Shown here piece by piece: positions 1-64,000 of a stretch of DNA of 64,000 nucleotides (position 1 is the stretch's first letter; each line of letters starts with the position of its first letter). The stretch is from the NCBI RefSeq assembly GCF_022179465.1, contig NZ_BPQV01000001.1:248001-312000 (forward strand), given 5' to 3'. The position numbers were made by a program, and so were the translations under genes. The notes beneath the pieces are model-generated. The model did not search any database, was not told the origin of the DNA, and saw nothing but the letters and a program-made list of their open reading frames with translations. The stretch is from Methylobacterium organophilum (GTDB lineage Bacteria; Pseudomonadota; Alphaproteobacteria; Rhizobiales; Beijerinckiaceae).

Positions 1-96
1 TGCTATGCGCAAAATTCCCTGATGCGCAATTGAACTTCCTTACCGTATTATTACTCTAAGAAGGCTGTTGTTCTGCCCGCCTCGACGAGCCGATCT

Positions 97-693
97 GTGG
101 ACGCCCTGCCACCCTTTTACGACAACCTCGACGCCGCACACGAGGCGCTCTGGCGACTTCTCGAGGATGGGGTGCACGACCGTCGCAGCGCCTTCCATAC
201 CCCGACGCTGGGGACGGTCGACGCCCAGGGCCGGGCCCAGATCCGCACCGTCGTGCTCAGGGCCGCCGACGCCTATGGCGGCACCCTCCGCTTCCACTGC
301 GACCGCCGCTCGGAGAAGGCCACCGAGATCGCCCTGAACGGCGGTGCCTCCCTGCAGGCCTTCGACGCGGGCGCGAGGATCCAGATCCGGGTGGAGGGCA
401 GCGCGCGCCTCCACACCGACGACCTCCTGGCGGACGAAGCCTGGCGGGAATCCCGGGAGCAGAGCCGCCTCTGCTACGGGATCGCGCCGAGCCCCGGCAC
501 GGCGCTGCGGGAGGGCGGCGACTACACGCTGCCCGACACGCCACAGGCGATCGCGGCGGGCCGGAAGAACTTCGCGGCCGTGGTGCTGCACGCGGAACGG
601 CTGGAATTTCTCTACCTCGACCATCGCGGCCATCGCCGCGGCCTCTGGCTGCGCAGCGACGCGGGCTGGGTCGAGTGCTGGCTGGTGCCCTGA
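97..693 (+). CDS. Pyridoxamine 5'-phosphate oxidase-family flavin-binding protein
   Basis: 198 aa from a GTG start. The opening Y-DNLDAAHEALWRLLEDGV, the central TVVLRAADAYGGTLRFHCDRRSEKATEI block and the late NFAAVVLHAERLEFLYLD segment have the pattern of the split-barrel FMN-binding fold. In true PNPOx the R-T-V-V-L-R stretch lines FMN. The C-terminal PLP-binding signature of authentic PdxH is not obvious, so this is better called a PNPOx-like oxidoreductase than vitamin B6 oxidase. It stands alone and is convergent with the response regulator that ends at 700. The start is uncertain because no strong ribosome site precedes GTG 97. Confidence 0.75.
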   Translation: MDALPPFYDNLDAAHEALWRLLEDGVHDRRSAFHTPTLGTVDAQGRAQIRTVVLRAADAYGGTLRFHCDRRSEKATEIALNGGASLQAFDAGARIQIRVEGSARLHTDDLLADEAWRESREQSRLCYGIAPSPGTALREGGDYTLPDTPQAIAAGRKNFAAVVLHAERLEFLYLDHRGHRRGLWLRSDAGWVECWLVP

Positions 694-699
694 CCGCCC

Positions 700-1161
700 T
701 CAGAACTTGCCGAGCAGCGGGAAGTCCTGGCTCAGGGACGATTCGGTCGGCAGCGGCGCCTCGCGGCGGCGCGGCTTGCGGTTGAGGACCTGCTTCAGCT
801 TGGTCTTGAGCAGGGCGATGTCGAAGGGCTTGAGGATGAAGGCATCCGCGCCTGCGAGATGCGCGACGTTGATGTCCTCGAAGTTGAACGACGTCTCCGT
901 CAGGATGAAGGGCGTGTTCGTCAGGGCATCGTCGGCCCGGATCTCGCGCAGGAGCTGAATCCCGTCGATCGGCTCCATGTCGAGATCGGAGATCACCAGG
1001 GCGTATTTGCGCGTACGCAGCTTCTCCAGCGCCTCGGCCGCGTCCGACACGCCCTCGACCTCGGGGAAGCCGAGGCGCGTCATCAGCTCGACCTCGAGCC
1101 GGAGGAGCTTGGCTTGATCGTCGACGATCAAGATCGGGGGAGGCGCTTCGCTCATGGCCAC
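700..1161 (-). CDS. CheY-like single-domain response regulator
   Basis: 153 aa, almost all one receiver domain. The acidic pair is D14-D15, the phospho-acceptor is D59 (ISDLDMEP), the switch region is LTETS near residues 87-91, and the conserved lysine is K111 in ILKPF. There is no output domain. The basic linker and Ser-rich tail after residue 125 have no recognised function. It lies 23 bp downstream of the BLUF protein gene on the same strand, so the two are probably co-transcribed and the receiver may carry a light-dependent signal. That link is inference. Its nearness to flagellar genes also allows a motility role. Confidence 0.85.
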   Translation of the reverse strand: MAMSEAPPPILIVDDQAKLLRLEVELMTRLGFPEVEGVSDAAEALEKLRTRKYALVISDLDMEPIDGIQLLREIRADDALTNTPFILTETSFNFEDINVAHLAGADAFILKPFDIALLKTKLKQVLNRKPRRREAPLPTESSLSQDFPLLGKF

Positions 1162-1184
1162 CTATCGCTTCTGCACGAAGCCAT

Positions 1185-1667
1185 TCACACGAACAGATGG
1201 TCGATGCCCTGGCGGGACATCGATTCGGATTGCAACGTGATCGCCAAGGCGTGGATGGCAGCGCCGCGCGGGGTGCCGCGCTGGAGCGCGGGCAGCAGCG
1301 CCGCCTTATTGAAATGCGTATCGTTGGTGCCGTTGCGCGAGACGCAGGTGAAGGAGGTCACGAATTCGCGCTTGGTGATCTCCCGCCACTCGATGATCTG
1401 CACCTCGCGATGGCGCTGGTCGACGGAGATGCGCTGGAAGGTGTCGTGAATCGACTGGCGCTCGCCCTCGAGCACCTGCATGGCGAAATTGCCTTCCACG
1501 ATCATGAAGCTCGTCACCACCGCGAACTCGTTCTTCTTCTGCGCCTGGCGCGTGATCTCGCCGAGCTCGCGCGCCCGCACCGCCGGCTCCGCCGAAAGGT
1601 TGAGGCGGGAGAAGTAGATCAGGTGGACGAGGCTCGACCTCTTCTGTCGCATGGGGTCCGCTCTCAA
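1185..1667 (-). CDS. BLUF-domain blue-light sensor protein
   Basis: 160 aa. Residues about 12-110 fit the BLUF (FAD blue-light sensing) fold: Y18 in HLIYFSR, N46 in KKNEFAV and Q64 in FAMQVLEG sit at the positions of the flavin-contacting Tyr, Asn and Gln of AppA, with the same 18-residue Asn-Gln spacing. The later helix RISVDQRHREVQII is also typical. At the beta-5 positions where AppA has Trp104 and Met106 this protein reads Ser and Thr in EFVTSFTCVS, by hand alignment. There is no effector domain. The downstream receiver gene is a likely partner. M6 is an alternative start. Confidence 0.8.
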   Translation of the reverse strand: MRADPMRQKRSSLVHLIYFSRLNLSAEPAVRARELGEITRQAQKKNEFAVVTSFMIVEGNFAMQVLEGERQSIHDTFQRISVDQRHREVQIIEWREITKREFVTSFTCVSRNGTNDTHFNKAALLPALQRGTPRGAAIHALAITLQSESMSRQGIDHLFV

Positions 1668-1785
1668 TCACTCGGAAGCGATCGTTACGGCGGCGGCTAT
1701 AACGTGGCGTAAACGTCCAGAGCGAGATTCCCGTCTTCGTGACGGGATTCCAGGGGCGGGAATCTAGCCGGAAACGCCGGCTCGG

Positions 1786-1802
1786 CCGGCAGAAACTGCC
1801 GG
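1786..1802. promoter_or_regulatory. G+C-rich palindrome, candidate enhancer-binding-protein site
   Basis: A perfect inverted repeat: CCGGCAG, an AAA spacer, then CTGCCGG. It lies about 90-100 bp upstream of the sigma54 promoter of flgE, where bacterial enhancer-binding proteins usually bind. Its form resembles the G+C-rich ftr elements bound by FlbD in Caulobacter, as I remember them. No T-run follows, so it is not a good terminator. Confidence 0.4.
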
Positions 1803-1875
1803 GGTGGCCGGGTCAGGAGGGCCGAATTTGCCCGGCAGCCCGCGACCGGATCCATAAAAATCAAAGACTTAGATC

Positions 1876-1890
1876 TGGCACTGGCCTTGC
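1876..1890 (+). promoter_or_regulatory. Sigma54 (-24/-12) promoter of flgE
   Basis: TGGCAC at 1876-1881, a 5-nt spacer, then TTGC at 1887-1890. The GG and GC dinucleotides are 12 bp apart, as sigma54 requires. Transcription should start near 1902, about 34 nt before the flgE ATG. This matches the known sigma54 dependence of late hook genes in several alphaproteobacteria. Confidence 0.75.
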
Positions 1891-1935
1891 GCCGCCTCCC
1901 CCGAGGGTGAGTGCGCAAAACGCGGGGCTTCGATC

Positions 1936-3312
1936 ATGGACGTGTTCTCGGCGCTGCAGACGGCAGTCTCGGGCCTGAAGGCCCAATCCTTCGCGCTCGA
2001 CAACATCTCGGGCAACATCGCCAATTCGGCGACCACTGCCTACAAGCGGACCGATACGAGCTTCAGCGACCTCGTGACCGAGTTCGACAACCCGAAGCGG
2101 CAGGTCGCCGGCTCGGTCGCGGCCGATTCCCGCAAGACCACCTCGGTCCAGGGCCTGATCAGCGCCACCGACACCGCCACCAACATGGCGCTGAACGGCG
2201 ACGGCTTCTTCGTGGTCCAGACCAAGACCGGCATGTCCGGCAGCACGTCGACCTTCTCCGGCGACGTCTATACCCGGCGCGGCGACTTCGCCCTCGACAA
2301 GAACGGCTACCTCGTCAACGGCGGCGGCGCCTACCTGACGGGCTCCACCCTCGATCCGGCGACCGGGAACGTCACCGCGACGGGCTCGCCGATCCAGATC
2401 TCCAGCGCCACGCTTCCGGCCAAGGCCACCTCGACCATCACCTACTCGGCCATTCTGCCCAAGACGCCGGCCACCGGGAACACCTCCTCGTCCCTGCTGC
2501 CCGCCTTCTCGGACGGCACCGATGCCCGCGTTCTCTCGGGCACCGGCACCGGCACGGTGACGACGGCCAATGCGTCGACCTTCGTCAACGACAGCATCAC
2601 CGGCCCGACGCTGACCGTCTACTCGGCGGGCGGCGACGCCACGACGATCCAGACCCGCTGGGCCAAGGTCGCCAATGCCAGCGCCAGCGCGGGGACCAGC
2701 GACACCTGGAACCTGTTCTACGCCAACAACAACACCTCGACCGGCACGGACACGAGCTGGACCAATGTCGGCCAGGCCTTCACCTTCAATTCCAGCGGGC
2801 AGCTCTCCGCACCGACCGGCGGCTCGGTCCCGCTCTCGAACGTGACCATTGGCGGGACCGCGCTCGGCAACCTCACGCTCAAGCTCGGCTCGGGCGGCCT
2901 CACGCAACAGGCCTCCTCGGCCGGCACCGCGATCACCAACGCCCTGTCCCAGGACGGCTACAGCGCGGGCACGCTGAAGTCGCTCTCCGTCACCGAGAAC
3001 GGCACCATCCAGGGCACCTACACCAACGGGCGCACCCTGAGCCTCGCCACGGCCGCGACGGCGCGCTTTGCCAATGCGGACGGCCTGGTCGCCGATTCCT
3101 CCGGCACCTACGCGCAGACGGCGGATTCGGGCGAGCCCCTCAGCGGTCTGGGGGCCACGACGATCGTGGGCTCCAACGTCGAGGCCTCGAACACCGACAT
3201 TGCGAGCGAATTCTCGAAGATGATCGTAACCCAACAGGCCTATTCTGCGAACACGCGGGTCATGTCGACCGCGCAGAACATGATGTCGGACCTGCTGAAC
3301 GTCATCCGCTGA
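1936..3312 (+). CDS. flgE: Flagellar hook protein FlgE
   Basis: 458 aa. The N-terminal rod/hook signature MDVFSALQTAVSGLKAQ, then LDNISGNIANSATTAYKR, and the C-terminal heptad-rich SEFSKMIVTQQAYSANTR followed by a Leu-rich end are characteristic of hook proteins. The middle is the variable, Thr/Ser/Gly-rich surface domain. It polymerises outside the cell to form the flexible hook and is exported by the flagellar type III system, so no cleavable signal is expected. It is the first gene of flgE-flgK-flgL and lies just behind the sigma54 promoter. A long antisense open frame is a shadow. Confidence 0.93.
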   Translation: MDVFSALQTAVSGLKAQSFALDNISGNIANSATTAYKRTDTSFSDLVTEFDNPKRQVAGSVAADSRKTTSVQGLISATDTATNMALNGDGFFVVQTKTGMSGSTSTFSGDVYTRRGDFALDKNGYLVNGGGAYLTGSTLDPATGNVTATGSPIQISSATLPAKATSTITYSAILPKTPATGNTSSSLLPAFSDGTDARVLSGTGTGTVTTANASTFVNDSITGPTLTVYSAGGDATTIQTRWAKVANASASAGTSDTWNLFYANNNTSTGTDTSWTNVGQAFTFNSSGQLSAPTGGSVPLSNVTIGGTALGNLTLKLGSGGLTQQASSAGTAITNALSQDGYSAGTLKSLSVTENGTIQGTYTNGRTLSLATAATARFANADGLVADSSGTYAQTADSGEPLSGLGATTIVGSNVEASNTDIASEFSKMIVTQQAYSANTRVMSTAQNMMSDLLNVIR

Positions 3313-3353
3313 GGACGCGAGATCATACGCTCTGAGCGTGGAAGGAGGCCGAG

Positions 3354-5243
3354 GTGTCGTTCAGCGCCCTGAATACCGCTGCCGCCGGCCTCAAGGCGAC
3401 GCAGGCCCAGATCGGCGTCGTTTCGCAGAACATCGCGAATGTCGGCACGACGGGCTACGTCAAGCGCACGCTCGACACGGTCTTCACCAATGCCGGCAAT
3501 GCGGGCGTCGCCACCGGCACCATCGCCCGCGTCATCGACGCCGCCGCCCTCAAGCAGCTGCGCTCGGAGACCTCGGGCGCCGCCTATACCTCGATGATCG
3601 CGCAGGTGCGCAGCCAGATCGACACGCTGTTCGGCACGCCGGGCAGCGCGAACGCCCTCGACGGGCTGATGAACACCTTCACGCAGTCGCTGCAGACGCT
3701 GTCCTCCGACCCGACCTCGACGGCGGCGCGCTCGCAGGTGGTGGCGGCCGCCTCGAGCCTCGCCTCGGGGATCAACGGCGTCGCCGAGGGCATCCAGTCC
3801 CTGCGCACGGCGATGGAGGCGCAGCTCTCCACCGACACGTCGCAGGCCAGCACCTATCTCGCCTCCATCGCCTCGCTGAACGCCAAGATCACGGCGACGC
3901 CGGAAAGCGACGGCAGCCGGGCCGATCTCGAGGACCAGCGCGACCAGGCCCTCACCAGCCTGTCGGCGCTGATGGACGTGAACGCCGTGCCCCAAACCGA
4001 CGGCACGGTCACCGTGCTGACGACGGCGGGCGCTACCCTCGTCGACCATGCCGCGGCGGCGAGCCTCAGCTTCGATTCCCGCGGGACCCTGACGGCGGGC
4101 GCCACCTACGACAACGACCCGACGAAGCGCGGCGTCGGAACCATCGTCGCGACCACGCCGGGAGGGGCGACGATCGACCTCGTCGCCTCCGGGGCGATCC
4201 GCTCGGGCAGCCTCGCCGCCGAGCTGGAGCTGCGCGACAGCGTGCTGCCGCAGGCCCAGCGGCAGATGGACGACCTCGCCGCCGGCCTGTCCCGGGCCCT
4301 GACCGACGCGCAGGTGACGGGCACCGCGGCGAGCGCCGGCGGTAAGTCCGGCTTCGACCTCGACCTCACCGGCCTCTCCGCCGGCAACGCGATCACCCTC
4401 ACGCTGAAGGATTCCGCGGGCGCCACCCGCAACCTGATCCTGATGCCGTCGAACACGACGCCGCCCGCGAGCGTCCCCGCCGCCCTGACCAACGATCCGA
4501 ACGCCACGATCGTCCCCATCACCATCCCGAATCCGTCCTCGTCGGACCCGAGCGCGGTTCGCACGGCGATCGCCAACGCCCTGGGATCGAGCTTCACCGT
4601 CTCCGCCGTGCCGGGCGGGGCGAGCGGAGCCGTGCGCATCCTCTCGAACGGCGCCTCCGGCGACCCGAGCCTGCTCGCGGCCAATGCCAGCGTCACCCGG
4701 GTCGCCTCGACGAGCGACACCAAGAGCGGCAACGCGCAGATCGCGCTCTTCGTCGACGGCGCCGACAAGGGCCTCTACACCGGCTCCTTCGACGGCGGCG
4801 CGCAGCTCACGGGCTTCGCCCAGCGCATCACCGTCAACCCGACGGTCGCGAACAACAACGCGACCCTGGTGGTATCGAGCGCGACCAGCAGCACCGGCGA
4901 CGGCACCCGGGCGCAGGCCCTCTACGACGCCCTGACCAAGACCAACCAGACCTTCTCCGCGGCGAGCGGGATCGGCGGGGTCGATGCCCCGACCGCGTCG
5001 ACGCTGGCGAGCTTCCTCCAGAACGTCATCGCGAGCCAGGGCCAGGCGGCGACCACCGCCAAGAGCCTCGACGAGGGCCAGTCCATCGCCCTGTCGACGG
5101 CGCAGAGCCGCTTCGCCTCGCAATCGGGCGTCAACATCGACGAGGAAATGTCGAAGCTGATCGAGCTGCAGCAGGCCTATTCCGCCAATGCCCGGGTGCT
5201 CTCGGCGGCGCGGGACATGCTCGACACGCTGCTGCGCATCTGA
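3354..5243 (+). CDS. flgK: Flagellar hook-associated protein 1 FlgK
   Basis: 629 aa from GTG 3354, preceded by GGAAGGAGG, 41 bp after flgE. The N-terminus (FSALNTAAAGLKATQAQIG, SQNIANVGTTGYVKR) and the C-terminus (NIDEEMSKLIELQQAYSANARV, then ARDMLDTLLRI) are the coiled ends expected of the hook-filament junction protein. A helical region near residues 90-210 is followed by long beta-rich insertions around residues 330-520. It is slightly longer than the enterobacterial protein of about 550 aa. It is probably co-transcribed with flgE and flgL. Confidence 0.92.
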   Translation: MSFSALNTAAAGLKATQAQIGVVSQNIANVGTTGYVKRTLDTVFTNAGNAGVATGTIARVIDAAALKQLRSETSGAAYTSMIAQVRSQIDTLFGTPGSANALDGLMNTFTQSLQTLSSDPTSTAARSQVVAAASSLASGINGVAEGIQSLRTAMEAQLSTDTSQASTYLASIASLNAKITATPESDGSRADLEDQRDQALTSLSALMDVNAVPQTDGTVTVLTTAGATLVDHAAAASLSFDSRGTLTAGATYDNDPTKRGVGTIVATTPGGATIDLVASGAIRSGSLAAELELRDSVLPQAQRQMDDLAAGLSRALTDAQVTGTAASAGGKSGFDLDLTGLSAGNAITLTLKDSAGATRNLILMPSNTTPPASVPAALTNDPNATIVPITIPNPSSSDPSAVRTAIANALGSSFTVSAVPGGASGAVRILSNGASGDPSLLAANASVTRVASTSDTKSGNAQIALFVDGADKGLYTGSFDGGAQLTGFAQRITVNPTVANNNATLVVSSATSSTGDGTRAQALYDALTKTNQTFSAASGIGGVDAPTASTLASFLQNVIASQGQAATTAKSLDEGQSIALSTAQSRFASQSGVNIDEEMSKLIELQQAYSANARVLSAARDMLDTLLRI

Positions 5244-5257
5244 CGGGGATCTGAGGC

Positions 5258-7057
5258 ATGAGCAACATTCCCCCCTTCGCCGCCGGCAGCTACGCCTCCG
5301 ACCGGCAGACCGCCAATCTCGTCAAGCTGAAGGGCCAGCTCGCCGCGCTGACGACGCAGCTCACCACGGGCCAGTCGGCGCAGAGCTACGGCGGCCTGGG
5401 CGCCGGGCGCACCACCAGCCTCTCCGCCCGCGCCGCGATCAGCGCCCTCGACGGCTACACCGCGGCCATCACCGCCGGGACGACCCGCGTCAGCCTGGCG
5501 AGCGCCGGCCTGACCCAGCTCTCGACCCTCTCGGACACGGTCCAGCGCAGCATCACCGCCTATCTGTCGCCCTCGAGCAGCACGCTGCTGAACACGGTGG
5601 GCAGCATCGCCGGCAACAGCCTCGACGCCGCCATCGACGCCCTGAACCAGTCGGCGGCGGGGCAATACATCTTCGCCGGCCGCGACTCGGACAACGAGCC
5701 GGTGATCGACAGCGCCACCATGCTGAACGGCGACGCCAGCAAGGGCCTCGTCGGGCTCAAGGCGCTGATCGCCGAGCAGAAGACCGCCGATCTCGGGCCG
5801 AACGGCGACGGCCGCCTCACTCCGACCGCGAGCGGGTCCACCGTGACGCTGACCGAGGATGGGAGCGCCGAGGCCCGGGCCAATTTCGGGTTCTCGCTCC
5901 TCTCGGCCAAGAGCTCGAACACCAGCGCGATCGCGGCCACGCCCATCGCCGCCACCGCGGCGAACGTGGACGTCGCCTTCGCGAGCCAGCCCGCCGCCGG
6001 CGACCGGGTGCGGGTCGCCCTGCTGCAATCGGACGGCAGCCAGAAGATCGTCGACCTGACCGCCACGACCAGCGCGGACGGGGGCGCCAACACCTTCAAG
6101 ATCGATCCGGGCGGGGACCCGGCCGTGACGGCGGCGAACCTGAAGGCGGCCCTGGGAACGGGCGCGCAGATCGCCAGCGTGCAGAGCGCGAGCCCGCCCG
6201 GCATCAGCGCCAGCTTCACCGGCGGAAGCCCGGCCTCGGCCAGCCTCGCCGTCAACGGGACGCCGGCCGCGGGCGATACCGTGACGGTGACGGTCGGGCT
6301 CCATGACGGCAGCACGCAGACCATCACCCTGACCGCGGCGGCCACCGCCGCTGCGAGCTCGACCACCAGCTTCGCCATCGGCGCGACCCCGGCGGCGACG
6401 GCGGCCAACCTCTCCGCCGCCCTGACCAACGCGCTCAAGAACACGGCGCAGACCGCGCTCTCGGCGAGCTCGGCGCTGCGGGCCTCGCAGAACTTCTTCG
6501 ACGGGTCGAGCAGCGCCGGGCTCGCCCCCCGCCGGGTCTCGGCCGACGGCAACGGCTATGCCGAGACCGCCAGCACCGGGACGGTGATCTGGTACAAGGG
6601 CGACGACACCTCCCCGGATGCCCGCTCCACCGCCACGCTCCAGGTCGGCGCCACCCAGACTGTCCAGGTCGGGGCGCAGGCCAACGAGGCGCCGATCAAG
6701 GGCCTGCTCGCGAGCCTCGCCGCGGTCTCCGCGGAGGGGAGCGTCAATGCCTCGGACACGGTGGCGACCACGCGCTACGCCGCCCTCGCCCAGAAGGCGA
6801 ACACCCTGATCGTCGGCAGCAAGGAAGGCCTCACCCAGATCAGCGCGGATTTCTCCCGCGCCAACGCGACGATGACCGCCGCCAAGTCCAACGCCGCGGA
6901 GACCAAGGTGACGTTGCAGAACGCCATCGACGGCGTCGAGGGCATCTCGACCGAGGAGGTGATGGTGAAGCTCCTCGATCTGCAGACCCAGCTCCAGGCG
7001 AGCTACCAGCTCACCTCCAAGATCGCGCAGCTCTCCCTCGTGAACTACATGAGCTGA
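5258..7057 (+). CDS. flgL: Flagellar hook-associated protein 3 FlgL with duplicated central domain
   Basis: 599 aa, about twice the usual length of about 300. Its flagellin-like ends are recognisable: LVKLKGQLAALTTQLTTGQ and LSDTVQRSITAYLSP early, and KVTLQNAIDGVEGISTEEVM with LLDLQTQLQASYQLTSKI late. The excess is a central insertion holding two copies of a module of about 65 aa (residues about 236-300 and 328-391), each with PAAGD, DGS, an LTA strand and TAANL-AAL. It is 14 bp downstream of flgK. It links hook-associated FlgK to the filament. Confidence 0.88.
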   Translation: MSNIPPFAAGSYASDRQTANLVKLKGQLAALTTQLTTGQSAQSYGGLGAGRTTSLSARAAISALDGYTAAITAGTTRVSLASAGLTQLSTLSDTVQRSITAYLSPSSSTLLNTVGSIAGNSLDAAIDALNQSAAGQYIFAGRDSDNEPVIDSATMLNGDASKGLVGLKALIAEQKTADLGPNGDGRLTPTASGSTVTLTEDGSAEARANFGFSLLSAKSSNTSAIAATPIAATAANVDVAFASQPAAGDRVRVALLQSDGSQKIVDLTATTSADGGANTFKIDPGGDPAVTAANLKAALGTGAQIASVQSASPPGISASFTGGSPASASLAVNGTPAAGDTVTVTVGLHDGSTQTITLTAAATAAASSTTSFAIGATPAATAANLSAALTNALKNTAQTALSASSALRASQNFFDGSSSAGLAPRRVSADGNGYAETASTGTVIWYKGDDTSPDARSTATLQVGATQTVQVGAQANEAPIKGLLASLAAVSAEGSVNASDTVATTRYAALAQKANTLIVGSKEGLTQISADFSRANATMTAAKSNAAETKVTLQNAIDGVEGISTEEVMVKLLDLQTQLQASYQLTSKIAQLSLVNYMS

Positions 7058-7074
7058 TCCGTTCGGCGCCTGCG

Positions 7075-8586
7075 TCAGCCCTCCACCTGGCTCCAGAAGC
7101 CGCTCTTGCGGCCATGGGTCCTGCGCAGGCCCTCGCGATAGGCGGCGTGGTCGGGCACGAGGCTGCCCGGCGCCAGCTCGGCCTCCAGGGCCTCCAGCCG
7201 GGCGAGATGGCGCGCCCCGTGGCCATAGGCCGGGGCGCGGCCTCGTTCGAGGATGTCGTCGATGAGTGCCCGGTAGAGGAGGCTCGCGGCGAGCGGATGG
7301 TCCGGCTCCAGCGCCTCGGCAGCGGGCGCGAGCAATTCCCAGTTTCGGCCCTCCCATTCCGTGCGCCGGTCGATCACGAGGCGGGCGGCCCGGCCGAGAT
7401 CCGGCCAGCGCAGGAAGAAATAGAGTGCGCCGTGCGGATCCGTGCGGGCGGCCGCATGGGCGAAGGCGCGGGCCAGGGCCTCGTCGTCCTCGAAATCCGG
7501 CAGCCGGGCGAGGTAGTCGCGCAAGGCCTGGGGATCGAGCCCGCGCTCGAACTGGCCCCAGCGCAGGGCCTGCGCCTCCTCCGGGCGGCCGAGCGCCTCC
7601 AGGGCGGCGATTTCCACGATCCGGCTGTGCCGGTCGTCCGGCCGCGGCCCCGCCGTGCCGGCGATCATGTCCGCGCGGGTCAGGACGACGAGGCCGGGCC
7701 GGGACGGCCTGCGCAGCCAGTCCAGCGCCTCCTGCGGCCGCCCGGCGGCGATCAGTCGTTCGGCGATGGCCGCCCCGTTCGGCCGCTCGGGGGAACGCTC
7801 CGTCTCCAGGGCGATGAAGGCCTCGACGTCGCCCCGGGCATCGGCCACCGCCTGACGGAGCTCGATCAGCCGCATCCGGTCGAGCCGCGTCTCCCAGTCG
7901 AGGACGCCGGCGCCCCCCTTCCGCGTCCGGGCCGGAAGCGGCGGGGTCGCGGCGGCGAGATCGGCGTCGAAGGCCTCGAGCGCCTCTCCCGACAGCGGGG
8001 GGATGAGGGCGGCGACGACGCCGGCGAGCAGGCCGAGCCCGTCCCCCGCGAGCCGCGGCACCAGGGCCCGCGCGGTGGCGAGCGCCGCCTCCGGCGTCAG
8101 GCCGGCCGCGATTTCACAGGCCGTCTCCGCCGCCGTCTCGTAGAGCCCGTAGACTTGGCCGCTCGAATCCTCGACCCGCTCCAGCACGCCTCCGGCTCCG
8201 GCGAGGAAGCGGACCAGGCGGTCGAGCGCCATGCCGGGATCGAGGCGCCTGAGATCGACGCGGATCGTGGCGAGCATCGCCGCGAGATCGGCGGCGAAGG
8301 CTTTGCGCTTCTGCCAGTCGATGAAGCCGCGGGCCTTTTCCAGGGCGGCGAGCCGGCGGTCGACGAGGGACGCGACCGCATCCGCCCCCTGCAACCCGGC
8401 GAGCGCGGCGCTGACGCGCTTGCGGAAGGCGGCATTGATCCCCGTCTCTTCCAGGACGAGGCGGATCAGCGTCGCGGCGTCGAGGGCGGCGAGCGTCTCC
8501 TCGGAGGGCGTGGTCGAGCGGCTCGCGCGCTTGCGGGCCGGCTTCGCATCGGATCCGGAAACCTTCGGGGCCGTCCTGCGCGCCAT
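7075..8586 (-). CDS. Conserved hypothetical protein, DUF6880-like
   Basis: 503 aa, largely helical, with a basic Ser/Thr/Lys-rich N-terminus (residues 1-30). It has repeated Ala/Leu-rich helices reminiscent of solenoid repeats, for example IAERLIAAGRPQEALDWLRR, a TPR/Sel1-like rhythm. The C-terminal segment LAASLLYRALIDDILERGRAPAYGHGARHLARLEAL resembles the end of alphaproteobacterial DUF6880 proteins, from memory only. No signal peptide, membrane segment or catalytic motif is visible. It is convergent with flgL and does not look like a flagellar gene. The function is unknown. Confidence 0.65.
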   Translation of the reverse strand: MARRTAPKVSGSDAKPARKRASRSTTPSEETLAALDAATLIRLVLEETGINAAFRKRVSAALAGLQGADAVASLVDRRLAALEKARGFIDWQKRKAFAADLAAMLATIRVDLRRLDPGMALDRLVRFLAGAGGVLERVEDSSGQVYGLYETAAETACEIAAGLTPEAALATARALVPRLAGDGLGLLAGVVAALIPPLSGEALEAFDADLAAATPPLPARTRKGGAGVLDWETRLDRMRLIELRQAVADARGDVEAFIALETERSPERPNGAAIAERLIAAGRPQEALDWLRRPSRPGLVVLTRADMIAGTAGPRPDDRHSRIVEIAALEALGRPEEAQALRWGQFERGLDPQALRDYLARLPDFEDDEALARAFAHAAARTDPHGALYFFLRWPDLGRAARLVIDRRTEWEGRNWELLAPAAEALEPDHPLAASLLYRALIDDILERGRAPAYGHGARHLARLEALEAELAPGSLVPDHAAYREGLRRTHGRKSGFWSQVEG

Positions 8587-8610
8587 GCCCTTCGCCTCAC
8601 GGGGCCGCGG

Positions 8611-9033
8611 TCACGGCCCGAGCAGATCGATCAGAAAGGGGATGAGCGGCTCGTCGGCCGGCGGCATCGGCATGTCGCGCAGGGCGGCGGGCCTGACCCA
8701 TTTCAGCCCCTGGCCTTCGAGGGCGCGGGGGATCCCCTCCCAGCGCCGACACACATAGAGCGGCATCAGCAGATGGAAATCGGGATAGGCGTGGCTCGCG
8801 AAGGTGAGCGGGGCGAGGCAGGGCTCCTTCACGACGATGCCGAGCTCCTCCGCCAGTTCGCGGATCAGCGTCGCCTCGGGCCGCTCCCCCGGCTCGACCT
8901 TGCCGCCGGGGAACTCCCACAGGCCGGCGAGTTGCTTGCCCGGGGGGCGCTGGGCGAGCAGGATCCGCCCGTCCGCATCCACCAGGGCGACGGCGACGAC
9001 GAGGAGCAGGCGGAGCGGCGCGGTCTCGCTCAC
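8611..9033 (-). CDS. mutT: Nudix (8-oxo-dGTP) pyrophosphohydrolase, MutT type
   Basis: 140 aa with an intact Nudix box from G44 to I66 (GX5E at G44-E50, then R58-E59 and E62-E63), the Mg2+-binding catalytic loop. The short single-domain form and LLAQRPPGKQLAGLWEFPGGK match MutT enzymes that remove oxidised dGTP. The GTG start overlaps the stop of the SIMPL gene (GTGA), so the two are probably translationally coupled in the argJ-SIMPL-mutT operon. A different nucleotide substrate cannot be excluded. Confidence 0.85.
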   Translation of the reverse strand: MSETAPLRLLLVVAVALVDADGRILLAQRPPGKQLAGLWEFPGGKVEPGERPEATLIRELAEELGIVVKEPCLAPLTFASHAYPDFHLLMPLYVCRRWEGIPRALEGQGLKWVRPAALRDMPMPPADEPLIPFLIDLLGP

Positions 9034-9743
9034 GGCTTGATCACGAACACGGCCTCGACCTCGGCCCCGGTCTCGATGCTGCCCGCCTCGATCGGAACGG
9101 CGGCCCGCTGGCGCCGGTCGGCCTTGGCCATGGCGGCATAGGGGGCGGGGCGGGTAACGATCTCGTTGCGCGGCGGCGTGGTGATAGCGAGGGCCGGCCC
9201 GAGGGTGACGCCCGCCGCCTGGGCCAGACGCTCGGCCTGGGCACGGGCATCCTTCATCGCGGCGACCTGAACCGCGGCCAGGGCCGCGGCCGGATCGCGC
9301 AGGCCGAAGCTCACGCCCTCGATGCGGTTGGCACCGGAATCGAGGGCCCGCCGCATCAGCTCGCCCAGCTTCGGCATGTCGCCGAGGCGGATCTCGACGC
9401 GGTTCGAGGCGACGTAGCCGTCCGGCTGCTCGCGCACCGTGCCGTCGGGCTGGCGCACGGACTTGGTAGCCGGCTGGAGCGAGAGCGAGGAGGTGCCGAT
9501 ATCGGCCTCCGGCACGCCCATGCCCTTGGCCGTGTCGATGAGGCCGCGGGCGGCCTTGCTCGCCGTGTCGAGGGCGGCCGCCGGGGTCGCCCCCCGGCTC
9601 TCGACGCCCACGATCACCGCCGCGAAATCCGGCGGCAGCTGGCTCTCGGCCCGGCCGATCACCCGGAGGCGGCCCTCGTCGTCCGCGAGCGCCGGACCGG
9701 CGAGGGGCAGCGCCGCGAAGGCGGCGAGGACGAGCCGCCTCAC
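9030..9743 (-). CDS. Exported SIMPL-domain (DUF541) protein
   Basis: 237 aa from GTG 9743. That start overlaps the argJ stop codon (GTGA) and yields a signal peptide, [19 protein letters not shown], with cleavage near residue 20. The rest matches the SIMPL family: [57 protein letters not shown] and [21 protein letters not shown]. Such proteins are periplasmic or outer-membrane associated with poorly defined roles. The reading frame stays open far upstream across argJ, but that is antisense-like open frame, not protein. Confidence 0.82.
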
Positions 9744-10996
9744 GAGCGGTAATCCCCGTTGATGGCGATGTATTCCTTGGTCAGGTCGCAGGTCCAGACG
9801 CGGGCGCGGCCGGCGCCGAGGCCGAGATCGACCCGCACGGTCACATCCTGCTCGCGCATCACCGCGCTCGCCGCGGCCTCGCTGTAATCCGGATCGCGGG
9901 CGCCCTGGTGGGCGACGCGCACATCGCCGAACCAGATCGCGAGGCGGTCGCGGTCGGCCGGCTCGCCGGCCTTGCCCACGGCCATGACCACGCGGCCCCA
10001 ATTGGCGTCCTCGCCCGCGACCGCGGTCTTCACCAGCGGCGAATTGGCGATGGAGAGGGCGATGCGGTGGGCGGATGCGTCGCTCTCGGCGCCCTCGACC
10101 AGGACGGTGACGAACTTGCGCGCGCCCTCCCCGTCCTTGGCGACGAGCTGGGCGAGCTCGATCAGGATCTCGTCGAGCGCCGTCCGGAAAGCGTCGAGGC
10201 GCGGGTCGTCGGCGCGCTCGATGGCCGGATTGCCGGCCTTGCCGGTGGCGAACAGGAGCAGCGTGTCGGAGGTCGAGGTGTCGCCGTCCACGGTCACGCA
10301 GTTGAAGCTCTTGCGCGTGCCGGCCGCAAGCAGCTCCTGGAGAACGTGAGCCGGCAAAGCGGCATCCGTGAAGGCGAAGGACAGCATCGTCGCCATGTCG
10401 GGGGCGATCATGCCCGCGCCCTTGGCGATGCCGTTGAGGGTGACCGCGACGCCCCCGATCTCGACCCGGCGGGTGGCGAGCTTGGGGAAGGTGTCCGTGG
10501 TCATGATGGCGCGGGCCGCCGCGTTCCAGGCGGACGCGCCGGTCTCGGCGCGGGCGGCGCAGGCCTCGAGCACGCCCTCGAACTTGCGGGCGTCCAGCGG
10601 CTCGCCGATCACTCCGGTCGAGGCGATGAAGACCGCGTTCGGGGCGCAGTCGCCGGCCTTGGCGGCGATCTCGGCGGTCAGCGCCACGGCGTCGCGGCCC
10701 TTCAGGCCGGTGAAGGCGTTGGCGTTGCCCGAATTCACGACGAGGGCCCGGGCCGCGCCGCCGCCCTCGACGAGGGCCTGCCGGCACCAGTCGACCGGGG
10801 CCGAGGGGCATTTCGAGCGGGTGAACACGCCGGCGGCGGTGGTGCCGGCCTCAAGGGAGACCCAGAGCACGTCCGTGCGCCCCGCATAGCGGATCCCGGC
10901 CTCGGCGGTGGCGATCCGCACCCCGGCGATCGGGGGAAGCTCGGGATAGGAGGTCGGGGCGAGCGGGGAAATGGCGGGCGGGTTTGCGGATGACAT
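9740..10996 (-). CDS. argJ: Bifunctional ornithine acetyltransferase / N-acetylglutamate synthase ArgJ
   Basis: 418 aa from ATG 10996; an upstream in-frame ATG adds 30 poorly conserved residues and was not chosen. It transfers acetyl from N-acetylornithine to glutamate in arginine synthesis, and in bifunctional forms also uses acetyl-CoA. The self-cleavage site is intact: A202|T203 in DMATMLSF separates alpha and beta chains, with T203 the nucleophile. [20 protein letters not shown] and [10 protein letters not shown] are other signature blocks. It is the first gene of a unit whose next genes start with GTGA overlaps. Confidence 0.93.
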
Positions 10997-11225
10997 GCGT
11001 CTGCGGCTCCGTCCTGGCCGCGGAAAGCGCGGCGGCGCCCTGTTGCCCCGCGCCCCCGCGAGCGTCAACCGTGTTTGCGCAGGCAACGAACCGGCGTTTT
11101 TCGCAAGGCCCCACGGGCGCGGCGGCGCGCGGATCGGGCGAGCCGTCCTTGCCGAAGGAAAGCGTCCCCCGGATGCAGGGGCTTAGCCCGTTTCGGGCAG
11201 GTGGCGGGGCGCGGGCGCCCGCGCC

Positions 11226-11795
11226 TCAGGCGGCCTGTCGTCGTGCCGCCGCCGCATCGGCGCCCACCGCGCCCTGCGCGACGAGGGGGACCCTATCGGG
11301 CGCACCGGTCGGGCGCAGGGTGCCGGCGGCCCCGGCCAGGGCGCCGGGCGTCAGCTCCAGGCCGAGGAAGCGCTCGCGCTCGAAGGGGCCGGGCATGAAC
11401 AGCGCCTCCGCCTTCTCCGGCGCGAAGCCGAACCGGGCGTAGTAGGGCGCATCCCCCACGAGCAGCACCGCGGCGTGGCCGAGCCCGGCGGCGCGGGCTA
11501 GGGCCGCGCGCATCAGGCGGCCGCCGAGGCCGGCGCCCTGCAGGGCGGGATCGACCGCGAGCGGCCCGAGCAGGAGCGCGGGGCGGCCGCAGCCGGTCTC
11601 CACGTCCCACAGGCGCACGGTGCCGACGAGGCGGCCCTCGTCGTCGGTGGCGGCCAGGGCGAGGCCCTCGGCCGGCAGGCGGCCCTCGCGCAGGCGCTGG
11701 GAGCTCTTCAGGAAACGGCCCGGGCCGAAGCAGGCATCGAGCAGGCGCTCGCGAGCCGCGACGTCCGAGGCGATCTCATCACGGATCTGGATCAC
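11226..11795 (-). CDS. GNAT-family N-acetyltransferase, YhbS-like
   Basis: 189 aa from GTG 11795, chosen because GGGAGGG lies about 8 nt upstream; the in-frame ATG at 11819 has no such site. The acetyl-CoA-binding motif A is LGPLAVDPALQGAGLGGRLM (residues about 85-104), with the Q/R-x-x-G-x-G/A pyrophosphate loop, followed by VLLVGDAPYYARFGF, the YhbS-type motif B. The last 30 residues are Ala-rich and probably disordered. The substrate is unknown. About 230 bp separate it from argJ upstream, so it may have its own promoter. Confidence 0.8.
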   Translation of the reverse strand: MIQIRDEIASDVAARERLLDACFGPGRFLKSSQRLREGRLPAEGLALAATDDEGRLVGTVRLWDVETGCGRPALLLGPLAVDPALQGAGLGGRLMRAALARAAGLGHAAVLLVGDAPYYARFGFAPEKAEALFMPGPFERERFLGLELTPGALAGAAGTLRPTGAPDRVPLVAQGAVGADAAAARRQAA

Positions 11796-11953
11796 GGCCG
11801 TACCCTCCCAAGGTCGCATCGAGCGGGAAGAAACAGCCCTCGCACCTGCCGGGGCAGGCCGTCCGGGACACGTCGGTGGATCAGCGGCGCGGGGCATTCC
11901 GCGCCGTGCTTCTGGCGGAAAAGGCGTGAACGGAGCCTGACCGGACGCCCGGT

Positions 11954-13120
11954 TCAGATCACGATCTGCTCGAGGGGCGGGAAGCCGTTGAAGGCGACCG
12001 CCGAATAGGTGGTCGTGTAGGCGCCGGTGCCCTCGATCCAGACCTTGTCGCCGATCGAGAGGGAGACCGGCAGCGGGTAATGGTTCTTCTCGTAGAGCAC
12101 GTCGACCGAGTCGCAGGTCGGGCCGGCGACCACGCAGGGGGCCATGCGGTCCTCGTCGTGGTCGGTGCGGATCGCGTAGCGGATCGACTCGTCCATGGTC
12201 TCGGCGAGGCCGCCGAACTTGCCGATGTCGAGATAGACCCAGCGCACCTCGTCCTCGGCCTCGGACTTCTTCGAGACGAGCACCACCTCGGCCTCGATCA
12301 GGCCGGCATTGCCGACCATGCCGCGGCCCGGCTCGATGATCGTCTCCGGGATCCGGTTGCCGAAATGCTTGGTGAGCGCCCGGAAGATCGCATCGCCGTA
12401 GCTCTCCACGCCCGGCACCGCCTTGAGGTACTTGGTCGGGAAGCCGCCGCCGAGATTGACCATCGACAGGCCGATGCCGCGCAGGGCGCATTCGCGGAAG
12501 ATCATGGAGGCGGAGGCGAGCGCCCCGTCCCAGGCCTCGGTGTTGGCCTGCTGCGAGCCGACATGGAAGGACACGCCGTAGGCCTGCAGGCCCTCCCGGT
12601 GGGCGTGCTCCAGCACGGTCACCGCCATCTCCGGCTCGCAGCCGAACTTGCGCGAGAGCGGCCAGTCGGCGCCGGCGCCGTCGCAGAGGATGCGGCAGAA
12701 GACCTGGATGTCGCCGGTCTCGACACCGGCCGCGCCGGCGGCCCGGGCGATCTTCTCGACCTCGACCTGGCAATCGACCGCGAAGAGGCGGATGCCGAGC
12801 TTGAGCGCGCGCACCACGTCGCGCTCCTTCTTGATGGTGTTGCCGAAGGAGACGCGGTCGGGGGTCGCGCCGGCGGCGAGCGCCATCTCGATCTCGGCGA
12901 CGGAGGCGGTGTCGAAGCAGGAGCCCATCTCGGCGAGCAGGCGCAGCACCTCCGGCGCGGGATTTGCTTTCACCGCGTAGAAGACGCGCGTGTCGGGCAA
13001 CGAGCGGGCGAAGGCGGTGTAGTTCTCGCGCACGACCTCGAGGTCGAGGACCATCACCGGGCCCTCGTCACGGCCGAGATCACGGCGCACGCGCAGGAAA
13101 TCGCGGATGCGATCGGTCAT
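11954..13120 (-). CDS. PLP-dependent ornithine/lysine decarboxylase (fold III)
   Basis: 388 aa. It makes putrescine (or cadaverine) by PLP-dependent decarboxylation. K51 in YAVKANP forms the internal aldimine, HVGSQ and EPGRG bind the cofactor phosphate, and C336 in GPTCDSVD is the catalytic cysteine contributed across the dimer. The length fits eukaryote-type ODC. ATG 13120 follows a GGTGGGGA ribosome site. The same frame is open upstream to 15040, but that stretch is non-coding leader plus the antisense of the glucan gene. The long upstream leader suggests polyamine-responsive control. Confidence 0.92.
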   Translation of the reverse strand: MTDRIRDFLRVRRDLGRDEGPVMVLDLEVVRENYTAFARSLPDTRVFYAVKANPAPEVLRLLAEMGSCFDTASVAEIEMALAAGATPDRVSFGNTIKKERDVVRALKLGIRLFAVDCQVEVEKIARAAGAAGVETGDIQVFCRILCDGAGADWPLSRKFGCEPEMAVTVLEHAHREGLQAYGVSFHVGSQQANTEAWDGALASASMIFRECALRGIGLSMVNLGGGFPTKYLKAVPGVESYGDAIFRALTKHFGNRIPETIIEPGRGMVGNAGLIEAEVVLVSKKSEAEDEVRWVYLDIGKFGGLAETMDESIRYAIRTDHDEDRMAPCVVAGPTCDSVDVLYEKNHYPLPVSLSIGDKVWIEGTGAYTTTYSAVAFNGFPPLEQIVI

Positions 13121-13545
13121 TGGTCGTCCCCACCAGGTTCGAGGCGCCGTCTTCGGGCGCAGAATCGAATCGGGACGGCTCCGGGGAGCCGTCGGCGTCA
13201 GGGGGCGATGCGTCGCGCGGCCGACCGTGCTTTGGAGACACGAACGTCCGTGCGGGCGCAGAGCACCCGGAAGCTGCCGTGGATTGGATGGGGAATCCCC
13301 AACCGCACGCCGGGCAAAGAGAAACAAGCCTCTTCGGTGTCGGCCTTTGGAGGGCCGACGAGACCAAAAAAGCCCGTTCGTCGTTGCTTTAAGCTGCGTC
13401 CCCCGTGGAGAGCGGGGTTCGCCGGTTTCGCCTCCGGCTGTCGGTTGTTGTCGGGGTCTGGTGTCGCCACCCGGATGCCGGCCGTAGGGATCCACCCTTG
13501 CGACCATCGATCCTTTAAGACCCCTGGCGGCTGTCCGGCAGTTGA
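13121..13545 (-). ncRNA. Long structured leader of the decarboxylase gene, candidate speF RNA
   Basis: About 425 nt with no convincing plus-strand gene lie between the decarboxylase ATG and the divergent glucan gene. On the minus strand it contains a perfect stem GTCGGCC/GGCCGAC with a 7-nt loop (13339-13359) and, just 5' of that, a T-run in GGGCTTTTTTGG (near 13365-13375). Alphaproteobacterial ODC genes are known to carry a long speF leader motif. I assign this one by position and structure, not by a covariance match. All three minus frames are open here, so a leader peptide cannot be ruled out. Confidence 0.4.
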
Positions 13546-13810
13546 CCGGATGCCCACCAACCGACACGCGGCCACAGGCACGTGCGAAATTGGGCAGGCG
13601 CCATATACGCATCGGCCCCTTCGGGAACAAGCGCCCTCCGCGCGATTCCGAGCGGTTTTTCCCAGCCCTCACGGGAACGTTGCAGAATGGCCGCAGCCGG
13701 GCCGCCCGCACCTTTTCAAGGGCGCGGGAACGGTCCATTGATCCGGCTCGTCCGCCCCGCTCGACCCCACGCGCCGGCCCCGCGGACGGCCCGGCAGCCT
13801 GCACGGAATC

Positions 13811-15388
13811 ATGACAGAGCCCACCCGCCGCGCCGTCGTCTCGGCCCTTGCCGCAGGCGGAGCCTTGAGCCTGTCCGGTCTGGCGGCAACGGCCGAGGAG
13901 AAGGGCTACGCGCCCCGCCCCTTCGGCTTCGAGGAGGTCGAGGAGCGGGCCCGGGCGCTCGCCGCCGCACCCTTCGACGCCCGGGTGCCGGCCCTGCCCC
14001 CCGCCTTCGCGCAGCTCGATTACGACGCCTGGCGCGACATCCGCTTCAAGCCGGGCAAGGCCTTCCTCGGGGAGGAGGGCAGCCGCTTCCGCCTGCAGCT
14101 CTTCCACCGCGGCTTCCTCTACGAGCGGCCGGTGACGGTGAACCTCGTGCGCGGCGGCATCGCCACGCCGATCCCCTACAAGGCGGACCTGTTCGATTTC
14201 GGGCGCACCAAGGTCTCGGGGCCGCTGCCGCTCGATCTCGGCTTTGCCGGCATCCGCATCCACACGCCGCTCAACAAGCCGGACCTGCTCGACGAGCTCA
14301 TCGTCTTCGTCGGCGCGAGCTATTTCCGCTTCCTCGGGCGCGACCAGGTCTACGGGCTCTCGGCCCGAGGGCTCGCCGTGAACACCGAGGCGAAGGACGG
14401 CCCCGAGGAGTTCCCGTTCTTCCGCGAGTTCTGGGTGGAGGTGCCGGGCAAGGATGCCGAGACCGTCACGCTCCATGCCCTGCTCGACGGCCCCTCGCAG
14501 ACCGGCGCCTACCGCTTCGTGGTGCGGCCGGGCGAGGAGACCATCGTCTCCGTGCAGACGACCCTGTTCCCCCGCCGCGCCCTCGGCCTCGTCGGGATCG
14601 CGCCGCTGACCTCGATGTACTTCATCGGCGAGACCGACCGGGGCCACAGCGACGATTATCGCCCGGAGCTGCACGATTCCGACGGGCTGCAGATCGCGGC
14701 CGGATCCGGGGAATGGCTCTGGCGCCCCCTCGACAACCCGCAGGCGCGGCGGATCTCCTATTTCGGCGACCGCGACCCGAAGGGCTTCGGCCTGATGCAG
14801 CGCGACCGGGACTTCTCGAGCTACCAGGACCTGGAGGCCGCCTATCAGCGCCGTCCGAGCTACTTCGTGGAGCCGGAGGGGGCCTGGGGCGAGGGCGACG
14901 TGGTCCTCGTCGAGTTGCCGACCGACAACGAGGCCGCCGACAACATCGTCGCCTTCTGGCGCCCGCGGCAGCCCTACCCGGCCGGCGCCCCCGTACGCCT
15001 GAACTACCGGATGCGGGCCCTCGCCGGGGTCAAGCTCCACCCGAACGGCCAGGTGCTCAACACCTTCCTCGCCGCCTCGGCGGCGAGCGGCGGGGCCCGC
15101 AGGCCGGAGGACCAGGACGCCCGCCGGCGCCGGCGCTTCCTGATCGATTTCGGCGGGGGCGACCTGCCCTATTTCCTGCCCGATCCCTCCGCCCTCGAAG
15201 TCGTGGCGAGCGCCACGGCGGGGCGGATCGCGGCCACCTCGATCACGCCGAACCCGTATGTGCGCGGCTTCCGGGTCGCCGTCGACGCGGTCCTCGACGG
15301 GCCGGGCACCACCGAGCTGCGCGCCTTCCTGCGCAGCAAGGACCGCACGCTGACCGAGACCTGGTCGTTTCCCTGGACCGTCGCGTGA
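13811..15388 (+). CDS. Periplasmic glucan biosynthesis protein, MdoG/OpgG-OpgD family
   Basis: 525 aa. The N-terminus TRRAVVSALAAGGALSLSGLAATA is a twin-arginine-like export signal, which favours OpgD over Sec-exported OpgG. The mature protein has the family hallmarks: FGFEEVEERARALAAAPF, YDAWRDIRFKPGKA, FFREFWVEVP, TSMYFIGETDRGHSDDYRPELHDSDGL and VELPTDNEAADNIVAFW. It shapes osmoregulated periplasmic glucans and is thought to bind the glucan backbone. Its stop overlaps the GTG of the acetyltransferase that follows. No glucan glycosyltransferase (opgH) is in the window. Confidence 0.9.
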   Translation: MTEPTRRAVVSALAAGGALSLSGLAATAEEKGYAPRPFGFEEVEERARALAAAPFDARVPALPPAFAQLDYDAWRDIRFKPGKAFLGEEGSRFRLQLFHRGFLYERPVTVNLVRGGIATPIPYKADLFDFGRTKVSGPLPLDLGFAGIRIHTPLNKPDLLDELIVFVGASYFRFLGRDQVYGLSARGLAVNTEAKDGPEEFPFFREFWVEVPGKDAETVTLHALLDGPSQTGAYRFVVRPGEETIVSVQTTLFPRRALGLVGIAPLTSMYFIGETDRGHSDDYRPELHDSDGLQIAAGSGEWLWRPLDNPQARRISYFGDRDPKGFGLMQRDRDFSSYQDLEAAYQRRPSYFVEPEGAWGEGDVVLVELPTDNEAADNIVAFWRPRQPYPAGAPVRLNYRMRALAGVKLHPNGQVLNTFLAASAASGGARRPEDQDARRRRRFLIDFGGGDLPYFLPDPSALEVVASATAGRIAATSITPNPYVRGFRVAVDAVLDGPGTTELRAFLRSKDRTLTETWSFPWTVA

Positions 15389-15885
15389 GCGCCGCGGCTG
15401 CCGAGCGGGCGCCCCGCCTCGCCCCGACCATCCGGCCGGCGCGGATCGCCGACCTCGATGCGCTGGTCGCCCTGGAGCATGCCGCCTTCGCCGGCGACCG
15501 GGCCGAGCGCCGGGCGCTGCGCCACGCCATCCGCTCGCCCAGCATGAGCCTGCTCGTGGCGGTCGCGCAGGAGCGCGACGGCGACATCCTCATCGGCGCG
15601 GCGACGCTGGAGCGGCGCAAGACCAGCCGGATCGCCCGGCTCTCCTCCATCGCCGTGTCCCCGGCCCGGGCCGGGCAGGGCCTCGGCGCCCAGCTGCTCG
15701 CAGCGGCGGAGGCGGATTCGCGCCGCCACGGCCGCACCCGGCTGCGCCTCGAGGTGCGGGTCGACAACGGCCCCGCCATCCGCCTCTACGAGCGCAGCGG
15801 CTATGTCCGCTACGGCGCCAAACCCGACTATTACGAGGATGGCACCGAGGCCTGGTGCTACGAAAAGGCGCTGTCCGACGACTGA
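15385..15885 (+). CDS. GNAT-family N-acetyltransferase, RimI-like
   Basis: 166 aa from GTG 15385, which overlaps the preceding stop (GTGA). That overlap decides the start, although the frame is open far upstream. Motif A, SIAVSPARAGQGLGAQLL, carries the acetyl-CoA loop Q-G-L-G, followed by RLRLEVRVDNGPAIRLYERSGY, the N-G-x-A-I-x-L-Y pattern typical of RimI and related enzymes. The target is unknown. Coupling to the glucan gene is an arrangement, not proof of a joint role. Confidence 0.82.
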   Translation: MSAAAAERAPRLAPTIRPARIADLDALVALEHAAFAGDRAERRALRHAIRSPSMSLLVAVAQERDGDILIGAATLERRKTSRIARLSSIAVSPARAGQGLGAQLLAAAEADSRRHGRTRLRLEVRVDNGPAIRLYERSGYVRYGAKPDYYEDGTEAWCYEKALSDD

Positions 15886-15907
15886 GCCCGCCCGCTGCGG
15901 TGCGAAA

Positions 15908-15927
15908 GAGGTGCGCGAGCGCACCTC
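15908..15927 (+). terminator. Hairpin without U-tract after the acetyltransferase gene
   Basis: GAGGTGCG, CGAG tetraloop, CGCACCTC: a perfect 8-bp stem 22 bp past the stop codon. No T-run follows, so it may mark a 3' end or block exonucleases instead of terminating on its own. Confidence 0.4.
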
Positions 15928-16025
15928 CCGCCCCTGGCGCGCGGGATGATCCCGCCCAACCTGCTCTCTCCGAGTGGGCAATTGGGCCGGCACCCCGCGC
16001 GGGCCGCGCCGATCACGAGGATTTC

Positions 16026-17117
16026 ATGCCGTCCCTGTTCGATCCGATCCGCCTCGGCAGCCTTGAGCTGCCCAACCGCATCCTCATGGCGCCCCTGACC
16101 CGGGGCCGCGCGACGCGCACGCACGTGCCGACCCCGATCATGGCCGAGTACTACGCCCAGCGCGCGAGCGCCGGCCTCATCATCTCCGAGGCGACCGGCA
16201 TCAGCCAGGAGGGGCTCGGCTGGCCCTACGCGCCGGGCATCTGGTCGCAGGAGCAGGTCGAGGCCTGGAAGCCGGTGGTGAAGGCGGTCCACGATGCGGG
16301 CGGCCGCATCGCCCTGCAGCTCTGGCACATGGGCTACCTCGTCCATCCCGACTTCCTCGGCGGCGAGAAGCCCGTCTCCTCCTCCGTCGCGACCGCACCG
16401 AGCGAGGCCCATACCTACGACGGCAAGAAGCCCTACGGCGAGGCGCGGCCCCTGCGCGAGGACGAGATCCCGCGCCTGCTCGCGGATTACGAGAACGCGG
16501 CCAAGAACGCGGTCGCGGCCGGCTTCGACGGCGTGCAGATCCATGCCGCCAACGGCTACCTGCTCGACGAATTCCTGCGCGACGGCATCAACAAGCGCAC
16601 CGACCGCTACGGCGGCTCCATCGAGAACCGCGTCCGCCTCGTGACCAAGGTTGCCCAGACCGTGGCCGGCGTGGTCGGCCCCGAGCGCACGGGCATCCGC
16701 TTCTCGCCGAACGGCCCGGTCCAGGGCGTGGACGATTCGAACCCGCACCCGCTGTTCGCGCTCGCCGCCGAGACGATGGCGCGCATCGGCCTCGCCTATA
16801 TCGAGCTGCGCGAGCCGGGGCCGAACGGCACCTTCGGCAAGGCCACAGTCCCTCCGGTCGCCCCGGTGATCAAGAAGGCCTTCGGCGGCCCCGTCATCCT
16901 CAACTGCGACTATGACGGGCCGAAGGCGCAGGCCGCCCTCGACGCGGGCGAGGCCGACGCCATCGCCTTCGGGCGCCCCTTCCTCGCCAATCCCGACCTG
17001 CCCCGCCGCATCGCCGAGGGCGCGCCCCTCAACAAGGACGACATGCCGACCTGGTACAGCCAGGGCCCGGAGGGCTACATCGACTATCCGACCCTCGACG
17101 CGGCCAAGGCCGCGTAA
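16026..17117 (+). CDS. Alkene reductase, old yellow enzyme family (NemA-like)
   Basis: 363 aa from ATG 16026. This FMN-dependent (beta/alpha)8 barrel reduces activated alkenes or nitro-esters with NAD(P)H. The start LFDPIRLGSLELPNRILMAPLTRGRA, the substrate-anion pair H173 and N176 with proton donor Y178 in HAANGYLLDEF, the barrel motif RTDRYGGSIENR and the phosphate-binding GEADAIAFGRPFLANPDLP are all intact. The physiological substrate is unknown. It is followed by a canonical terminator, so it forms its own 3' transcript end. Confidence 0.93.
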   Translation: MPSLFDPIRLGSLELPNRILMAPLTRGRATRTHVPTPIMAEYYAQRASAGLIISEATGISQEGLGWPYAPGIWSQEQVEAWKPVVKAVHDAGGRIALQLWHMGYLVHPDFLGGEKPVSSSVATAPSEAHTYDGKKPYGEARPLREDEIPRLLADYENAAKNAVAAGFDGVQIHAANGYLLDEFLRDGINKRTDRYGGSIENRVRLVTKVAQTVAGVVGPERTGIRFSPNGPVQGVDDSNPHPLFALAAETMARIGLAYIELREPGPNGTFGKATVPPVAPVIKKAFGGPVILNCDYDGPKAQAALDAGEADAIAFGRPFLANPDLPRRIAEGAPLNKDDMPTWYSQGPEGYIDYPTLDAAKAA

Positions 17118-17143
17118 GCACCCGCCATCGGACCGCACGAGGG

Positions 17144-17171
17144 AGGGCGCCGCGCGAGCGGCGCCCTTTTT
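17144..17171 (+). terminator. Intrinsic terminator
   Basis: AGGGCGCCG, CGCGAG loop, CGGCGCCCT, then TTTT: a perfect 9-bp G+C-rich stem with a run of five T (17167-17171), 27 bp after the old yellow enzyme stop. It is the only hairpin in the window with a proper U-tract. Confidence 0.85.
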
Positions 17172-17204
17172 CGTTCCCGCGGACCCCAACGAGAAGGCCA
17201 CCCC

Positions 17205-17855
17205 TTGGACGCCGTCACGCGCCCTGCCTGTCGCCTCGTCGTGTTCGATTTCGACGGGACGCTCGCCGACACCTTTCCCTGGTTCTGCGGCGTGCTGAAC
17301 GAGGTCGCCGACCGCTTCGGCTTCCGCCGGGTCGCGGCGCACGAGATCGACACCCTGCGCGGCCTCGACGCCCACGGCGTTCTCAAGCAGCTCGGCGTGC
17401 CCCTGTGGAAGGTCCCCGCCATCGCCCGTCACATGCACGGGCTCGCCGCCCGGGATGCCGGGACGATGCGGCTGTTTCCCGGCATCCCGGAGATGCTGGC
17501 CGCGCTCCAGGCACAGGGCCTCGCCTTGGCGCTGCTCAGCTCGAACACCGAGGCGAATGTGCGCCGCGTCCTCGGGCCGGAGGCGGCCGCCCGGATCGGG
17601 CACTACGCCTGCGGCGCGGCGTTGTTCGGCAAGGCCCGGCGCCTCCAGGCGCTGCTGCGGCGCTGCGGCGTCCCGCCGGGCGCGGCGCTGTCGATCGGGG
17701 ACGAGATCCGGGACTGGGAGGCCGCCCGCGCCGTCGGCTGCCGCTTCGGCGCCGTGGGCTGGGGCTACACGCGGGCGGACGCGCTCGCGGCGCGCGGCCC
17801 CGATCTTCTGCTGAGCCGGCCGGAGGCGCTGCTCGAAGCCCTGGTGCCGGCCTGA
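17205..17855 (+). CDS. HAD-superfamily phosphatase (phosphoglycolate phosphatase-like)
   Basis: 216 aa from TTG 17205. HAD motif I is DFDGT with nucleophile D15 and acid D17; motif II is LLSSNTE, with the second serine region near residue 109; motif IV is GDEIRDWEAA. The helical cap (residues about 24-90) is the C1 type of the HAD-IA branch, which includes Gph and beta-phosphoglucomutase. The substrate is not predictable. It starts 34 bp after a strong terminator, so it probably has its own promoter. The rare TTG start is supported by the protein beginning just before the first strand; no ATG is available. Confidence 0.82.
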   Translation: MDAVTRPACRLVVFDFDGTLADTFPWFCGVLNEVADRFGFRRVAAHEIDTLRGLDAHGVLKQLGVPLWKVPAIARHMHGLAARDAGTMRLFPGIPEMLAALQAQGLALALLSSNTEANVRRVLGPEAAARIGHYACGAALFGKARRLQALLRRCGVPPGAALSIGDEIRDWEAARAVGCRFGAVGWGYTRADALAARGPDLLLSRPEALLEALVPA

Positions 17856-17897
17856 GGCTCAGGCTGGCTTTCCGCGGAGGGTTCTTGGCGAGGGGCC

Positions 17898-18395
17898 TTA
17901 CTGGCCCCGGTTCGCGCCCGGCACCACCGAGGCGCCCGCGCCCGAGCCGAAGGGCTCGTAGCGGGTCAGGCCGCGGAAGAGCTGGCTGAGGAAGGCGCGG
18001 TCGGCGCCGCTCGTCGGCGTGGTGCGCTCGATGAAGTCGAAGATGCGGCCGTCCTGCAGGCCGTAGAGCGCCACCCGCTCCACCCGCATGCCGCCGTTGA
18101 AATAGACCGCGGTCACCTTCTGGTCCTCGACCGACTCGCCCAGGAACAGCACCGTGCGGCGGGTGTTCTGGGTGATGTAGTACCAGGACTTGTTGCCCAC
18201 GGTGGACACGGTGGAGGGCGTGCCGAGGATCTGCAGCACCTGCTCGGCGCTCATGCCGGGCTTGACGGTGGCGAGCGCCGCCTGATCGACCTGGTAGCCG
18301 TGACGCAGCTCCTCGCCGATGCAGGCGGAGAGCCCCGTGCCGACCAGACCGAGCACGGCGAGCCGTGCGAGCGAGGAGACGAGACGGCGCGACAT
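17898..18395 (-). CDS. bamE: Outer-membrane protein assembly factor BamE (SmpA/OmlA)
   Basis: 165 aa lipoprotein. It has a signal peptide with lipobox LSAC (C25 is lipidated) and a SmpA/OmlA domain: YQVDQAALATVKPGMSAEQVLQILGTPSTVS, then SWYYITQ and VTAVYFNGGMRVERVALYGLQDG. It is a small accessory subunit of the Bam complex at the inner face of the outer membrane. The C-terminal 40 residues are a lineage extension. It is divergent from the cytochrome bc1 chaperone gene, the arrangement common in Rhizobiales. Confidence 0.92.
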   Translation of the reverse strand: MSRRLVSSLARLAVLGLVGTGLSACIGEELRHGYQVDQAALATVKPGMSAEQVLQILGTPSTVSTVGNKSWYYITQNTRRTVLFLGESVEDQKVTAVYFNGGMRVERVALYGLQDGRIFDFIERTTPTSGADRAFLSQLFRGLTRYEPFGSGAGASVVPGANRGQ

Positions 18396-18543
18396 CGAGG
18401 CCCCTTGTTCCGGAGGTGGCGCCCACCGCGATTTCTCTCGCGCGTCTACCGGGCTTGCACCTTGACCGTTGGCTGCCGTACCGCGGGGTTATGGCTTTGA
18501 CAAGGCAAGCTCGGCCACAGCGGGCCGGCATCCGGAGGATGCG

Positions 18544-19104
18544 ATGATCCTGAGCTTCCTGCGCCGCCGGGATCCGAACGGCGCGGCGATCCGCCTCCTC
18601 CACGCCCGCGTCAACGCGGCGGCCCGGGCGCCGGCCCTCTACGAGGGGCTCGGCGTTCCCGACACGGTCGAGGGCCGGTTCGAGGCCCTGTGCCTGCACG
18701 TGATCCTCGTCCTGCGCCGCCTGGATGCGCTGCCCGCGCCGGCGGCCGACGTGGCGCAGGACCTCGTCGATTCCGTCTTCCGCCAGCTCGACGCCTCCCT
18801 GCGCGAGCTCGGCGTCGGCGACATCGGCGTTCCCAAGCGTATGAAGAAGCTCGCCGCCGCCTTCTACGGGCGGGCCGACAGCTACGGCGCGCCCCTCGGG
18901 GCGGGCGACCGGGCCGGCCTCGCCGCGGCATTGGCGCGCAACCTGCTCGGCGCCGAGGCGGCCGAGGCGGGAGCCGGCGCCCTGGCCGATTATGTGATGG
19001 CCAGCGCCGGGACCCTGTCCGGCCTCGATCTCGACGCCCTGCTCGGGTCCGGCCCGTGCTTCGCCGACCCGGCATCATTCCACCACCCAGGGAGGGCTGC
19101 ATGA
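18544..19104 (+). CDS. Ubiquinol-cytochrome c chaperone family protein (CBP3-like)
   Basis: 186 aa from ATG 18544. It matches the CBP3/UQCC1 helical domain: LYEGLGVPDTVEGRFEALCLHVILVLRRL, then VAQDLVDSVFRQLDASLRELGVGDIGVPKRMKKLAAAFYGRADSYGA. Mitochondrial relatives assist cytochrome b assembly; the bacterial role is inferred. Its stop overlaps the next ATG (ATGA), tying it to the DUF177 gene in the usual alphaproteobacterial order. Confidence 0.88.
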   Translation: MILSFLRRRDPNGAAIRLLHARVNAAARAPALYEGLGVPDTVEGRFEALCLHVILVLRRLDALPAPAADVAQDLVDSVFRQLDASLRELGVGDIGVPKRMKKLAAAFYGRADSYGAPLGAGDRAGLAAALARNLLGAEAAEAGAGALADYVMASAGTLSGLDLDALLGSGPCFADPASFHHPGRAA

Positions 19105-19637
19105 CGCGTTCTGACACCCGATCCGGGCCGACCCGGCCCGAGACCAGCCCGCTCTCGCGGTCGATGCCGGTCGAGCGGCTCCTGCGCAACCGCGCCGAGA
19201 TCGTCGTCGAGGCGAGCGAGGCGGAATGCGTGGCGCTGGCGCAGGATTTCGGCCTCCCGGCGATCCGCGACCTCGTCGGCCGCTTCCGGCTCTCGGGCTC
19301 GCAGGAGCGGCTTCACGTGACGGGAAGCGTCGAAGCCATCGTGACGCAGACTTGCACGGCGAGCCTGGAAGGCTTCGAGGCGGCGGTGTCCGAGCCCGTG
19401 GACATCACCTTCTCCGACCTCGCGATGGACGAGGCCGGAGACGGTGCCGAGAACGTCGACACCCCCGACCCCATCACAAACGGCCGGATCGATTTCGGCG
19501 CTCTCACCGCGGAGTTCCTCGCGCTCGGGCTCGATCCCTATCCGCGCAAGCCCGGCATCGACTTCGAGACCGTGAGCGTCGGGGCAGATACGAGCCCATT
19601 CGCAGCACTCGGTCGCCTGCGCGAGGGGGAGGGCTGA
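19101..19637 (+). CDS. DUF177 (YceD-family) protein
   Basis: 178 aa from ATG 19101, overlapping the previous stop by 4 bp. YceD/DUF177 features are present: a beta-rich domain with LHVTGSVEAIVTQTCTASLEGFEAAVSEPVDITFS and the conserved GRIDFGALTAEFLALGLDPYPRKPG. The usual four-cysteine metal site is reduced here to a single TC motif. Relatives are linked to 23S rRNA or ribosome maturation and usually precede rpmF or plsX. Here plsX follows. Confidence 0.86.
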   Translation: MTRSDTRSGPTRPETSPLSRSMPVERLLRNRAEIVVEASEAECVALAQDFGLPAIRDLVGRFRLSGSQERLHVTGSVEAIVTQTCTASLEGFEAAVSEPVDITFSDLAMDEAGDGAENVDTPDPITNGRIDFGALTAEFLALGLDPYPRKPGIDFETVSVGADTSPFAALGRLREGEG

Positions 19638-19768
19638 GCCGAGCCCCGCAGTTTTCGTTTGCCCCCCGCCGCTCGATCGCTATTTTCCGCGCGCCATTGG
19701 GCGGGCCGCGTGACAGGCGTGGGTCCCGCGGAAGCTGAGCCTCTCCCCGAGGCAGCGACACGGAAGAC

Positions 19769-20803
19769 ATGTCGGCACGCGTTTGCATCTCGCTCGACGC
19801 CATGGGCGGCGATCACGGACCCTCGACCGTCGTCCCGGGCGCGGCCATCGCCCGGGAACGGCATCCCGAGACCACCTTCCTGATGTTCGGTGACGAGGCG
19901 GTGGTCCGCCCCCTCGTCGAGGCCGAGCCGCGCCTGAAAGGCGCCGTCGAGATCCGCCACACCACGGTCTCCGTCGCCATGGACGATAGGCCGAGCCAGG
20001 CGGTGCGCCAGGGCAGGGGCAAGTCCTCGATGTGGCGCGCGATCCAGGCGGTGCGCGACGGCGAGGCCCAGGCCGCGGTCTCGGCGGGCAATACCGGCGC
20101 GCTCATGGCGATGTCGAAGATCTGCCTGAAGACCATGGCGGGCATCGAACGCCCGGCCATCGCCTGTCTGTGGCCAACGATCCGCGGCGAGAGCGTGGTG
20201 CTCGATGTCGGCGCCACCATCGGCACCGATGCCGAGCATCTCGTCGAGATGGCGGTGATGGGCGCGGCCATGGCCCGCATTGTCCTCGACATCGACACGC
20301 CCTCGGTCGGCCTGCTCAATGTCGGCACCGAGGAGATGAAGGGTAACGAGGCCGTCAAGGAGGCCGCCCGTCTGCTGCGCGAGAACGACCCCGCCAATTT
20401 CTCCTATTACGGCTTCGTCGAGGGCACCGATCTCGGCCGTGGCACGACGGATGTCGTCGTCACCGAAGGCTTCACCGGTAACATCGCCCTCAAGACCGCC
20501 GAGGGAACAGCTAAGCAGATCGCGACGTATCTGAAGGCGGCTATGGGGCGCACGCTCTCGGCCAAGATCGGCTATCTCTTCGCGCGCCAGGCCTTCGCGG
20601 CCCTGCGCGAGAAGATGAATCCGAGCCGGGCCAATGGTGGCGTGTTCCTCGGGCTCGAAGGCATCGTCATCAAGAGCCACGGCTCGGAGAACGCGCAGGG
20701 CTTCGCGGCGGCAGTCGACCTCGCCCACGACATGGCCCGCCACGATCTGATGCGCACGATCCGTGACATGCTCGAGCGCACGCCCGCGGTCGTGCAGATT
20801 TAG
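19769..20803 (+). CDS. plsX: Phosphate acyltransferase PlsX
   Basis: 344 aa. It converts acyl-ACP to acyl-phosphate, the first step of the PlsX/PlsY route to phosphatidic acid, at the membrane surface. Signature regions include the N-terminal [34 protein letters not shown] and [20 protein letters not shown]. Full length, 14 bp upstream of fabH, in the conserved plsX-fabH pair that joins phospholipid and fatty-acid initiation. Confidence 0.95.
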
Positions 20804-20817
20804 AAAGGACCGATCAG

Positions 20818-21795
20818 ATGGCGCTCCTGCGCTCCGTCGTCGTCGGCTGCGGCTCCTACCTGCCGAGGCAGGTCGTCACGAATGCCGATCTGGAAACCCG
20901 GGTCGAGACGTCGGACGAGTGGATCGTGCAGCGCACGGGCATCCGGCAGCGCCACATCGCCGGCCCCGACGAGACCACCTCCGTGCTCGGAGCGCAGGCG
21001 GCGAAGGCAGCCCTCGATCGGGCTGGTCTCTCCGGCGCCGACATCGATCTCGTCATCTGCGCCACCTCGACGCCAGACCACACCTTCCCGTCCACCGCCA
21101 CCCAGATCCAGGCGATGCTGGGCATCGAGACCGGATTCGCCTTCGACCTCCAGGCCGTCTGTGCCGGCTTCGTCTTCGCCGTCGCGACCGCCGACCGCTA
21201 TCTCGCCACCGGCGCAGCCAAGCGTGCCCTCGTGGTCGGGGCAGAGACCTTCTCCCGCATCGTCGACTGGGAGGACCGCACCACCTGCGTGCTGTTCGGC
21301 GACGGGGCGGGCGCCGTCGTCCTCGAAGCGCGGGAGGGCGACGGCACCACAGCCGATCGCGGCGTTCTGGCGAGCTGCCTGCGCTCGGACGGGCGTCACC
21401 GCGCGAAGCTCTACGTGGATGGCGGTCCGGGCTCGACCGGGACCACTGGCAAGCTGCGCATGGAGGGCAAGGAGGTCTTCCGCTTCGCCGTCGGCTCGGT
21501 GACCGATGTGATCGAGGAGACCTTCCGCGCCTCGGGCACCACCGCCGAGGATCTCAGCTGGTTCGTGCCGCATCAGGCGAATCGCAGGATCATCGAGGCC
21601 TCTGCCGACAAGCTCGGCATCGCCCGCGAGAAGGTGGTGCTGACGGTCGACCGGCACGGCAACACGTCGGCCGCCTCGATCCCGCTTGCCCTTGATGCCG
21701 CCTGCCGGGACGGGCGCATTCGCGAGGGCGACCTCGTGATGATCGAGGCGATCGGTGGCGGCTTCACCTGGGGCGCCGCCCTGATCCGCTGGTGA
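20818..21795 (+). CDS. fabH: 3-oxoacyl-ACP synthase III FabH
   Basis: 325 aa. It condenses acetyl-CoA with malonyl-ACP to start type II fatty-acid synthesis. The catalytic triad is complete: C115 (LQAVCAGF), H252 (PHQANRRI) and N282 (GNTSAASI). ATG 20818 follows AGAAAGGACCG. Full length and directly downstream of plsX. It is followed by a hairpin that separates it from ihfA. Confidence 0.95.
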
Positions 21796-21830
21796 GCGGG
21801 CCGGCGCCGTTGCCCGAAGCGGCATGAGCT

Positions 21831-21877
21831 GTCAACCGCAAGCTTCGGTTGACCCACGCCTGTACGCCGATTAGCGT
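21831..21877 (+). promoter_or_regulatory. Hairpin overlapping a candidate ihfA promoter
   Basis: GTCAACCG (21831-21838), 7-nt loop, CGGTTGAC (21846-21853) form a perfect 8-bp dyad with no U-tract. Its right arm includes a -35-like TTGACC (21849-21854); 17 bp later is TAGCGT (21872-21877), a weak -10. The dyad could act as fabH 3' end or as an operator over the -35. Confidence 0.35.
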
Positions 21878-21932
21878 TCCGCATCATAGAGATACGCGGT
21901 CGCGGTCGAGTCGGCCCAAAGGGGGTGAACGC

Positions 21933-22253
21933 ATGTCTGGGAAGACGGTCACACGCGCCGATCTGAGCGAGGCCGTCTATCAGCAGGTCGGCCTGTCGCG
22001 CTCGGAATCGGCGGCTCTCGTCGAAACCGTGCTCGCCGAGATCTGCGGGACCCTCGAAGCCGGAGAGACGGTGAAGCTGTCCTCCTTCGGCTCCTTCGTG
22101 GTGCGCTCCAAGGGCAAGCGGGTCGGCCGCAATCCGAAGACTGGCGTCGAGGTCGAGATCGAGCCCCGCCAGGTCATGGTGTTCAAGCCCTCCAACGTAT
22201 TGAAGGCCCGCATCAATGGCCTGAACGGCACCGCGGATTCCGACGAGGATTGA
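21933..22253 (+). CDS. ihfA: Integration host factor subunit alpha
   Basis: 106 aa from ATG 21933, with GGGGGTGA upstream; an earlier in-frame ATG would add a 28-residue Arg-rich tail not seen in IHF. The DNABII fold is clear: [54 protein letters not shown] with the arm proline region, and [13 protein letters not shown]. It bends DNA as a heterodimer with IhfB. It sits between fabH and a MerR regulator, the classic alphaproteobacterial order. Confidence 0.93.
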
Positions 22254-22305
22254 GGGGGCCGAAGTGTCGCTGGTCTCGCGAAACGCCGTCCGCTGAGCCT
22301 CACCG

Positions 22306-22779
22306 ATGCCGCTCGCCCTCAATCTCGCCTCCGGCCCGAACGAGGATCGGACCGACAAGCGCCCCGGCGCCTTCCGAACCATCACTGAAGTCGCCGAGGA
22401 GTTGGCGACGCCCCAGCACGTGCTGCGCTTCTGGGAGACGCGCTTTCCCCAGATCAAGCCGCTGAAGCGGGCGGGCGGCCGCCGCTACTACCGGCCCGAC
22501 GACGTCGATCTCATCAAGGGCGTGCAGCACCTGCTCCATCGCCAGGGCTACACCATCAAGGGCGCGCAGCGTGTCCTGAAAGAGAAAGGCGTGCGCTTCG
22601 TGCAGGCGGTCGGGCGCGGCGAAGCCGAGGCGGGCGCCCCGGAACCGGAGAACGAAGCCGCTCCCGGGGAGACACTGTCGCCCGGCGGGCGCGTCGCCCT
22701 TGAGGGCGCGCTCGCCGAGCTTCGAGGCTGCCGTGCCTTGCTGCAGCGGCTCGAGGCCGGGGACTCCGAAGAGCCCTGA
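22306..22779 (+). CDS. MerR-family transcriptional regulator
   Basis: 157 aa. The N-terminal winged helix-turn-helix reads [69 protein letters not shown] (residues about 22-88), a complete MerR DNA-binding domain. The rest is acidic and Glu/Pro/Gly-rich, without ligand-binding cysteines, then a short helix. It is the usual downstream partner of ihfA in this group; its target is unknown. Confidence 0.88.
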
Positions 22780-22830
22780 CTCCGCGAGGGCCGTGATCGA
22801 ACTTTGCGTGAGGAAGGGCGTTGAGGCGCC

Positions 22831-23250
22831 ATGGCCGAGCCCCGCCGCCAGATGTCGCCGACCCAGGAGCTGATCGCCCGCGTCATGCGGATCGTGCGGA
22901 TCTGCCCCGATGCCGCCTCGGAAGTGCTCGAGCTGATGTTCCTCGTCAGCCAGATCGAGGCGCTAACCACCGTTGATCGCGAATATCGCGATGCGCGCCG
23001 GGTGATCAGCCGCCTGCGCAATCCCCTCTGGGAGATGGGACCAGGCGAGCGCGAGCACCTACTCAAGGCCGCCGACACCATCCGCAAGGCCTGCGCGCTC
23101 AAGGAAAACGACATCCCAGTCACACCGATTGCCGATCTCGGCGAGCGCGAGCGCATCGAGAAGCATCTGCTCGCGGCCCTGAGCGGAGAACTTGACGCAA
23201 CCCAGCTCGCCCGGGTGACCGGGGCTGTCGCCGCCGCCCTCCAACACTGA
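22831..23250 (+). CDS. Conserved hypothetical protein, all-helical
   Basis: 139 aa, not recognised. It is predicted almost entirely helical: QELIARVMRIVRICPDAASEVLELMFLVSQIEAL, then DREYRDARRVISRLRNPLWEMGPGEREHLLKAADTIRKACALKEND. There is no signal peptide, membrane segment or metal motif. It is 51 bp after the MerR gene and on the same strand, so it may be its transcriptional partner. Codon use matches the neighbours, which supports a real gene. Confidence 0.65.
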   Translation: MAEPRRQMSPTQELIARVMRIVRICPDAASEVLELMFLVSQIEALTTVDREYRDARRVISRLRNPLWEMGPGEREHLLKAADTIRKACALKENDIPVTPIADLGERERIEKHLLAALSGELDATQLARVTGAVAAALQH

Positions 23251-23359
23251 TCGGTCCACAACCAGCGCGATCACCCTCGACGTGGCGTCCGCCGCCTCCC
23301 ACATCGGGGACGCGGATCCGAGCGACGAACCGCGCCGTGTTACCGGGAGAGACCTGACG

Positions 23360-23821
23360 ATGCCCGCCCTCCGTCCGACCACCGCCTTCTGTGCCGCGCT
23401 GTTCCTGACAGCGAGCCCAGCCCTGGCCCAGACCACGGTGACCCGCAGCGAGACCGCGGCACCGGGCAAGGTGGTCCGTCTCGTGATCGCCCCCAACCTC
23501 AAGAAGGACTGCTCGCCCGGCCCGACCCCGGAGATCCGCGTGACGGAAGCTCCGAAGAACGGCAAGCTCGTCACGAGAGCCACCAAGCTGAAGACGCCTG
23601 CGAGCTACCGCTGCCCGAACAAGGAAGCGGAGGTGCAGGCGCTCTACTACCAGAGCAAGGCCGGCTTCAGCGGCGCCGATGCGGTGACGGTGGAAATCAA
23701 GACCGCCGAGGGCACGGTCGAGAAGCAGGATATCCGCATCACCGTCGATGCGAAGGCCGGCGAGGGCAAGGCCGACGAGAAGAAGAAGGACGTCGGCTCC
23801 AAGGGCACGACAGACCTGTGA
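23360..23821 (+). CDS. Small exported protein of unknown function
   Basis: 153 aa from ATG 23360, which follows GGGAGAGACC. The signal peptide (residues 1-23, ending ASPALAQ) is followed by a beta-rich domain with two cysteines (C57 in KKDCSPGP and C82 in YRCPNKEA by count) that may form a disulphide. The segment YYQSKAGFSGADAVTVEIKTAEG has the rhythm of Ig-like or cadherin-like bacterial beta-domains. A Lys/Glu/Gly-rich tail ends the protein. Likely periplasmic; no function assigned. Confidence 0.7.
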   Translation: MPALRPTTAFCAALFLTASPALAQTTVTRSETAAPGKVVRLVIAPNLKKDCSPGPTPEIRVTEAPKNGKLVTRATKLKTPASYRCPNKEAEVQALYYQSKAGFSGADAVTVEIKTAEGTVEKQDIRITVDAKAGEGKADEKKKDVGSKGTTDL

Positions 23822-23854
23822 ACAGCGCGCGGCTCTCCAGGCCTGCTTGCTGCA

Positions 23855-23884
23855 GCGCACAGGGGCTCTGTTGCCCCTGTGCGC
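23855..23884 (+). terminator. Strong hairpin without U-tract
   Basis: GCGCACAGGGGC, TCTGTT loop, GCCCCTGTGCGC: a perfect 12-bp stem 34 bp after the exported-protein gene and about 170 bp before prkA. It is probably the 3' end of the upstream transcript. No T-run is present. Confidence 0.5.
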
Positions 23885-24052
23885 GGGGCAATACCGAGGT
23901 AACCAGGCATCTAACCGACTTCGTTCGTTAAAGGTGTGACCCGTTTCCCACGCGGTGGATCCGTCGTCATTGCGGTGCGACAAAACATGCGATGTCAGTT
24001 GCATCGGAGTCGAGACAGGATGAAGCTGTCTCCAGCGTGAAGGGGTGTTCGA

Positions 24053-26005
24053 ATGCCGACGCACTCGACGAACGACCTGTTCCAGAGCTTCGCTCGTGGT
24101 TACGAGGCGCGCCGAGACACGGAGATGACGCTCTCCGAGTATCTTGAGGCCTGCCGGGACGAGCCTCTGATGTACGCGAGCGCGGCCGAGCGCATTCTCG
24201 ACGCGATCGGCAAGCCGGAGATGGTCGACACCGCCCGGGATCCCCGCCTCGGCCGCGTGTTCATGAACCGGACCATCCGGATCTACCCGGCCTTCTCCGA
24301 ATTCTATGGCATGGAAGAGACGATCGAGCGGATCGTCTCGTTCTTCCGCCACGCGGCCCAGGGTCTCGAAGAGCGCAAGCAGATCCTCTATCTGCTGGGG
24401 CCGGTCGGCGGCGGCAAATCCTCGCTGGCCGAGCGCCTCAAGGCCCTGATGGAGGTGCACCCGATCTACGTGCTCAAGGCAGGGGATGAGGTCTCGCCGG
24501 TCTTCGAGAGCCCGCTCGGCCTGTTCGATCCCGAGACCATGGGCCAGGAGATCGAGGAGCGCTTCGGCATCCCACGGCGCCGGCTCACCGGCCTGATGAG
24601 CCCCTGGGCGCTCAAGCGCCTCGACGAATTCGACGGCGACATCTCGCGCTTCAAGGTCATCAAGATCCGGCCCTCGCGCCTGCGCCAGATCGCCATCGCC
24701 AAGACCGAGCCGGGCGACGAGAACAACCAGGACATCTCCTCGCTCGTCGGCAAGGTGGATATCCGCCGTCTTGAGACCCTCTCCCAGGCCGATCCGGACG
24801 CCTACTCCTATTCGGGTGGCCTCAACCGGGCGAACCAGGGCGTTCTCGAATTCGTCGAGATGTTCAAGGCGCCGATCAAGATGCTGCACCCCCTGCTCAC
24901 GGCGACGCAGGAGGGCAACTATGTCGGCACCGAGAATATCGGCGCGATCCCCTTCACGGGCGTGATCCTGGCCCACTCGAACGAGGCCGAGTGGCAGTCG
25001 TTCAAGACCAATAAGAACAACGAAGCCTTCATCGACCGTATCTACGTCATCAAGGTGCCCTACTGCCTCCGAGTGACGGAGGAGCAGCACATCTACGACA
25101 AGCTGATCTCCCGCTCAGAGCTGTCGCAGGCCGCCTGCGCCCCGGGCACGCTGGAGATGCTGGCCCGGTTCTCGGTGCTCTCCCGCCTGCGCGAGCACGC
25201 GAATTCGAACTTGTTCTCGAAGATGCGCGTTTATGACGGCGAGAGTCTTCGCGAGGTCGATCCCCGCGCCCGCTCGATGCAGGAATACAAGGACACCGCC
25301 GGCGTCGACGAGGGCATGGACGGGATCTCGACCCGCTTCGCCTTCAAGGTGCTTGCCGCAACCTTCAATCACGACACCACGGAGGTCTCCGCCGACCCCG
25401 TGCACCTGATGTACGTGCTGGAACAGGCGATCCGGCGCGAGCAGCTCGCCCCCGAAACCGAGAAGCGCTACTTGGAGTTCATCAAGACCGAGCTGGCCCC
25501 GCGCTATGCGGAGTTCATCGGCCACGAGATCCAGAAGGCCTATCTCGAGTCCTACCACGATTACGGGCAGAACCTGTTCGACCGCTACATCGACTACGCC
25601 GATGCCTGGATCGAGGATCAGGACTTCAAGGACGCCGAGACCGGTCAGCTCCTCAACCGCGAACTCCTGAATCAGGAGCTCACCAAGATCGAGAAGCCGG
25701 CGGGCATCGCCAATCCGAAAGACTTCCGCAACGAAGTGGTGAAGTTCGCCCTGCGCTCGCGGGCCCAGCATGGCGGGCGCAATCCGTCCTGGACTTCCTA
25801 CGAGAAGCTGCGCGAGGTGATCGAGCGGCGGATGTTCAGCCAGGTCGAGGAACTGCTGCCCGTCATTTCCTTTGGTTCAAAGAAAGACAGCGAGACCGAG
25901 AAGAAACACGGCGAGTTCGTCGATCGCATGACCGAGCGGGGCTATACCGAACGGCAGGTCCGGCGGCTGGTCGAGTGGTACATGAGGGTCAAACAGGCGG
26001 GCTGA
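24053..26005 (+). CDS. prkA: PrkA-family serine protein kinase / AAA+ protein
   Basis: 650 aa. The N-terminal AAA+ module has Walker A GPVGGGKS at residues 116-123, and the C-terminal half is the PrkA kinase-like domain. E. coli YeaG and Bacillus PrkA are relatives, linked to stationary-phase, nitrogen-starvation and sporulation control; ATPase or protease activity has also been reported. It is the first gene of prkA-yeaH-spoVR, a conserved three-gene set. A perfect 11-bp hairpin lies between it and yeaH. No sigma-factor site could be assigned upstream. Confidence 0.93.
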   Translation: MPTHSTNDLFQSFARGYEARRDTEMTLSEYLEACRDEPLMYASAAERILDAIGKPEMVDTARDPRLGRVFMNRTIRIYPAFSEFYGMEETIERIVSFFRHAAQGLEERKQILYLLGPVGGGKSSLAERLKALMEVHPIYVLKAGDEVSPVFESPLGLFDPETMGQEIEERFGIPRRRLTGLMSPWALKRLDEFDGDISRFKVIKIRPSRLRQIAIAKTEPGDENNQDISSLVGKVDIRRLETLSQADPDAYSYSGGLNRANQGVLEFVEMFKAPIKMLHPLLTATQEGNYVGTENIGAIPFTGVILAHSNEAEWQSFKTNKNNEAFIDRIYVIKVPYCLRVTEEQHIYDKLISRSELSQAACAPGTLEMLARFSVLSRLREHANSNLFSKMRVYDGESLREVDPRARSMQEYKDTAGVDEGMDGISTRFAFKVLAATFNHDTTEVSADPVHLMYVLEQAIRREQLAPETEKRYLEFIKTELAPRYAEFIGHEIQKAYLESYHDYGQNLFDRYIDYADAWIEDQDFKDAETGQLLNRELLNQELTKIEKPAGIANPKDFRNEVVKFALRSRAQHGGRNPSWTSYEKLREVIERRMFSQVEELLPVISFGSKKDSETEKKHGEFVDRMTERGYTERQVRRLVEWYMRVKQAG

Positions 26006-26064
26006 GCGGGCTGCCCCGGACGATGCGGCGCCTGCCCGACTCTCCGCCGCACGTTCAAGGCGGT

Positions 26065-26089
26065 TGTCCCGGTCCCACGGACCGGGACA
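26065..26089 (+). other. Intercistronic hairpin between prkA and yeaH
   Basis: TGTCCCGGTCC, CAC loop, GGACCGGGACA: a perfect 11-bp stem with a 3-nt loop, 60 bp after the prkA stop and about 44 bp before yeaH. No U-tract follows, so it probably processes or stabilises the prkA mRNA end instead of fully separating the genes. Confidence 0.5.
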
Positions 26090-26132
26090 GGCCGGGACCA
26101 GGGTTCGAAGACGAGGCGCTAAGCGACACCGG

Positions 26133-27428
26133 ATGCACATCGTCGACCGTCGGCTCAATCCGGGAGGCAAGAGCCTCCCGAACCGCCAGCGCTTCCTGCG
26201 TCGGGTCAAGGACATGGCGCAACGCGCGGTCCGGGAATCGGCCCGCGAGAAGGACATCAAGGATCTCGGCAAGGATGGCCGGATTTCGGTGCCCGGCGAC
26301 GGGGTGCGCGAGCCCCGCTTCAGCCGCCAGCCCGGCACGGGCCTGCAGGACTACATCATCCCCGGCAACAAGACCTACGTCGAGGGCGACCGCATCGAGC
26401 GGCCGCCGGGCGGCGGCGGGGGCGGTGCCGGCGAGGGGGGCGAAGGCTCCGAGAACAGCGAGGACGCCTTCCACTTCGTCTTGACCCGGGACGAGTTCCT
26501 GGAACTCTTCCTCGACGACCTGGAACTGCCCGATCTCGCCAAGCGCCGCCTGTCGGTGGTCGAGACGGAGGGCCTGCGCCGGGCCGGCTATACGGTGTCC
26601 GGTTCCCCGGCGAACCTCGCCCTGTCGCGCACGCTGCGCAACTCGATGTCCCGGCGCATCGCGCTGAAGCGGCCGAAGCTCGAGGAGCTTGCCGCCCTCG
26701 AGGCCCGCATCGCCGAGACCCACGAATTCGATCCCGACCTGCCCAAGCTGACGGCGGAGCTGGAGGCCCTGCGCGAGCGCTCGAAGCGCATCCCCTACGT
26801 CGATCCGATCGACCTGCGCTTCCGCCGCTTCGAGCCCTATCCGCGGCCCATCGCCCAGGCGGTGATGTTCTGCCTGATGGACGTGTCCGGCTCGATGACC
26901 GAGCACATGAAGGACCTCGCCAAGCGCTTCTACATCCTGCTGCACATCTTCCTGACGCGCCGCTACAAGCATGTCGAGATCGTCTTCATCCGCCACACCG
27001 ACAAGGCGACGGAGGTGGACGAGGAGACCTTCTTTGGCTCCCGCGAGACCGGAGGCACGCTGGTCTCCTCGGCTCTGGTCGAGATGAAGCGCATCGTGAC
27101 CGAGCGCTACGACCCAGCCGACTGGAATATCTATGCGGCCCAGGCCTCGGACGGCGACAACGTGTCGAGCGACGGACCGACCGCGACCGAGCTTCTGCGC
27201 AGCCACATCCTGCCGGCCTGCCAGCATTTCGCCTATCTCGAGGTCGGTGACGAGAACGGCCCCCGCGCCGGCTTCGTGGAGCACCGGACCACGCTCTGGC
27301 GCACCTACGAGGCGCTGGCCAAGGCGGGCGAACCGCTGGCCATGCGCAAGGTCAACCACCGCCGGGATATCTACCCCGTCTTCCGCGAGCTGTTCGGGCG
27401 AAGCCAGGACGCCAAGGCGGAGGCCTAG
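26133..27428 (+). CDS. YeaH/YhbH-family protein (DUF444) with VWA-like domain
   Basis: 431 aa from ATG 26133; an earlier in-frame ATG would add a 23-residue Arg-rich tail lying in the hairpin region. The family start MHIVDRRLNPGGKSLPNRQRFLRR is plain. A Gly/Glu linker (residues about 92-110) precedes DAFHFVLTRDEFLELFLDDLELPDL. A von Willebrand A-type MIDAS, DVSGS at 250-254, sits in MFCLMDVSGSMTEHMKD. E. coli YeaH works with YeaG (PrkA) in the starvation response. The middle gene of the prkA-yeaH-spoVR set. Confidence 0.92.
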   Translation: MHIVDRRLNPGGKSLPNRQRFLRRVKDMAQRAVRESAREKDIKDLGKDGRISVPGDGVREPRFSRQPGTGLQDYIIPGNKTYVEGDRIERPPGGGGGGAGEGGEGSENSEDAFHFVLTRDEFLELFLDDLELPDLAKRRLSVVETEGLRRAGYTVSGSPANLALSRTLRNSMSRRIALKRPKLEELAALEARIAETHEFDPDLPKLTAELEALRERSKRIPYVDPIDLRFRRFEPYPRPIAQAVMFCLMDVSGSMTEHMKDLAKRFYILLHIFLTRRYKHVEIVFIRHTDKATEVDEETFFGSRETGGTLVSSALVEMKRIVTERYDPADWNIYAAQASDGDNVSSDGPTATELLRSHILPACQHFAYLEVGDENGPRAGFVEHRTTLWRTYEALAKAGEPLAMRKVNHRRDIYPVFRELFGRSQDAKAEA

Positions 27429-27523
27429 CTTCTATGCTCTTCCCCCTCGCGAGGGAGGAGTCGGAGGTGGGGACGGTGCCGGACAAAAGCCCGGCGGGGC
27501 CTCCTGAACCACCCCTACCCTTG

Positions 27524-27546
27524 CCCCTCCCCACATGGGAGAGGGG
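27524..27546. repeat. Inverted repeat of the CCCCTCCC type before spoVR
   Basis: CCCCTCCC (27524-27531) and GGGAGAGGGG (27537-27546) form a stem with one bulged A and a loop around ACAT. A preceding ACCCCTACCCTTG tract completes a form typical of short dispersed intergenic repeats. An alternative spoVR ATG (27535) lies inside it, which argues against that start. Confidence 0.45.
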
Positions 27547-27570
27547 AGACGCGTCGAGAAGGATTCTCGC

Positions 27571-29142
27571 ATGGCCGCGAGCCTGAGCCGCACGAAGTCC
27601 ACGGCGCCCAAACCGGGCGAGTTGCTGTTCACCGGCAACGACTGGGATTTCGATACGATCCGGCGCATTCACGACGCCTGCGAGGGCATCGCCGGCCCCG
27701 AACTCGGCCTGTCCTGGTATCCGAACCAGATCGAGATCATCACCGCCGAGCAGATGCTCGACGCCTATGCCTCGATCGGCATGCCGCTGTTCTACAAGCA
27801 CTGGTCCTTCGGCAAGCACTTCGCTCAGCACGAGTCGAGCTACCGGCGCGGCCTGATGGGCCTCGCCTATGAGATCGTCATCAATTCGGATCCGTGCATC
27901 TCCTACGTGATGGAGGAGAACACGGCCACGATGCAGACGCTCGTGATCGCGCACGCCGCCTTCGGCCACAACCACTTCTTCAAGAACAACTATCTCTTCC
28001 GGCAATGGACGGATGCCGAGGGCATCCTCGACTATCTCGATTTCGCCAAGCGCTACATCGCGCGCTGCGAGGAGCGCTACGGCCACCATGCCGTCGAGCA
28101 GTTGCTCGATGCGGCACATGCGCTGATGAGCCAGGGCGTTCACCGCTATCCCCGCAAGAAGCGGCCGGACCTCGCCTCCGAGCAGCGCCGGGAGCGGGAA
28201 CGGGAGGAGCACGGCGAGCAGATCTTCAACGATCTCTGGCGCACGCTGCCGCAGAAGGCCGGCGCCGCCAAGGCCGATCCGGCCCTCGACCGCCGCCGTG
28301 CGCTTCTGGAGCTGCCCCAGGAGAACCTGCTCTACTTCTTGGAGAAGGTGGCCCCACGACTGCGGCCCTGGCAGCGGGAGATCCTGCGCATCGTCCGCTT
28401 GGTGGCGCAGTATTTCTACCCGCAGCGCCAGACCAAGGTCATGAACGAGGGCTGCGCCACCTACTGCCACTACCGGATCATGAACGCGCTCTCGCAGAAG
28501 GGCCAGATCAACGAGGCGGCCTATCTCGAGTTCCTGACCTCGCACACCAACGTCATCCGCCAGCCGAATTTCGACGAGCGCGGCTTCGGCGGCCACAACC
28601 CCTATGCCCTCGGCTTCGCCATGATGCAGGACATCGCCCGCATCGCCGAGGACCCGACCGACGAGGATCGGGCGTGGTTCCCCGACATCGCCGGCCGTGG
28701 CGACGGCATGGAGATCCTGCGCGATTGCTGGGAGAACTATCGGGACGAGAGCTTCATCGCCCAGTTCCTGTCGCCGAAGCTCATGCGCGACATGCGCCTG
28801 TTCCACGTCGTCGACGATCCCGACGAACCCGAGATGCGGGTCGAGGCGATCCATGACGAGCGCGGCTACCGCAAGATGCGCCGCTCCTTCGCCCGGCAAT
28901 ACGACGTGGCCTGGCTCGATCCCGACATCGAGGTGGTCGATGTCGACCTCGAAGGCGATCGCAAGCTGATCCTGCACCACAAGGCGCTCAATCGCATCAC
29001 CCTGCAGAAGGACGATGCCCGGCGCGTGCTGCAGCACCTCGCCAATCTCTGGGGCTACGACGTCCTCCTCAAGGAGGTCGATCCGGCCACCGGCTCGGTG
29101 CTGACCGAGCACACGGCGACGGCCCGGCCGGTCTTCTTCTGA
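27571..29142 (+). CDS. spoVR: SpoVR-family protein
   Basis: 523 aa from ATG 27571, with GAGAAGGA about 8 nt upstream. Family blocks present include ELGLSWYPNQIEIITAEQMLDAYASIGMPLFYKHWSFGKHF, YEIVINSDPCISYVMEENT, GHNHFFKNNYLF and FYPQRQTKVMNEGCATYCHY. His- and Glu-rich segments suggest metal binding, but the biochemical role is unknown. Bacillus SpoVR affects the spore cortex; gram-negative relatives (YcgB) accompany prkA and yeaH. The third gene of the cluster. Confidence 0.93.
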   Translation: MAASLSRTKSTAPKPGELLFTGNDWDFDTIRRIHDACEGIAGPELGLSWYPNQIEIITAEQMLDAYASIGMPLFYKHWSFGKHFAQHESSYRRGLMGLAYEIVINSDPCISYVMEENTATMQTLVIAHAAFGHNHFFKNNYLFRQWTDAEGILDYLDFAKRYIARCEERYGHHAVEQLLDAAHALMSQGVHRYPRKKRPDLASEQRREREREEHGEQIFNDLWRTLPQKAGAAKADPALDRRRALLELPQENLLYFLEKVAPRLRPWQREILRIVRLVAQYFYPQRQTKVMNEGCATYCHYRIMNALSQKGQINEAAYLEFLTSHTNVIRQPNFDERGFGGHNPYALGFAMMQDIARIAEDPTDEDRAWFPDIAGRGDGMEILRDCWENYRDESFIAQFLSPKLMRDMRLFHVVDDPDEPEMRVEAIHDERGYRKMRRSFARQYDVAWLDPDIEVVDVDLEGDRKLILHHKALNRITLQKDDARRVLQHLANLWGYDVLLKEVDPATGSVLTEHTATARPVFF

Positions 29143-29155
29143 TCGAAGAGGGCGA

Positions 29156-29977
29156 TCAGCCGACGCGGGCTAAGACAGCCGCCGCCTCGACGGCCGCTGG
29201 CTCGGGGCGGATGCCGGTATAGAGCACGAATTGTTCGAGCGCCTGCAGCACCGCGACCTCGGCCCCCGAGATCGTCGCCTTGCCCCGCGATCGGGCCGCC
29301 CGCAGGAAGGGTGTCTCCACCGGCAGGGCGACGACGTCGAACACAGCCTGCGCCGCCGCGATCATCGCCTCGGGGAAGGCGAGCTGCCCCTCGCCGCCCC
29401 CTGCCATGCCGAGGGGCGTGACGTTGATCAGGACGGGCGCGGTGAGGCTCCCGAGATCCTCCGCCCAGCCATAGTCGTAGGCTTCCGCCAGGGCCGGGCC
29501 GCTCCGCCCGTTCCGGGCAACGATCGTTCCCTGCCGGAAGCCGCCATCGTGCAGCGCCGCAGCGACGGCCTTGGCCATCCCGCCGCTGCCGCGCAGCAGG
29601 AACGGCGTGGCCGGGTCGATCCCCGACTGTTCGAGGAGACTGCGGACCGCGCTGTAATCGGTGTTGTGCCCGGTGAGCCGACCGCCCTCGTTGACGATGG
29701 TGTTGACGCTGTCGATCGCCTGGGCGGATGGGGCCAGCCCGTCGAGGAGCGGGATCACCGCCTCCTTGAACGGCATCGAGATCGCGCAGCCACGAATGCC
29801 GAGCGCGCGGATCCCCCCGATGGCAGCGGAAAGATCCGTCGTGGTGAAGGCCTTGTAGACGTAGTCGAGGCCGAGCCGTTCGTAGAGATGATTATGAAAG
29901 CGCGAGCCGAAGGTGCCGGGCCGGGCTGCCAGGGACATGCACAGGGTCGTGTCCCGGCCGATGCTGGTCCTGTCCAT
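29156..29977 (-). CDS. Shikimate 5-dehydrogenase-like oxidoreductase
   Basis: 273 aa. The AroE fold residues are present: catalytic K71 in AISMPFKEAV, N92 in SVNTIVN and D107 in GHNTDYSAV, and an NAD(P) loop RGSGGMAKAV where AroE has G-x-G-G-A. The N-terminal shikimate Ser-x-Ser site reads CMSLAARPGTFGSRFHN, unlike the usual SxS, so the substrate may be quinate or another cyclic acid and this may not be the housekeeping AroE. It is convergent with spoVR, 13 bp away. Confidence 0.8.
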   Translation of the reverse strand: MDRTSIGRDTTLCMSLAARPGTFGSRFHNHLYERLGLDYVYKAFTTTDLSAAIGGIRALGIRGCAISMPFKEAVIPLLDGLAPSAQAIDSVNTIVNEGGRLTGHNTDYSAVRSLLEQSGIDPATPFLLRGSGGMAKAVAAALHDGGFRQGTIVARNGRSGPALAEAYDYGWAEDLGSLTAPVLINVTPLGMAGGGEGQLAFPEAMIAAAQAVFDVVALPVETPFLRAARSRGKATISGAEVAVLQALEQFVLYTGIRPEPAAVEAAAVLARVG

Positions 29978-30037
29978 CCCTGACCTCGGCGTATCGCACG
30001 CGGCGGCTCGCCTGGGCGGGCCGCCGCAGATCGAACC

Positions 30038-30427
30038 TCAGAGTTCGCCGGTGAGGAACTGGGCGCGGCCGTGACCGAATGACCAATCCTCGTCGGTGTT
30101 CTCCACCATCGAGATCATCACGTCAGCGGGTGCGATGCCGCAGGCGGCCTGCAGCTTCTCGGTGAGGAGACGATAGAACAGCTCCTTCTTCTCCCGACCA
30201 CGCGGCCGGGTGATCACCTGCACTACGACCACGTCCTTCGTCCGTGGGATGCCGAGGCCGGTATCCTCGACGATCATGCGCGAAGGCTTGTGCTCGGTGA
30301 CGATCTGGTAGCGGTCGCCCGCAGGCACCTGGAAGGCTTCGAGCATCGCCTCGTGTGCGGCGTCGAGCAGAGTCTTCAGCTCGGCCTTGGAGCGGCCTTC
30401 GATCAGGTCGAAGCGGATGAGCGGCAT
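30038..30427 (-). CDS. Tautomerase-superfamily protein
   Basis: 129 aa from ATG 30427; the longer frame has an unrelated 44-residue leader. The chosen start puts proline at position 2 (MPLIRFDLIEGRS), the N-terminal catalytic base of the 4-oxalocrotonate tautomerase family, which also has KAELKTLLDAAHEAMLEAFQVP and the later KKELFYRLLTEKLQAACGIAP. About twice the size of the 62-aa enzyme, as in MIF-like and YusQ-like members. It is downstream of nothing obvious and on the same strand as the shikimate dehydrogenase-like gene, 60 bp upstream of it. Confidence 0.82.
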   Translation of the reverse strand: MPLIRFDLIEGRSKAELKTLLDAAHEAMLEAFQVPAGDRYQIVTEHKPSRMIVEDTGLGIPRTKDVVVVQVITRPRGREKKELFYRLLTEKLQAACGIAPADVMISMVENTDEDWSFGHGRAQFLTGEL

Positions 30428-30607
30428 CGGTCGTTCCGGACTATTGGGGGAGGCGCCCGACTCTGGCTGTTGCGGATCGGACTCGCTTATTAGCGCCCCG
30501 AAGCCCGGTGTTTCAAACGTGGCCGGCCTTTCCGCATTGCGGGAGCGCAATGCTGGCATGAGTGCTGCGCTGCGCTACCATGGCTTCACAACAGGGAGTC
30601 CACGCCA

Positions 30608-31510
30608 ATGTCCGATCCGCGCCTGCGCCGCAGCGTGCTCTATATGCCCGGCTCGAACCAGAGAGCCCTCGACAAGGCGAAGACGCTGCCGGCCGACGCC
30701 CTGATCCTCGACCTCGAGGATGCGGTCGGACCTGACGAGAAGGTGCTCGCCCGCGAGCAGGTCTGCGCCGCGGTCAAGGGCGGCGGCTACGGCCACCGTG
30801 AGCTCATCATCCGCGTCAACGCCCCCCAGACGCCGTGGGGCGAGGCGGACCTACGGGCGGCGATCGAGGCCCGGCCCGACGCGATCCTGATGCCGAAGGT
30901 CTCCTCCCCGGCAGTGCTGGAAAGCATCGCCGACCATCTCGAGGCGCTCGATGCCCCCGACGACATCGCGGTCTGGGCGATGATCGAGACGCCGGCGGCC
31001 ATTCTCAACATCCAGGAGATTGCCAAGGCGCGGCGCGACCGGCGCTCCCGCCTCACCTGCTTCGTGCTCGGCACCAACGACCTTGCCAAGGACACTTGGG
31101 CACAGCTGGTGCGCGGCCGGGTACCGATGCTGCCGTGGATGATGTTCACCCTCGCCGCCGCCCGTGCCGAGGGGCTGACCATCCTCGACGGCGTCTGGAA
31201 CGACATCGCCGACGTGGATGGCTGCCGCGAGGAATGCCGCCAGGCCCGCGATCTCGGCTTCGACGGCAAGACCCTGATTCACCCGAACCAGATCGAGCCG
31301 GCCAACACCTCCTTCGCCCCCACGGAGGAGGAGGTCCGTCGCGCCCGCCTCGTGATCGATGCCTTCGACCTGCCCGAGAACGCCAAGCGCGGCGCGATCA
31401 AGGTCGAGGGGCGCATGTACGAGCGCCAGCATATCAGCATGGCTCGGCGTGCCGTGGTCTGGTCGGAGACGATCGCGCAGCGCGACGCCGCAGCGTCGAA
31501 CGCGGCCTGA
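30608..31510 (+). CDS. HpcH/HpaI-family CoA-ester lyase (malyl/citramalyl-CoA lyase type)
   Basis: 300 aa, starting after AGGGAG. The (beta/alpha)8 Mg2+ enzymes of this family cleave or hydrolyse (S)-malyl-CoA or citramalyl-CoA. RSVLYMPGSNQRALDKAKTLPADALILDLEDAV is the signature, with the metal-binding Glu in AVWAMIETPAAILNIQEIA and LGTNDLAKDT as further blocks, and FDGKTLIHPNQIEPAN near the C-terminus. Methylobacterium has several such lyases and thioesterases for C1 and glyoxylate metabolism; which one this is cannot be told by eye. Confidence 0.85.
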   Translation: MSDPRLRRSVLYMPGSNQRALDKAKTLPADALILDLEDAVGPDEKVLAREQVCAAVKGGGYGHRELIIRVNAPQTPWGEADLRAAIEARPDAILMPKVSSPAVLESIADHLEALDAPDDIAVWAMIETPAAILNIQEIAKARRDRRSRLTCFVLGTNDLAKDTWAQLVRGRVPMLPWMMFTLAAARAEGLTILDGVWNDIADVDGCREECRQARDLGFDGKTLIHPNQIEPANTSFAPTEEEVRRARLVIDAFDLPENAKRGAIKVEGRMYERQHISMARRAVVWSETIAQRDAAASNAA

Positions 31511-31519
31511 AACGAGAGA

Positions 31520-31545
31520 GGGGCCGCACCCTCCGGTGCGGCCCC
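31520..31545. terminator. Bidirectional hairpin between convergent genes
   Basis: GGGGCCGCACC, CTCC loop, GGTGCGGCCCC: a perfect 11-bp stem, 9 bp after the lyase stop and 29 bp before the convergent Tyr/Gly-rich gene. No U-tract on either side. Probable shared 3' end. Confidence 0.6.
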
Positions 31546-31574
31546 TCCATCCGTGCGACTCTGTCAGTCTCGGC

Positions 31575-31928
31575 TCAGTAACCGTAGCCGTAATAGGTCG
31601 GGCCGCCCCAGGAATAGCCGGCATCGTAGTCGTAGCTGCGATACACCCGGCGCGGACGGGCATAGTAGTAATCGTCGTAGCCGACGCTGCGGTACCCGTA
31701 GCTCGGAGCGTAGCCGTAGCCATAGGCCGGGGCGGCGTAGCCATAGCCCCCACCATAGCCGTAACCGTAGCTGTTGGAGGCGGCGGCACCGAGCAGAGCG
31801 CCGGCGGCAAGGCCACCGACCACACCCGCGGCGATCGCTCCACCGCGGCCGCGCGCTTCGGCACCGGTGGAGGCAAGGGTGCCGGCAGCCATCAGGGCAG
31901 CGGCCGAGAGCACAGCGATCTTCTTCAT
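31575..31928 (-). CDS. Tyr/Gly-rich exported protein
   Basis: 117 aa. Signal peptide: residues 1-24, ending TGAEA. Next come an Ala/Gly-rich hydrophobic segment (GGAIAAGVVGGLAAGALLGAA) that looks like a glycine-zipper, and then a low-complexity tail of Y-G-Y and S-Y-D-Y repeats with an Arg cluster (ARPRRVYRSY). Similar small proteins are common in Rhizobiales and are thought to be envelope proteins. No function is known. ATG 31928 is preceded by GAGGAGTTGA. Confidence 0.75.
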   Translation of the reverse strand: MKKIAVLSAAALMAAGTLASTGAEARGRGGAIAAGVVGGLAAGALLGAAASNSYGYGYGGGYGYAAPAYGYGYAPSYGYRSVGYDDYYYARPRRVYRSYDYDAGYSWGGPTYYGYGY

Positions 31929-32062
31929 CGATCAACTCCTCGATTGTTGAAGCGAAATTGCCACAGGCAAGCTGAACCCTGCCTGAAGCGAATGGCCCTC
32001 CAACGACGGAGCGAGGGATTCGGTTCTCCCCGCGCGGCAGACCGACGCATCTGCGCCCCGCT

Positions 32063-32737
32063 TCAACGCCGTCCGCCGACCTCGTCCAGATGCTCGAGCA
32101 GCTCGGCCGGATCCGCGTAGACCCGCGCCGCGCCGGAACGCTCCAGCTCGTCCGAACCGTAGCCCCCCGAAAGCAGTCCGACGCCGAGCCCCCGGCAACG
32201 GCGCGCCGCCAGCATGTCCCAGATGGAATCGCCGACGATCACCGCATGCTCGATCGGGGCCGAGAGCCGGGCCGCGGCGGCGAGGAACAGGTCCGGGTCG
32301 GGCTTGGCGTATTTCACGAGGTCGCGGGTCACCACCGGCACGCTCTCGGGATCAACCTCGAGGGCGACGAGATTGTGGCCCGCCGTCTCCATCCGGCCGC
32401 TGGTGGCGATCGCCCAGGGAATGCGGTTCTCCGTGAGCGTGCGCAGCAGCGCCTTCGCGCCGGGGAGCGGCACCACGCCCTTGGACAGGCGGGCATAAGC
32501 CTCCGCGTGGAGCCGGCGCAGCCGGTCCATCCGCTCCGGGTTCATCTCGAGGCCGGTCTCGCGCAGGAGTTGGTTGGTGAACAGGCCGCCGCTCATGCCG
32601 ATCTTGCGATGGATCCGCCAGACCGAGAGCGGGATGCCCTCCGCGTCGAGGGCTTCCTTCCAGGCGAGCACGTGCTGATAGACACTGTCGACGAGCGTTC
32701 CGTCGAGATCGAACAGGAAGACGGTCTCGATGCGCAT
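32063..32737 (-). CDS. HAD-superfamily hydrolase (beta-phosphoglucomutase-like)
   Basis: 224 aa from ATG 32737; a longer in-frame start lies in the divergent gene region and is rejected. Motif I is FLFDLDGTLVDS with D10 and D12, motif II WAIATSGRMET, motif III KYAKPDPDLF with the lysine, and motif IV VGDSIWDMLAA. The C1 cap spans about residues 18-90. The branch contains Gph, YjjG and phosphonatase-like phosphatases. It is divergent from the jetA-like gene; nothing suggests it belongs to that system. Confidence 0.84.
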   Translation of the reverse strand: MRIETVFLFDLDGTLVDSVYQHVLAWKEALDAEGIPLSVWRIHRKIGMSGGLFTNQLLRETGLEMNPERMDRLRRLHAEAYARLSKGVVPLPGAKALLRTLTENRIPWAIATSGRMETAGHNLVALEVDPESVPVVTRDLVKYAKPDPDLFLAAAARLSAPIEHAVIVGDSIWDMLAARRCRGLGVGLLSGGYGSDELERSGAARVYADPAELLEHLDEVGGRR

Positions 32738-32863
32738 GGCGGCCTCCTTGCCGTCGTTTCGCGATCGTCTCGCGAGGTCATCGCCACAACGGACAAGAGG
32801 CGGGGACGATGCAAGGGGCGGCCCTTGCCGTCGGGGACACGAAAGTCGATTCTGTCCGGCGCA

Positions 32864-34279
32864 ATGCTCTTCACCCGCCTCTCGGACGATCTCTTCCGCC
32901 CCCTGGCCTCCCCCAGCCGCGCCTTCAACGCGGCTCTGTTGCTGCACCTGAACGCCAAGGTCTTCGCGGACACCGCCGAGCCGGTGCGCAAGAGCGAGCT
33001 TCTAGCCGCGATCGGGGATTTCTCCGCGGCCTTCACGCAGCCCGAGATCGCCGACGACGAGACCACACCCATCGACCCGGTGGAGCGGCGCTCCGCCGTC
33101 TACCGGCGCCTGCTCGATGCCGGCTGGCTGGTGGAGCGGCGGGAGCGCTACGTGCCGGTGGTCGATTTCGATCCCGAGGCGCGCATCCTGATCGAGGAAT
33201 TGGCCCGGCTCGACCGGGGCGAGACCCGCTCCTATGGCGGCGCCGTACTGGAGGTGCTGGGCAGCCTGGAGAGCGCCACGGCCAACCCGGCCGAGCGCTC
33301 CGAAGCCCTGGTGAATGCGGCCAAGGCCTCGCGCAGCTTCCTCAGCCACCTGCGCAGCCTCGCCGGCTCCATGCGCAAGATCGAGGAGCGCATCCTGCGC
33401 GAGGAGGACCAGCGCGCGGCCTTCCGGCTGTATTTCGAGGAATTCGTGGCGCGCCACCTCGTCAGCGACTACCGGACGCTGCACACGCGCTTCAATCCGT
33501 TCCGCTTCCGCTCCGGCATCGTGCGCGAGGCCGGCCGGGCCTTGCGCGATCCCCTCACCATCCGTGCCCTCGCCGAGGCCGGCCTGCGGGAGGGCCGGGC
33601 ACCGAACCTGCCGGCGGCGGAGAAGGCCGTGCGGGCGGATCTCGCCGAGATCCTGTCGATCTTCGAGGGGCTCGACCGGCATCTCGACGCGGTGGCCGAG
33701 ATCGTGGCCCGGCTGGAGCGCCGGATCGCGGCGGCGCTCCGCTACATGGACCATCGGGACTCCGACCGGATCGAGCGCACGGCCGCGGCCCTGCGGGCGG
33801 TGGCCGCCGCCGCCGAGCTCTCCGACATGCCGGTGCCGCAGGTGGCGATGCTGCGCTTCCCCATCGGCGAGCCGCATCTGCGCAAGCCCCGCGCGCAACG
33901 ATCCGAGATCTTCGTCGAGGCGCTGCCCGAGATCACCCTGGATCCTGCGATCGAGGCCTTCATCGAGGCCAAAGACGCCTTCCGCCAACGCACCCAGATC
34001 AGCCCCGAGCGCATCACCGCCTTTCTCGATGCGCGCCTGTCGGAGACGGACACGCTGCGCGGCTCGACGTTGCCCATCGCGGATGTCGACGACTTCGTCG
34101 TGTTCCAGCGCCTGCGGGAGATCGATGTGCTGTTCGGCGGCGCCCTCGGCGAGCGCTACCGCGTGCTGCGGCAGCCGGGCCGCCTCGCGAATGGCTGGCT
34201 CGATTGTCCGGATTTCACGATCGAGCGCTACCAGCCGGGGGCCTCGCCGAAACCGTCAGGCGCCGGGCGGCGGCCATAG
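32864..34279 (+). CDS. JetA-family protein of the Wadjet (SMC-type) defence complex
   Basis: 471 aa from ATG 32864. The start FTRLSDDLFRPLASPSRAFNAALLLHLNAKVF, the winged-helix-like AVYRRLLDAGWLVERRERYVPVVDF and RTRSYGGAVLEVLGSLESA fit the DUF5716/JetA family (kleisin-like MksF analogue), which bridges the SMC heads of Wadjet. A long central helical region (residues about 170-320) follows. In Wadjet, JetA acts with JetB, JetC (SMC ATPase) and JetD (TOPRIM nuclease) to cleave circular plasmids. Here JetC and JetD are absent. The assignment is from family memory, not a search. Confidence 0.72.
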   Translation: MLFTRLSDDLFRPLASPSRAFNAALLLHLNAKVFADTAEPVRKSELLAAIGDFSAAFTQPEIADDETTPIDPVERRSAVYRRLLDAGWLVERRERYVPVVDFDPEARILIEELARLDRGETRSYGGAVLEVLGSLESATANPAERSEALVNAAKASRSFLSHLRSLAGSMRKIEERILREEDQRAAFRLYFEEFVARHLVSDYRTLHTRFNPFRFRSGIVREAGRALRDPLTIRALAEAGLREGRAPNLPAAEKAVRADLAEILSIFEGLDRHLDAVAEIVARLERRIAAALRYMDHRDSDRIERTAAALRAVAAAAELSDMPVPQVAMLRFPIGEPHLRKPRAQRSEIFVEALPEITLDPAIEAFIEAKDAFRQRTQISPERITAFLDARLSETDTLRGSTLPIADVDDFVVFQRLREIDVLFGGALGERYRVLRQPGRLANGWLDCPDFTIERYQPGASPKPSGAGRRP

Positions 34280-34518
34280 GGATCGACGCGGAGCAGCCTC
34301 TCGCGGCGGCCATAGGCATGGCCGCCGCGAGAGGCCTCAGACACGTTGCGCGGGCCGGCGAGGCCCTGCGTGCCGCCCGGAGCAGTGGCTGCCAGTTGGC
34401 CGCCGGGCGGTGTGAAGCTGCCGCCGCGGGCGGAGGCTCCGTCGGGAGAAAGCGTCAGGCCGGCGGCGAGGCTTGCGCCCGCGCCCGCCAGCAGCCAACG
34501 GAAGGTGTTCCGGGTCAT
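34228..34518 (-). CDS. Small exported protein between jetA and jetB, antisense
   Basis: 96 aa from ATG 34518. It has a plausible signal peptide (TRNTFRWLLAGAGASLAAGLTLSPDGASA), then a Gly/Pro/Arg-rich mature part. It overlaps the 3' end of the jetA-like gene by 52 bp on the opposite strand. I recognise no family. If real it breaks the expected jetA-jetB operon; if not, the 362 bp between the two genes is non-coding. Confidence 0.45.
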   Translation of the reverse strand: MTRNTFRWLLAGAGASLAAGLTLSPDGASARGGSFTPPGGQLAATAPGGTQGLAGPRNVSEASRGGHAYGRRERLLRVDPYGRRPAPDGFGEAPGW

Positions 34519-34641
34519 GGACAGGCTCCTGAGGAAATCGTCCCTTGCAATCCCCGGGAAACGACGGCCGGAGCCATCGGGTCCGCCAAGAACCCTGCGT
34601 CGGTGCGGCACGGGCCGCGGAACTGAGGAGACGGGAGGACC

Positions 34642-35277
34642 ATGCTCGAAGCGTTTCGCGCCATCGTCGACGGCGAGGAGCCGCCCCCGCCCGGCGCGAA
34701 ACCGCCGAGCGAGGAGGAGCTGACGCGGGCGCTTCAGGTGCTGCTGAAGAACCAGTGCGTCTACGCGCAGACGACGGGGATCGGTCGCTCCTACGAGATC
34801 GCCCGGCACTATGCGCCCTTCTTCAAGGACTACTTCGCCTGCCTCGGGCACGGCTTCGAGGTGTCCCACCGCGACCAGATGGTCTTCCTGCGGGTCCCCC
34901 AGGAGGGCGTGCGCCACGATGCCCAATCCGAGCGCCTGCGCAAGGACGAGACACTGGTGCTGCTCGCCTTGCGCCTTGCCTATGAGGAGGGCCTGCGCGA
35001 CCACCGCGTCACCACCGAGGGCGTCGTCGAATGCACCACCGACGACATCGCCGAGGCGATCCGCACCGCCACCCGCAGCGACCCACCGGACGAGATCCGG
35101 CTCAACGACATCCTGCGCCTGTTCGCCCGCAAGGGCGCCGTGCGGCTGGGCGAGCGCGACCGGACCGAGCGCATCACCCCGCTGATGGTGCTGCCCGGGA
35201 TCAGCGTGCTTTCCCCCGACGCCTGGATGGAGCAGGTCCGCGCCTGGGCGAATGCACAGGGCGAGCCGGAGGCCTGA
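34642..35277 (+). CDS. DUF4194 protein, JetB-like subunit of Wadjet
   Basis: 211 aa; ATG follows GGGAGGACC. Features of DUF4194 (JetB, MksE analogue) are LTRALQVLLKNQCVYAQT, YEIARHYAPFFKDYFACLGHGFEVSHR, and LRKDETLVLLALRLAYEEGL, then NDILRLFARKGAVRLGERD. In SMC complexes of this type JetB dimers bind JetA. No SMC-like JetC or TOPRIM JetD follows: the next gene, ccdA, is convergent 8 bp away. The 362-bp gap and opposite-strand gene separate it from jetA. Its role without the motor is unknown. Confidence 0.75.
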   Translation: MLEAFRAIVDGEEPPPPGAKPPSEEELTRALQVLLKNQCVYAQTTGIGRSYEIARHYAPFFKDYFACLGHGFEVSHRDQMVFLRVPQEGVRHDAQSERLRKDETLVLLALRLAYEEGLRDHRVTTEGVVECTTDDIAEAIRTATRSDPPDEIRLNDILRLFARKGAVRLGERDRTERITPLMVLPGISVLSPDAWMEQVRAWANAQGEPEA

Positions 35278-35285
35278 GCCACCCC

Positions 35286-36005
35286 TCAGTACCGGGTCGT
35301 AAGCGCCGTCAACCAAGCCGGAGAGGCCTCGACCAGGGCCGTCTCCAGCCTCTTGTCGAGCCCGCTGACGATGGCGAGGCCGGTGACGACGAGGATCAGT
35401 CCGAGCGCCAGCCTGAGCCCTCGCCCGGCCCGCATCATCCGGTCGCGGGCGCGCACGAGCAGGCCCCGGGCGAGGGTGCCGAACACGAGGAGCGGCAGGG
35501 CCGCGCCGAGGCCGAAGAGCAGCATCGTCGTCGCGACGCTGGCAAGATCCTTTCCCTGCGCGGCCAGCAACGAAGCGGCGCCGAGCGTCGGGCCGACGCA
35601 GGGGCTCCAGACCGCCCCGAGGAGCAGCCCGACGCCGAATTGCCCGCCGAGCCCGCGTCCCGGGAGATGGCCGAAACGCATCTCCGCCCAGTTCGAGACC
35701 GGCCCCCCAGCACTCGCAAGCCGCGTCTGCACCGCGGGACTGACGAGCACCAGCCCGATCGCGATCAGCAGGATCGCGGCAGCGCTCCGGAAGACGCCCG
35801 TATCGAGGCCGATGGCAAAGCCGATCGTGGCGACGAACAGGCCGATCACGGTGAAGGACAGGGCAAGCCCCGCCGCCAGCGCCACCGGCCCGAGCCGATG
35901 CTCGGAGGCAGCCGCCCCCAGCACCAGGGGGAGCAAGGGCAGCACGCAGGGCGAGAGCACCGACAGGATGCCGGCCAGGAAGGCCAAGCCGAAAGACGCG
36001 ATCAT
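35286..36005 (-). CDS. CcdA-type cytochrome c biogenesis / thiol-disulphide transmembrane protein
   Basis: 239 aa from ATG 36005, about six membrane helices. The two redox cysteines sit in SPCVLPLLP (helix 1) and SPCVGPTLGA (helix 4), as in CcdA/DsbD-beta, which carry electrons from cytoplasmic thioredoxin to periplasmic partners for cytochrome c maturation. An Arg-rich cytoplasmic loop lies near residue 190. No cytochrome gene is adjacent. It is convergent with the jetB-like gene. Confidence 0.88.
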   Translation of the reverse strand: MIASFGLAFLAGILSVLSPCVLPLLPLVLGAAASEHRLGPVALAAGLALSFTVIGLFVATIGFAIGLDTGVFRSAAAILLIAIGLVLVSPAVQTRLASAGGPVSNWAEMRFGHLPGRGLGGQFGVGLLLGAVWSPCVGPTLGAASLLAAQGKDLASVATTMLLFGLGAALPLLVFGTLARGLLVRARDRMMRAGRGLRLALGLILVVTGLAIVSGLDKRLETALVEASPAWLTALTTRY

Positions 36006-36204
36006 GGCTCGGACGCTCCCCGGCGGGACCTCGCGTCTTCCGCGCGTGCCCCTTTTCGCTGTGGTCCATGAAGCCTGCGGCAGGCCGCAAAGTCCGGCAA
36101 GGCACGGCGTCGTCACATGTTTTCAGGCCGTCTTTCCCGATCTCGCCGGAAGGCATCATCCTCGCTTGAAAAACCCGCGATCCCGCGATACACCGCCCCC
36201 GCGT

Positions 36205-36281
36205 GCCGCCGTAGCTCAGTTGGTTAGAGCACTAGATTGTGGATCTAGGGGTCCCCCGTTCGAGCCGGGGCGGTGGTACCA
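36205..36281 (+). tRNA. tRNA-His (anticodon GTG)
   Basis: 77 nt including the encoded CCA. Acceptor GCCGCCG pairs with CGGTGGT, the D-stem is GCTC/GAGC, the anticodon stem CTAGA/TCTAG surrounds loop TTGTGGA, and the T-stem CCCCG/CGGGG surrounds TTCGAGC. The discriminator is A73 and the base before G1 is T, so no G-1 is encoded. That is the known peculiarity of alphaproteobacterial tRNA-His. Confidence 0.97.
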
Positions 36282-36485
36282 TCTCTTTCAAGATTCTCGC
36301 TCAGACGCTTCCCGGCCCAAGGCCTTAATGGCGCTTCAGGCATGGCGAGGCCGGGCCGAACCATGCTCGTGCGAAGCCCATCCCGCGGCATTCAACCCAG
36401 ACGGCATAACGGCAAAAGCCCTCTCTAACAGCGTGCTCGGCCGTTAGAGAAGGCTCGGATCGTTTCGTGATGAATGGACCGCCGC

Positions 36486-37157
36486 TCAGGCCGGGCGGCC
36501 GATCACGTCTGTGCCGAGCAAGGGATCGACGTCGTCATCCCCGTCGAGATCGCCGTCCGGGTCCATGTCAGCATCTGCCTCGTGGCCTGTGACACCGGCG
36601 GCCTCGGCGAGGTTGCTGGCGGAGCGGCGCAGGAGCTTGCGCAGGCGCCGCTTCTCCTTGTTGTCGAAGCCGTCGAGCAACTCCGCCTCGACATCATCCC
36701 AGATCCGCTCGATCGCCGCGGCCTTGGCCAGGCCCGCCTCCGTGAGACGGACGCGCACGATACGCCCGTCACCGGCTTCCGCCCGGCGTTCCACGAAACC
36801 GAGGGCGGCGAGCCGCGAGATCGTCTTGGAAGCGGTCGGCGGGCGCACGCGCAAGGTTGCAGCGAGATCGCCCATGGTCATGCTGCCGGCAGCGGCCAGG
36901 GCCTGCACCACCTGCTCCTGCCCCGCGAAGAGATCGAGCGCGGCGAGCCGGTCGCCGACACGGGCGCGGTGCAGCCGCGCAGCCTGGACCAAGGCCCAGC
37001 CCACACTCTTGGCCGCGGGCGGACGCAGCCGCTTGGCGGCCTTGCCCTCCTTCTCCGCCGCCTTGTCGGACGAGGCCTTCAGGGTCGACTTGCCGAGGAG
37101 CGACGCGGTCGTATCGCTGGCGGACGCCGCCATCGGCTCCTCCACCGTTGCGGACAT
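36486..37157 (-). CDS. MarR-family transcriptional regulator
   Basis: 223 aa from ATG 37157. A 65-residue Lys/Ala-rich leader precedes the winged helix-turn-helix: ALDLFAGQEQVVQALAAAGSMTMGDLAATLRVRPPTASKTISRLAALGFVERRAEAGDGRIVRVRLTEAGLAKAAAIERIWDDVEAELL. An acidic tail (residues about 190-215) ends it. The leader is unusual for MarR, which averages about 145 aa. Target genes are not visible in the window; the divergent neighbour is a glycosyltransferase. Confidence 0.88.
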   Translation of the reverse strand: MSATVEEPMAASASDTTASLLGKSTLKASSDKAAEKEGKAAKRLRPPAAKSVGWALVQAARLHRARVGDRLAALDLFAGQEQVVQALAAAGSMTMGDLAATLRVRPPTASKTISRLAALGFVERRAEAGDGRIVRVRLTEAGLAKAAAIERIWDDVEAELLDGFDNKEKRRLRKLLRRSASNLAEAAGVTGHEADADMDPDGDLDGDDDVDPLLGTDVIGRPA

Positions 37158-37342
37158 GACGTGCACCCCTCGATCCTCGCTACGCGGCGGGCAAAAGACC
37201 CGACGGGGCGCATGTGCCAGCCTAGCCATGAAGCTTCGATGACAGAAGCCCACTGCACCCATGCATCTTGCCTTGAGGCTGTGCGCGCCCCAAGCACCGC
37301 AGGCGGATCGGGCAGTCGGCGGAAAAGAGGGCGCGGAGCGGC

Positions 37343-39484
37343 ATGCGCATGGGGATCTTTGGCGCGCGGCCGGCACGGATTCGCCCCGCGCGCGGCCTGA
37401 GCCGCTCGGCCGAGGGACATTGGCAGACGGCCGAAGACACTGCCTCCCTCGTCCTCGAGACCGATCCGCCGGCGCACCGGCTCTCCGGCCGTTGGGTCCG
37501 GCTGCGGACCGACCTGCGTGCAATCGGCGAGGCGCCTCTCGCGCTCACCCTCGCCTTCGAGGCGGAGGAAAGCGCCCTGCATATCCGGCCGAGCCAGACC
37601 GGAATGGGAAGCGAGGACGTGCTGCGCCTGCCGCGGGGATTGCGGAGGATCGGGATCGAAGCCGCCGGGCTCGGCGCCTTCCACCTCACCATCGTCCACG
37701 TGGAACCGCTCGCCCCGCCACAGGTCGCCTATCACCTCGCCCGCCGGATCCTCCTACAGCTGCCACCGGGCGAGCGCTCGCCGGCGCGGCTCCTGCGCCG
37801 GGCCTTCGGCCTGATCCGGACCGTGCCGCCCCGGGAGCTCCTGCGCCGGCTGGCCCGCGGGGCCGGCCCGAAACAGGCCGCGGCCTCCTACGACGCCTGG
37901 ATCGCGGCGGTGGAAGCGCCCGCGACGCCCTCCCCCATGGCGATGGAGGCGGCCGCGCGCACTTTCCGCCTCAAGACCCGCTTCAGCCTGATCGCCTGGG
38001 TCGAGGATGCCGGGGCCGCGCGCACCCTGGCCGAAAATCTGGTCGCACAGGGCTACGGCGAATGGGAGCTTCTGCTCTGCTGCCCCGCCTCGGCGATGCC
38101 GGATCTCGATGTGGGCGACCCGCGGATTAAGTTGCGGCCTCGAACGCTCGAGCCCGGCCGCGTCGCGGTGTTAAATGGAGCCCTGGCCCAAGCCTCGGGC
38201 GCCTACACCGCCTTTGTCGAGGACGGCGATAGGCTTCCGCCCCAGGCGCTCTTCGCCCTGGCCCGGCTGATCGAGGCCGATCCGGAGGCCGACCTCGTCT
38301 ACACGGACGAGGACAGGATGACGGCAGCGGGCGGGCGTGACGCGCCCTTCTTCAAACCCGATTGGTCGCCCGAGACCTTCGAGGCCGTGCCCTATCTCGG
38401 ACAGTTCCTCCTCTACCGCACCGCCCTCCTGCGCGAGGTCGGCGGCTACCGGGAGGGTTTCGAGGGCGCCCTCGACTACGACCTCGCGCTCCGCGTGACC
38501 GAGCGGACCAACCGCGTGCGCCACTTGGCGCAGGTTCTCTGCCACCGGGCAGCGGACGCCGCCTCGTCCACCCTCGGTTCCGACGCCGCGCGGCGGGCGT
38601 TGGCGGAGCGGCGCGCGCGCACCGGCCGCCTCGGAGCCGCGCCCCTCGTGTCCATCGTTATCCCCAGCGCCGGCCGTGACAGCCTCGTGCGCGGCGCCTC
38701 GGTCAATCTCCTAGCGAACTGCCTCGCGTCCCTGCGCGAACGGAGCACCTACCCGCACATTGAGATCGTCGTCGTCGAGCACGGGGCTCTTCCCGCCCCC
38801 GCCCGGGCCGCCATGAAGGCCACGCAAGCGCGGAGCGTTCCCTATCCCGATCCCGTCTTCAACTTCGCCGCCAAGATGAATCGCGGGGCCGCGGCAGCCC
38901 GGGGGGAGGTGCTGGTCTTTCTCAACGACGACATCGAGGTGATCACGCCGGACTGGATCGAAGCGATGCTGAGCCTCCTCCAGATCCCGGAGGTCGGTGT
39001 CGTCGGCGCCAAGCTCGTCTACGAGGGCGGCGCGCTCCAGCATGTCGGTGTCGTATTCGGAGACGGCCTGCCGGATCATGTCCGCCGCGGTTTTCCCGGC
39101 AGCGACCCGGGCTATGGCTTCTCCAACATCGCCAACCGCAACTATCTCGCCGTCACCGGGGCCTGCATGATGGTGCGGCGGCGGGATTTCGAGGCGGTGA
39201 GCGGCTTCGACGAGGGCTTTCCCGTCAACTACAACGATGTCGACCTCTGCCTGCAGATCGGGGCGCGGGGCCAGCGCACCGTCTTTTGCGCGCAGGCCGT
39301 GCTCACGCATTTCGAGAGCCGCAACCGCGTGCCCACGGTCGATCCGCGGGAGCAGGCTCGCTTCCGCGCACGCTGGGGAACGCGTCTCGCGCGAGACCCC
39401 TACTATCCCCGCTGGTTCGGCACCCGGCTGCCCGCCTTCGAGCTGGACTCCGAACGCTTCCGCATCCCGCTTCCAAACGAGTGA
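37343..39484 (+). CDS. Family 2 glycosyltransferase with two GT-A-like domains
   Basis: 713 aa. Residues about 1-200 have no recognised domain. The first GT-A-like domain (about 205-410) has an acidic DED motif near residue 320 (YTDEDR) and DALRVTERTNRVRHLAQ-like helices. The second (about 433-690) has LVSIVIPSAGRDS and the metal-binding NDDIE near 528, then FDEGFPVNYNDVDLCLQIGARG. Proteins of this design build extracellular or lipid-linked sugars. It is isolated from other sugar genes. Confidence 0.82.
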   Translation: MRMGIFGARPARIRPARGLSRSAEGHWQTAEDTASLVLETDPPAHRLSGRWVRLRTDLRAIGEAPLALTLAFEAEESALHIRPSQTGMGSEDVLRLPRGLRRIGIEAAGLGAFHLTIVHVEPLAPPQVAYHLARRILLQLPPGERSPARLLRRAFGLIRTVPPRELLRRLARGAGPKQAAASYDAWIAAVEAPATPSPMAMEAAARTFRLKTRFSLIAWVEDAGAARTLAENLVAQGYGEWELLLCCPASAMPDLDVGDPRIKLRPRTLEPGRVAVLNGALAQASGAYTAFVEDGDRLPPQALFALARLIEADPEADLVYTDEDRMTAAGGRDAPFFKPDWSPETFEAVPYLGQFLLYRTALLREVGGYREGFEGALDYDLALRVTERTNRVRHLAQVLCHRAADAASSTLGSDAARRALAERRARTGRLGAAPLVSIVIPSAGRDSLVRGASVNLLANCLASLRERSTYPHIEIVVVEHGALPAPARAAMKATQARSVPYPDPVFNFAAKMNRGAAAARGEVLVFLNDDIEVITPDWIEAMLSLLQIPEVGVVGAKLVYEGGALQHVGVVFGDGLPDHVRRGFPGSDPGYGFSNIANRNYLAVTGACMMVRRRDFEAVSGFDEGFPVNYNDVDLCLQIGARGQRTVFCAQAVLTHFESRNRVPTVDPREQARFRARWGTRLARDPYYPRWFGTRLPAFELDSERFRIPLPNE

Positions 39485-39493
39485 CGCGGCAGC

Positions 39494-39886
39494 TTAGCAG
39501 GTCGGCATCAGCCCCTTGAGCTGAGCCAGGATGTCCTCGCCGGCGCAGGGGCGCGAGATGAACTTCGCACCCCGGGGCATACGCTCGGGATCGGGGGCGG
39601 CGCGACCGGACACGATCAGGATCGGTAGTTCCGGCCGGGCCTGCGAGACGGAATTGGCGAGATCGAACCCGTTGACCCGGCCAGACAGCTCCACATCGGT
39701 CACCAGGCCGCAGATATCCGGCCGTGCCTGGAGGATGCTCAAGGCGCGTTCGGCGGAAGCGCATTGTACCGTGTCGTAACCGCCATCCTCAAGGACGTCG
39801 CCGAGGTCCATGATCGTGAGCGCCTCGTCCTCGACGAGAAGAATGACCGGCCGTTCGGGCGCCAGATTCGTCGTGTCGCTCCCCAC
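39494..39886 (-). CDS. Single-domain response regulator
   Basis: 130 aa from GTG 39886, selected because GGAGG lies about 8 nt upstream; an earlier in-frame ATG at 39928 adds 14 residues. Receiver landmarks are the acidic trio ILLVEDEALTIMD, phospho-acceptor Asp in GLVTDVELSG, and the PILIVSGR strand. The conserved lysine position reads SRPC, so the usual K-P is replaced by R-P; this may alter signalling. No output domain and no kinase neighbour. Confidence 0.8.
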   Translation of the reverse strand: MGSDTTNLAPERPVILLVEDEALTIMDLGDVLEDGGYDTVQCASAERALSILQARPDICGLVTDVELSGRVNGFDLANSVSQARPELPILIVSGRAAPDPERMPRGAKFISRPCAGEDILAQLKGLMPTC

Positions 39887-40018
39887 GATGCACTCCTCCA
39901 GATCGATCCGAGACCCACGCGATGCCACCGAGCGCCGTTCAGGCTAGCTTCAGTTTCACCCTGAGCCAACGGGGAAGGGGAGCCGGGGTTGCAGCGCGAA
40001 GGTCGCGCCGGCCAATAT

Positions 40019-41272
40019 TCATCCTGTCGTTTCGCGCACCACCGCCTGCACGGCGTCGATCAGGCTGTCGAGATCGGCGGGAGCGATCGTCAAAGCAGGG
40101 GTGAGATAGACGATCCGCCCGAAGGGCCGCACCCAGACGCCGCGATCAAGGAAGCGCCGCTTGAGATCGGCGAGATCGGGCGTTCCCGCGAATTCGACGG
40201 TGCCGACGGCGCCAAGAACCCGGATGTCGGCCACGCCTGGCCGCCCCTTCAGGGACGCGAGCCCTTCCGTCAGCCGCGCGGCGATCCCGGCACACTGGGC
40301 AAGACGCGGCTCGGCTTCGAACAGGTCGAGGCTGGCATTGGCCGCCGCGCAGGCGAGCGGGTTGGCCATGAAGGTCGGTCCGTGCATCAGCGCAGCCGCA
40401 GGATCGTCGGACCAGAAGGCCGAGAAGATCTCCGTGGTCGCCACGGTGGCAGCGAGCGCCAGGGTGCCACCGGTCAGCGCCTTGGACAGGCAGAGGATAT
40501 CAGGCACCACGCCGGCCTGCTCACAGGCGAACATCGCCCCGGTGCGGGCGAACCCGGTGAAGATCTCGTCGGCGATGAGCGGCAGGCCGTGCCTGCGGGC
40601 AAGGCGCGCGACCGTAGCGAGCACCTCCGGCGGATGCATCAGCATCCCGCCGGCACCTTGCACAAGGGGCTCGACGATCACTGCCGCAAGTTCGTGTCGA
40701 TGACGGGCGAGCACCGCATCGAGGGCTGCCGCCGCCTCCGCATCGCGCGGCAGATCACAGAAGAGCTGGGTCGGCATATAGGCGCCGAAGCGGCGATGCA
40801 TCCCCTCCTCGGGATCGCAGGCCGACATCGCACCCATTGTGTCGCCATGGTAGCCGCCGCGGAAGGCCAGCACCCGCGTCCGGCCGGTCTCGCCCCGGTT
40901 GAGCCAGAGCTGCACCGCCATCTTCAGGGCGACTTCGACGGCGACCGAGCCGGAATCCGTGAAGAAGACGTGATTCAGATCGCCCGGCAGCAGGGCGGCG
41001 AGTCGCCGCCCCAGCCGCTCGGCCGGCGCATGGGTCAGCCCGCCGAACATCACATGCGGCATGCGCGCGAGCTGATCGGCCATCGCCGCGGCGATGTGAG
41101 GGTGATTGTAGCCGTGAACAGCCGTCCACCACGAGGCGATACCGTCGATCAGCTCGCGCCCATCGGCCAGGGTGATGCGCGAGCCCCGCGTCGCCACCGC
41201 TTCCAGCGGCGGCGACGCGATCTTCATCTGGGTGTAGGGGCGCCAGAGGGGATGGGTGCCGAGCACGGTCAT
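40019..41272 (-). CDS. bioA: Adenosylmethionine-8-amino-7-oxononanoate aminotransferase BioA
   Basis: 417 aa from ATG 41272. PLP lysine K264 (CLSKALTGG), D235 (IADEIFTGFARTG) and the BioA-type tryptophan pair W50/W51 region (GIASWWTAVHGYNHP) are present. It transfers the amino group of SAM to KAPA to form DAPA in biotin synthesis. It lies 56 bp downstream of gcvP on the same strand, so it may be read through from the glycine-riboswitch transcript; bioF is on the other side of gcvT. Confidence 0.92.
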   Translation of the reverse strand: MTVLGTHPLWRPYTQMKIASPPLEAVATRGSRITLADGRELIDGIASWWTAVHGYNHPHIAAAMADQLARMPHVMFGGLTHAPAERLGRRLAALLPGDLNHVFFTDSGSVAVEVALKMAVQLWLNRGETGRTRVLAFRGGYHGDTMGAMSACDPEEGMHRRFGAYMPTQLFCDLPRDAEAAAALDAVLARHRHELAAVIVEPLVQGAGGMLMHPPEVLATVARLARRHGLPLIADEIFTGFARTGAMFACEQAGVVPDILCLSKALTGGTLALAATVATTEIFSAFWSDDPAAALMHGPTFMANPLACAAANASLDLFEAEPRLAQCAGIAARLTEGLASLKGRPGVADIRVLGAVGTVEFAGTPDLADLKRRFLDRGVWVRPFGRIVYLTPALTIAPADLDSLIDAVQAVVRETTG

Positions 41273-41328
41273 CCGCGCGGGATGGGGGGTGGTGGCAGGA
41301 GAGTCAAACGCTGGCAGCCCCCCTCCAT

Positions 41329-44175
41329 CTACTCCGCTGCTTCGCCATAAGCCTCCGGCGGTGGGCAGGAGCAGACGAGGTTGCGGTCGCCATAGGCGTT
41401 GTCGACGCGATTCACCGGCGGCCAGTACTTGTCCATCCGGAAGGATCCCGTGGGGAAGCAGGCCGCCTCCCGCGAATAGGGCCGCTCCCAGGCGCCGATC
41501 AGGTCCTGCACCGTGTGGGGCGCGTTCTTGAGCGGGTTGTCGGCCTTGTCGATCCGCCCCTCCTCGATGGCGCGGATCTCCTCGCGGATCGCCAGCATGG
41601 CGTCGCAGAAGCGGTCGATCTCTGCCTTGGTCTCGGATTCGGTCGGCTCGATCATCAGCGTGCCCGACACCGGCCAGCTCATGGTCGGCGGGTGGAAGCC
41701 GCAATCGATCAGGCGCTTGGCGATGTCCTCGACGGTGACCCCGGCGCTTTTCTGAAACGGGCGCACATCGACGATGCATTCATGCGCGACCCGGCCGTTC
41801 CGCCCGGCATAGAGGATGGGATAGGCGCCCTCCAGCCGCTTGGCGATGTAGTTGGCGTTGAGGATCGCCACCCGCGTCGCCTGGGTCAGGCCGCGGCCGC
41901 CCATCATCAGGCAGTAGCTCCAGGAGATCGGCAGGATCGAGGCCGAGCCGAAGGGAGCCGCCGAGACCGCCCCTTCCTCCCCCGTCCGCGGATCGGAGGG
42001 CAGGAACGGGATCAGGTGCGCCTTGACGCCGATCGGACCCATGCCCGGCCCGCCGCCACCATGCGGGATGCAGAAAGTCTTGTGAAGGTTGAGATGGCTG
42101 ACATCGGCGCCGATATCGCCGGGTCGGGCGAGGCCCACCATCGCGTTGAGGTTGGCGCCGTCGAGATAGACCTGCCCACCATGGGCGTGGACGATCTCGC
42201 AGAGCTCGCGCACCCGCGCCTCGAACACGCCGTGGGTCGAGGGATAGGTGATCATGCAGGCGGCGAGCTTTTCGGAATGCAGCTCGGCCTTCTTGCGAAA
42301 ATCCTCGACGTCGATGTTGCCCTGCGCGTCCGCGCCGACGACCACCACGCTCATGCCACACATCTGGGCCGAGGCCGGATTGGTGCCGTGGGCCGAGGAC
42401 GGGATCAGGCAGACATTGCGGTGCCCCTCGCCGCGCGACCGGTGATAGGCGCGGATGGCCAGCAGACCCGCATATTCGCCCTGCGCGCCGGAATTGGGCT
42501 GCATCGAGATCGCGTCGTAGCCGGTGACGGCACAGAGCTTCTGGCTGAGATCGTCGATCAGCTCCCGGTAACCCTCGGCCTGATCCGCCGGCACGAAGGG
42601 GTGGATCTCCGAGAATTCGGGCCAGGAGATCGGCAGCATCTCCGCCGTGGCGTTGAGCTTCATGGTGCAGGAGCCGAGCGGGATCATCGCCCGGTCCAGC
42701 GCCAGATCCCGGTCCGCGAGGCGGCGCATGTAGCGCGTCATCTCGCTCTCGGCCCGGTTCATGTGGAAAATCGGATGCGTCAGATACTCGGACGTGCGCT
42801 CCAGAGCCTCCGGCAGGCGCGTCTCGGGATAGGCCTCGTCATAGGGCAGGTCGGCGCCGCCGAAGGCGCGCCAAACCGCCTGCACGATGTCGGGCCGGGT
42901 GCGCTGGTCGACGCTGATGCCGATGCGGTCATCACCGACCTTGCGCAAGTTCACCCCGTTCTCGACGGCGCTGCCCAGGATCACGCCTTGGAAGGGTCCG
43001 ACCTGGACGGTAATCGTGTCGAAGAATTCCTTCGGTTCGACCGTGAAGCCCAGCCGCTCCAGGCCCGCCGCCAGGCGCACTGCGTCGCGGTGGACCCGCA
43101 GGGCGATGGCCTTGAGGCCCGCTGGCCCGTGATAGACCGCGAACATCGAGGCGATGACCGCGAGCAGCACCTGGCTCGTGCAGATGTTCGAGGTCGCCTT
43201 CTCCCGGCGGATATGCTGCTCGCGGGTCTGCAGGGCGAGCCGATAGGAACGGTTGCCGCGGGCATCGACCGAGACGCCGACGATGCGGCCGGGCAACGCC
43301 CGCTTGTGGGCATCCCGGGTTGCCATATAGGCGGCGTGCGGGCCGCCGAAGCCCATGGGCACGCCGTAACGCTGCATCGAGCCGATGGCGATGTCCGCGC
43401 CCATCTCGCCCGGAGGCTTCAGGAGCGTCAGCGCCAGCGGATCGGCCGCGACCACGCCTAGCGCACCCGCCGCATGCAGCGCGGCGATGGGCCCCGTGAA
43501 ATCGTGGATCGCCCCGTTCACCCCCGGATACTGGAACAGCGCGCCGAACACGGCGCCCGCGTCGAGATCGGTGAAGGGGTCGCCGACCACGACCTCCCAG
43601 CCGAGGGGCGCCGCCCGGGTCTTCAGCACGGCGATGGTCTGGGGCAGGCAGTCGCGATCGACGAAGAAGGCGTTCTTATCGGACTTTGCCACGCGCCTGG
43701 CCATGCCCATGGCCTCTGCCGCAGCGGTCGCCTCGTCGAGGAGCGAGGCGTTTGCCACATCGAGCCCCGTCAGGTCGCAGACCATGGTCTGGAAGTTCAA
43801 CAGCGCCTCGAGGCGACCCTGGCTGATCTCCGGCTGGTAGGGCGAATAGGCCGTATACCAGGCCGGGTTCTCGAAGATGTTGCGCTGGATCGCCGGCGGC
43901 ATCGTGGTGCCGTGGTAGCCCTGGCCGATCAGCGAGACGAGCAGTCGGTTCTTGTTCGCCGTCGCCCGCAGCTTCTCCAGCGCCCGGCGCTCGGTGAGGG
44001 AGGGGCCGAAATCGATGTACTCGGCCTGCCGGATATCGGGGGGCAGCGTCTCGTCGATCAGCGCGTGCAGCGACCGGGCGCCGACCGTCTCCAGCATCTG
44101 GTCGATCTCGCTGAGCCTCGGCCCGATATGCCGGCGTGCGGCGAAATCGAAGGGATCGTGCTTGTCGTATTTCAT
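41329..44175 (-). CDS. gcvP: Glycine decarboxylase (P-protein) GcvP
   Basis: 948 aa, a single-chain (fused alpha/beta) P-protein. It decarboxylates glycine and passes aminomethyl to lipoyl-GcvH. The N-terminal half starts [18 protein letters not shown]; the PLP lysine is in [20 protein letters not shown], and [18 protein letters not shown] is another core block. Third gene of gcvT-gcvH-gcvP; the intergenic distance to gcvH is 64 bp. Confidence 0.96.
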
Positions 44176-44239
44176 GGGATGCCTCTCGGGCAGAAGGGCT
44201 GTGCGACCCTCCGCCTCCGCGGGGAGGGTCGGGGCGGCA

Positions 44240-44602
44240 CTATCCGGCGAAGGCCGCGTAGGTGGCCTCGTCCATCAGGCCATCCATGGCCGCCACGTCG
44301 TCGAGCTTCAGCTTGTAGAGCCAGCCCGCGCCCTGCGGGTCGGCACCGACCGAGGCCGGATCGGCCACCGCCGCCTCGTTGATCTCGGTGACCTCGCCGG
44401 AGAGGGGCGCATAGACGTCCGAGGCTGCCTTGACGGATTCGACCACCGCCGCGGCCTCCCCCTTGGTGAGTTTGGCGCCGACTTTCGGCAGTTCCACGAA
44501 GACGAGGTCGCCGAGCTGCTCGGCGGCATGCGGGGTGATGCCGACCGTGGCGACGTCGCCCTCGAGGCGCAGCCATTCGTGCTCGTCGGTGAAGCGCAGC
44601 AT
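44240..44602 (-). CDS. gcvH: Glycine cleavage system H protein
   Basis: 120 aa. The lipoyl lysine is K58 in [12 protein letters not shown]. The beginning [20 protein letters not shown] and the ending [20 protein letters not shown] match the whole family. H-protein shuttles the aminomethyl arm among P, T and L. It sits 27 bp downstream of gcvT in the same unit. Lipoate attachment genes are not in the window. Confidence 0.97.
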
Positions 44603-44629
44603 GGGAAAACTCCTGACAGATGAGGGGGA

Positions 44630-45805
44630 TCAGCCGCGCTTAAAGCCGGCGGGAACGAAGGGGAGGGGAGAGACGGAGAGGGCGAGGCGCTGGCCGCGGA
44701 CCTCCGCGAACAGGCGTGTGCCGGGGGCGGCGAGTGACGCCGGCACGAAGCCCATGGCGACGGGCCCCGACACGGTCGGGCCGAAGCCGCCGGAGGTGAC
44801 CAGCCCGACGGGCTTGTCCGCGCCCTCCTCCGTGAAGAGCATGGCCCCGGCCCGCACGGGCGCGCGGCCCTCCGGCTTCAGGCCGACGCGGCACCGCGGA
44901 GGGCCGGCCGCCATCTCGGCAAGGATGCGCTCCACACCGGGAAAGCCGCCCGCCCGCGCCCCGCCCGCGCGGCGGGCGGGGGAAATCGCCCAGGCAAGCC
45001 CCGCCTCGACCGGGCTCGTGGTGGTGTCGAGATCGGCGCCGTAGAGCGGAAGCCCCGCCTCCAGGCGCAGGGAATCCCGGGCGCCGAGGCCGATCGGCAG
45101 CACCCGAGGATCGGCGAGCAGGGCCTCGGCGAAGTCCTCCGCCCGGTCCGTAGGAATTGCGATCTCGAAGCCGTCCTCGCCGGTATAGCCGGAGCGGGCA
45201 ACGAGACAGGGCGCGCCGAGGATCTCGACCGCCCGCACGTCCTGGAAGCGCATGGCCTCCACCTCCGCGAAGCCGGCGAGCACCGCCCCGGCCTGGGGAC
45301 CCTGCAGGGCGATCAGCGCCCGATCCTCGACGGTGAGCGCCACCTCGGCCGGCAGATGCGCTCGCAGATGCGCCTCGTCGGCGATCTTGCAGGCGGCGTT
45401 GACCACCACCACCAGCCGGTCCGGCAGCCGCGCCACCATGAGGTCGTCGAGGATGCCGCCCGCCTCGTTCGTGAGGTAGCCGTAGCGCTGCCGCCCCGGC
45501 GCGAGACCGAGGATGTCGATCGGGATCAGGGCTTCCAGGGCGCGAGCCGCGTCGGCCAGATCTCGGCTGCGCAGCTCGATCTGGCCCATATGCGACACGT
45601 CGAACAGGCCCGCTGCCGCACGGGTGTGGAGATGCTCCTTCAGCAGCCCCGCAGGATACTGAAGCGGCATCGCATAGCCGGCAAAAGGCACCATCTTGGC
45701 GCCGTGCCGCAGATGGAAGGCATGGAGCGGTGTGCGCTTCTCGGGCGAAGCGGCCTGCGCAGGGGTCGAATCGGGAAGGGTCCGCTCAGGGGCAATCTGG
45801 GTCAT
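44630..45805 (-). CDS. gcvT: Glycine cleavage aminomethyltransferase GcvT
   Basis: 391 aa from ATG 45805; an earlier in-frame start would run into the riboswitch. The THF-dependent T-protein releases ammonia and forms 5,10-methylene-THF. KRTPLHAFHLRHGAKMVPFAGYAMPLQYPAG, LFDVSHMGQIELR and SGYTGEDGFEIAIP are signature blocks. It is the first gene after the glycine riboswitch. In a methylotroph it would feed C1-folate and glycine-serine flux. Confidence 0.95.
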   Translation of the reverse strand: MTQIAPERTLPDSTPAQAASPEKRTPLHAFHLRHGAKMVPFAGYAMPLQYPAGLLKEHLHTRAAAGLFDVSHMGQIELRSRDLADAARALEALIPIDILGLAPGRQRYGYLTNEAGGILDDLMVARLPDRLVVVVNAACKIADEAHLRAHLPAEVALTVEDRALIALQGPQAGAVLAGFAEVEAMRFQDVRAVEILGAPCLVARSGYTGEDGFEIAIPTDRAEDFAEALLADPRVLPIGLGARDSLRLEAGLPLYGADLDTTTSPVEAGLAWAISPARRAGGARAGGFPGVERILAEMAAGPPRCRVGLKPEGRAPVRAGAMLFTEEGADKPVGLVTSGGFGPTVSGPVAMGFVPASLAAPGTRLFAEVRGQRLALSVSPLPFVPAGFKRG

Positions 45806-45844
45806 CAAGGCTCCCACGACGATCGGCTCTCGCCTGCCGGCCGG

Positions 45845-46050
45845 CAGGCGAGTCGCCCCCATCTGTCGCGGTTACCTGAGAGCTTCCCCCACGCCCTTGC
45901 GAGCCCGAGGTTTCTCCTTCGGTGGACGCCAAACGGCGCCTCTCTCCAGATTGTCCAACGATACGGTGATTGTGCCTGAGAGTTTCCGGGGGTGGTTGCT
46001 CCGTCGGCGCCATGGTCGGCATGGCCGGCCTGGGCTCTCCCGTATCGTCT
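45845..46050 (-). ncRNA. Tandem glycine riboswitch
   Basis: Two aptamers precede gcvT on the minus strand. Aptamer 1 begins with GGGAGAGCC (near 46041), then ACTCTCAGGCAC (near 45980) and GGACAATCTGGAGAG (near 45950). Aptamer 2 begins GAAGGAGAAACC (near 45920) and contains GCTCTCAGGTAACCG and GACAGATGGGGG (near 45860). Those are the conserved core bases of both glycine aptamers. Such elements usually activate gcv when glycine is plentiful. Confidence 0.93.
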
Positions 46051-46237
46051 GTATCGGACCATTTCAGGGTGGCATGCTGCAGCGCGGGAGGCAAGGCGGC
46101 GTCGACCACCGCAGCAGCCGAAGCAGTGACGACATGCGCAGCCTGTTGCGAAAACGGCCTGTGCGCCCCCGGCCCTCACCTGGCGACGGAGCATTCGGTC
46201 CGCTTGACATCCCCGTCGGGCGCCGCTGTGAGACGGC

Positions 46238-47410
46238 ATGTCAGATCCCGCTGCCAGCCTCGACGCCTTCGCGTGCGAATCGCTCGCCGCGCTCGACGCC
46301 TCTTCCCTGCGCCGCCGGCTCGTGCCGACCGCGCGCGGCGCGAGGAGCCGCGCGACGCGGGATGGACGCGCGCTGATCTCTTTCTCCTGCAACGACTATC
46401 TCGGCCTCTCGCAGGATCCCCGCGTGATCGCTGCGGGCCGCACGGCGCTGGAGCGCTATGGCGCCGGGGCCGGGGCCGCGCGGCTCGTCACCGGCAACCA
46501 CCCGCCCCTCGTTGCCCTGGAGGAGCGGCTGGCCACCCATAAGGGCAAGGAGGCGGCCCTTGTCTTCGGCAGCGGCTATCTCGCCAATCTCGGTATCGTC
46601 TCAGGCCTCGTCGGCCCGGGCGACCTCGTCCTTGTCGACGCGCTCGGCCATTCCTGCCTGTTCTCGGGGGTGAAGCTGTCGGGCGCGGAGATGCTGCGCT
46701 TCCGCCACAACGACCCTTCGCATCTCGCCGAACTGCTCGGCCGCCGCCGAGGCAAGGCGAAGCGGGCCCTGATCCTGACGGAGCGGATCTTCAGCATGGA
46801 CGGGGACCGGGCGCCGATCGAGACGATCCTGGCGATCGCGGCCGAGCACGATGCCTGGACCCTGGTGGACGACGCCCACGGCCTCGGCGTGGTCGAGCCC
46901 GGGGCGCGGGCACCCCTGGAGATGGGCACCCTGTCGAAGACGCTCGGCTCCTATGGCGGCTATCTCTGCGCCTCGCGAGCGGTGATCGACCTGCTGACGA
47001 GCCGCGCCCGCAGCTTCGTCTACACCACCGGCCTACCCCCGGCCTCCGCCGCCGCCGCGCTAGCGGCCCTGGAGATCGTCGAGGCCGAGCCGGAGCGCAC
47101 CGCTCGGCCGCTCGCGCTGGCCCGCCGCTTCACGGACAGGCTCGGGCTCCCGCCGGCGCAGAGCCCAATCGTGCCGGTCATGGTCGGCGCAGCGGAGGAG
47201 GCGCTCACCTTGTCCCGCGCCCTGGAGGCGCGCGGCTTCCTCGTCGTGGCGATCCGGCCGCCGACCGTGCCGAAGGACACGGCCCGCCTGCGGGTGGCCT
47301 TCTCCGCCGCCCATGACGAGGGCCAGGTCGATGCCCTAGCCCAGGCGCTGGCCGAGCTCAGGACAGAGACCCCCAACCCACACCAAACCGCCCGATCAAG
47401 CTTCGATTAG
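46238..47410 (+). CDS. bioF: 8-amino-7-oxononanoate synthase BioF
   Basis: 390 aa. This alpha-oxoamine synthase joins pimeloyl-thioester and L-alanine. PLP lysine K234 (GTLSKTLGSYGG), the DDAHGLGVV Asp-Ala-His block and NDYLGLSQDPRV are intact; the C-terminal RPPTVPKDTARLRVAFSAAH is typical of BioF rather than ALAS or KBL. It is divergent from gcvT, separated by the riboswitch and about 190 bp. bioB and bioD are not in the window. Confidence 0.9.
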   Translation: MSDPAASLDAFACESLAALDASSLRRRLVPTARGARSRATRDGRALISFSCNDYLGLSQDPRVIAAGRTALERYGAGAGAARLVTGNHPPLVALEERLATHKGKEAALVFGSGYLANLGIVSGLVGPGDLVLVDALGHSCLFSGVKLSGAEMLRFRHNDPSHLAELLGRRRGKAKRALILTERIFSMDGDRAPIETILAIAAEHDAWTLVDDAHGLGVVEPGARAPLEMGTLSKTLGSYGGYLCASRAVIDLLTSRARSFVYTTGLPPASAAAALAALEIVEAEPERTARPLALARRFTDRLGLPPAQSPIVPVMVGAAEEALTLSRALEARGFLVVAIRPPTVPKDTARLRVAFSAAHDEGQVDALAQALAELRTETPNPHQTARSSFD

Positions 47411-48558
47411 CCGGCTATTTCTGAAGCCGCCCGCGGTTGGTGGATCGGGCAGCCATTATGCTCGGCCCGGAAGCCGGACGAGGCGGGATAGATTGAGCGG
47501 CGTGCGCGCATGATCGAGCCGAGGGGCTTGTGGGCGGTGAGCCCGTGCCAGGGGTTGAAGGCGAGGCCGTCATCCATCGCCTTGGAGCGGGCTTCGCTCC
47601 AGGCTTCCTGGCGCGGCACGGTGATCCGGGCGACGGCAAGGTAGGGGCTCTCCGTCTCCGACCAGGGCTTCGAAGCGTCCTCGACCGGCATCGTCGCGGC
47701 GGTACGCAGCTGCGCCCGCAGCTCCCAGACGCCCTCGTTCCCGGCGAAGAAGGCGGTGACGGCATCGCGCAGCCCGTTGGGCTTGCCGTTCACGTCGAGG
47801 GGCGCGTCGGTCAGGGCGGTCAGGTTCGGGGAGACGGGGGCGACCGCGACCTTGGCGACATAGTCGCCCCAGCGCAGGGGCGCCTGACTGTAGAAGGTCT
47901 CGCCGAGGATATGCGTCTCGGGATGGCCGCCCAGCGCGATCACCGTCGGGCTCTGGGTGCCGACGCTCTCCAGCACGGTCTCGATCCCGCGCATCAGGGC
48001 GGAGAAGGCCTTCTTGAAGATCTGCGGCGTGTCGGTGGTGGCCGCCAGCAGCTTCAGGTTCCTGAGGAAGGAGGCCGCGTCCGGGGCCGTGAAGGCGGGC
48101 GCATTCGCCATCACGAAATCCTGCGTGGTGCCCTCGGCATCCGGCAGGCGCGGGCCGGACACGCCCATGATCTTGATGGCGAGGCCCCGGGGCGTCGACA
48201 CGCTGTCGTCGAGGATGTCGCCGGGATTGGTGGAGAAGCGCAGCACCACGTCATGGGCGCCGGGGGTGGCGAAGGCGCCCTGGGCCAGTTCCGGCGGCAG
48301 GCCGCCCAGCACGTCGAGGCGGCCGATCAGCAGGCCATGGCTCTTGGCGTGGACCCCGCGCACGGCGTGGCCGTAATCCTTGAAGGTGATGCCCTGGATC
48401 TTGGCGAAGGTCTCCCGCATCCGCGCATGGGTCTCCGCCTCGTCGGGCTTCGGCTCCTCGATGGCGGGATCGAACGGGATCGGTTTCGCGCGCAAGCTGG
48501 CCTCCGCTGGGCTGCGACCGGCAAAGACCGGCCTGGACACCCCAACGATTGCGCACAA
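47407..48558 (-). CDS. Catalase-family heme protein (SrpA-like)
   Basis: 383 aa from TTG 48558 (AGGGG lies about 8 nt upstream); GTG 48540 is an alternative. There is no signal peptide. Catalase-like blocks are RGVHAKSHG with the likely distal histidine, VVLRFSTNPGD, PRGLAIKIMGVSG, and FNPWHGLTAHKPLGSIMRARRSIYP. It is shorter than true catalase (about 480 aa) and belongs to the peroxidase-like branch, so H2O2 or hydroperoxide use is inferred. Its stop overlaps that of the convergent bioF by 4 bp. Confidence 0.85.
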   Translation of the reverse strand: MCAIVGVSRPVFAGRSPAEASLRAKPIPFDPAIEEPKPDEAETHARMRETFAKIQGITFKDYGHAVRGVHAKSHGLLIGRLDVLGGLPPELAQGAFATPGAHDVVLRFSTNPGDILDDSVSTPRGLAIKIMGVSGPRLPDAEGTTQDFVMANAPAFTAPDAASFLRNLKLLAATTDTPQIFKKAFSALMRGIETVLESVGTQSPTVIALGGHPETHILGETFYSQAPLRWGDYVAKVAVAPVSPNLTALTDAPLDVNGKPNGLRDAVTAFFAGNEGVWELRAQLRTAATMPVEDASKPWSETESPYLAVARITVPRQEAWSEARSKAMDDGLAFNPWHGLTAHKPLGSIMRARRSIYPASSGFRAEHNGCPIHQPRAASEIAG

Positions 48559-48605
48559 TCCATGTTCCCCTCGGTCGGGGGCGCATCCCCTCGCCCGAAC
48601 CCGCC

Positions 48606-49880
48606 TCAGCCGGAGGCCGGCCGGTAGCCGTCGAGGGGCGCGAGCTTCGGTGCGGGGGCCAGCGGGTCGGCAGGGGTCCGGCACGGGCGGGCGAGGCGGC
48701 GGGCGAGGGCCGGCAGGTCGGGCGCCGGTGCGCGGCCGGTGCCGTAGACATGGGCGTCGAGGGCGGCGAGCGGCGCGGCGAGGGCGGAATCGGCCTGCCA
48801 GCAGGCGGCCAGCGCCGGCTCGGCCTGCTGGGCCTGGGCCAGGGTGGCGCGGAAGCCGGTCGCGTCCCCCGAAGCGGCGGCCCGGCTCAGGCGCCGCCGC
48901 AGGGCGCCGTCGAGGCGCAGCCGCCCGCGTCCGGGCACGATACCGACGAGAAGCAGCCCGAGCCCGAAAGCGACGAGCCCCGCGGCCAGCACCACGCCCC
49001 AGGAGGCGGAGGCGACCGGCGTCAGGTTCTCCTCGCGGTCGACCAGGCCGCCGCCGATCTGGCGGGCGGGGATCTCCGCCTCCCGCATCACCCGGGACAC
49101 GGTGTCGAACCAGGGGATCTGGATGGCGTCCAGCGGGATCGCCTCCGGCACGCCGGGGCGGATGTCCCATTGATAGGTCGCCCGGGCCACCGGCCCCTGC
49201 GGGGTGACGATGGTCTCGCGCTTCACCGGGCCGGAGAAGGTGACGATGCCGCGGGTGCGCATGACCGGGCGGGGCGGCAGGCCCTCGGCCAGCACGCCCT
49301 GGGCCTCCAGGGTGACGATGCGGCGGGCGGTGGCGCCGACCTTCAGGGTCTCCGGATCCGGGTCCCAGCTGTCGGTGATGCTGACGTCGCGGGCGGCGAG
49401 CCACCAGGGCTCGGGGACCTCCGGGCCGCCGGTCGGCTGCGTCCAGGTTGCCACGGGCAGGGCGGTCGGGGCGGAGCGCACCTCCACCACCTTGCGCTCG
49501 CCGTTGTCGTTGATCGTCAGCTTGTGGACGAAAGGCTCGAGGGTGAAGTCGCCGGCATGGTGGGCGAAGATGGCGACGGTGCGCTCGAATTGCAGCGCCA
49601 TCTGCCCGTCCGGCATCCGCGTGCGCGACCAGCTGTCCCGGCCGAGCTGAGTCCAGGAGAAGTTGGTCAGCGTCGGCTGGATCACCTCCTCCAGCAGGAT
49701 CTGGGTGCGGTAGACGCCGCGCAGATGCAGCAGCACCATCTCCCGGGCATAGGGCGTGGCGTTGCCGCCCACCTCCGGCGTCACCGTGAGGCCGAGGTCG
49801 CCCTCGTCGAGGGCGCGGGCGCCCGGCGCGGCGGCGAGCAGCGCGACCAGGACCAGGAGCAGCCGGGCGAGCCTCACCAT
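48606..49880 (-). CDS. BatD-like exported protein
   Basis: 424 aa. Signal peptide (LLLVLVALLAAAPGARA), a large extracytoplasmic beta-rich part with VTPEVGGNATPYAREMVLLHLRG and PTGGPEVPEPWWLAA, a transmembrane helix near residues 295-315 (VVLAAGLVAFGLGLLLVGIV), then a cytoplasmic Ala/Arg-rich tail. The pattern of BatD in Bacteroides-type aerotolerance operons fits best. It overlaps the TPR gene by 7 bp and ends the operon. The function is unknown. Confidence 0.65.
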   Translation of the reverse strand: MVRLARLLLVLVALLAAAPGARALDEGDLGLTVTPEVGGNATPYAREMVLLHLRGVYRTQILLEEVIQPTLTNFSWTQLGRDSWSRTRMPDGQMALQFERTVAIFAHHAGDFTLEPFVHKLTINDNGERKVVEVRSAPTALPVATWTQPTGGPEVPEPWWLAARDVSITDSWDPDPETLKVGATARRIVTLEAQGVLAEGLPPRPVMRTRGIVTFSGPVKRETIVTPQGPVARATYQWDIRPGVPEAIPLDAIQIPWFDTVSRVMREAEIPARQIGGGLVDREENLTPVASASWGVVLAAGLVAFGLGLLLVGIVPGRGRLRLDGALRRRLSRAAASGDATGFRATLAQAQQAEPALAACWQADSALAAPLAALDAHVYGTGRAPAPDLPALARRLARPCRTPADPLAPAPKLAPLDGYRPASG

Positions 49881-50812
49881 GGATTGCTGCCTCCGGGGAT
49901 CGCGGTGCCCGCCTCGATGCGGCGGGTCTGCTCGGCCTTGATGCGCAGCTTCAGGAAGCGGCCGGGATCGTCGGGCAGGGTCTGCAGCCAGAGCCGGTCG
50001 GGATGGATCTCGTGCGCCTCGAAGCTCTTGGTGACGCGCCGCGCCTCCCGCTCGGGGGCGGCGGCGACCATGGCTGAGCCGGCGCCGGTGCGGCCGCGCC
50101 CGGCGGCGTCGCTCGCCGAACCGCGGGCCTCGCCCTTGCCGGAATCGATCGATTGCTGCTCGGCCTTGCCGCGGCGGGCGACCTTGCTGTTGCCGGGCAG
50201 GGAGGCGCTGGCGCTCGCCTCCTTGTTGCCGGCGAGCCCCTCGCCGCTCGAGGCGGCGTTGATGTCGTCGTTCTGGTCCTGGTTCGTGGTGTTGTTGTAG
50301 CGGGCGCCGTATTGCGCGGTGCCGTTGGCGAGGCCGCCGCCCTTGCCGCGGTCGATCGGCTCTTCCATCAGCTTGGCGATCAGGGAGCGGTTGGCCTGCG
50401 CGTCCCCGTCGCGCGGGTTGAAGGACAGGGCCTCGTCATAGGCCGCAAGCGCCCCCGGGAAATCCCCGGAACGGGCCAGCGCGTTGCCGAGATTGTAGCG
50501 GCCACGCTTGCCCTGCTCCCGGAACAGGACCGCTGCCGCCTCGTAGCGGCCGGCCTCGTAGAGGGCGGGGCCGCGCCAGGCCGGATCGGTGATGACCGCG
50601 GCGGCGAGCCCGGGCAGGCCGAGCCCCATCAGGGCGCGGCCGAGCCCGGTGCGCGGCTCCGAGACCAGGCTCAGGCCGAGGATGCCCGCGCCCGCCAGGA
50701 CGAGGCCGGCGAGCCGGGCATGGCGGCGCCAGCGCCGGGAGAGACCGGCCAGAGGCGGGACCCCGAAGGGGACAGCGCCCGCGAAGCTGCGCCGATCCGG
50801 CATCGCGACCAT
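49874..50812 (-). CDS. TPR-containing membrane protein (BatC-like)
   Basis: 312 aa. Two hydrophobic helices near the N-terminus (LAGLVLAGAGILGLSLVS, MGLGLPGLAAAVI), then a TPR pair, GRYNLGNALARSGDFPGALAAYDEALSFNPRDGDAQANRS (residues about 110-150). A long Asn/Gln/Ser-rich and Lys/Arg-rich region follows. BatC/BatE proteins have this shape. It overlaps batD and lies 1 bp from the VWA gene above it. Confidence 0.75.
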   Translation of the reverse strand: MVAMPDRRSFAGAVPFGVPPLAGLSRRWRRHARLAGLVLAGAGILGLSLVSEPRTGLGRALMGLGLPGLAAAVITDPAWRGPALYEAGRYEAAAVLFREQGKRGRYNLGNALARSGDFPGALAAYDEALSFNPRDGDAQANRSLIAKLMEEPIDRGKGGGLANGTAQYGARYNNTTNQDQNDDINAASSGEGLAGNKEASASASLPGNSKVARRGKAEQQSIDSGKGEARGSASDAAGRGRTGAGSAMVAAAPEREARRVTKSFEAHEIHPDRLWLQTLPDDPGRFLKLRIKAEQTRRIEAGTAIPGGSNPW

Positions 50813-50813
50813 C

Positions 50814-51740
50814 TCAGGCGCTCCTGCGGAAGAGGATCAGAGCCGGGATCAGGGCGGCGAGCAGCAGCCAGCGGCCGAGATCGGCGAAGGCGAGCACGCT
50901 GTAGCCGCCGGCGGCGAGATGCTGGGCCGTGCTGGCGCCGACCCGGTCGAGCACGGGGCCGGGGGCGTCGACATCGGCGGCCCGGCCGCCGCCCGCGCTC
51001 GCGAGCCGGCCCAGCGCCGCCGCGTCGGGCTGGGGGGCGCCCGGGGGCAGGGGGCGGGAAGCCGGCACGAACAGGGTGTGCAGGTGCCAACCCTTGGCCC
51101 GGATCGCCTGCGCCTCGCGCTCGGCGGCCTGGCCAACGCCGTCCCCGTCGCTGATCAGCACGACGTCCGCGGCGACCACGTTGGCCTCGGCCAGCGTCCG
51201 GCGGGCCAGGGCGAGGCCGCGCTCGGGATGCGTGCCCCGGTCGGGGATGGTGTCGGCGTCGAGGGCGAACAGCATGGTGCCGAGGCTGTCGCGGTCGGTC
51301 GTCGGGGAGGCGGCGAGATAGGCGTCGCCGGCATAGATCACCACCGCCACGGAGCGGGTGCCCGCCGCCTGCCCCACCGACTCCGCCGCCTGCCGGGCGT
51401 CCCGGAAGCGGCCGCCCTCGGTGACGGAGCGGGACAGGTCGAGCACGACCACGGTGGCGTCGAGGTTGCGGAAGGCCGCCGCCTCCGGCCGCTCGACCGC
51501 CGGGCCGGTCAGGGCCATGGCGATCACGGCGGCGAGGAGACCGGCAGCGAGGTTCGCCTGCCGGCGCCCGCCCAGCACCGCCCCGCGCCGGGCGAGGAGC
51601 GCCATCAGGGCGGGATCGACCGCCTTGCTCCAGTCGCCCAGCGGGGCCGAGCGCCAGGCCGCGCGCAGGACCAGCACCGCCACGACGGGCAGGGCGACGA
51701 GCCAGAGCGGGCGGAGGAGGGCGAAGGCGTCGAGGGTCAT
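50814..51740 (-). CDS. VWA-domain membrane protein (BatB-like)
   Basis: 308 aa. Two N-terminal membrane helices, then a von Willebrand A domain with MIDAS DLSRS (D101, S103, S105), later T and D residues (LISDGDGVG) and a C-terminal membrane helix (LGRWLLLAALIPALILF). Such proteins sit in the inner membrane with the VWA domain outside. It is 7 bp downstream of the BatA-like gene. Confidence 0.85.
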   Translation of the reverse strand: MTLDAFALLRPLWLVALPVVAVLVLRAAWRSAPLGDWSKAVDPALMALLARRGAVLGGRRQANLAAGLLAAVIAMALTGPAVERPEAAAFRNLDATVVVLDLSRSVTEGGRFRDARQAAESVGQAAGTRSVAVVIYAGDAYLAASPTTDRDSLGTMLFALDADTIPDRGTHPERGLALARRTLAEANVVAADVVLISDGDGVGQAAEREAQAIRAKGWHLHTLFVPASRPLPPGAPQPDAAALGRLASAGGGRAADVDAPGPVLDRVGASTAQHLAAGGYSVLAFADLGRWLLLAALIPALILFRRSA

Positions 51741-51747
51741 GTCCGCC

Positions 51748-52770
51748 TCACCGTGCCCGCCGCGTGGCGAGCAGCCCGCAGGCGCAGAGGAAGGCGAGGG
51801 CGGCGGGCCAGGTCCAGAGGTCGCGCCGCAGGGGCACGGGCGGCGCGGCGGCGCGCCCGCCCTCCAGGGTGTCGATGGCGCCGGCCACGTCCTGGAGATC
51901 GTCCGTCGTCTTCACGCGGAAGGCCTTGCCGCCGCTGACCTCGGCCATCTCACGCAGGGTCTGCGCGTCGACCACGTCCTGCTCGCCGTCCGGGTTGTCG
52001 TCCATGTCCCGCGGGCCGAGGGCGATCGTGTAGATGCGCACGCCGACCTCCTTGGCCAGCGCCGCCACGTCCCGCGGCAGGGTCTGGCCGGCATTGTTGG
52101 CCCCGTCCGAGAGCAGCACCACGACCTTGTCCTTGACCGGAGCGCCCTCCTCCGCGCCGGGCTTGCCGGCGCTGAGCCGCTTCAGGGCGAGGCCGAGGCC
52201 GTCGCCGATGCCGGTGGAGCGGCCGACCAGGCCGATCGTCGCCTCCTCCAGAGCGTGGGCGACGGCGGCGGTGTCGAAGGTCGGCGCGGCGGCGACATAG
52301 GCCTCGTTGGCGAATTGCACGAGGCCGATCCGGTCCCCCGCCCGCGCCCGGATGAAGCCAGCGCCCACGCGCTTGACCGCCTCCAGCCGGCTCACGGTTT
52401 CGCCGTCGAGGGAGAAATCCTTGCGCTCCATGCTGCCCGAGAGGTCGAGGGCGAGGATGATCTCCCGGCCGGAGGCGGGCAGGGCGCTCGCGGGCAGGAC
52501 CAGGCGCGGCCCGGCGAGCGCCACGGCCAGGGCGATCCACAGGATCCAAAGCAGCCAGGCCCGGCCGCGGCCGCGGGCGACCAGGCCGGCGCCGCGCTCG
52601 GCCCCACCGACGAGGGTCGGCGGCACCAGGAGCGCGCCGCTGCCGCCCTCGCGCTCCGCCGGCATCAGCCGCGCGGCGATCAGGGGCAGGGGCAGGAGCA
52701 GCAGCGCGAGGGGCGCGGCGAGATCGAAGGCGGAGAGGGCGGCGGAGAGCCAGGCGGGCAGGGCGAACAT
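51748..52770 (-). CDS. VWA-domain membrane protein (BatA-like)
   Basis: 340 aa from ATG 52770. Helices at 14-35 and 71-90 enclose a short loop, then a VWA domain whose MIDAS is DLSGS (D109, S111, S113), followed by AGDRIGLVQFANEAYVAAA, STGIGDGLGLALKRL and VVLLSDGANNAG. A C-terminal helix closes it. BatA-BatB pairs are usual in MoxR-linked operons. 4 bp separates it from the DUF4381 gene. Confidence 0.87.
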   Translation of the reverse strand: MFALPAWLSAALSAFDLAAPLALLLLPLPLIAARLMPAEREGGSGALLVPPTLVGGAERGAGLVARGRGRAWLLWILWIALAVALAGPRLVLPASALPASGREIILALDLSGSMERKDFSLDGETVSRLEAVKRVGAGFIRARAGDRIGLVQFANEAYVAAAPTFDTAAVAHALEEATIGLVGRSTGIGDGLGLALKRLSAGKPGAEEGAPVKDKVVVLLSDGANNAGQTLPRDVAALAKEVGVRIYTIALGPRDMDDNPDGEQDVVDAQTLREMAEVSGGKAFRVKTTDDLQDVAGAIDTLEGGRAAAPPVPLRRDLWTWPAALAFLCACGLLATRRAR

Positions 52771-52774
52771 GGCG

Positions 52775-53230
52775 TCAGGCCCGGATCTTGGCGAAGAGCC
52801 GGCCGAGCTCGGCATCGAGGGCGGAGGAATCCGCGGCGGCCGACCGGCGATAGAGCCCCTCCACGAGGAGGCGGCCGCCGCCCCGGCTGAAGAAGGTGGT
52901 GGCGAAGGTCTGGTCCAGGATGGAGGCCCAGGCCTCCCCGCGGCTCGCGGCGGCCGCCTCCCCTTTCAGCGAGCGCACGACCCGGCGCAGCAGCCGGGCC
53001 TGGGCCACGCGCCGGGCTTCGGGCTCCAGGGCGGCGGTTCGGGCGAGCTCCCGCAGGGCCGCCCGGCGCAGGGAAGCGCTGCGGCGCGCCTGCAGGGCCC
53101 GCACCAGCCCGACGAGCAGGGCGAGGGCGAAGCCGGCGGCGATGGCGGCCACGACCGCCCCCTGTATGCCGGTGCCGCCGGTGGGCAGGTGCAGGCCGCG
53201 CAGGGCGGAGAGATCGGGCGCGGGCGTCAC
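52775..53230 (-). CDS. DUF4381-type small membrane protein
   Basis: 151 aa from GTG 53230. One membrane helix (residues about 25-45), followed by Arg/Ala-rich helices RRAALRELARTAALEPEARRVAQARLLRRVV and RGEAWASILDQTF. This matches DUF4381 proteins found between DUF58 and VWA genes in MoxR operons. It has no known activity. Confidence 0.75.
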   Translation of the reverse strand: MTPAPDLSALRGLHLPTGGTGIQGAVVAAIAAGFALALLVGLVRALQARRSASLRRAALRELARTAALEPEARRVAQARLLRRVVRSLKGEAAAASRGEAWASILDQTFATTFFSRGGGRLLVEGLYRRSAAADSSALDAELGRLFAKIRA

Positions 53231-53269
53231 GGCTGCCCGCCCGGCGAAGGCGCCTCGGAGGACGACATC

Positions 53270-54196
53270 TCAGAGCACGGCATCGAGCCGCTCCATCAGC
53301 GGGGCGTAGCTCTCCGGACCGGCCTCCGCATCGATGCGCAGGCCTTCGACGCCCCGGCGATGCAGATCGAGCAGGCGCTCCTCCAGCCCGTTCGCCGCCG
53401 CGCGGCCGCGGGCCTGGAGGGTGCCGCGCGCCCCGTCCGGCGTGGCGAAGGGGTAGAAGCCGGCCGGGCGGTCCCGCTCGAAGGCGTCGCTGACCACGAG
53501 GGCGCTGATCGAGAGCCGCTCAGCCAGAGCCGTGAGCAGCGGGTCGAAATCGGGACCAGGGGCATCGAAGGCACTGGCGACGACGAGATGGCCGCCGGAG
53601 GGCAGCAGGCTGCCGGCCAGGGTGAGACTCTCCGAAAGCGGCGGGTCGGCCCGCTCGGACGCGGCCAGGGCCCGGGCATGGGCCTGGGCGAGGGCGCCGG
53701 TGACCGCCGTCATCGCCCGCTCGCCCCCGGCCGGGCGGATCACCGCGGGCTCCCCGAGGCCCGCCGCGATCAGGCCGATGCGGCCGCCATCGCCGACGAT
53801 GCGCCAGCCGAGCAGGGCGAGGGCCTCCGCCGCCGCGACGGAGCGCAGGGCCCGCCGCGTCCCGAACAGCATGGAGGGCCGGAAATCGGCGAGGAGCACC
53901 ACCGCCCGGTCGCGCTCGTCGTGATGGGTGCGGACATGCAGGATGCCCGTGCGCGCCGTGGCGTTGCGGTCGATGTGGCGCCGGTCGTCGCCCTCCGACC
54001 AGAGCCGCACGTCGTCGGGCTCGGAGCCGCGGCCGCGCTTGCGCGTGACGATGCCGCCGGGCAGGCCGGCCAGGGTGCGGGTCGCCGGGGACACGCCGCG
54101 CCGGGCGAGATGGCGCAGGCCCATCAGCACCTCGCCGGACAGATGGACCCCGGGGGCGAGGAGGGGATCGTCGGCGGGGGCGGGGGCGGCGGACAT
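53270..54196 (-). CDS. DUF58-family protein
   Basis: 308 aa from ATG 54196. The signature RKRGRGSEPDDVRLWSEGDDRRHIDRNATARTG (residues about 50-85) is the canonical DUF58 core, followed by RDRAVVLLADFRPSMLFG, a VWA-like D-x-S start with MIDAS degenerate (DFRPS). It is the regular second gene after MoxR and probably pairs with it. 14 bp downstream of the AAA+ gene. Confidence 0.9.
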   Translation of the reverse strand: MSAAPAPADDPLLAPGVHLSGEVLMGLRHLARRGVSPATRTLAGLPGGIVTRKRGRGSEPDDVRLWSEGDDRRHIDRNATARTGILHVRTHHDERDRAVVLLADFRPSMLFGTRRALRSVAAAEALALLGWRIVGDGGRIGLIAAGLGEPAVIRPAGGERAMTAVTGALAQAHARALAASERADPPLSESLTLAGSLLPSGGHLVVASAFDAPGPDFDPLLTALAERLSISALVVSDAFERDRPAGFYPFATPDGARGTLQARGRAAANGLEERLLDLHRRGVEGLRIDAEAGPESYAPLMERLDAVL

Positions 54197-54210
54197 GGAC
54201 GCGTCCCGCC

Positions 54211-55218
54211 TCAGAGCGCCCGGGTCCGCTCGACGAGCCCCTGGATGATGCCGCGGGTGGTGCGCCCCTCCGCCGCCGCCCGCCAGGTGAGGCCGATGCG
54301 GTGGGCGAGGGCGTCGGCGGCGAGCTCCGCCACGTCCTCCGGGATGACGTGGTCGCGGCCCGCCAGATAAGCCCGGGCCTTGCCGGCCACCATCAGGGCG
54401 AGGGTGCCGCGGGGGGAGGCGGGATGCTCGATCGCCGCGCGCAGTTCCGGCGCGACCGCGTCGGTGCGGGTGCCGGCGACGAGCCGCACGAGATAGTCCT
54501 TGAGGGCCGGCGAGACATAGGTGGCGAGCGCCGCCTCGCGGGCCGCCCGGATCTCCGCCAGGGAGAGCTTCACCGGCATCGCCTCGGCATGGTGGTTCAG
54601 CTCGCCCTCGACGAGGTCGAGGATGCGCCGCTCGCTCGCCTCGTCCGGCATCTCGACCACGACGTGGAGTAGGAAGCGGTCGAGCTGGGCCTCGGGCAGG
54701 GGGAAGGTGCCCGCATGCTCGATCGGGTTCTGGGTCGCCACCACCATGAAGGGATCGGGCAGGGCGTGGGTGTGGCCCGCCACCGTGATCTGGCCCTCGG
54801 CCATGGATTCGAGCAGGGCCGACTGCACCTTGGGCGGGGCGCGGTTCACCTCGTCCACCAGGATCAGGGAGTGGAACAGGGGGCCGGGCAGGAACTCGAA
54901 GGTGCCGGCATCCTGGCGCCACACCGTGGTGCCGGTGAGGTCGGCCGGCATCAGGTCCGGCGTGCACTGGACGCGGGCGAAGGAGCCGTCGAGCCCGTCC
55001 GACAGGCGCTTGACCGCGCGGGTCTTGGCGAGACCCGGCGCGCCCTCGATCAGCAGGTGGCCGCCGCTCAGGAGGCCGATCAGCAGGCGCTCGACGAGCT
55101 TGTGCGCCCCGATCAGGCCGTGCTCCAGCCCCTCGCGCAGGGCGAGGACGCGCGCCCGCGGATCCTCGGCGGCGGGGGAGGGCGCGACGGCGCGCGGCGC
55201 CAGGCCCACGCCGCTCAC
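54211..55218 (-). CDS. MoxR-family AAA+ ATPase
   Basis: 335 aa from GTG 55218. Walker A GAPGLAKT (residues 59-66), Walker B LILVDEVNRA (D121, E122), sensor VVATQNPIEHAGTFPLPEAQLDRF and arginine finger are intact. MoxR ATPases are chaperone-like factors that mature VWA partners, such as metal-enzyme complexes. GGGAG lies 8 nt upstream of GTG. The upstream 13-codon ORF overlaps this start (GTGA). It heads the seven-gene Bat operon. Confidence 0.93.
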   Translation of the reverse strand: MSGVGLAPRAVAPSPAAEDPRARVLALREGLEHGLIGAHKLVERLLIGLLSGGHLLIEGAPGLAKTRAVKRLSDGLDGSFARVQCTPDLMPADLTGTTVWRQDAGTFEFLPGPLFHSLILVDEVNRAPPKVQSALLESMAEGQITVAGHTHALPDPFMVVATQNPIEHAGTFPLPEAQLDRFLLHVVVEMPDEASERRILDLVEGELNHHAEAMPVKLSLAEIRAAREAALATYVSPALKDYLVRLVAGTRTDAVAPELRAAIEHPASPRGTLALMVAGKARAYLAGRDHVIPEDVAELAADALAHRIGLTWRAAAEGRTTRGIIQGLVERTRAL

Positions 55219-55256
55219 GCGCGCGTCTCCCGATGGGGGACGAAGTCCCGCTTCAT
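55215..55256 (-). CDS. Possible 13-codon leader ORF of the moxR operon
   Basis: ATG 55256 has GAGGAG about 5 nt upstream and encodes MKRDFVPHRETRA; its TGA overlaps the GTG of the MoxR gene in the frame order GTGA. The arrangement would couple translation, as other overlaps in the window do. No conservation could be checked. Confidence 0.35.
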   Translation of the reverse strand: MKRDFVPHRETRA

Positions 55257-55270
55257 GAACGTCTCCTCGG

Positions 55271-55293
55271 TATGGATTCTTAGGCGATCCATA
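55271..55293. promoter_or_regulatory. TATGGAT-N9-ATCCATA inverted repeat in the moxR-mgtC intergenic region
   Basis: Perfect 7-bp arms, TATGGAT (55271-55277) and ATCCATA (55287-55293), between divergent MoxR and MgtC-like genes, 15 bp upstream of the leader ORF. The A+T-rich dyad in a G+C-rich region suggests an operator for a dimeric regulator. No partner regulator is adjacent. Confidence 0.35.
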
Positions 55294-55444
55294 GGTTAGC
55301 CGGTGTGCCTGCTGCCCCGCCCGGGCGTCAATCCCGTCGGCGAAACCCGGGCAATTTGCCTCGGCACCCCCGCCGCCCGCACCGTCCCCGAACGATCGCA
55401 ACACCATCACGGAAACGTCACGAACGCTCGATTATGAGCCCTGG

Positions 55445-56161
55445 ATGCCCGGCCCCTTCCCGATCCCGACGCCCGAAGCCGTCAATTCCGCGATCAGCCT
55501 CGTCGTCGCCTTCGGCCTCGGCACGCTGATCGGGGCGGAGCGCCAGTTCCGGCAGCGCACCGCGGGCCTGCGCACAGCCGTGCTGGTGGCGGTCGGCGCC
55601 TCGGCCTTCGTCGATCTCGGCATGCGGTTGACCGGCGGGGACGGCGCCGTGCGCACGGTTGCCTACGTGATCTCCGGCATCGGCTTTCTCGGCGCCGGCG
55701 TGATCATGAAGGAGGGCACCAATGTGCGCGGCCTCAACACCGCCGCCACCCTCTGGTGCTCGGCCGCGGTCGGCTCGTTCGCGGGGGCGGACCTGCCCCT
55801 GGAGGCGATCTTCGTCACCGCGGCGGTGCTCGCCGGCAACACGCTGCTGCGCCCCCTCGTCAACCTGATCGATCGCATCCCGATCGACGAGAGCCAGACG
55901 GAGGCGACCTACGAGGTCCAGGTCACCACGGACGCGGAGGCCGCCGGCCCGGCCCGCGACCTGCTCGTGGAGCGGCTGGAGGCCGCGAACTACCCCGTGG
56001 GCAGCGTCGAGGTGGAGGAACGCGGCGAGGAGGTCGTCGAGGTGGTCGCGACGCTGACGGCGCGGGCGGTCGAGGGCGAGGAGCTCGATGCCGTCACCAC
56101 GGCCCTCGCGGCCGCTCCCGGCATCCGCCACGCGACCTGGTCGGTGCGCGCGGGCGACTGA
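55445..56161 (+). CDS. MgtC/SapB-family membrane protein
   Basis: 238 aa. The MgtC domain spans the first 140 residues with about four helices and the signature LGTLIGAERQFRQRTAGLRTAVLVAVGASAF, then AYVISGIGFLGAGVIMKEG and GLNTAATLWCSAAVGSF. A soluble ACT-like region (about 150-238) follows. Family members support growth at low Mg2+ or in stress and regulate ATP synthase. Divergent from the moxR operon. Confidence 0.88.
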   Translation: MPGPFPIPTPEAVNSAISLVVAFGLGTLIGAERQFRQRTAGLRTAVLVAVGASAFVDLGMRLTGGDGAVRTVAYVISGIGFLGAGVIMKEGTNVRGLNTAATLWCSAAVGSFAGADLPLEAIFVTAAVLAGNTLLRPLVNLIDRIPIDESQTEATYEVQVTTDAEAAGPARDLLVERLEAANYPVGSVEVEERGEEVVEVVATLTARAVEGEELDAVTTALAAAPGIRHATWSVRAGD

Positions 56162-56313
56162 GCGATCGGACCGGCGTCGCTCCGAAATTTCATCCCTGGA
56201 CCATGTGCGCCCGCGCACCTGTGCGCAGGGGAGCCTCTTTCCGGCCGCTGCGGCGGGCCCGACTTCGCCCGCTGCGGCCGGGTCCTTGATCCCGCGGCCG
56301 CAGGAGAGATGAC

Positions 56314-57000
56314 ATGGCATCCTCGCAGAAGAGCGCGCTCATCGTCGGGGCCTCGCGCGGCCTCGGTCTCGGCCTCGTCGAGACCTTCCTCAAACGCGGC
56401 TGGCGGGTCACCGCGACCCAGCGCAAGCCCTCGCCCGAGTTGGGACGGATCGCGGCACCCGCCCTGTCGGTGGAGACCGCCGACATCGACGACGACGCTT
56501 CCGTGGCCGCCCTGCACGAGCGTCTGGCCGGCCAGCGCTTCGACCTGATCTTCGTGGTGGCCGGCGTGGCGACCCAGGCCCACGATCCGATCCACACCGT
56601 GCCCCGGGCGGTCACCTCCCAGGTCTACCAGACCAACGCGGTCAGCCCCCTGCGCTTCGCCGAGGTGTTCGCAGGCTCCGTGGCCCCGAACGGCACCCTC
56701 GCCTTCATGAGCTCGATCCTCGGCAGCGTCGCCCTGAACGAGAGCGGGGATTGGGAGAATTACCGGGCGAGCAAGGCGGCGCTCAACACCTATGCCCGCA
56801 GCTTCGAGGTCCGGCACCGCGAGGACGGCTTCGGCGTGCTGCTGCTGCATCCGGGCTGGGTGCGCACCGACATGGGCGGCCCGGGGGCGGATATCGACGT
56901 GGAAACCAGCGTGACCGGGATGGCGGACATCATCGAGCGCCGGCTCGGGGAGAAGGGCTGCCTTTATCTCGACTATCGGGGTGAGACGCTGCCCTGGTGA
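56314..57000 (+). CDS. Short-chain dehydrogenase/reductase
   Basis: 228 aa SDR fold. NAD(P) loop GASRGLGLG (residues about 12-20), the catalytic Ser/Tyr/Lys set SSILGS, Y-x3-K in YRASKAA, and later LHPGWVRTDMGG. It resembles classical SDRs near YciK/csgA-type small members. Preceding 150 bp has no clear gene. Substrate unknown. Confidence 0.88.
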   Translation: MASSQKSALIVGASRGLGLGLVETFLKRGWRVTATQRKPSPELGRIAAPALSVETADIDDDASVAALHERLAGQRFDLIFVVAGVATQAHDPIHTVPRAVTSQVYQTNAVSPLRFAEVFAGSVAPNGTLAFMSSILGSVALNESGDWENYRASKAALNTYARSFEVRHREDGFGVLLLHPGWVRTDMGGPGADIDVETSVTGMADIIERRLGEKGCLYLDYRGETLPW

Positions 57001-57006
57001 GTGCGG

Positions 57007-57363
57007 TCAGCGGCGCGGCTCGATCGGACGCCCGCGCCGCTCCACCACCACGGTCGGCCGCGCCCGGCGCTCCACGATGACCGTGCGCGGCCCCCGGCTG
57101 GGATTGCCCGGCGTCATGATCCGCTCGGGCGCCCGTTCCGGCTTCGCCTTGGCCTTGGCCGCCTCGAGGACGTGCGGGCGCACTTCGTCGACGGGCAGAC
57201 CGATCAGGCCCGCCGCGATCTCGACCTGCTGCTCGGTGTCGTCCGCGAGATCCTGGGCCGCGGCAACGGCCTCCTCCACGGTGGGGGGCTCGCGCCGCAC
57301 GCGGATCGGCGGCAGATCCTGGAAGCTCTTGGGCGGATTCTTCACGGCACGCCTCGCGGTCAT
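57007..57363 (-). CDS. Hypothetical basic protein
   Basis: 118 aa from ATG 57363 (57366 is also possible). Not recognised. An Arg/Pro-rich N-terminus, a helical Glu/Ala stretch EEAVAAAQDLADDTEQQVEIAAGLIGLPVDEVRPHVLEAAKAKA, then basic strands RTVIVERRARPTVVVERRGRP. No signal peptide. Convergent with the SDR gene, 6 bp away. Weak ribosome site. Confidence 0.55.
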   Translation of the reverse strand: MTARRAVKNPPKSFQDLPPIRVRREPPTVEEAVAAAQDLADDTEQQVEIAAGLIGLPVDEVRPHVLEAAKAKAKPERAPERIMTPGNPSRGPRTVIVERRARPTVVVERRGRPIEPRR

Positions 57364-57532
57364 CATGTGCCAAGCATAGGACGGACCAACCCGATTGTGC
57401 AGCGCATCACGCGCAAGCCCGATGCGCGGCTTGCACGGCTGCCGCGCTCCGGGAAGACCCGCCGCTCTCCTCCGGCAACCCACGAGGGGCCACCCGGTTG
57501 TCCGGATTTCGGTGAAGCCTTAAGCCCGGAAG

Positions 57533-58390
57533 ATGTCGAACGACACGCGCGATCCCCGCCTGACGCCCGCCCGTCCCGACCTCGCCGATGCGCGGCTGCG
57601 CGGCGTGGTCGAGGCCGCGCGCTATGTCGAAGGGCAGCCGCGCCGGGTCGTCCTGCCCTCCACGCCCCTGCGGCGGGCGCCGCGGGCCGATGCGGCGGTC
57701 GACACCGAAGCGGTGATGGGGGACCCCGTCACGGTCTACGAGACCCGCGACGGCTTCGCCTATGTGCAGCAGGAGCGCGACGGCTATGTCGGCTATCTCG
57801 CGGAGGCGGCCCTCGGGCCCGCGGATCCGGAGCCGACCCACCGGATCAAGGCCCTGCGGACCTTCATCTATCCGGAGCCCGACCTGAAGCGGCCCCCGCT
57901 GGCGCATCTGAGCCTCGGCGCCTGCCTGACGGCGGTCGATACAGCGGGCGACTATCTCACGCTTTCGGGGGGCGGCTACGTCTTCGCCGGCCATGCAGGC
58001 GGCCTCGACGGCTTCGAAGCCGACTTCGCGGCCACGGCCGAGCGCCTCGAAGGCACGCCCTATCTCTGGGGCGGGCGCACCAGCCTCGGCCTCGACTGCT
58101 CGGGCCTCGTGCAATTGTCGCTGCTGATGGCCGGCCTGCCCTGCCCCCGCGACGCCGACCAGCAGGAGCGCGGCCTCGGCACCGCCCTGCCCCTGGAGCC
58201 GGACGCCCTGCGCCGGGGCGACCTCGTGTTCTGGAAGGGCCATGTCGGCCTGATGCTCGACGCGACCCGCCTGATCCACGCCAACGGCCACCACATGGCC
58301 GTGACGGTCGAGCCCCTGGCCCTCGCCATGGAGCGCATCCGGGTGAAGAGCTACGGCCCCGTGACCGGGATGCGCCGGATCAGCCCTTGA
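57533..58390 (+). CDS. NlpC/P60-family cell-wall peptidase
   Basis: 285 aa. Two SH3-like domains (residues about 40-95 and 104-155) precede the papain-like NlpC/P60 domain (about 165-285) with catalytic C189 in LDCSG, H237 in GHVGL and H249/H253 near HANGHH. It should cut gamma-D-glutamyl-diamino acid bonds in peptidoglycan stems. There is no signal peptide, so it may be cytoplasmic and act on recycled muropeptides. Its 3' end overlaps the convergent phosphatase gene by 11 bp. Confidence 0.9.
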   Translation: MSNDTRDPRLTPARPDLADARLRGVVEAARYVEGQPRRVVLPSTPLRRAPRADAAVDTEAVMGDPVTVYETRDGFAYVQQERDGYVGYLAEAALGPADPEPTHRIKALRTFIYPEPDLKRPPLAHLSLGACLTAVDTAGDYLTLSGGGYVFAGHAGGLDGFEADFAATAERLEGTPYLWGGRTSLGLDCSGLVQLSLLMAGLPCPRDADQQERGLGTALPLEPDALRRGDLVFWKGHVGLMLDATRLIHANGHHMAVTVEPLALAMERIRVKSYGPVTGMRRISP

Positions 58391-58853
58391 GCCGGCTCTT
58401 GATGCGGAAGATCAGCCCGTCGCGCACGTCGCGGTAGCCGTCGAGGCGCTGCTCGCGGGAGCCCTCCTGCAGCACCGTCGGATCGGGCGTCGGCCAGTAC
58501 TCGACATCGGCGGCGAGCGTCCGGGTCAGTTCGAGGGCCCGGTGATGAGCCTCCGGCGCCAGGGTGATGATCAGGTCGAAGTTCAGGCCCTCCCACTCCT
58601 CCAGGTCCTCGACCGTGCGCGGCTTGTGGCGGGAGGCATCGATGCCGATCTCGTCGAGGGCCGCAACCATGAAGGGATCGCGCGGCTCGCCCGAGCGCAC
58701 GCCCGCAGACTGCACGTAGATCGACTTGCCGAAATAATGGCGCGCGATCGCCTCCGCCGCGAGCGAGCGCACGGCGTTGAAGTTGCACATGAACAGAACG
58801 GACTGAACCCGCCGCTTTCGGGCCGGGCCGTCCGGTGTGAGCGCCTCCGCCAT
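58380..58853 (-). CDS. Low-molecular-weight protein-tyrosine phosphatase-like protein
   Basis: 157 aa. The P-loop C-x5-R is complete: C23 to R29 in FMCNFNAVRS, and acid D124 sits in WPTPDPT. It resembles LMW-PTP and ArsC-type arsenate reductases; lack of the extra ArsC cysteines favours phosphatase. In related genomes it follows UPF0262 in the murA-hisD block. Its 3' end overlaps the NlpC/P60 gene. Confidence 0.88.
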   Translation of the reverse strand: MAEALTPDGPARKRRVQSVLFMCNFNAVRSLAAEAIARHYFGKSIYVQSAGVRSGEPRDPFMVAALDEIGIDASRHKPRTVEDLEEWEGLNFDLIITLAPEAHHRALELTRTLAADVEYWPTPDPTVLQEGSREQRLDGYRDVRDGLIFRIKSRLKG

Positions 58854-58913
58854 TCCTGGTCCTGCGGCCTCAGGGAAAAGCGGGCCGAGCGAGAGGCCGC
58901 GTCATGGCGTGCC

Positions 58914-59420
58914 TCATCCCTTCCAGTGCAAGGCGAAGACCAAGGTGAACAGGCGCCGGGCGGTGTCGTGGTCGAGATCGACCTTGCCTTCGAGCCGCTG
59001 CCGCAGGAGCTCGGACGCCTCGTTGTGCAGGCCGCGGCGACCCATGTCGATCGCCTCGATCTGCGTCGGGGAGGCGGTTCGGATGGCGTTGAAATAGCTC
59101 TCGCAGATCATTTCGTAGTCGCGGATCACCCGCCGGAACGGGGTGAGCGAGAGCAGGTGGGTCATCACCGGCTCGCCGCTCTCCCGGGTGATGGCGAAGG
59201 AGAGCTTGTTCTCGACGAGGCCGAGATTGAGCGCATAGGGCCCTTCCTGGCCCGGCACCACGAAGACGTTCTCTTCGAGGATGTCGAAGATCGCGATGGC
59301 GCGCTCGTGCTCCTGGTCGCGGTTGCCCCGGGCGATGGAGCCCTCGTCGAGGCTCACCGCCACGAGGCGGTTCCTGGACCGCTCGCTCGCCCCCGCTTCC
59401 TTGTCCGCTTCGGCCGTCAT
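58914..59420 (-). CDS. UPF0262-family protein
   Basis: 168 aa. Family blocks [91 protein letters not shown] match the alphaproteobacterial UPF0262 set. No activity is known. It lies between hisD (65 bp upstream) and the phosphatase gene (60 bp downstream) on the same strand. Confidence 0.9.
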
Positions 59421-59485
59421 CGTGCTGGCCTTCTACCGTATCTGCACGGGGGGCGAACCCCCGCCCCTCATGTCGGAGCGTCTTG

Positions 59486-60781
59486 TCAGAGATTGAGCCG
59501 GATCGCGACCGAGCGCGCGTGCCCGTCCAGACCTTCCGAGCGCCCGAGGGCGATCGCGGCCGGCCCCAACGCCCGCAGGGCGGCCGGGTCGCAACGCAGG
59601 ATCGAGGTGCGCTTCATAAAGTCGAGCACGCCGAGTCCGGAGGAGAAGCGGGCCGAGCGGGCAGTGGGCAGCACGTGATTCGGGCCGCCGACATAATCGC
59701 CGATCGCCTCCGGCGTGTGGGCGCCGAGGAAGATCGCGCCGGCATTGCGGATCCGGGCCGCCAGGGCCTCGGCCTCCTCGGTCTCGATCTCCAGATGCTC
59801 CGGGGCGAGCTGGTCGACGAGGGGGATCGCCTGCTCGAAGCTCTCGACGCGGATGATGGCGCCGTAATCCCGCCAGCTCGCCCGGGCGATCTCGGCGCGG
59901 GGCAGGGTGGTCAGGGCCCGTTCCACCGCCTCCTCGGCGCTGCGCGCCAGCGCATCCGAATCGGTGATGAGGATGGCCTGGGCCGCGGTGTCGTGCTCGG
60001 CCTGGGCGAGGAGGTCGGCGGCGATCCAGTCGGGGTTGGCCGCCCCGTCGGCCAGGATCAGCACCTCGGAGGGGCCGGCGATCATGTCGATGCCGACCTG
60101 GCCGAAGACGCGCCGCTTGGCGGCCGCGACATAGGCGTTGCCCGGCCCCACGATCTTGGCGACCGGCGCGATCGTCTCCGTGCCGTAGGCCAGGGCCGCC
60201 ACGGCCTGGGCGCCGCCGACCCGGTAGATCTCGTCGATGCCGGCGAGCTTGGCGGCGGCGAGCACCAGCGGGTTGAGCTGCCCCTCCGGCGTCGGCACCA
60301 CCATGACGATGCGCGGCACGCCGGCGACGCGCGCCGGCACGGCATTCATCAGCACCGAGGAGGGGTAGCTCGCCGTGCCGCCGGGCACGTAGAGGCCGAC
60401 GGATTCGAGGGCGGTCCAGCGCCAGCCGGCGGTCACGCCGAGATCGTCGGTGGCGAGGTGATCGCCGGGCACCTGGGCGCGGTGATAGGTCTCGATCCGC
60501 TCGGCGGCGAGGGCCAGGGCGGCCCGCGCCTCGGCCGGGCAGGCAGCCACCGCCGCCTCGACCTCGTCCGGGGTCACCCGCAGGCGGGCGGGGGAGAAAT
60601 CCTCGCCCAGGCGGTCGAAGCGGCGGGTGTAGTCGACGAGGGCCGCGTCGCCCCCGGAGACCACGCCGGCGATGATGCCGCGCACGGTCTCGTCCACGTC
60701 CTCGGCGATCTCGCGCTTGACGCTGAGCAGGCGGCGGAAGCCTTCCGCGAAACCGGAATCGCGGGAATCGAGGCGGATCAT
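59486..60781 (-). CDS. hisD: Histidinol dehydrogenase HisD
   Basis: 431 aa from ATG 60781; an upstream in-frame ATG adds 20 residues. The NAD-dependent enzyme makes L-histidine in two oxidations using Zn2+. The catalytic Glu-His pair is in [22 protein letters not shown] carries the Zn aspartate, and [13 protein letters not shown] the late Zn histidine. [18 protein letters not shown] is the N-terminal signature. Isolated from other his genes here, as usual in this clade. Confidence 0.96.
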
Positions 60782-60815
60782 GGACGTGGACCGGGGCAGG
60801 AGAGGGGGAGACGGC

Positions 60816-61295
60816 TCATCGGGCGTTGCCCTGAAGGCCATCCTGGAGGGCGATGCGGCCGGCGGCCTCGGCTTCGTGGTCCGGGCGGCCCTCCGCCTCC
60901 CAGACCGGGCCGAGATCGCGCATGCGCACCTCGATGCATTCGAGATCGAGCCGGATCGCCGCGCCCCCGGCGAAGACCAGGGTGGCGCAGCCGGAGGGCG
61001 GATCCCCCGGCTCGAAGGTGATCGCGAGCAGTTCGAGGGGCTCCGCGGAGGGGTTGTCCGGCGCCAAGCCCCTGGCCTTCACGCCGAGCACGCGCTCGAA
61101 ATGCAGGCCGGTGAGCCGGCGGCGCGGGGGCGTGCCCTCGGGCGCGGCCCAGTCGAAGCGGCGGGCGACCAGCACGAAGCGGCGCTGCGCGGGAAGCCAG
61201 GTCATGTCCCCCCGCTGCAGGACGGCGTCCTGGAGATGGGCGGAGATGACGGCGAGGTCCTCGGCGTCGAGGGCTGCGAGCTTCAGGAGCTCCAT
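60816..61295 (-). CDS. DUF2948-family protein
   Basis: 159 aa from ATG 61295 (the longer frame has an Arg-rich leader). The family start MELLKLAALDAEDLAVISAHLQDAVLQRGDMTWLPAQRRFVLVARRFDW is clear. It lies 34 bp upstream of hisD and is probably co-transcribed. No function is known for DUF2948. Confidence 0.86.
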   Translation of the reverse strand: MELLKLAALDAEDLAVISAHLQDAVLQRGDMTWLPAQRRFVLVARRFDWAAPEGTPPRRRLTGLHFERVLGVKARGLAPDNPSAEPLELLAITFEPGDPPSGCATLVFAGGAAIRLDLECIEVRMRDLGPVWEAEGRPDHEAEAAGRIALQDGLQGNAR

Positions 61296-61539
61296 GGCGG
61301 GTCGCGGCTCGGGGAGGCGGCTGACGGGCGACGCCACGGGGCGTCGGCGCATCAGGTAGCGAGCGCATGTGCCCACGGCAACCGCCGATGAGCGGGGCAG
61401 GGGCGCGCCGCGCGACCGGGCCGGACCGACGCGGGGCGCGAACCTGACTTTTCCGGCGAACCTTGGCCTCTCAGTCCGCGTTCATCTCCCGGTCGATATC
61501 CGGGGAGCCGGATCAGCCACCAATTAGGGAGTTTGGGCG

Positions 61540-61830
61540 GTGAAGCGCTTCGTGCTGGCGGCAACGGCCGCGGTCACCCTCGCGACGGCGGTGCCCGCGA
61601 GCGCGCAGTATTATCGGGATTACGGTTACGACCGGCCGCCGCCGCCGCGCTACTATCGCGACGAGGACGATGACGATCGTCCCCCGCCGCCCCGCCGGCG
61701 CTGGCGCGGCGGCGGCAGCGTCTGCGTGACCGCCCGCGGCAACTGCCCGGCCCCGCCCCTGCCGCCGAACTCGTCCTGCGCCTGCGACATCCCGGGCTTC
61801 GGGGTGAAGCGCGGCGCCACCGCCTACTGA
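61540..61830 (+). CDS. Small exported Pro/Tyr/Asp-rich protein
   Basis: 96 aa from GTG 61540, with TTAGGGAG upstream. Signal peptide ends AVPASAQ (residue about 23). The mature part has YYRDYGYDRPPPPRYY, an acidic run DEDDDD and PPPPRRRW, then four cysteines in VCVTARGNCPAPPLPPNSSCACD that could form disulphides. It reads against the direction of murA and DUF2948 and breaks their usual adjacency. Confidence 0.7.
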   Translation: MKRFVLAATAAVTLATAVPASAQYYRDYGYDRPPPPRYYRDEDDDDRPPPPRRRWRGGGSVCVTARGNCPAPPLPPNSSCACDIPGFGVKRGATAY

Positions 61831-61840
61831 GACGTCCGGG

Positions 61841-61875
61841 AGCCCTGCCCGATCGCGATCCGATCGGGCGGGGCT
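61841..61875. terminator. Bidirectional hairpin between the small exported gene and murA
   Basis: AGCCCTGCCCGATCG, CGATC loop, CGATCGGGCGGGGCT: a 15-bp stem with one T/G wobble. It lies 10 bp after the small gene and 12 bp before the murA stop, so it can serve both. No U-tract. Confidence 0.65.
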
Positions 61876-61887
61876 TCGCGTGTCGGG

Positions 61888-63177
61888 TCAGACCCGCACG
61901 CGCTCGATCCGGGCGCCGCAGCGGCCGAGCTTGGCCTCCAGCGCCTCGAAGCCGCGGTCGAGGTGATAGACCCGGTTGATCTGGGTCTCGCCCTCCGCCG
62001 CCAGCCCGGCGATCACCAGGGAGACCGAGGCGCGCAGGTCGGTGGCCATCACCGGGGCACCCTTCAGCCGCTCCACGCCCTCGACGATGGCCGCGTCGCC
62101 GTCGAGCCGGATCCGCGCACCGAGGCGGGCGAGTTCCTGCACATGCATGAAGCGGTTCTCGAAGATGGTCTCGCGGATGCGCGAGGAGCCCTTGGCGAGG
62201 GTCATCAGCGCCATGAACTGCGCCTGCAGGTCGGTCGGGAAGCCCGGGAACGGATCGGTGGTCACGTCGACCGCGGCGATGCCGGCGCCGTTGCGGCGCA
62301 CCCGGATCCCGTCCGGCACCGGGGTGATCTCGGCCCCCGTGGTCGCGAGCACGTCGAGGGCCGCGTGCAGGAGGTCGGCGCGGGTGTTCTCCAGCACCAC
62401 GTCGCCGCCCGTCATCGCCACGGCCATGGCGTAGGTGCCGGTCTCGATCCGGTCGGGCAGGACCTCGTGGCGGGCCCCGTGCAGGCGCGCCACGCCCTCG
62501 ATCTCGATGCGCGGCGTGCCGGCGCCCTTGATACGCGCGCCCATCTTGATGAGGCACTCGGCCAGATCGACCACCTCCGGCTCGCGGGCGGCATTCTCGA
62601 TCACCGTGGTGCCGTAGGCGAGCGCGGCGGCCATGAGGGCCACGTGGGTGCCGCCGACCGTGACCTTCGGGAAGCTGATCTCGCCGCCGCGCAGGCCGTT
62701 CTTGGTCTTCGCGACCACGTAGCCGCCGTCGATCTCGATCTGCGCGCCGAGCTTCTCCAGCGCCATGATCAGCAGGTCCACCGGCCGCGTGCCGATGGCG
62801 CAGCCGCCGGGCAGGGAGACCTTGGCCTCGCCGAAGCGGGCGAGCAGCGGCGCCACCACCCAGAAGCTCGCCCGCATGGTCGAAACGAGCTCGTAGGGCG
62901 CGGTGGTGTCGATGACGTTCGAGGCGGTCAGCCGGATGGTCTGGCCGGTCTCGGTGGTCTGCCCGGGCCGCTTGCCCACCACCATCTGATCGACGCCGTG
63001 ATTGCCGAGGATGCGGGTCAGCGCCGTGATGTCGGCGAGCCGGGGCACGTTGACGAGCTCCAGCGTCTCGCCGGTCAGCAGGCTCGCGATCATGAGGGGC
63101 AGCGCGGCGTTCTTGGCGCCCGAGATCGGAATGACCCCGTTGAGCTTCGCCCCGCCGGTGATGTGGATGCGGTCCAT
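61888..63177 (-). CDS. murA: UDP-N-acetylglucosamine 1-carboxyvinyltransferase MurA
   Basis: 429 aa from ATG 63177; the longer frame adds an Arg-rich leader. It adds enolpyruvate to UDP-GlcNAc, the first committed step of peptidoglycan. K22 (SGAKNAALP), R102 (STMRASF) and catalytic C126 ([11 protein letters not shown]) are present, so it should be fosfomycin-sensitive. The end of the frame shows the typical [15 protein letters not shown]. Upstream end of the conserved murA block. Confidence 0.97.
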
Positions 63178-63307
63178 GTCGATCCTTCGGGCGCCGGCTC
63201 GGCCTCTCGGCTTCAGGCCGGCGCGTTCCTGCAATCCTCCCGGCGCGGGAGCGCCGAGGCGAACGGCCACGTATAGGCCGGATTTGGCGGAAAGGGGACG
63301 GCGCGAC

Positions 63308-63481
63308 TCAGCATGCGCCGGGTGTCGGCTTCCCCGGGCGGTGCGCTTCGGCGACGGCCTCCCCCGGCTCCTCGGATCGGCCGCGGGCCTGGTCCTTGCG
63401 GCGCCTCAGGTTGTCGCGCAGGGCCGCCTTGAGCCGGTCGCCGCGGGCGTCCGGACGTTTGTCCCGGTTCTCGTCGCTCAT
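63308..63481 (-). CDS. Tiny basic protein next to murA
   Basis: 57 aa from ATG 63481. It has a [20 protein letters not shown]-type helix that is common in short proteins beside murA in Rhizobiales, from memory. No membrane or metal motif. The frame is open upstream but without a conserved sequence. 130 bp upstream of murA, same strand; probably in its leader transcript or a separate unit. Confidence 0.5.
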
Positions 63482-63580
63482 CCGCGCATCCGTGATCGCG
63501 CGACCCATCGTCCCAGGCGCGGATACCGGCTTTGCCCGTCCGTCACAACGGGTGCAAAGCAGGAATGTCTCGAACTCACC

Positions 63581-63610
63581 TTGAACCAATTCCAGATCGG
63601 TCTGTATCCT
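63581..63610 (+). promoter_or_regulatory. Candidate sigma70-type promoter before hemA
   Basis: TTGAAC at 63581-63586, an 18-bp spacer, and TATCCT at 63605-63610. The position is about 170 bp upstream of the hemA-like start in a gene-free 300-bp stretch. Weak consensus. Confidence 0.3.
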
Positions 63611-63779
63611 GTCGCTCCGTCGTTGGAATGGTGTGAGGCCGTTTCGGTGACCGCACGGAAGGGAGTCGCGGGAGAGAGCGGCTCGAAGCCGGATGCTCTC
63701 GAACAAGCGAGAGCGGGACCGCAGACTTGAACCCGACGGTTCACTCGGAGCCGGCGGCCAGCACATGCGTCGAGGACGG

Positions 63780-64000
63780 ATGCCCGTGGATCGGATGCCC
63801 GCAAAGACCGACAGGATCGAGACACTCTCGGCTGCCGGCGGAACACGCAAAGATTGCGCCAACCCGGCGCCCAAGCTCGACTACGAGCGCTTTTTCGCCA
63901 CGGCCATGAACCGCCTGCACAGCGAGCGGCGCTACCGCGTCTTCGCCGATATCGAGCGCATCGCCGGCCAGTTCCCGCAGGCCCGCTGGCGCAAGTCGGA
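63780..64000 (+). CDS. hemA: 5-aminolevulinate synthase HemA (5' part, runs off the window)
   Basis: The first about 73 codons are visible from ATG 63780 (GAGGACGG upstream; ATG 63765 and 63795 are alternatives). LDYERFFATAMNRLHSERRYRVFADIERIAGQFPQARW matches the beginning of alphaproteobacterial C4-pathway ALAS, which joins glycine and succinyl-CoA to begin haem and bacteriochlorophyll synthesis. The PLP site is beyond the edge. It is on the opposite strand to murA. Confidence 0.8.
   Translation, partial: MPVDRMPAKTDRIETLSAAGGTRKDCANPAPKLDYERFFATAMNRLHSERRYRVFADIERIAGQFPQARWRKS

Follow-up and report, generated by a model that had tools for sequence, protein, structure and literature searches.

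A 64-kb stretch of the Methylobacterium organophilum genome (hereafter the window, C1:248001-312000 of an assembly of 5.06 Mb in 113 contigs) carries genes for two subunits of a Wadjet-type complex, the kleisin JetA and the KITE-type protein JetB (Table 1). A preliminary description made from the sequence alone had placed both proteins in these families, and Pfam and PADLOC profile searches bear this out; it was also right about the 362-bp gap that splits the two genes and about the convergent ccdA-like gene downstream. A divergent HAD hydrolase gene lies on the upstream side of jetA, and tRNA-His follows the DsbD/CcdA-like gene that lies downstream of jetB. The jetA of the window is the sole JetA detected in the M. 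organophilum genome by a genome-wide profile search. No meaningful match emerged when JetA and JetB were compared by sequence with solved structures, and weak matches of the JetA profile to haemagglutinin (E 0.019 or worse) were read as chance coiled-coil matches and set aside.

Table 1. Features of the jetA-jetB locus and the partner gene jetC. Positions are those of the window, except for jetC, which lies outside it and is placed on contig C1.
Feature	Position	Strand	Evidence and remarks
jetA, kleisin subunit, 471 aa	32864-34279	+	Pfam JetA PF18982, E 4.9e-73; PADLOC JetA1 PDLC00466, E 2e-221
Antisense ORF, 96 aa	34228-34518	-	Partly fills the jetA-jetB gap and overlaps the end of jetA; no Pfam match
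jetB, DUF4194 / KITE-type subunit, 211 aa	34642-35277	+	Pfam PF13835, E 2e-18; PADLOC JetB1 PDLC00475, E 8.7e-117
ccdA-like gene, convergent	35286-36005		DsbD_TM, E 6.5e-13
jetC, SMC ATPase, 1151 aa	C1:219381-222836	+	PADLOC JetC1, E 0, 1798 bits

A small antisense gene had been described between jetA and jetB. The ORF exists, but it is unsupported as a gene because it has no Pfam match and zero tblastn matches at 1e-8 in the loci of 74 named relatives (a collection separate from the 112 genus genomes described below). We therefore rejected it as a conserved part of the system, and it probably does not belong to the Jet system at all. Of the jetA-gene-jetB arrangement, the outer pair is widely kept across the genus, 71 of the 74 named JetA loci also holding JetB; the antisense ORF has no tblastn match in any of them.

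Searches of the window revealed no JetC- or JetD-like frame. That it lacks any SMC-like or TOPRIM frame, as described, agrees with JetD queries that find nothing there and with a sole Walker-B-model match that lies outside it. The pair is nevertheless neither an orphan nor without a motor, as had been proposed: a dedicated jetC lies 58 kb upstream of jetA, on the same contig and the same strand. Its ORF is full length, with the Pfam domains SbcC_Walker_B and AAA_29, and is the only genome-wide match above cut-off to the SbcC/MukB-type Walker-B model PF13558 (at C1:222345); because this model does not match canonical Smc, the result is uninformative on Smc in this genome. The nearest solved JetC chains in sequence are 8as8 and 8dk1, each matched over parts only, and the match to the MukB N-terminal domain PF04310 is not significant (E 0.12, 12.5 bits against a cut-off of 23). 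The genes that flank jetC are, judging by their sequences, similar to selD and moeA; no JetD lies beside it. The genome-wide search for the two missing partners thus recovered JetC and not JetD, and with one JetA and no JetD_C detected in the genome, no second jetAB accompanied by a jetC-jetD pair was found elsewhere. Set against type I Wadjet, M. organophilum has JetA, JetB and a JetC SMC ATPase with intact Walker motifs, and has neither the JetD TOPRIM nuclease nor a compact jetABCD operon. By profile searches, this is a nuclease-free combination of kleisin, KITE-type and SMC subunits.

Across Methylobacterium and Methylorubrum, JetA, JetB and JetC each occur in 92 of 112 genomes, and a comparison of the lists shows that one set of 92 genomes carries all three and that the remaining 20 carry none of them. 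A whole or partial jetC lies no more than 10 kb downstream of jetA, on the same strand, in 59 of the 74 named relatives, and some of the remaining loci stop at a contig edge. In most of the nearest relatives jetC is close behind jetB, unlike in M. organophilum. The three genes can also lie far apart: in the single-contig genome G042, about 2.5 Mb separate jetA (2.46 Mb) from jetB-jetC (4.96 Mb), and in G007, G018, G022, G025, G045, G077, G096 and others jetA and jetC fall on separate contigs, which in draft genomes need not mean a large distance. That all three are kept although unlinked favours a complex that acts in trans. The neighbourhood of jetABC has no generally conserved fourth member: ORF clustering of the 74 loci places the next family in only 22.

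Full-length intact frames are found in the great majority of loci. The departures are JetC split over two contigs (G062, G074, G079 and G100) or shortened (G103), a TGA somewhere within the stretch of G066 that matches JetC, a JetC match that starts only at residue 30 together with a JetB in two pieces (G104), a partial JetB at a contig end (G111) and a JetA in two frames (G047). In 56 of 56 JetC proteins, the Walker A (GPTGAGKST), signature (RGSGGEAQAP) and Walker B (LLDEAFSKLD) motifs and the segment LLIAAPED are identical. Median dN/dS is 0.34 for JetA, 0.27 for JetB and 0.30 for JetC (69, 70 and 56 rows kept, own genome included). GC-rich third positions probably inflate these values, and we take from them no more than that they lie well below 1. 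Rows with flagged stops, six in all and of JetA or JetB, were left out of this analysis; the stops fall in the final residues, past JetB 208 or JetA 460, and look like natural ends. Selection on both frames of the window, which the preliminary description had proposed, therefore agrees with the intact ORFs, the low dN/dS and the retention of the genes even when apart.

The protein distance matrices of JetA, JetB and JetC correlate at r 0.961-0.966 over the 53 loci in which all three are intact, compared with a largest value of 0.165 in 500 permutations per pair; this congruence is of the three proteins against one another, not against an independent species tree. A JetC tree built from 56 proteins unites the nine Methylorubrum-group rows (our own grouping, in which three of the nine carry Methylobacterium sp. 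names) in one clade with an SH-aLRT of 100. From these comparisons of sequences, the three genes look vertically inherited.

The nuclease had been described as missing, and profile searches detect none in the genus: JetD_C (PF09983) was found in 0 of the 112 genomes, that of M. organophilum included, where there was no match even at E 1; a Corynebacterium glutamicum control was positive. Queries with four JetD proteins were likewise negative at E 0.01 for the 74 loci, for the window and for the 36 kb that precede it. JetD_C occurs in 2 of 298 genomes in a family sample. In an order-wide sample of 397 genomes, JetC is present in 15 (8 of the genus and 7 others) and JetD in 9, which include all 7 JetC-bearing genomes from outside the genus and none of the 8 from within it. 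In each of these 7, JetD is matched 0.8-1.0 kb beyond the point where the JetC match ends; the model therefore does detect a JetD that accompanies a related JetC. With no JetD found in the genus, the complex could not cut plasmids in the known way.

The nearest relative found outside the genus is encoded on the Rhizobium leguminosarum plasmid pRlX5 (NZ_CP140867.1), with 43% identity for JetA, 48% for JetB and 39% for JetC. It is sister to the Methylobacterium clade in the JetA tree (98/98) and in the JetC tree (100/99), and no JetD lies within its 5.5-kb flanks. A Salipiger plasmid copy likewise has no JetD within 5.5 kb; JetD is present with the plasmid copies of Erythrobacter, Microvirga and Azospirillum. 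On the JetC tree, the absence of JetD amounts to at least two changes, with the deeper joins unsure and the branches long.

The JetB N-terminal tail, which section 7 of PMC10586767 gives as the region that contacts JetD, carries the motif FR[AS]I.DG[DE] in 70 of 70 sequences. The literal JetD-contact motif IFDR is absent both from Methylobacterium and from the JetD-bearing relatives that we read. Strict conservation of the tail without JetD suggests that another partner may use it.

As far as its kleisin ScpA is detected, the ordinary condensin Smc-ScpAB has a distribution that is nearly the reverse of that of JetABC. ScpA (PF02616) was detected in 18 of the 112 genus genomes: 17 of the 20 without JetABC and, among the 92 with it, only G023. 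The ScpA matches of the genus score modestly (34-49 bits), and ScpA went undetected in three of the 20 JetABC-lacking genomes (G004, G032 and G050), so the profile may miss some. It is sensitive enough to match the divergent ScpA-like protein of G023. We examined 16 of the 18 ScpA regions (G024 and G110 were left out), and 15 of them have the order argS-SPOR-nagZ-scpA-scpB-tatABC. The ScpAB of G023 is a divergent pair, with 33-36% identity and without the argS-SPOR-nagZ or tatABC neighbours. Among the landmarks of this region (surE, serS, argS, SPOR, nagZ, scpA, scpB, tatABC, tyrA-like, cobU, DUF815, yajC, secD and secF), cobU alone was met in the stretches of G049 and G042, and in a different context; the nagZ-tatA site, the expected place of scpAB, was not met in these stretches, which cover 40% of G049 and are sparse for G042. 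One or a few phylogenetic events may account for the pattern of ScpA.

The site of smc could be compared directly. An annotated Sinorhizobium record has the order mutY-DUF721-dsbA-SMC-ppdK, and a 1.57-Mb plasmid record of M. aquaticum MA-22A (used here as a reference for the smc site only) has methyltransferase-mutY-DUF721-dsbA-smc-atpI-atpB, with gene names that we assign by similarity and in part presume. The JetABC-bearing G049 shares this block as far as dsbA (methyltransferase-mutY-DUF721-dsbA), but there only 206 bp separate dsbA from atpI-atpB, with smc missing from the M. aquaticum-type site; smc is also absent beside ppdK of G049 (2.23 Mb). M. bullatum mbul2, in which JetC is on the 2.83-Mb record, has a junction of the same kind, with dsbA and atpI about 204 bp apart and no smc. 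The dsbA of G049 and M. bullatum is 96.7% identical and the two are close, so the loss of smc was read in these two genomes of one lineage. Full-length M. aquaticum Smc has no match at E 1e-5 in 1.87 Mb (40%) of G049; its other matches in the searched loci are the gene of Sinorhizobium and, on the megaplasmid of M. extorquens AM1, an Smc of divergent sequence. The genus thus does contain divergent SMC or ScpAB genes, on that megaplasmid and in G023. From the sequences compared, we infer that smc and scpAB were probably lost across the whole JetABC clade.

A chromosome role is the best reading of the JetABC and ScpA distributions together with the empty smc site. We consider it likely that JetABC is a nuclease-free Wadjet-type complex that took over as the chromosomal condensin in most of the genus. 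The fuller claim, that in about four fifths of the species sampled (92/112) a nuclease-free defence SMC complex became the sole chromosomal condensin and displaced Smc-ScpAB, we favour with moderate confidence. We hypothesize that JetC dimers hydrolyse ATP, that the JetA kleisin bridges them and that JetB regulates the resulting machine. By homology to solved JetABC and to MukBEF, the complex would form DNA loops by extrusion; acting as a condensin, it would compact the chromosome and aid its segregation. Without JetD, it would have no known effector.

Other explanations can be weighed against this one. Although we think it unlikely, JetABC may still act against plasmids, either with an unrelated nuclease recruited from elsewhere or by silencing or sequestering plasmids uncut. 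The proteins do match the JetA1, JetB1 and JetC1 models of the defence library, their closest relative outside the genus is plasmid-borne in R. leguminosarum and itself without JetD in its 5.5-kb flanks, and the conserved JetB tail keeps a plasmid role through another partner alive; this is the main rival. The loci, however, hold no generally conserved fourth gene, and a complex found in 92 of 112 genomes, with trees that agree, contrasts with the patchy spread of JetC across the order (7 non-genus JetC among 397 genomes). An anti-plasmid role also leaves the ScpA pattern and the missing smc unexplained. The preliminary description had offered decay of a plasmid-defence island, with jetA and jetB as remnants losing function. 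We find this scarcely credible: the displaced jetC, the missing jetD and a few damaged copies (the JetA of G047 and the JetB of G104) are what decay would leave, but they are outweighed by intact frames in the great majority of loci, invariant ATPase motifs, low dN/dS, signs of vertical inheritance and the retention of all three genes even when apart.

The same description had suggested instead that the two subunits work with a distant SMC, perhaps a chromosomal one. A distant partner there is, in the JetC 58 kb away; that JetA and JetB partner the canonical chromosomal Smc rather than JetC is the least probable of the alternatives. Kleisin and KITE-type subunits do require an SMC, but JetC is present in all 92 genomes that have JetA and JetB, and neither G049 nor M. 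bullatum has a canonical smc at the site that it occupies in M. aquaticum. It is also highly improbable that JetABC is a second, accessory condensin beside an Smc-ScpAB too divergent or displaced to be found. Such coexistence has precedent, since SMC-ScpAB and MksBEF occur together in Pseudomonas aeruginosa and C. glutamicum according to a passage in PMC7022226, and it could hide behind modest ScpA scores and an Smc search that covered 40% of G049. That search found nothing at E 1e-5, however, the smc site is empty, and the ScpA profile reaches even the divergent protein of G023.

The complex that we propose as chromosomal condensin shares features with several known systems. With type I Wadjet (JetABCD, also MksBEFG and EptABCD) it has in common JetA, JetB and JetC of the type I families; it differs in lacking JetD in all 112 genomes, in having its genes apart in several of them, and in being widespread in the genus with congruent inheritance. 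The MksBEFG of C. glutamicum is plasmid-directed, as passages in PMC10123090 and PMC7083940 describe. The MksBEF of P. aeruginosa, for which PMC10586767 reports a chromosome role, likewise combines kleisin, KITE-type and SMC subunits without a nuclease, a likeness of composition. P. aeruginosa retains SMC-ScpAB (as stated in a passage of PMC7022226), whereas smc and scpAB of Methylobacterium appear to be gone. The enterobacterial MukBEF has an architecture of like kind, and a review likens Wadjet to it (PMC10586767); the Methylobacterium proteins belong to type I Wadjet families, with no significant match to MukB. The JetABC of R. leguminosarum pRlX5 is the nearest relative found outside the genus and likewise shows no JetD in its 5.5-kb flanks, but is plasmid-borne, with its three genes together.

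These observations bear on how closely related SMC machines can organise the chromosome of one cell and kill plasmids in another. According to the same review, MukBEF apparently took the place of Smc-ScpAB in an enterobacterial ancestor; its section 7 puts forward, as speculation, that Wadjet gave rise to MukBEF and MksBEF (PMC10586767). A literature search, which covered few subscription papers, found no report that Methylobacterium has a JetABC free of its nuclease or has lost Smc. The idea of descent from Wadjet would become testable in a genus that includes laboratory species, keeps JetABC without JetD and has apparently lost Smc-ScpAB. If our reading is true, defence libraries label a probable housekeeping complex as Wadjet proteins, and Methylobacterium would represent an independent and comparatively recent repeat of the presumed origin of MukBEF, for which both ScpAB-bearing sister species and a JetD-less, plasmid-borne relative are available for comparison.

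The open reading frame that lies antisense to the jet genes begins with a sequence that, judged by eye, resembles a signal peptide, and no relatives of it were found in the 74 jet loci of named relatives. A small block elsewhere in the window matches contig C1 (3684–3688 kb) of G106, a genome of the genus set; the matched block lies approximately 60 kb away from the argS-scpAB-tat cluster of G106, and no other matches to the cluster neighbourhood were found in the examined stretch of the window's contig.

Features of the window (positions window-based)
Feature	Position	Strand	Location or match
Antisense ORF, 96 aa	34228-34518	-	between jetA and jetB
Small block	18544-22256		G106 C1 3684-3688 kb

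A 55.8-kb repABC plasmid of Methylobacterium sp. (NZ_CP099613.1) carries tatABC (53697–55365), with no scpAB beside it. The atp operon, mutY, smc and scpA are usually located on the chromosome. Because they carry such genes, two records filed as plasmids, M. bullatum 'plasmid 1' (NZ_LR743510.1, 2.83 Mb; atp operon and mutY) and S. meliloti 'pSymB' (CP090106.1, 3.7 Mb; smc and scpA), are perhaps chromosomes or chromosome fragments. Plasmid pRlX5 of Rhizobium leguminosarum (NZ_CP140867.1) encodes JetABC with no JetD close by; at position 1254065 it also has a match (67%) to the N terminus of Smc.

The Methylorubrum extorquens AM1 megaplasmid (NC_012811.1, around 1221864) encodes a divergent Smc of 1,146 amino acids, a genome of the genus set has a divergent ScpA–ScpB pair (G023:C4:136002), and ScpA-like matches occur in 24 Roseomonas plasmid records. 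Together, these look like sporadic accessory Smc–ScpAB sets.
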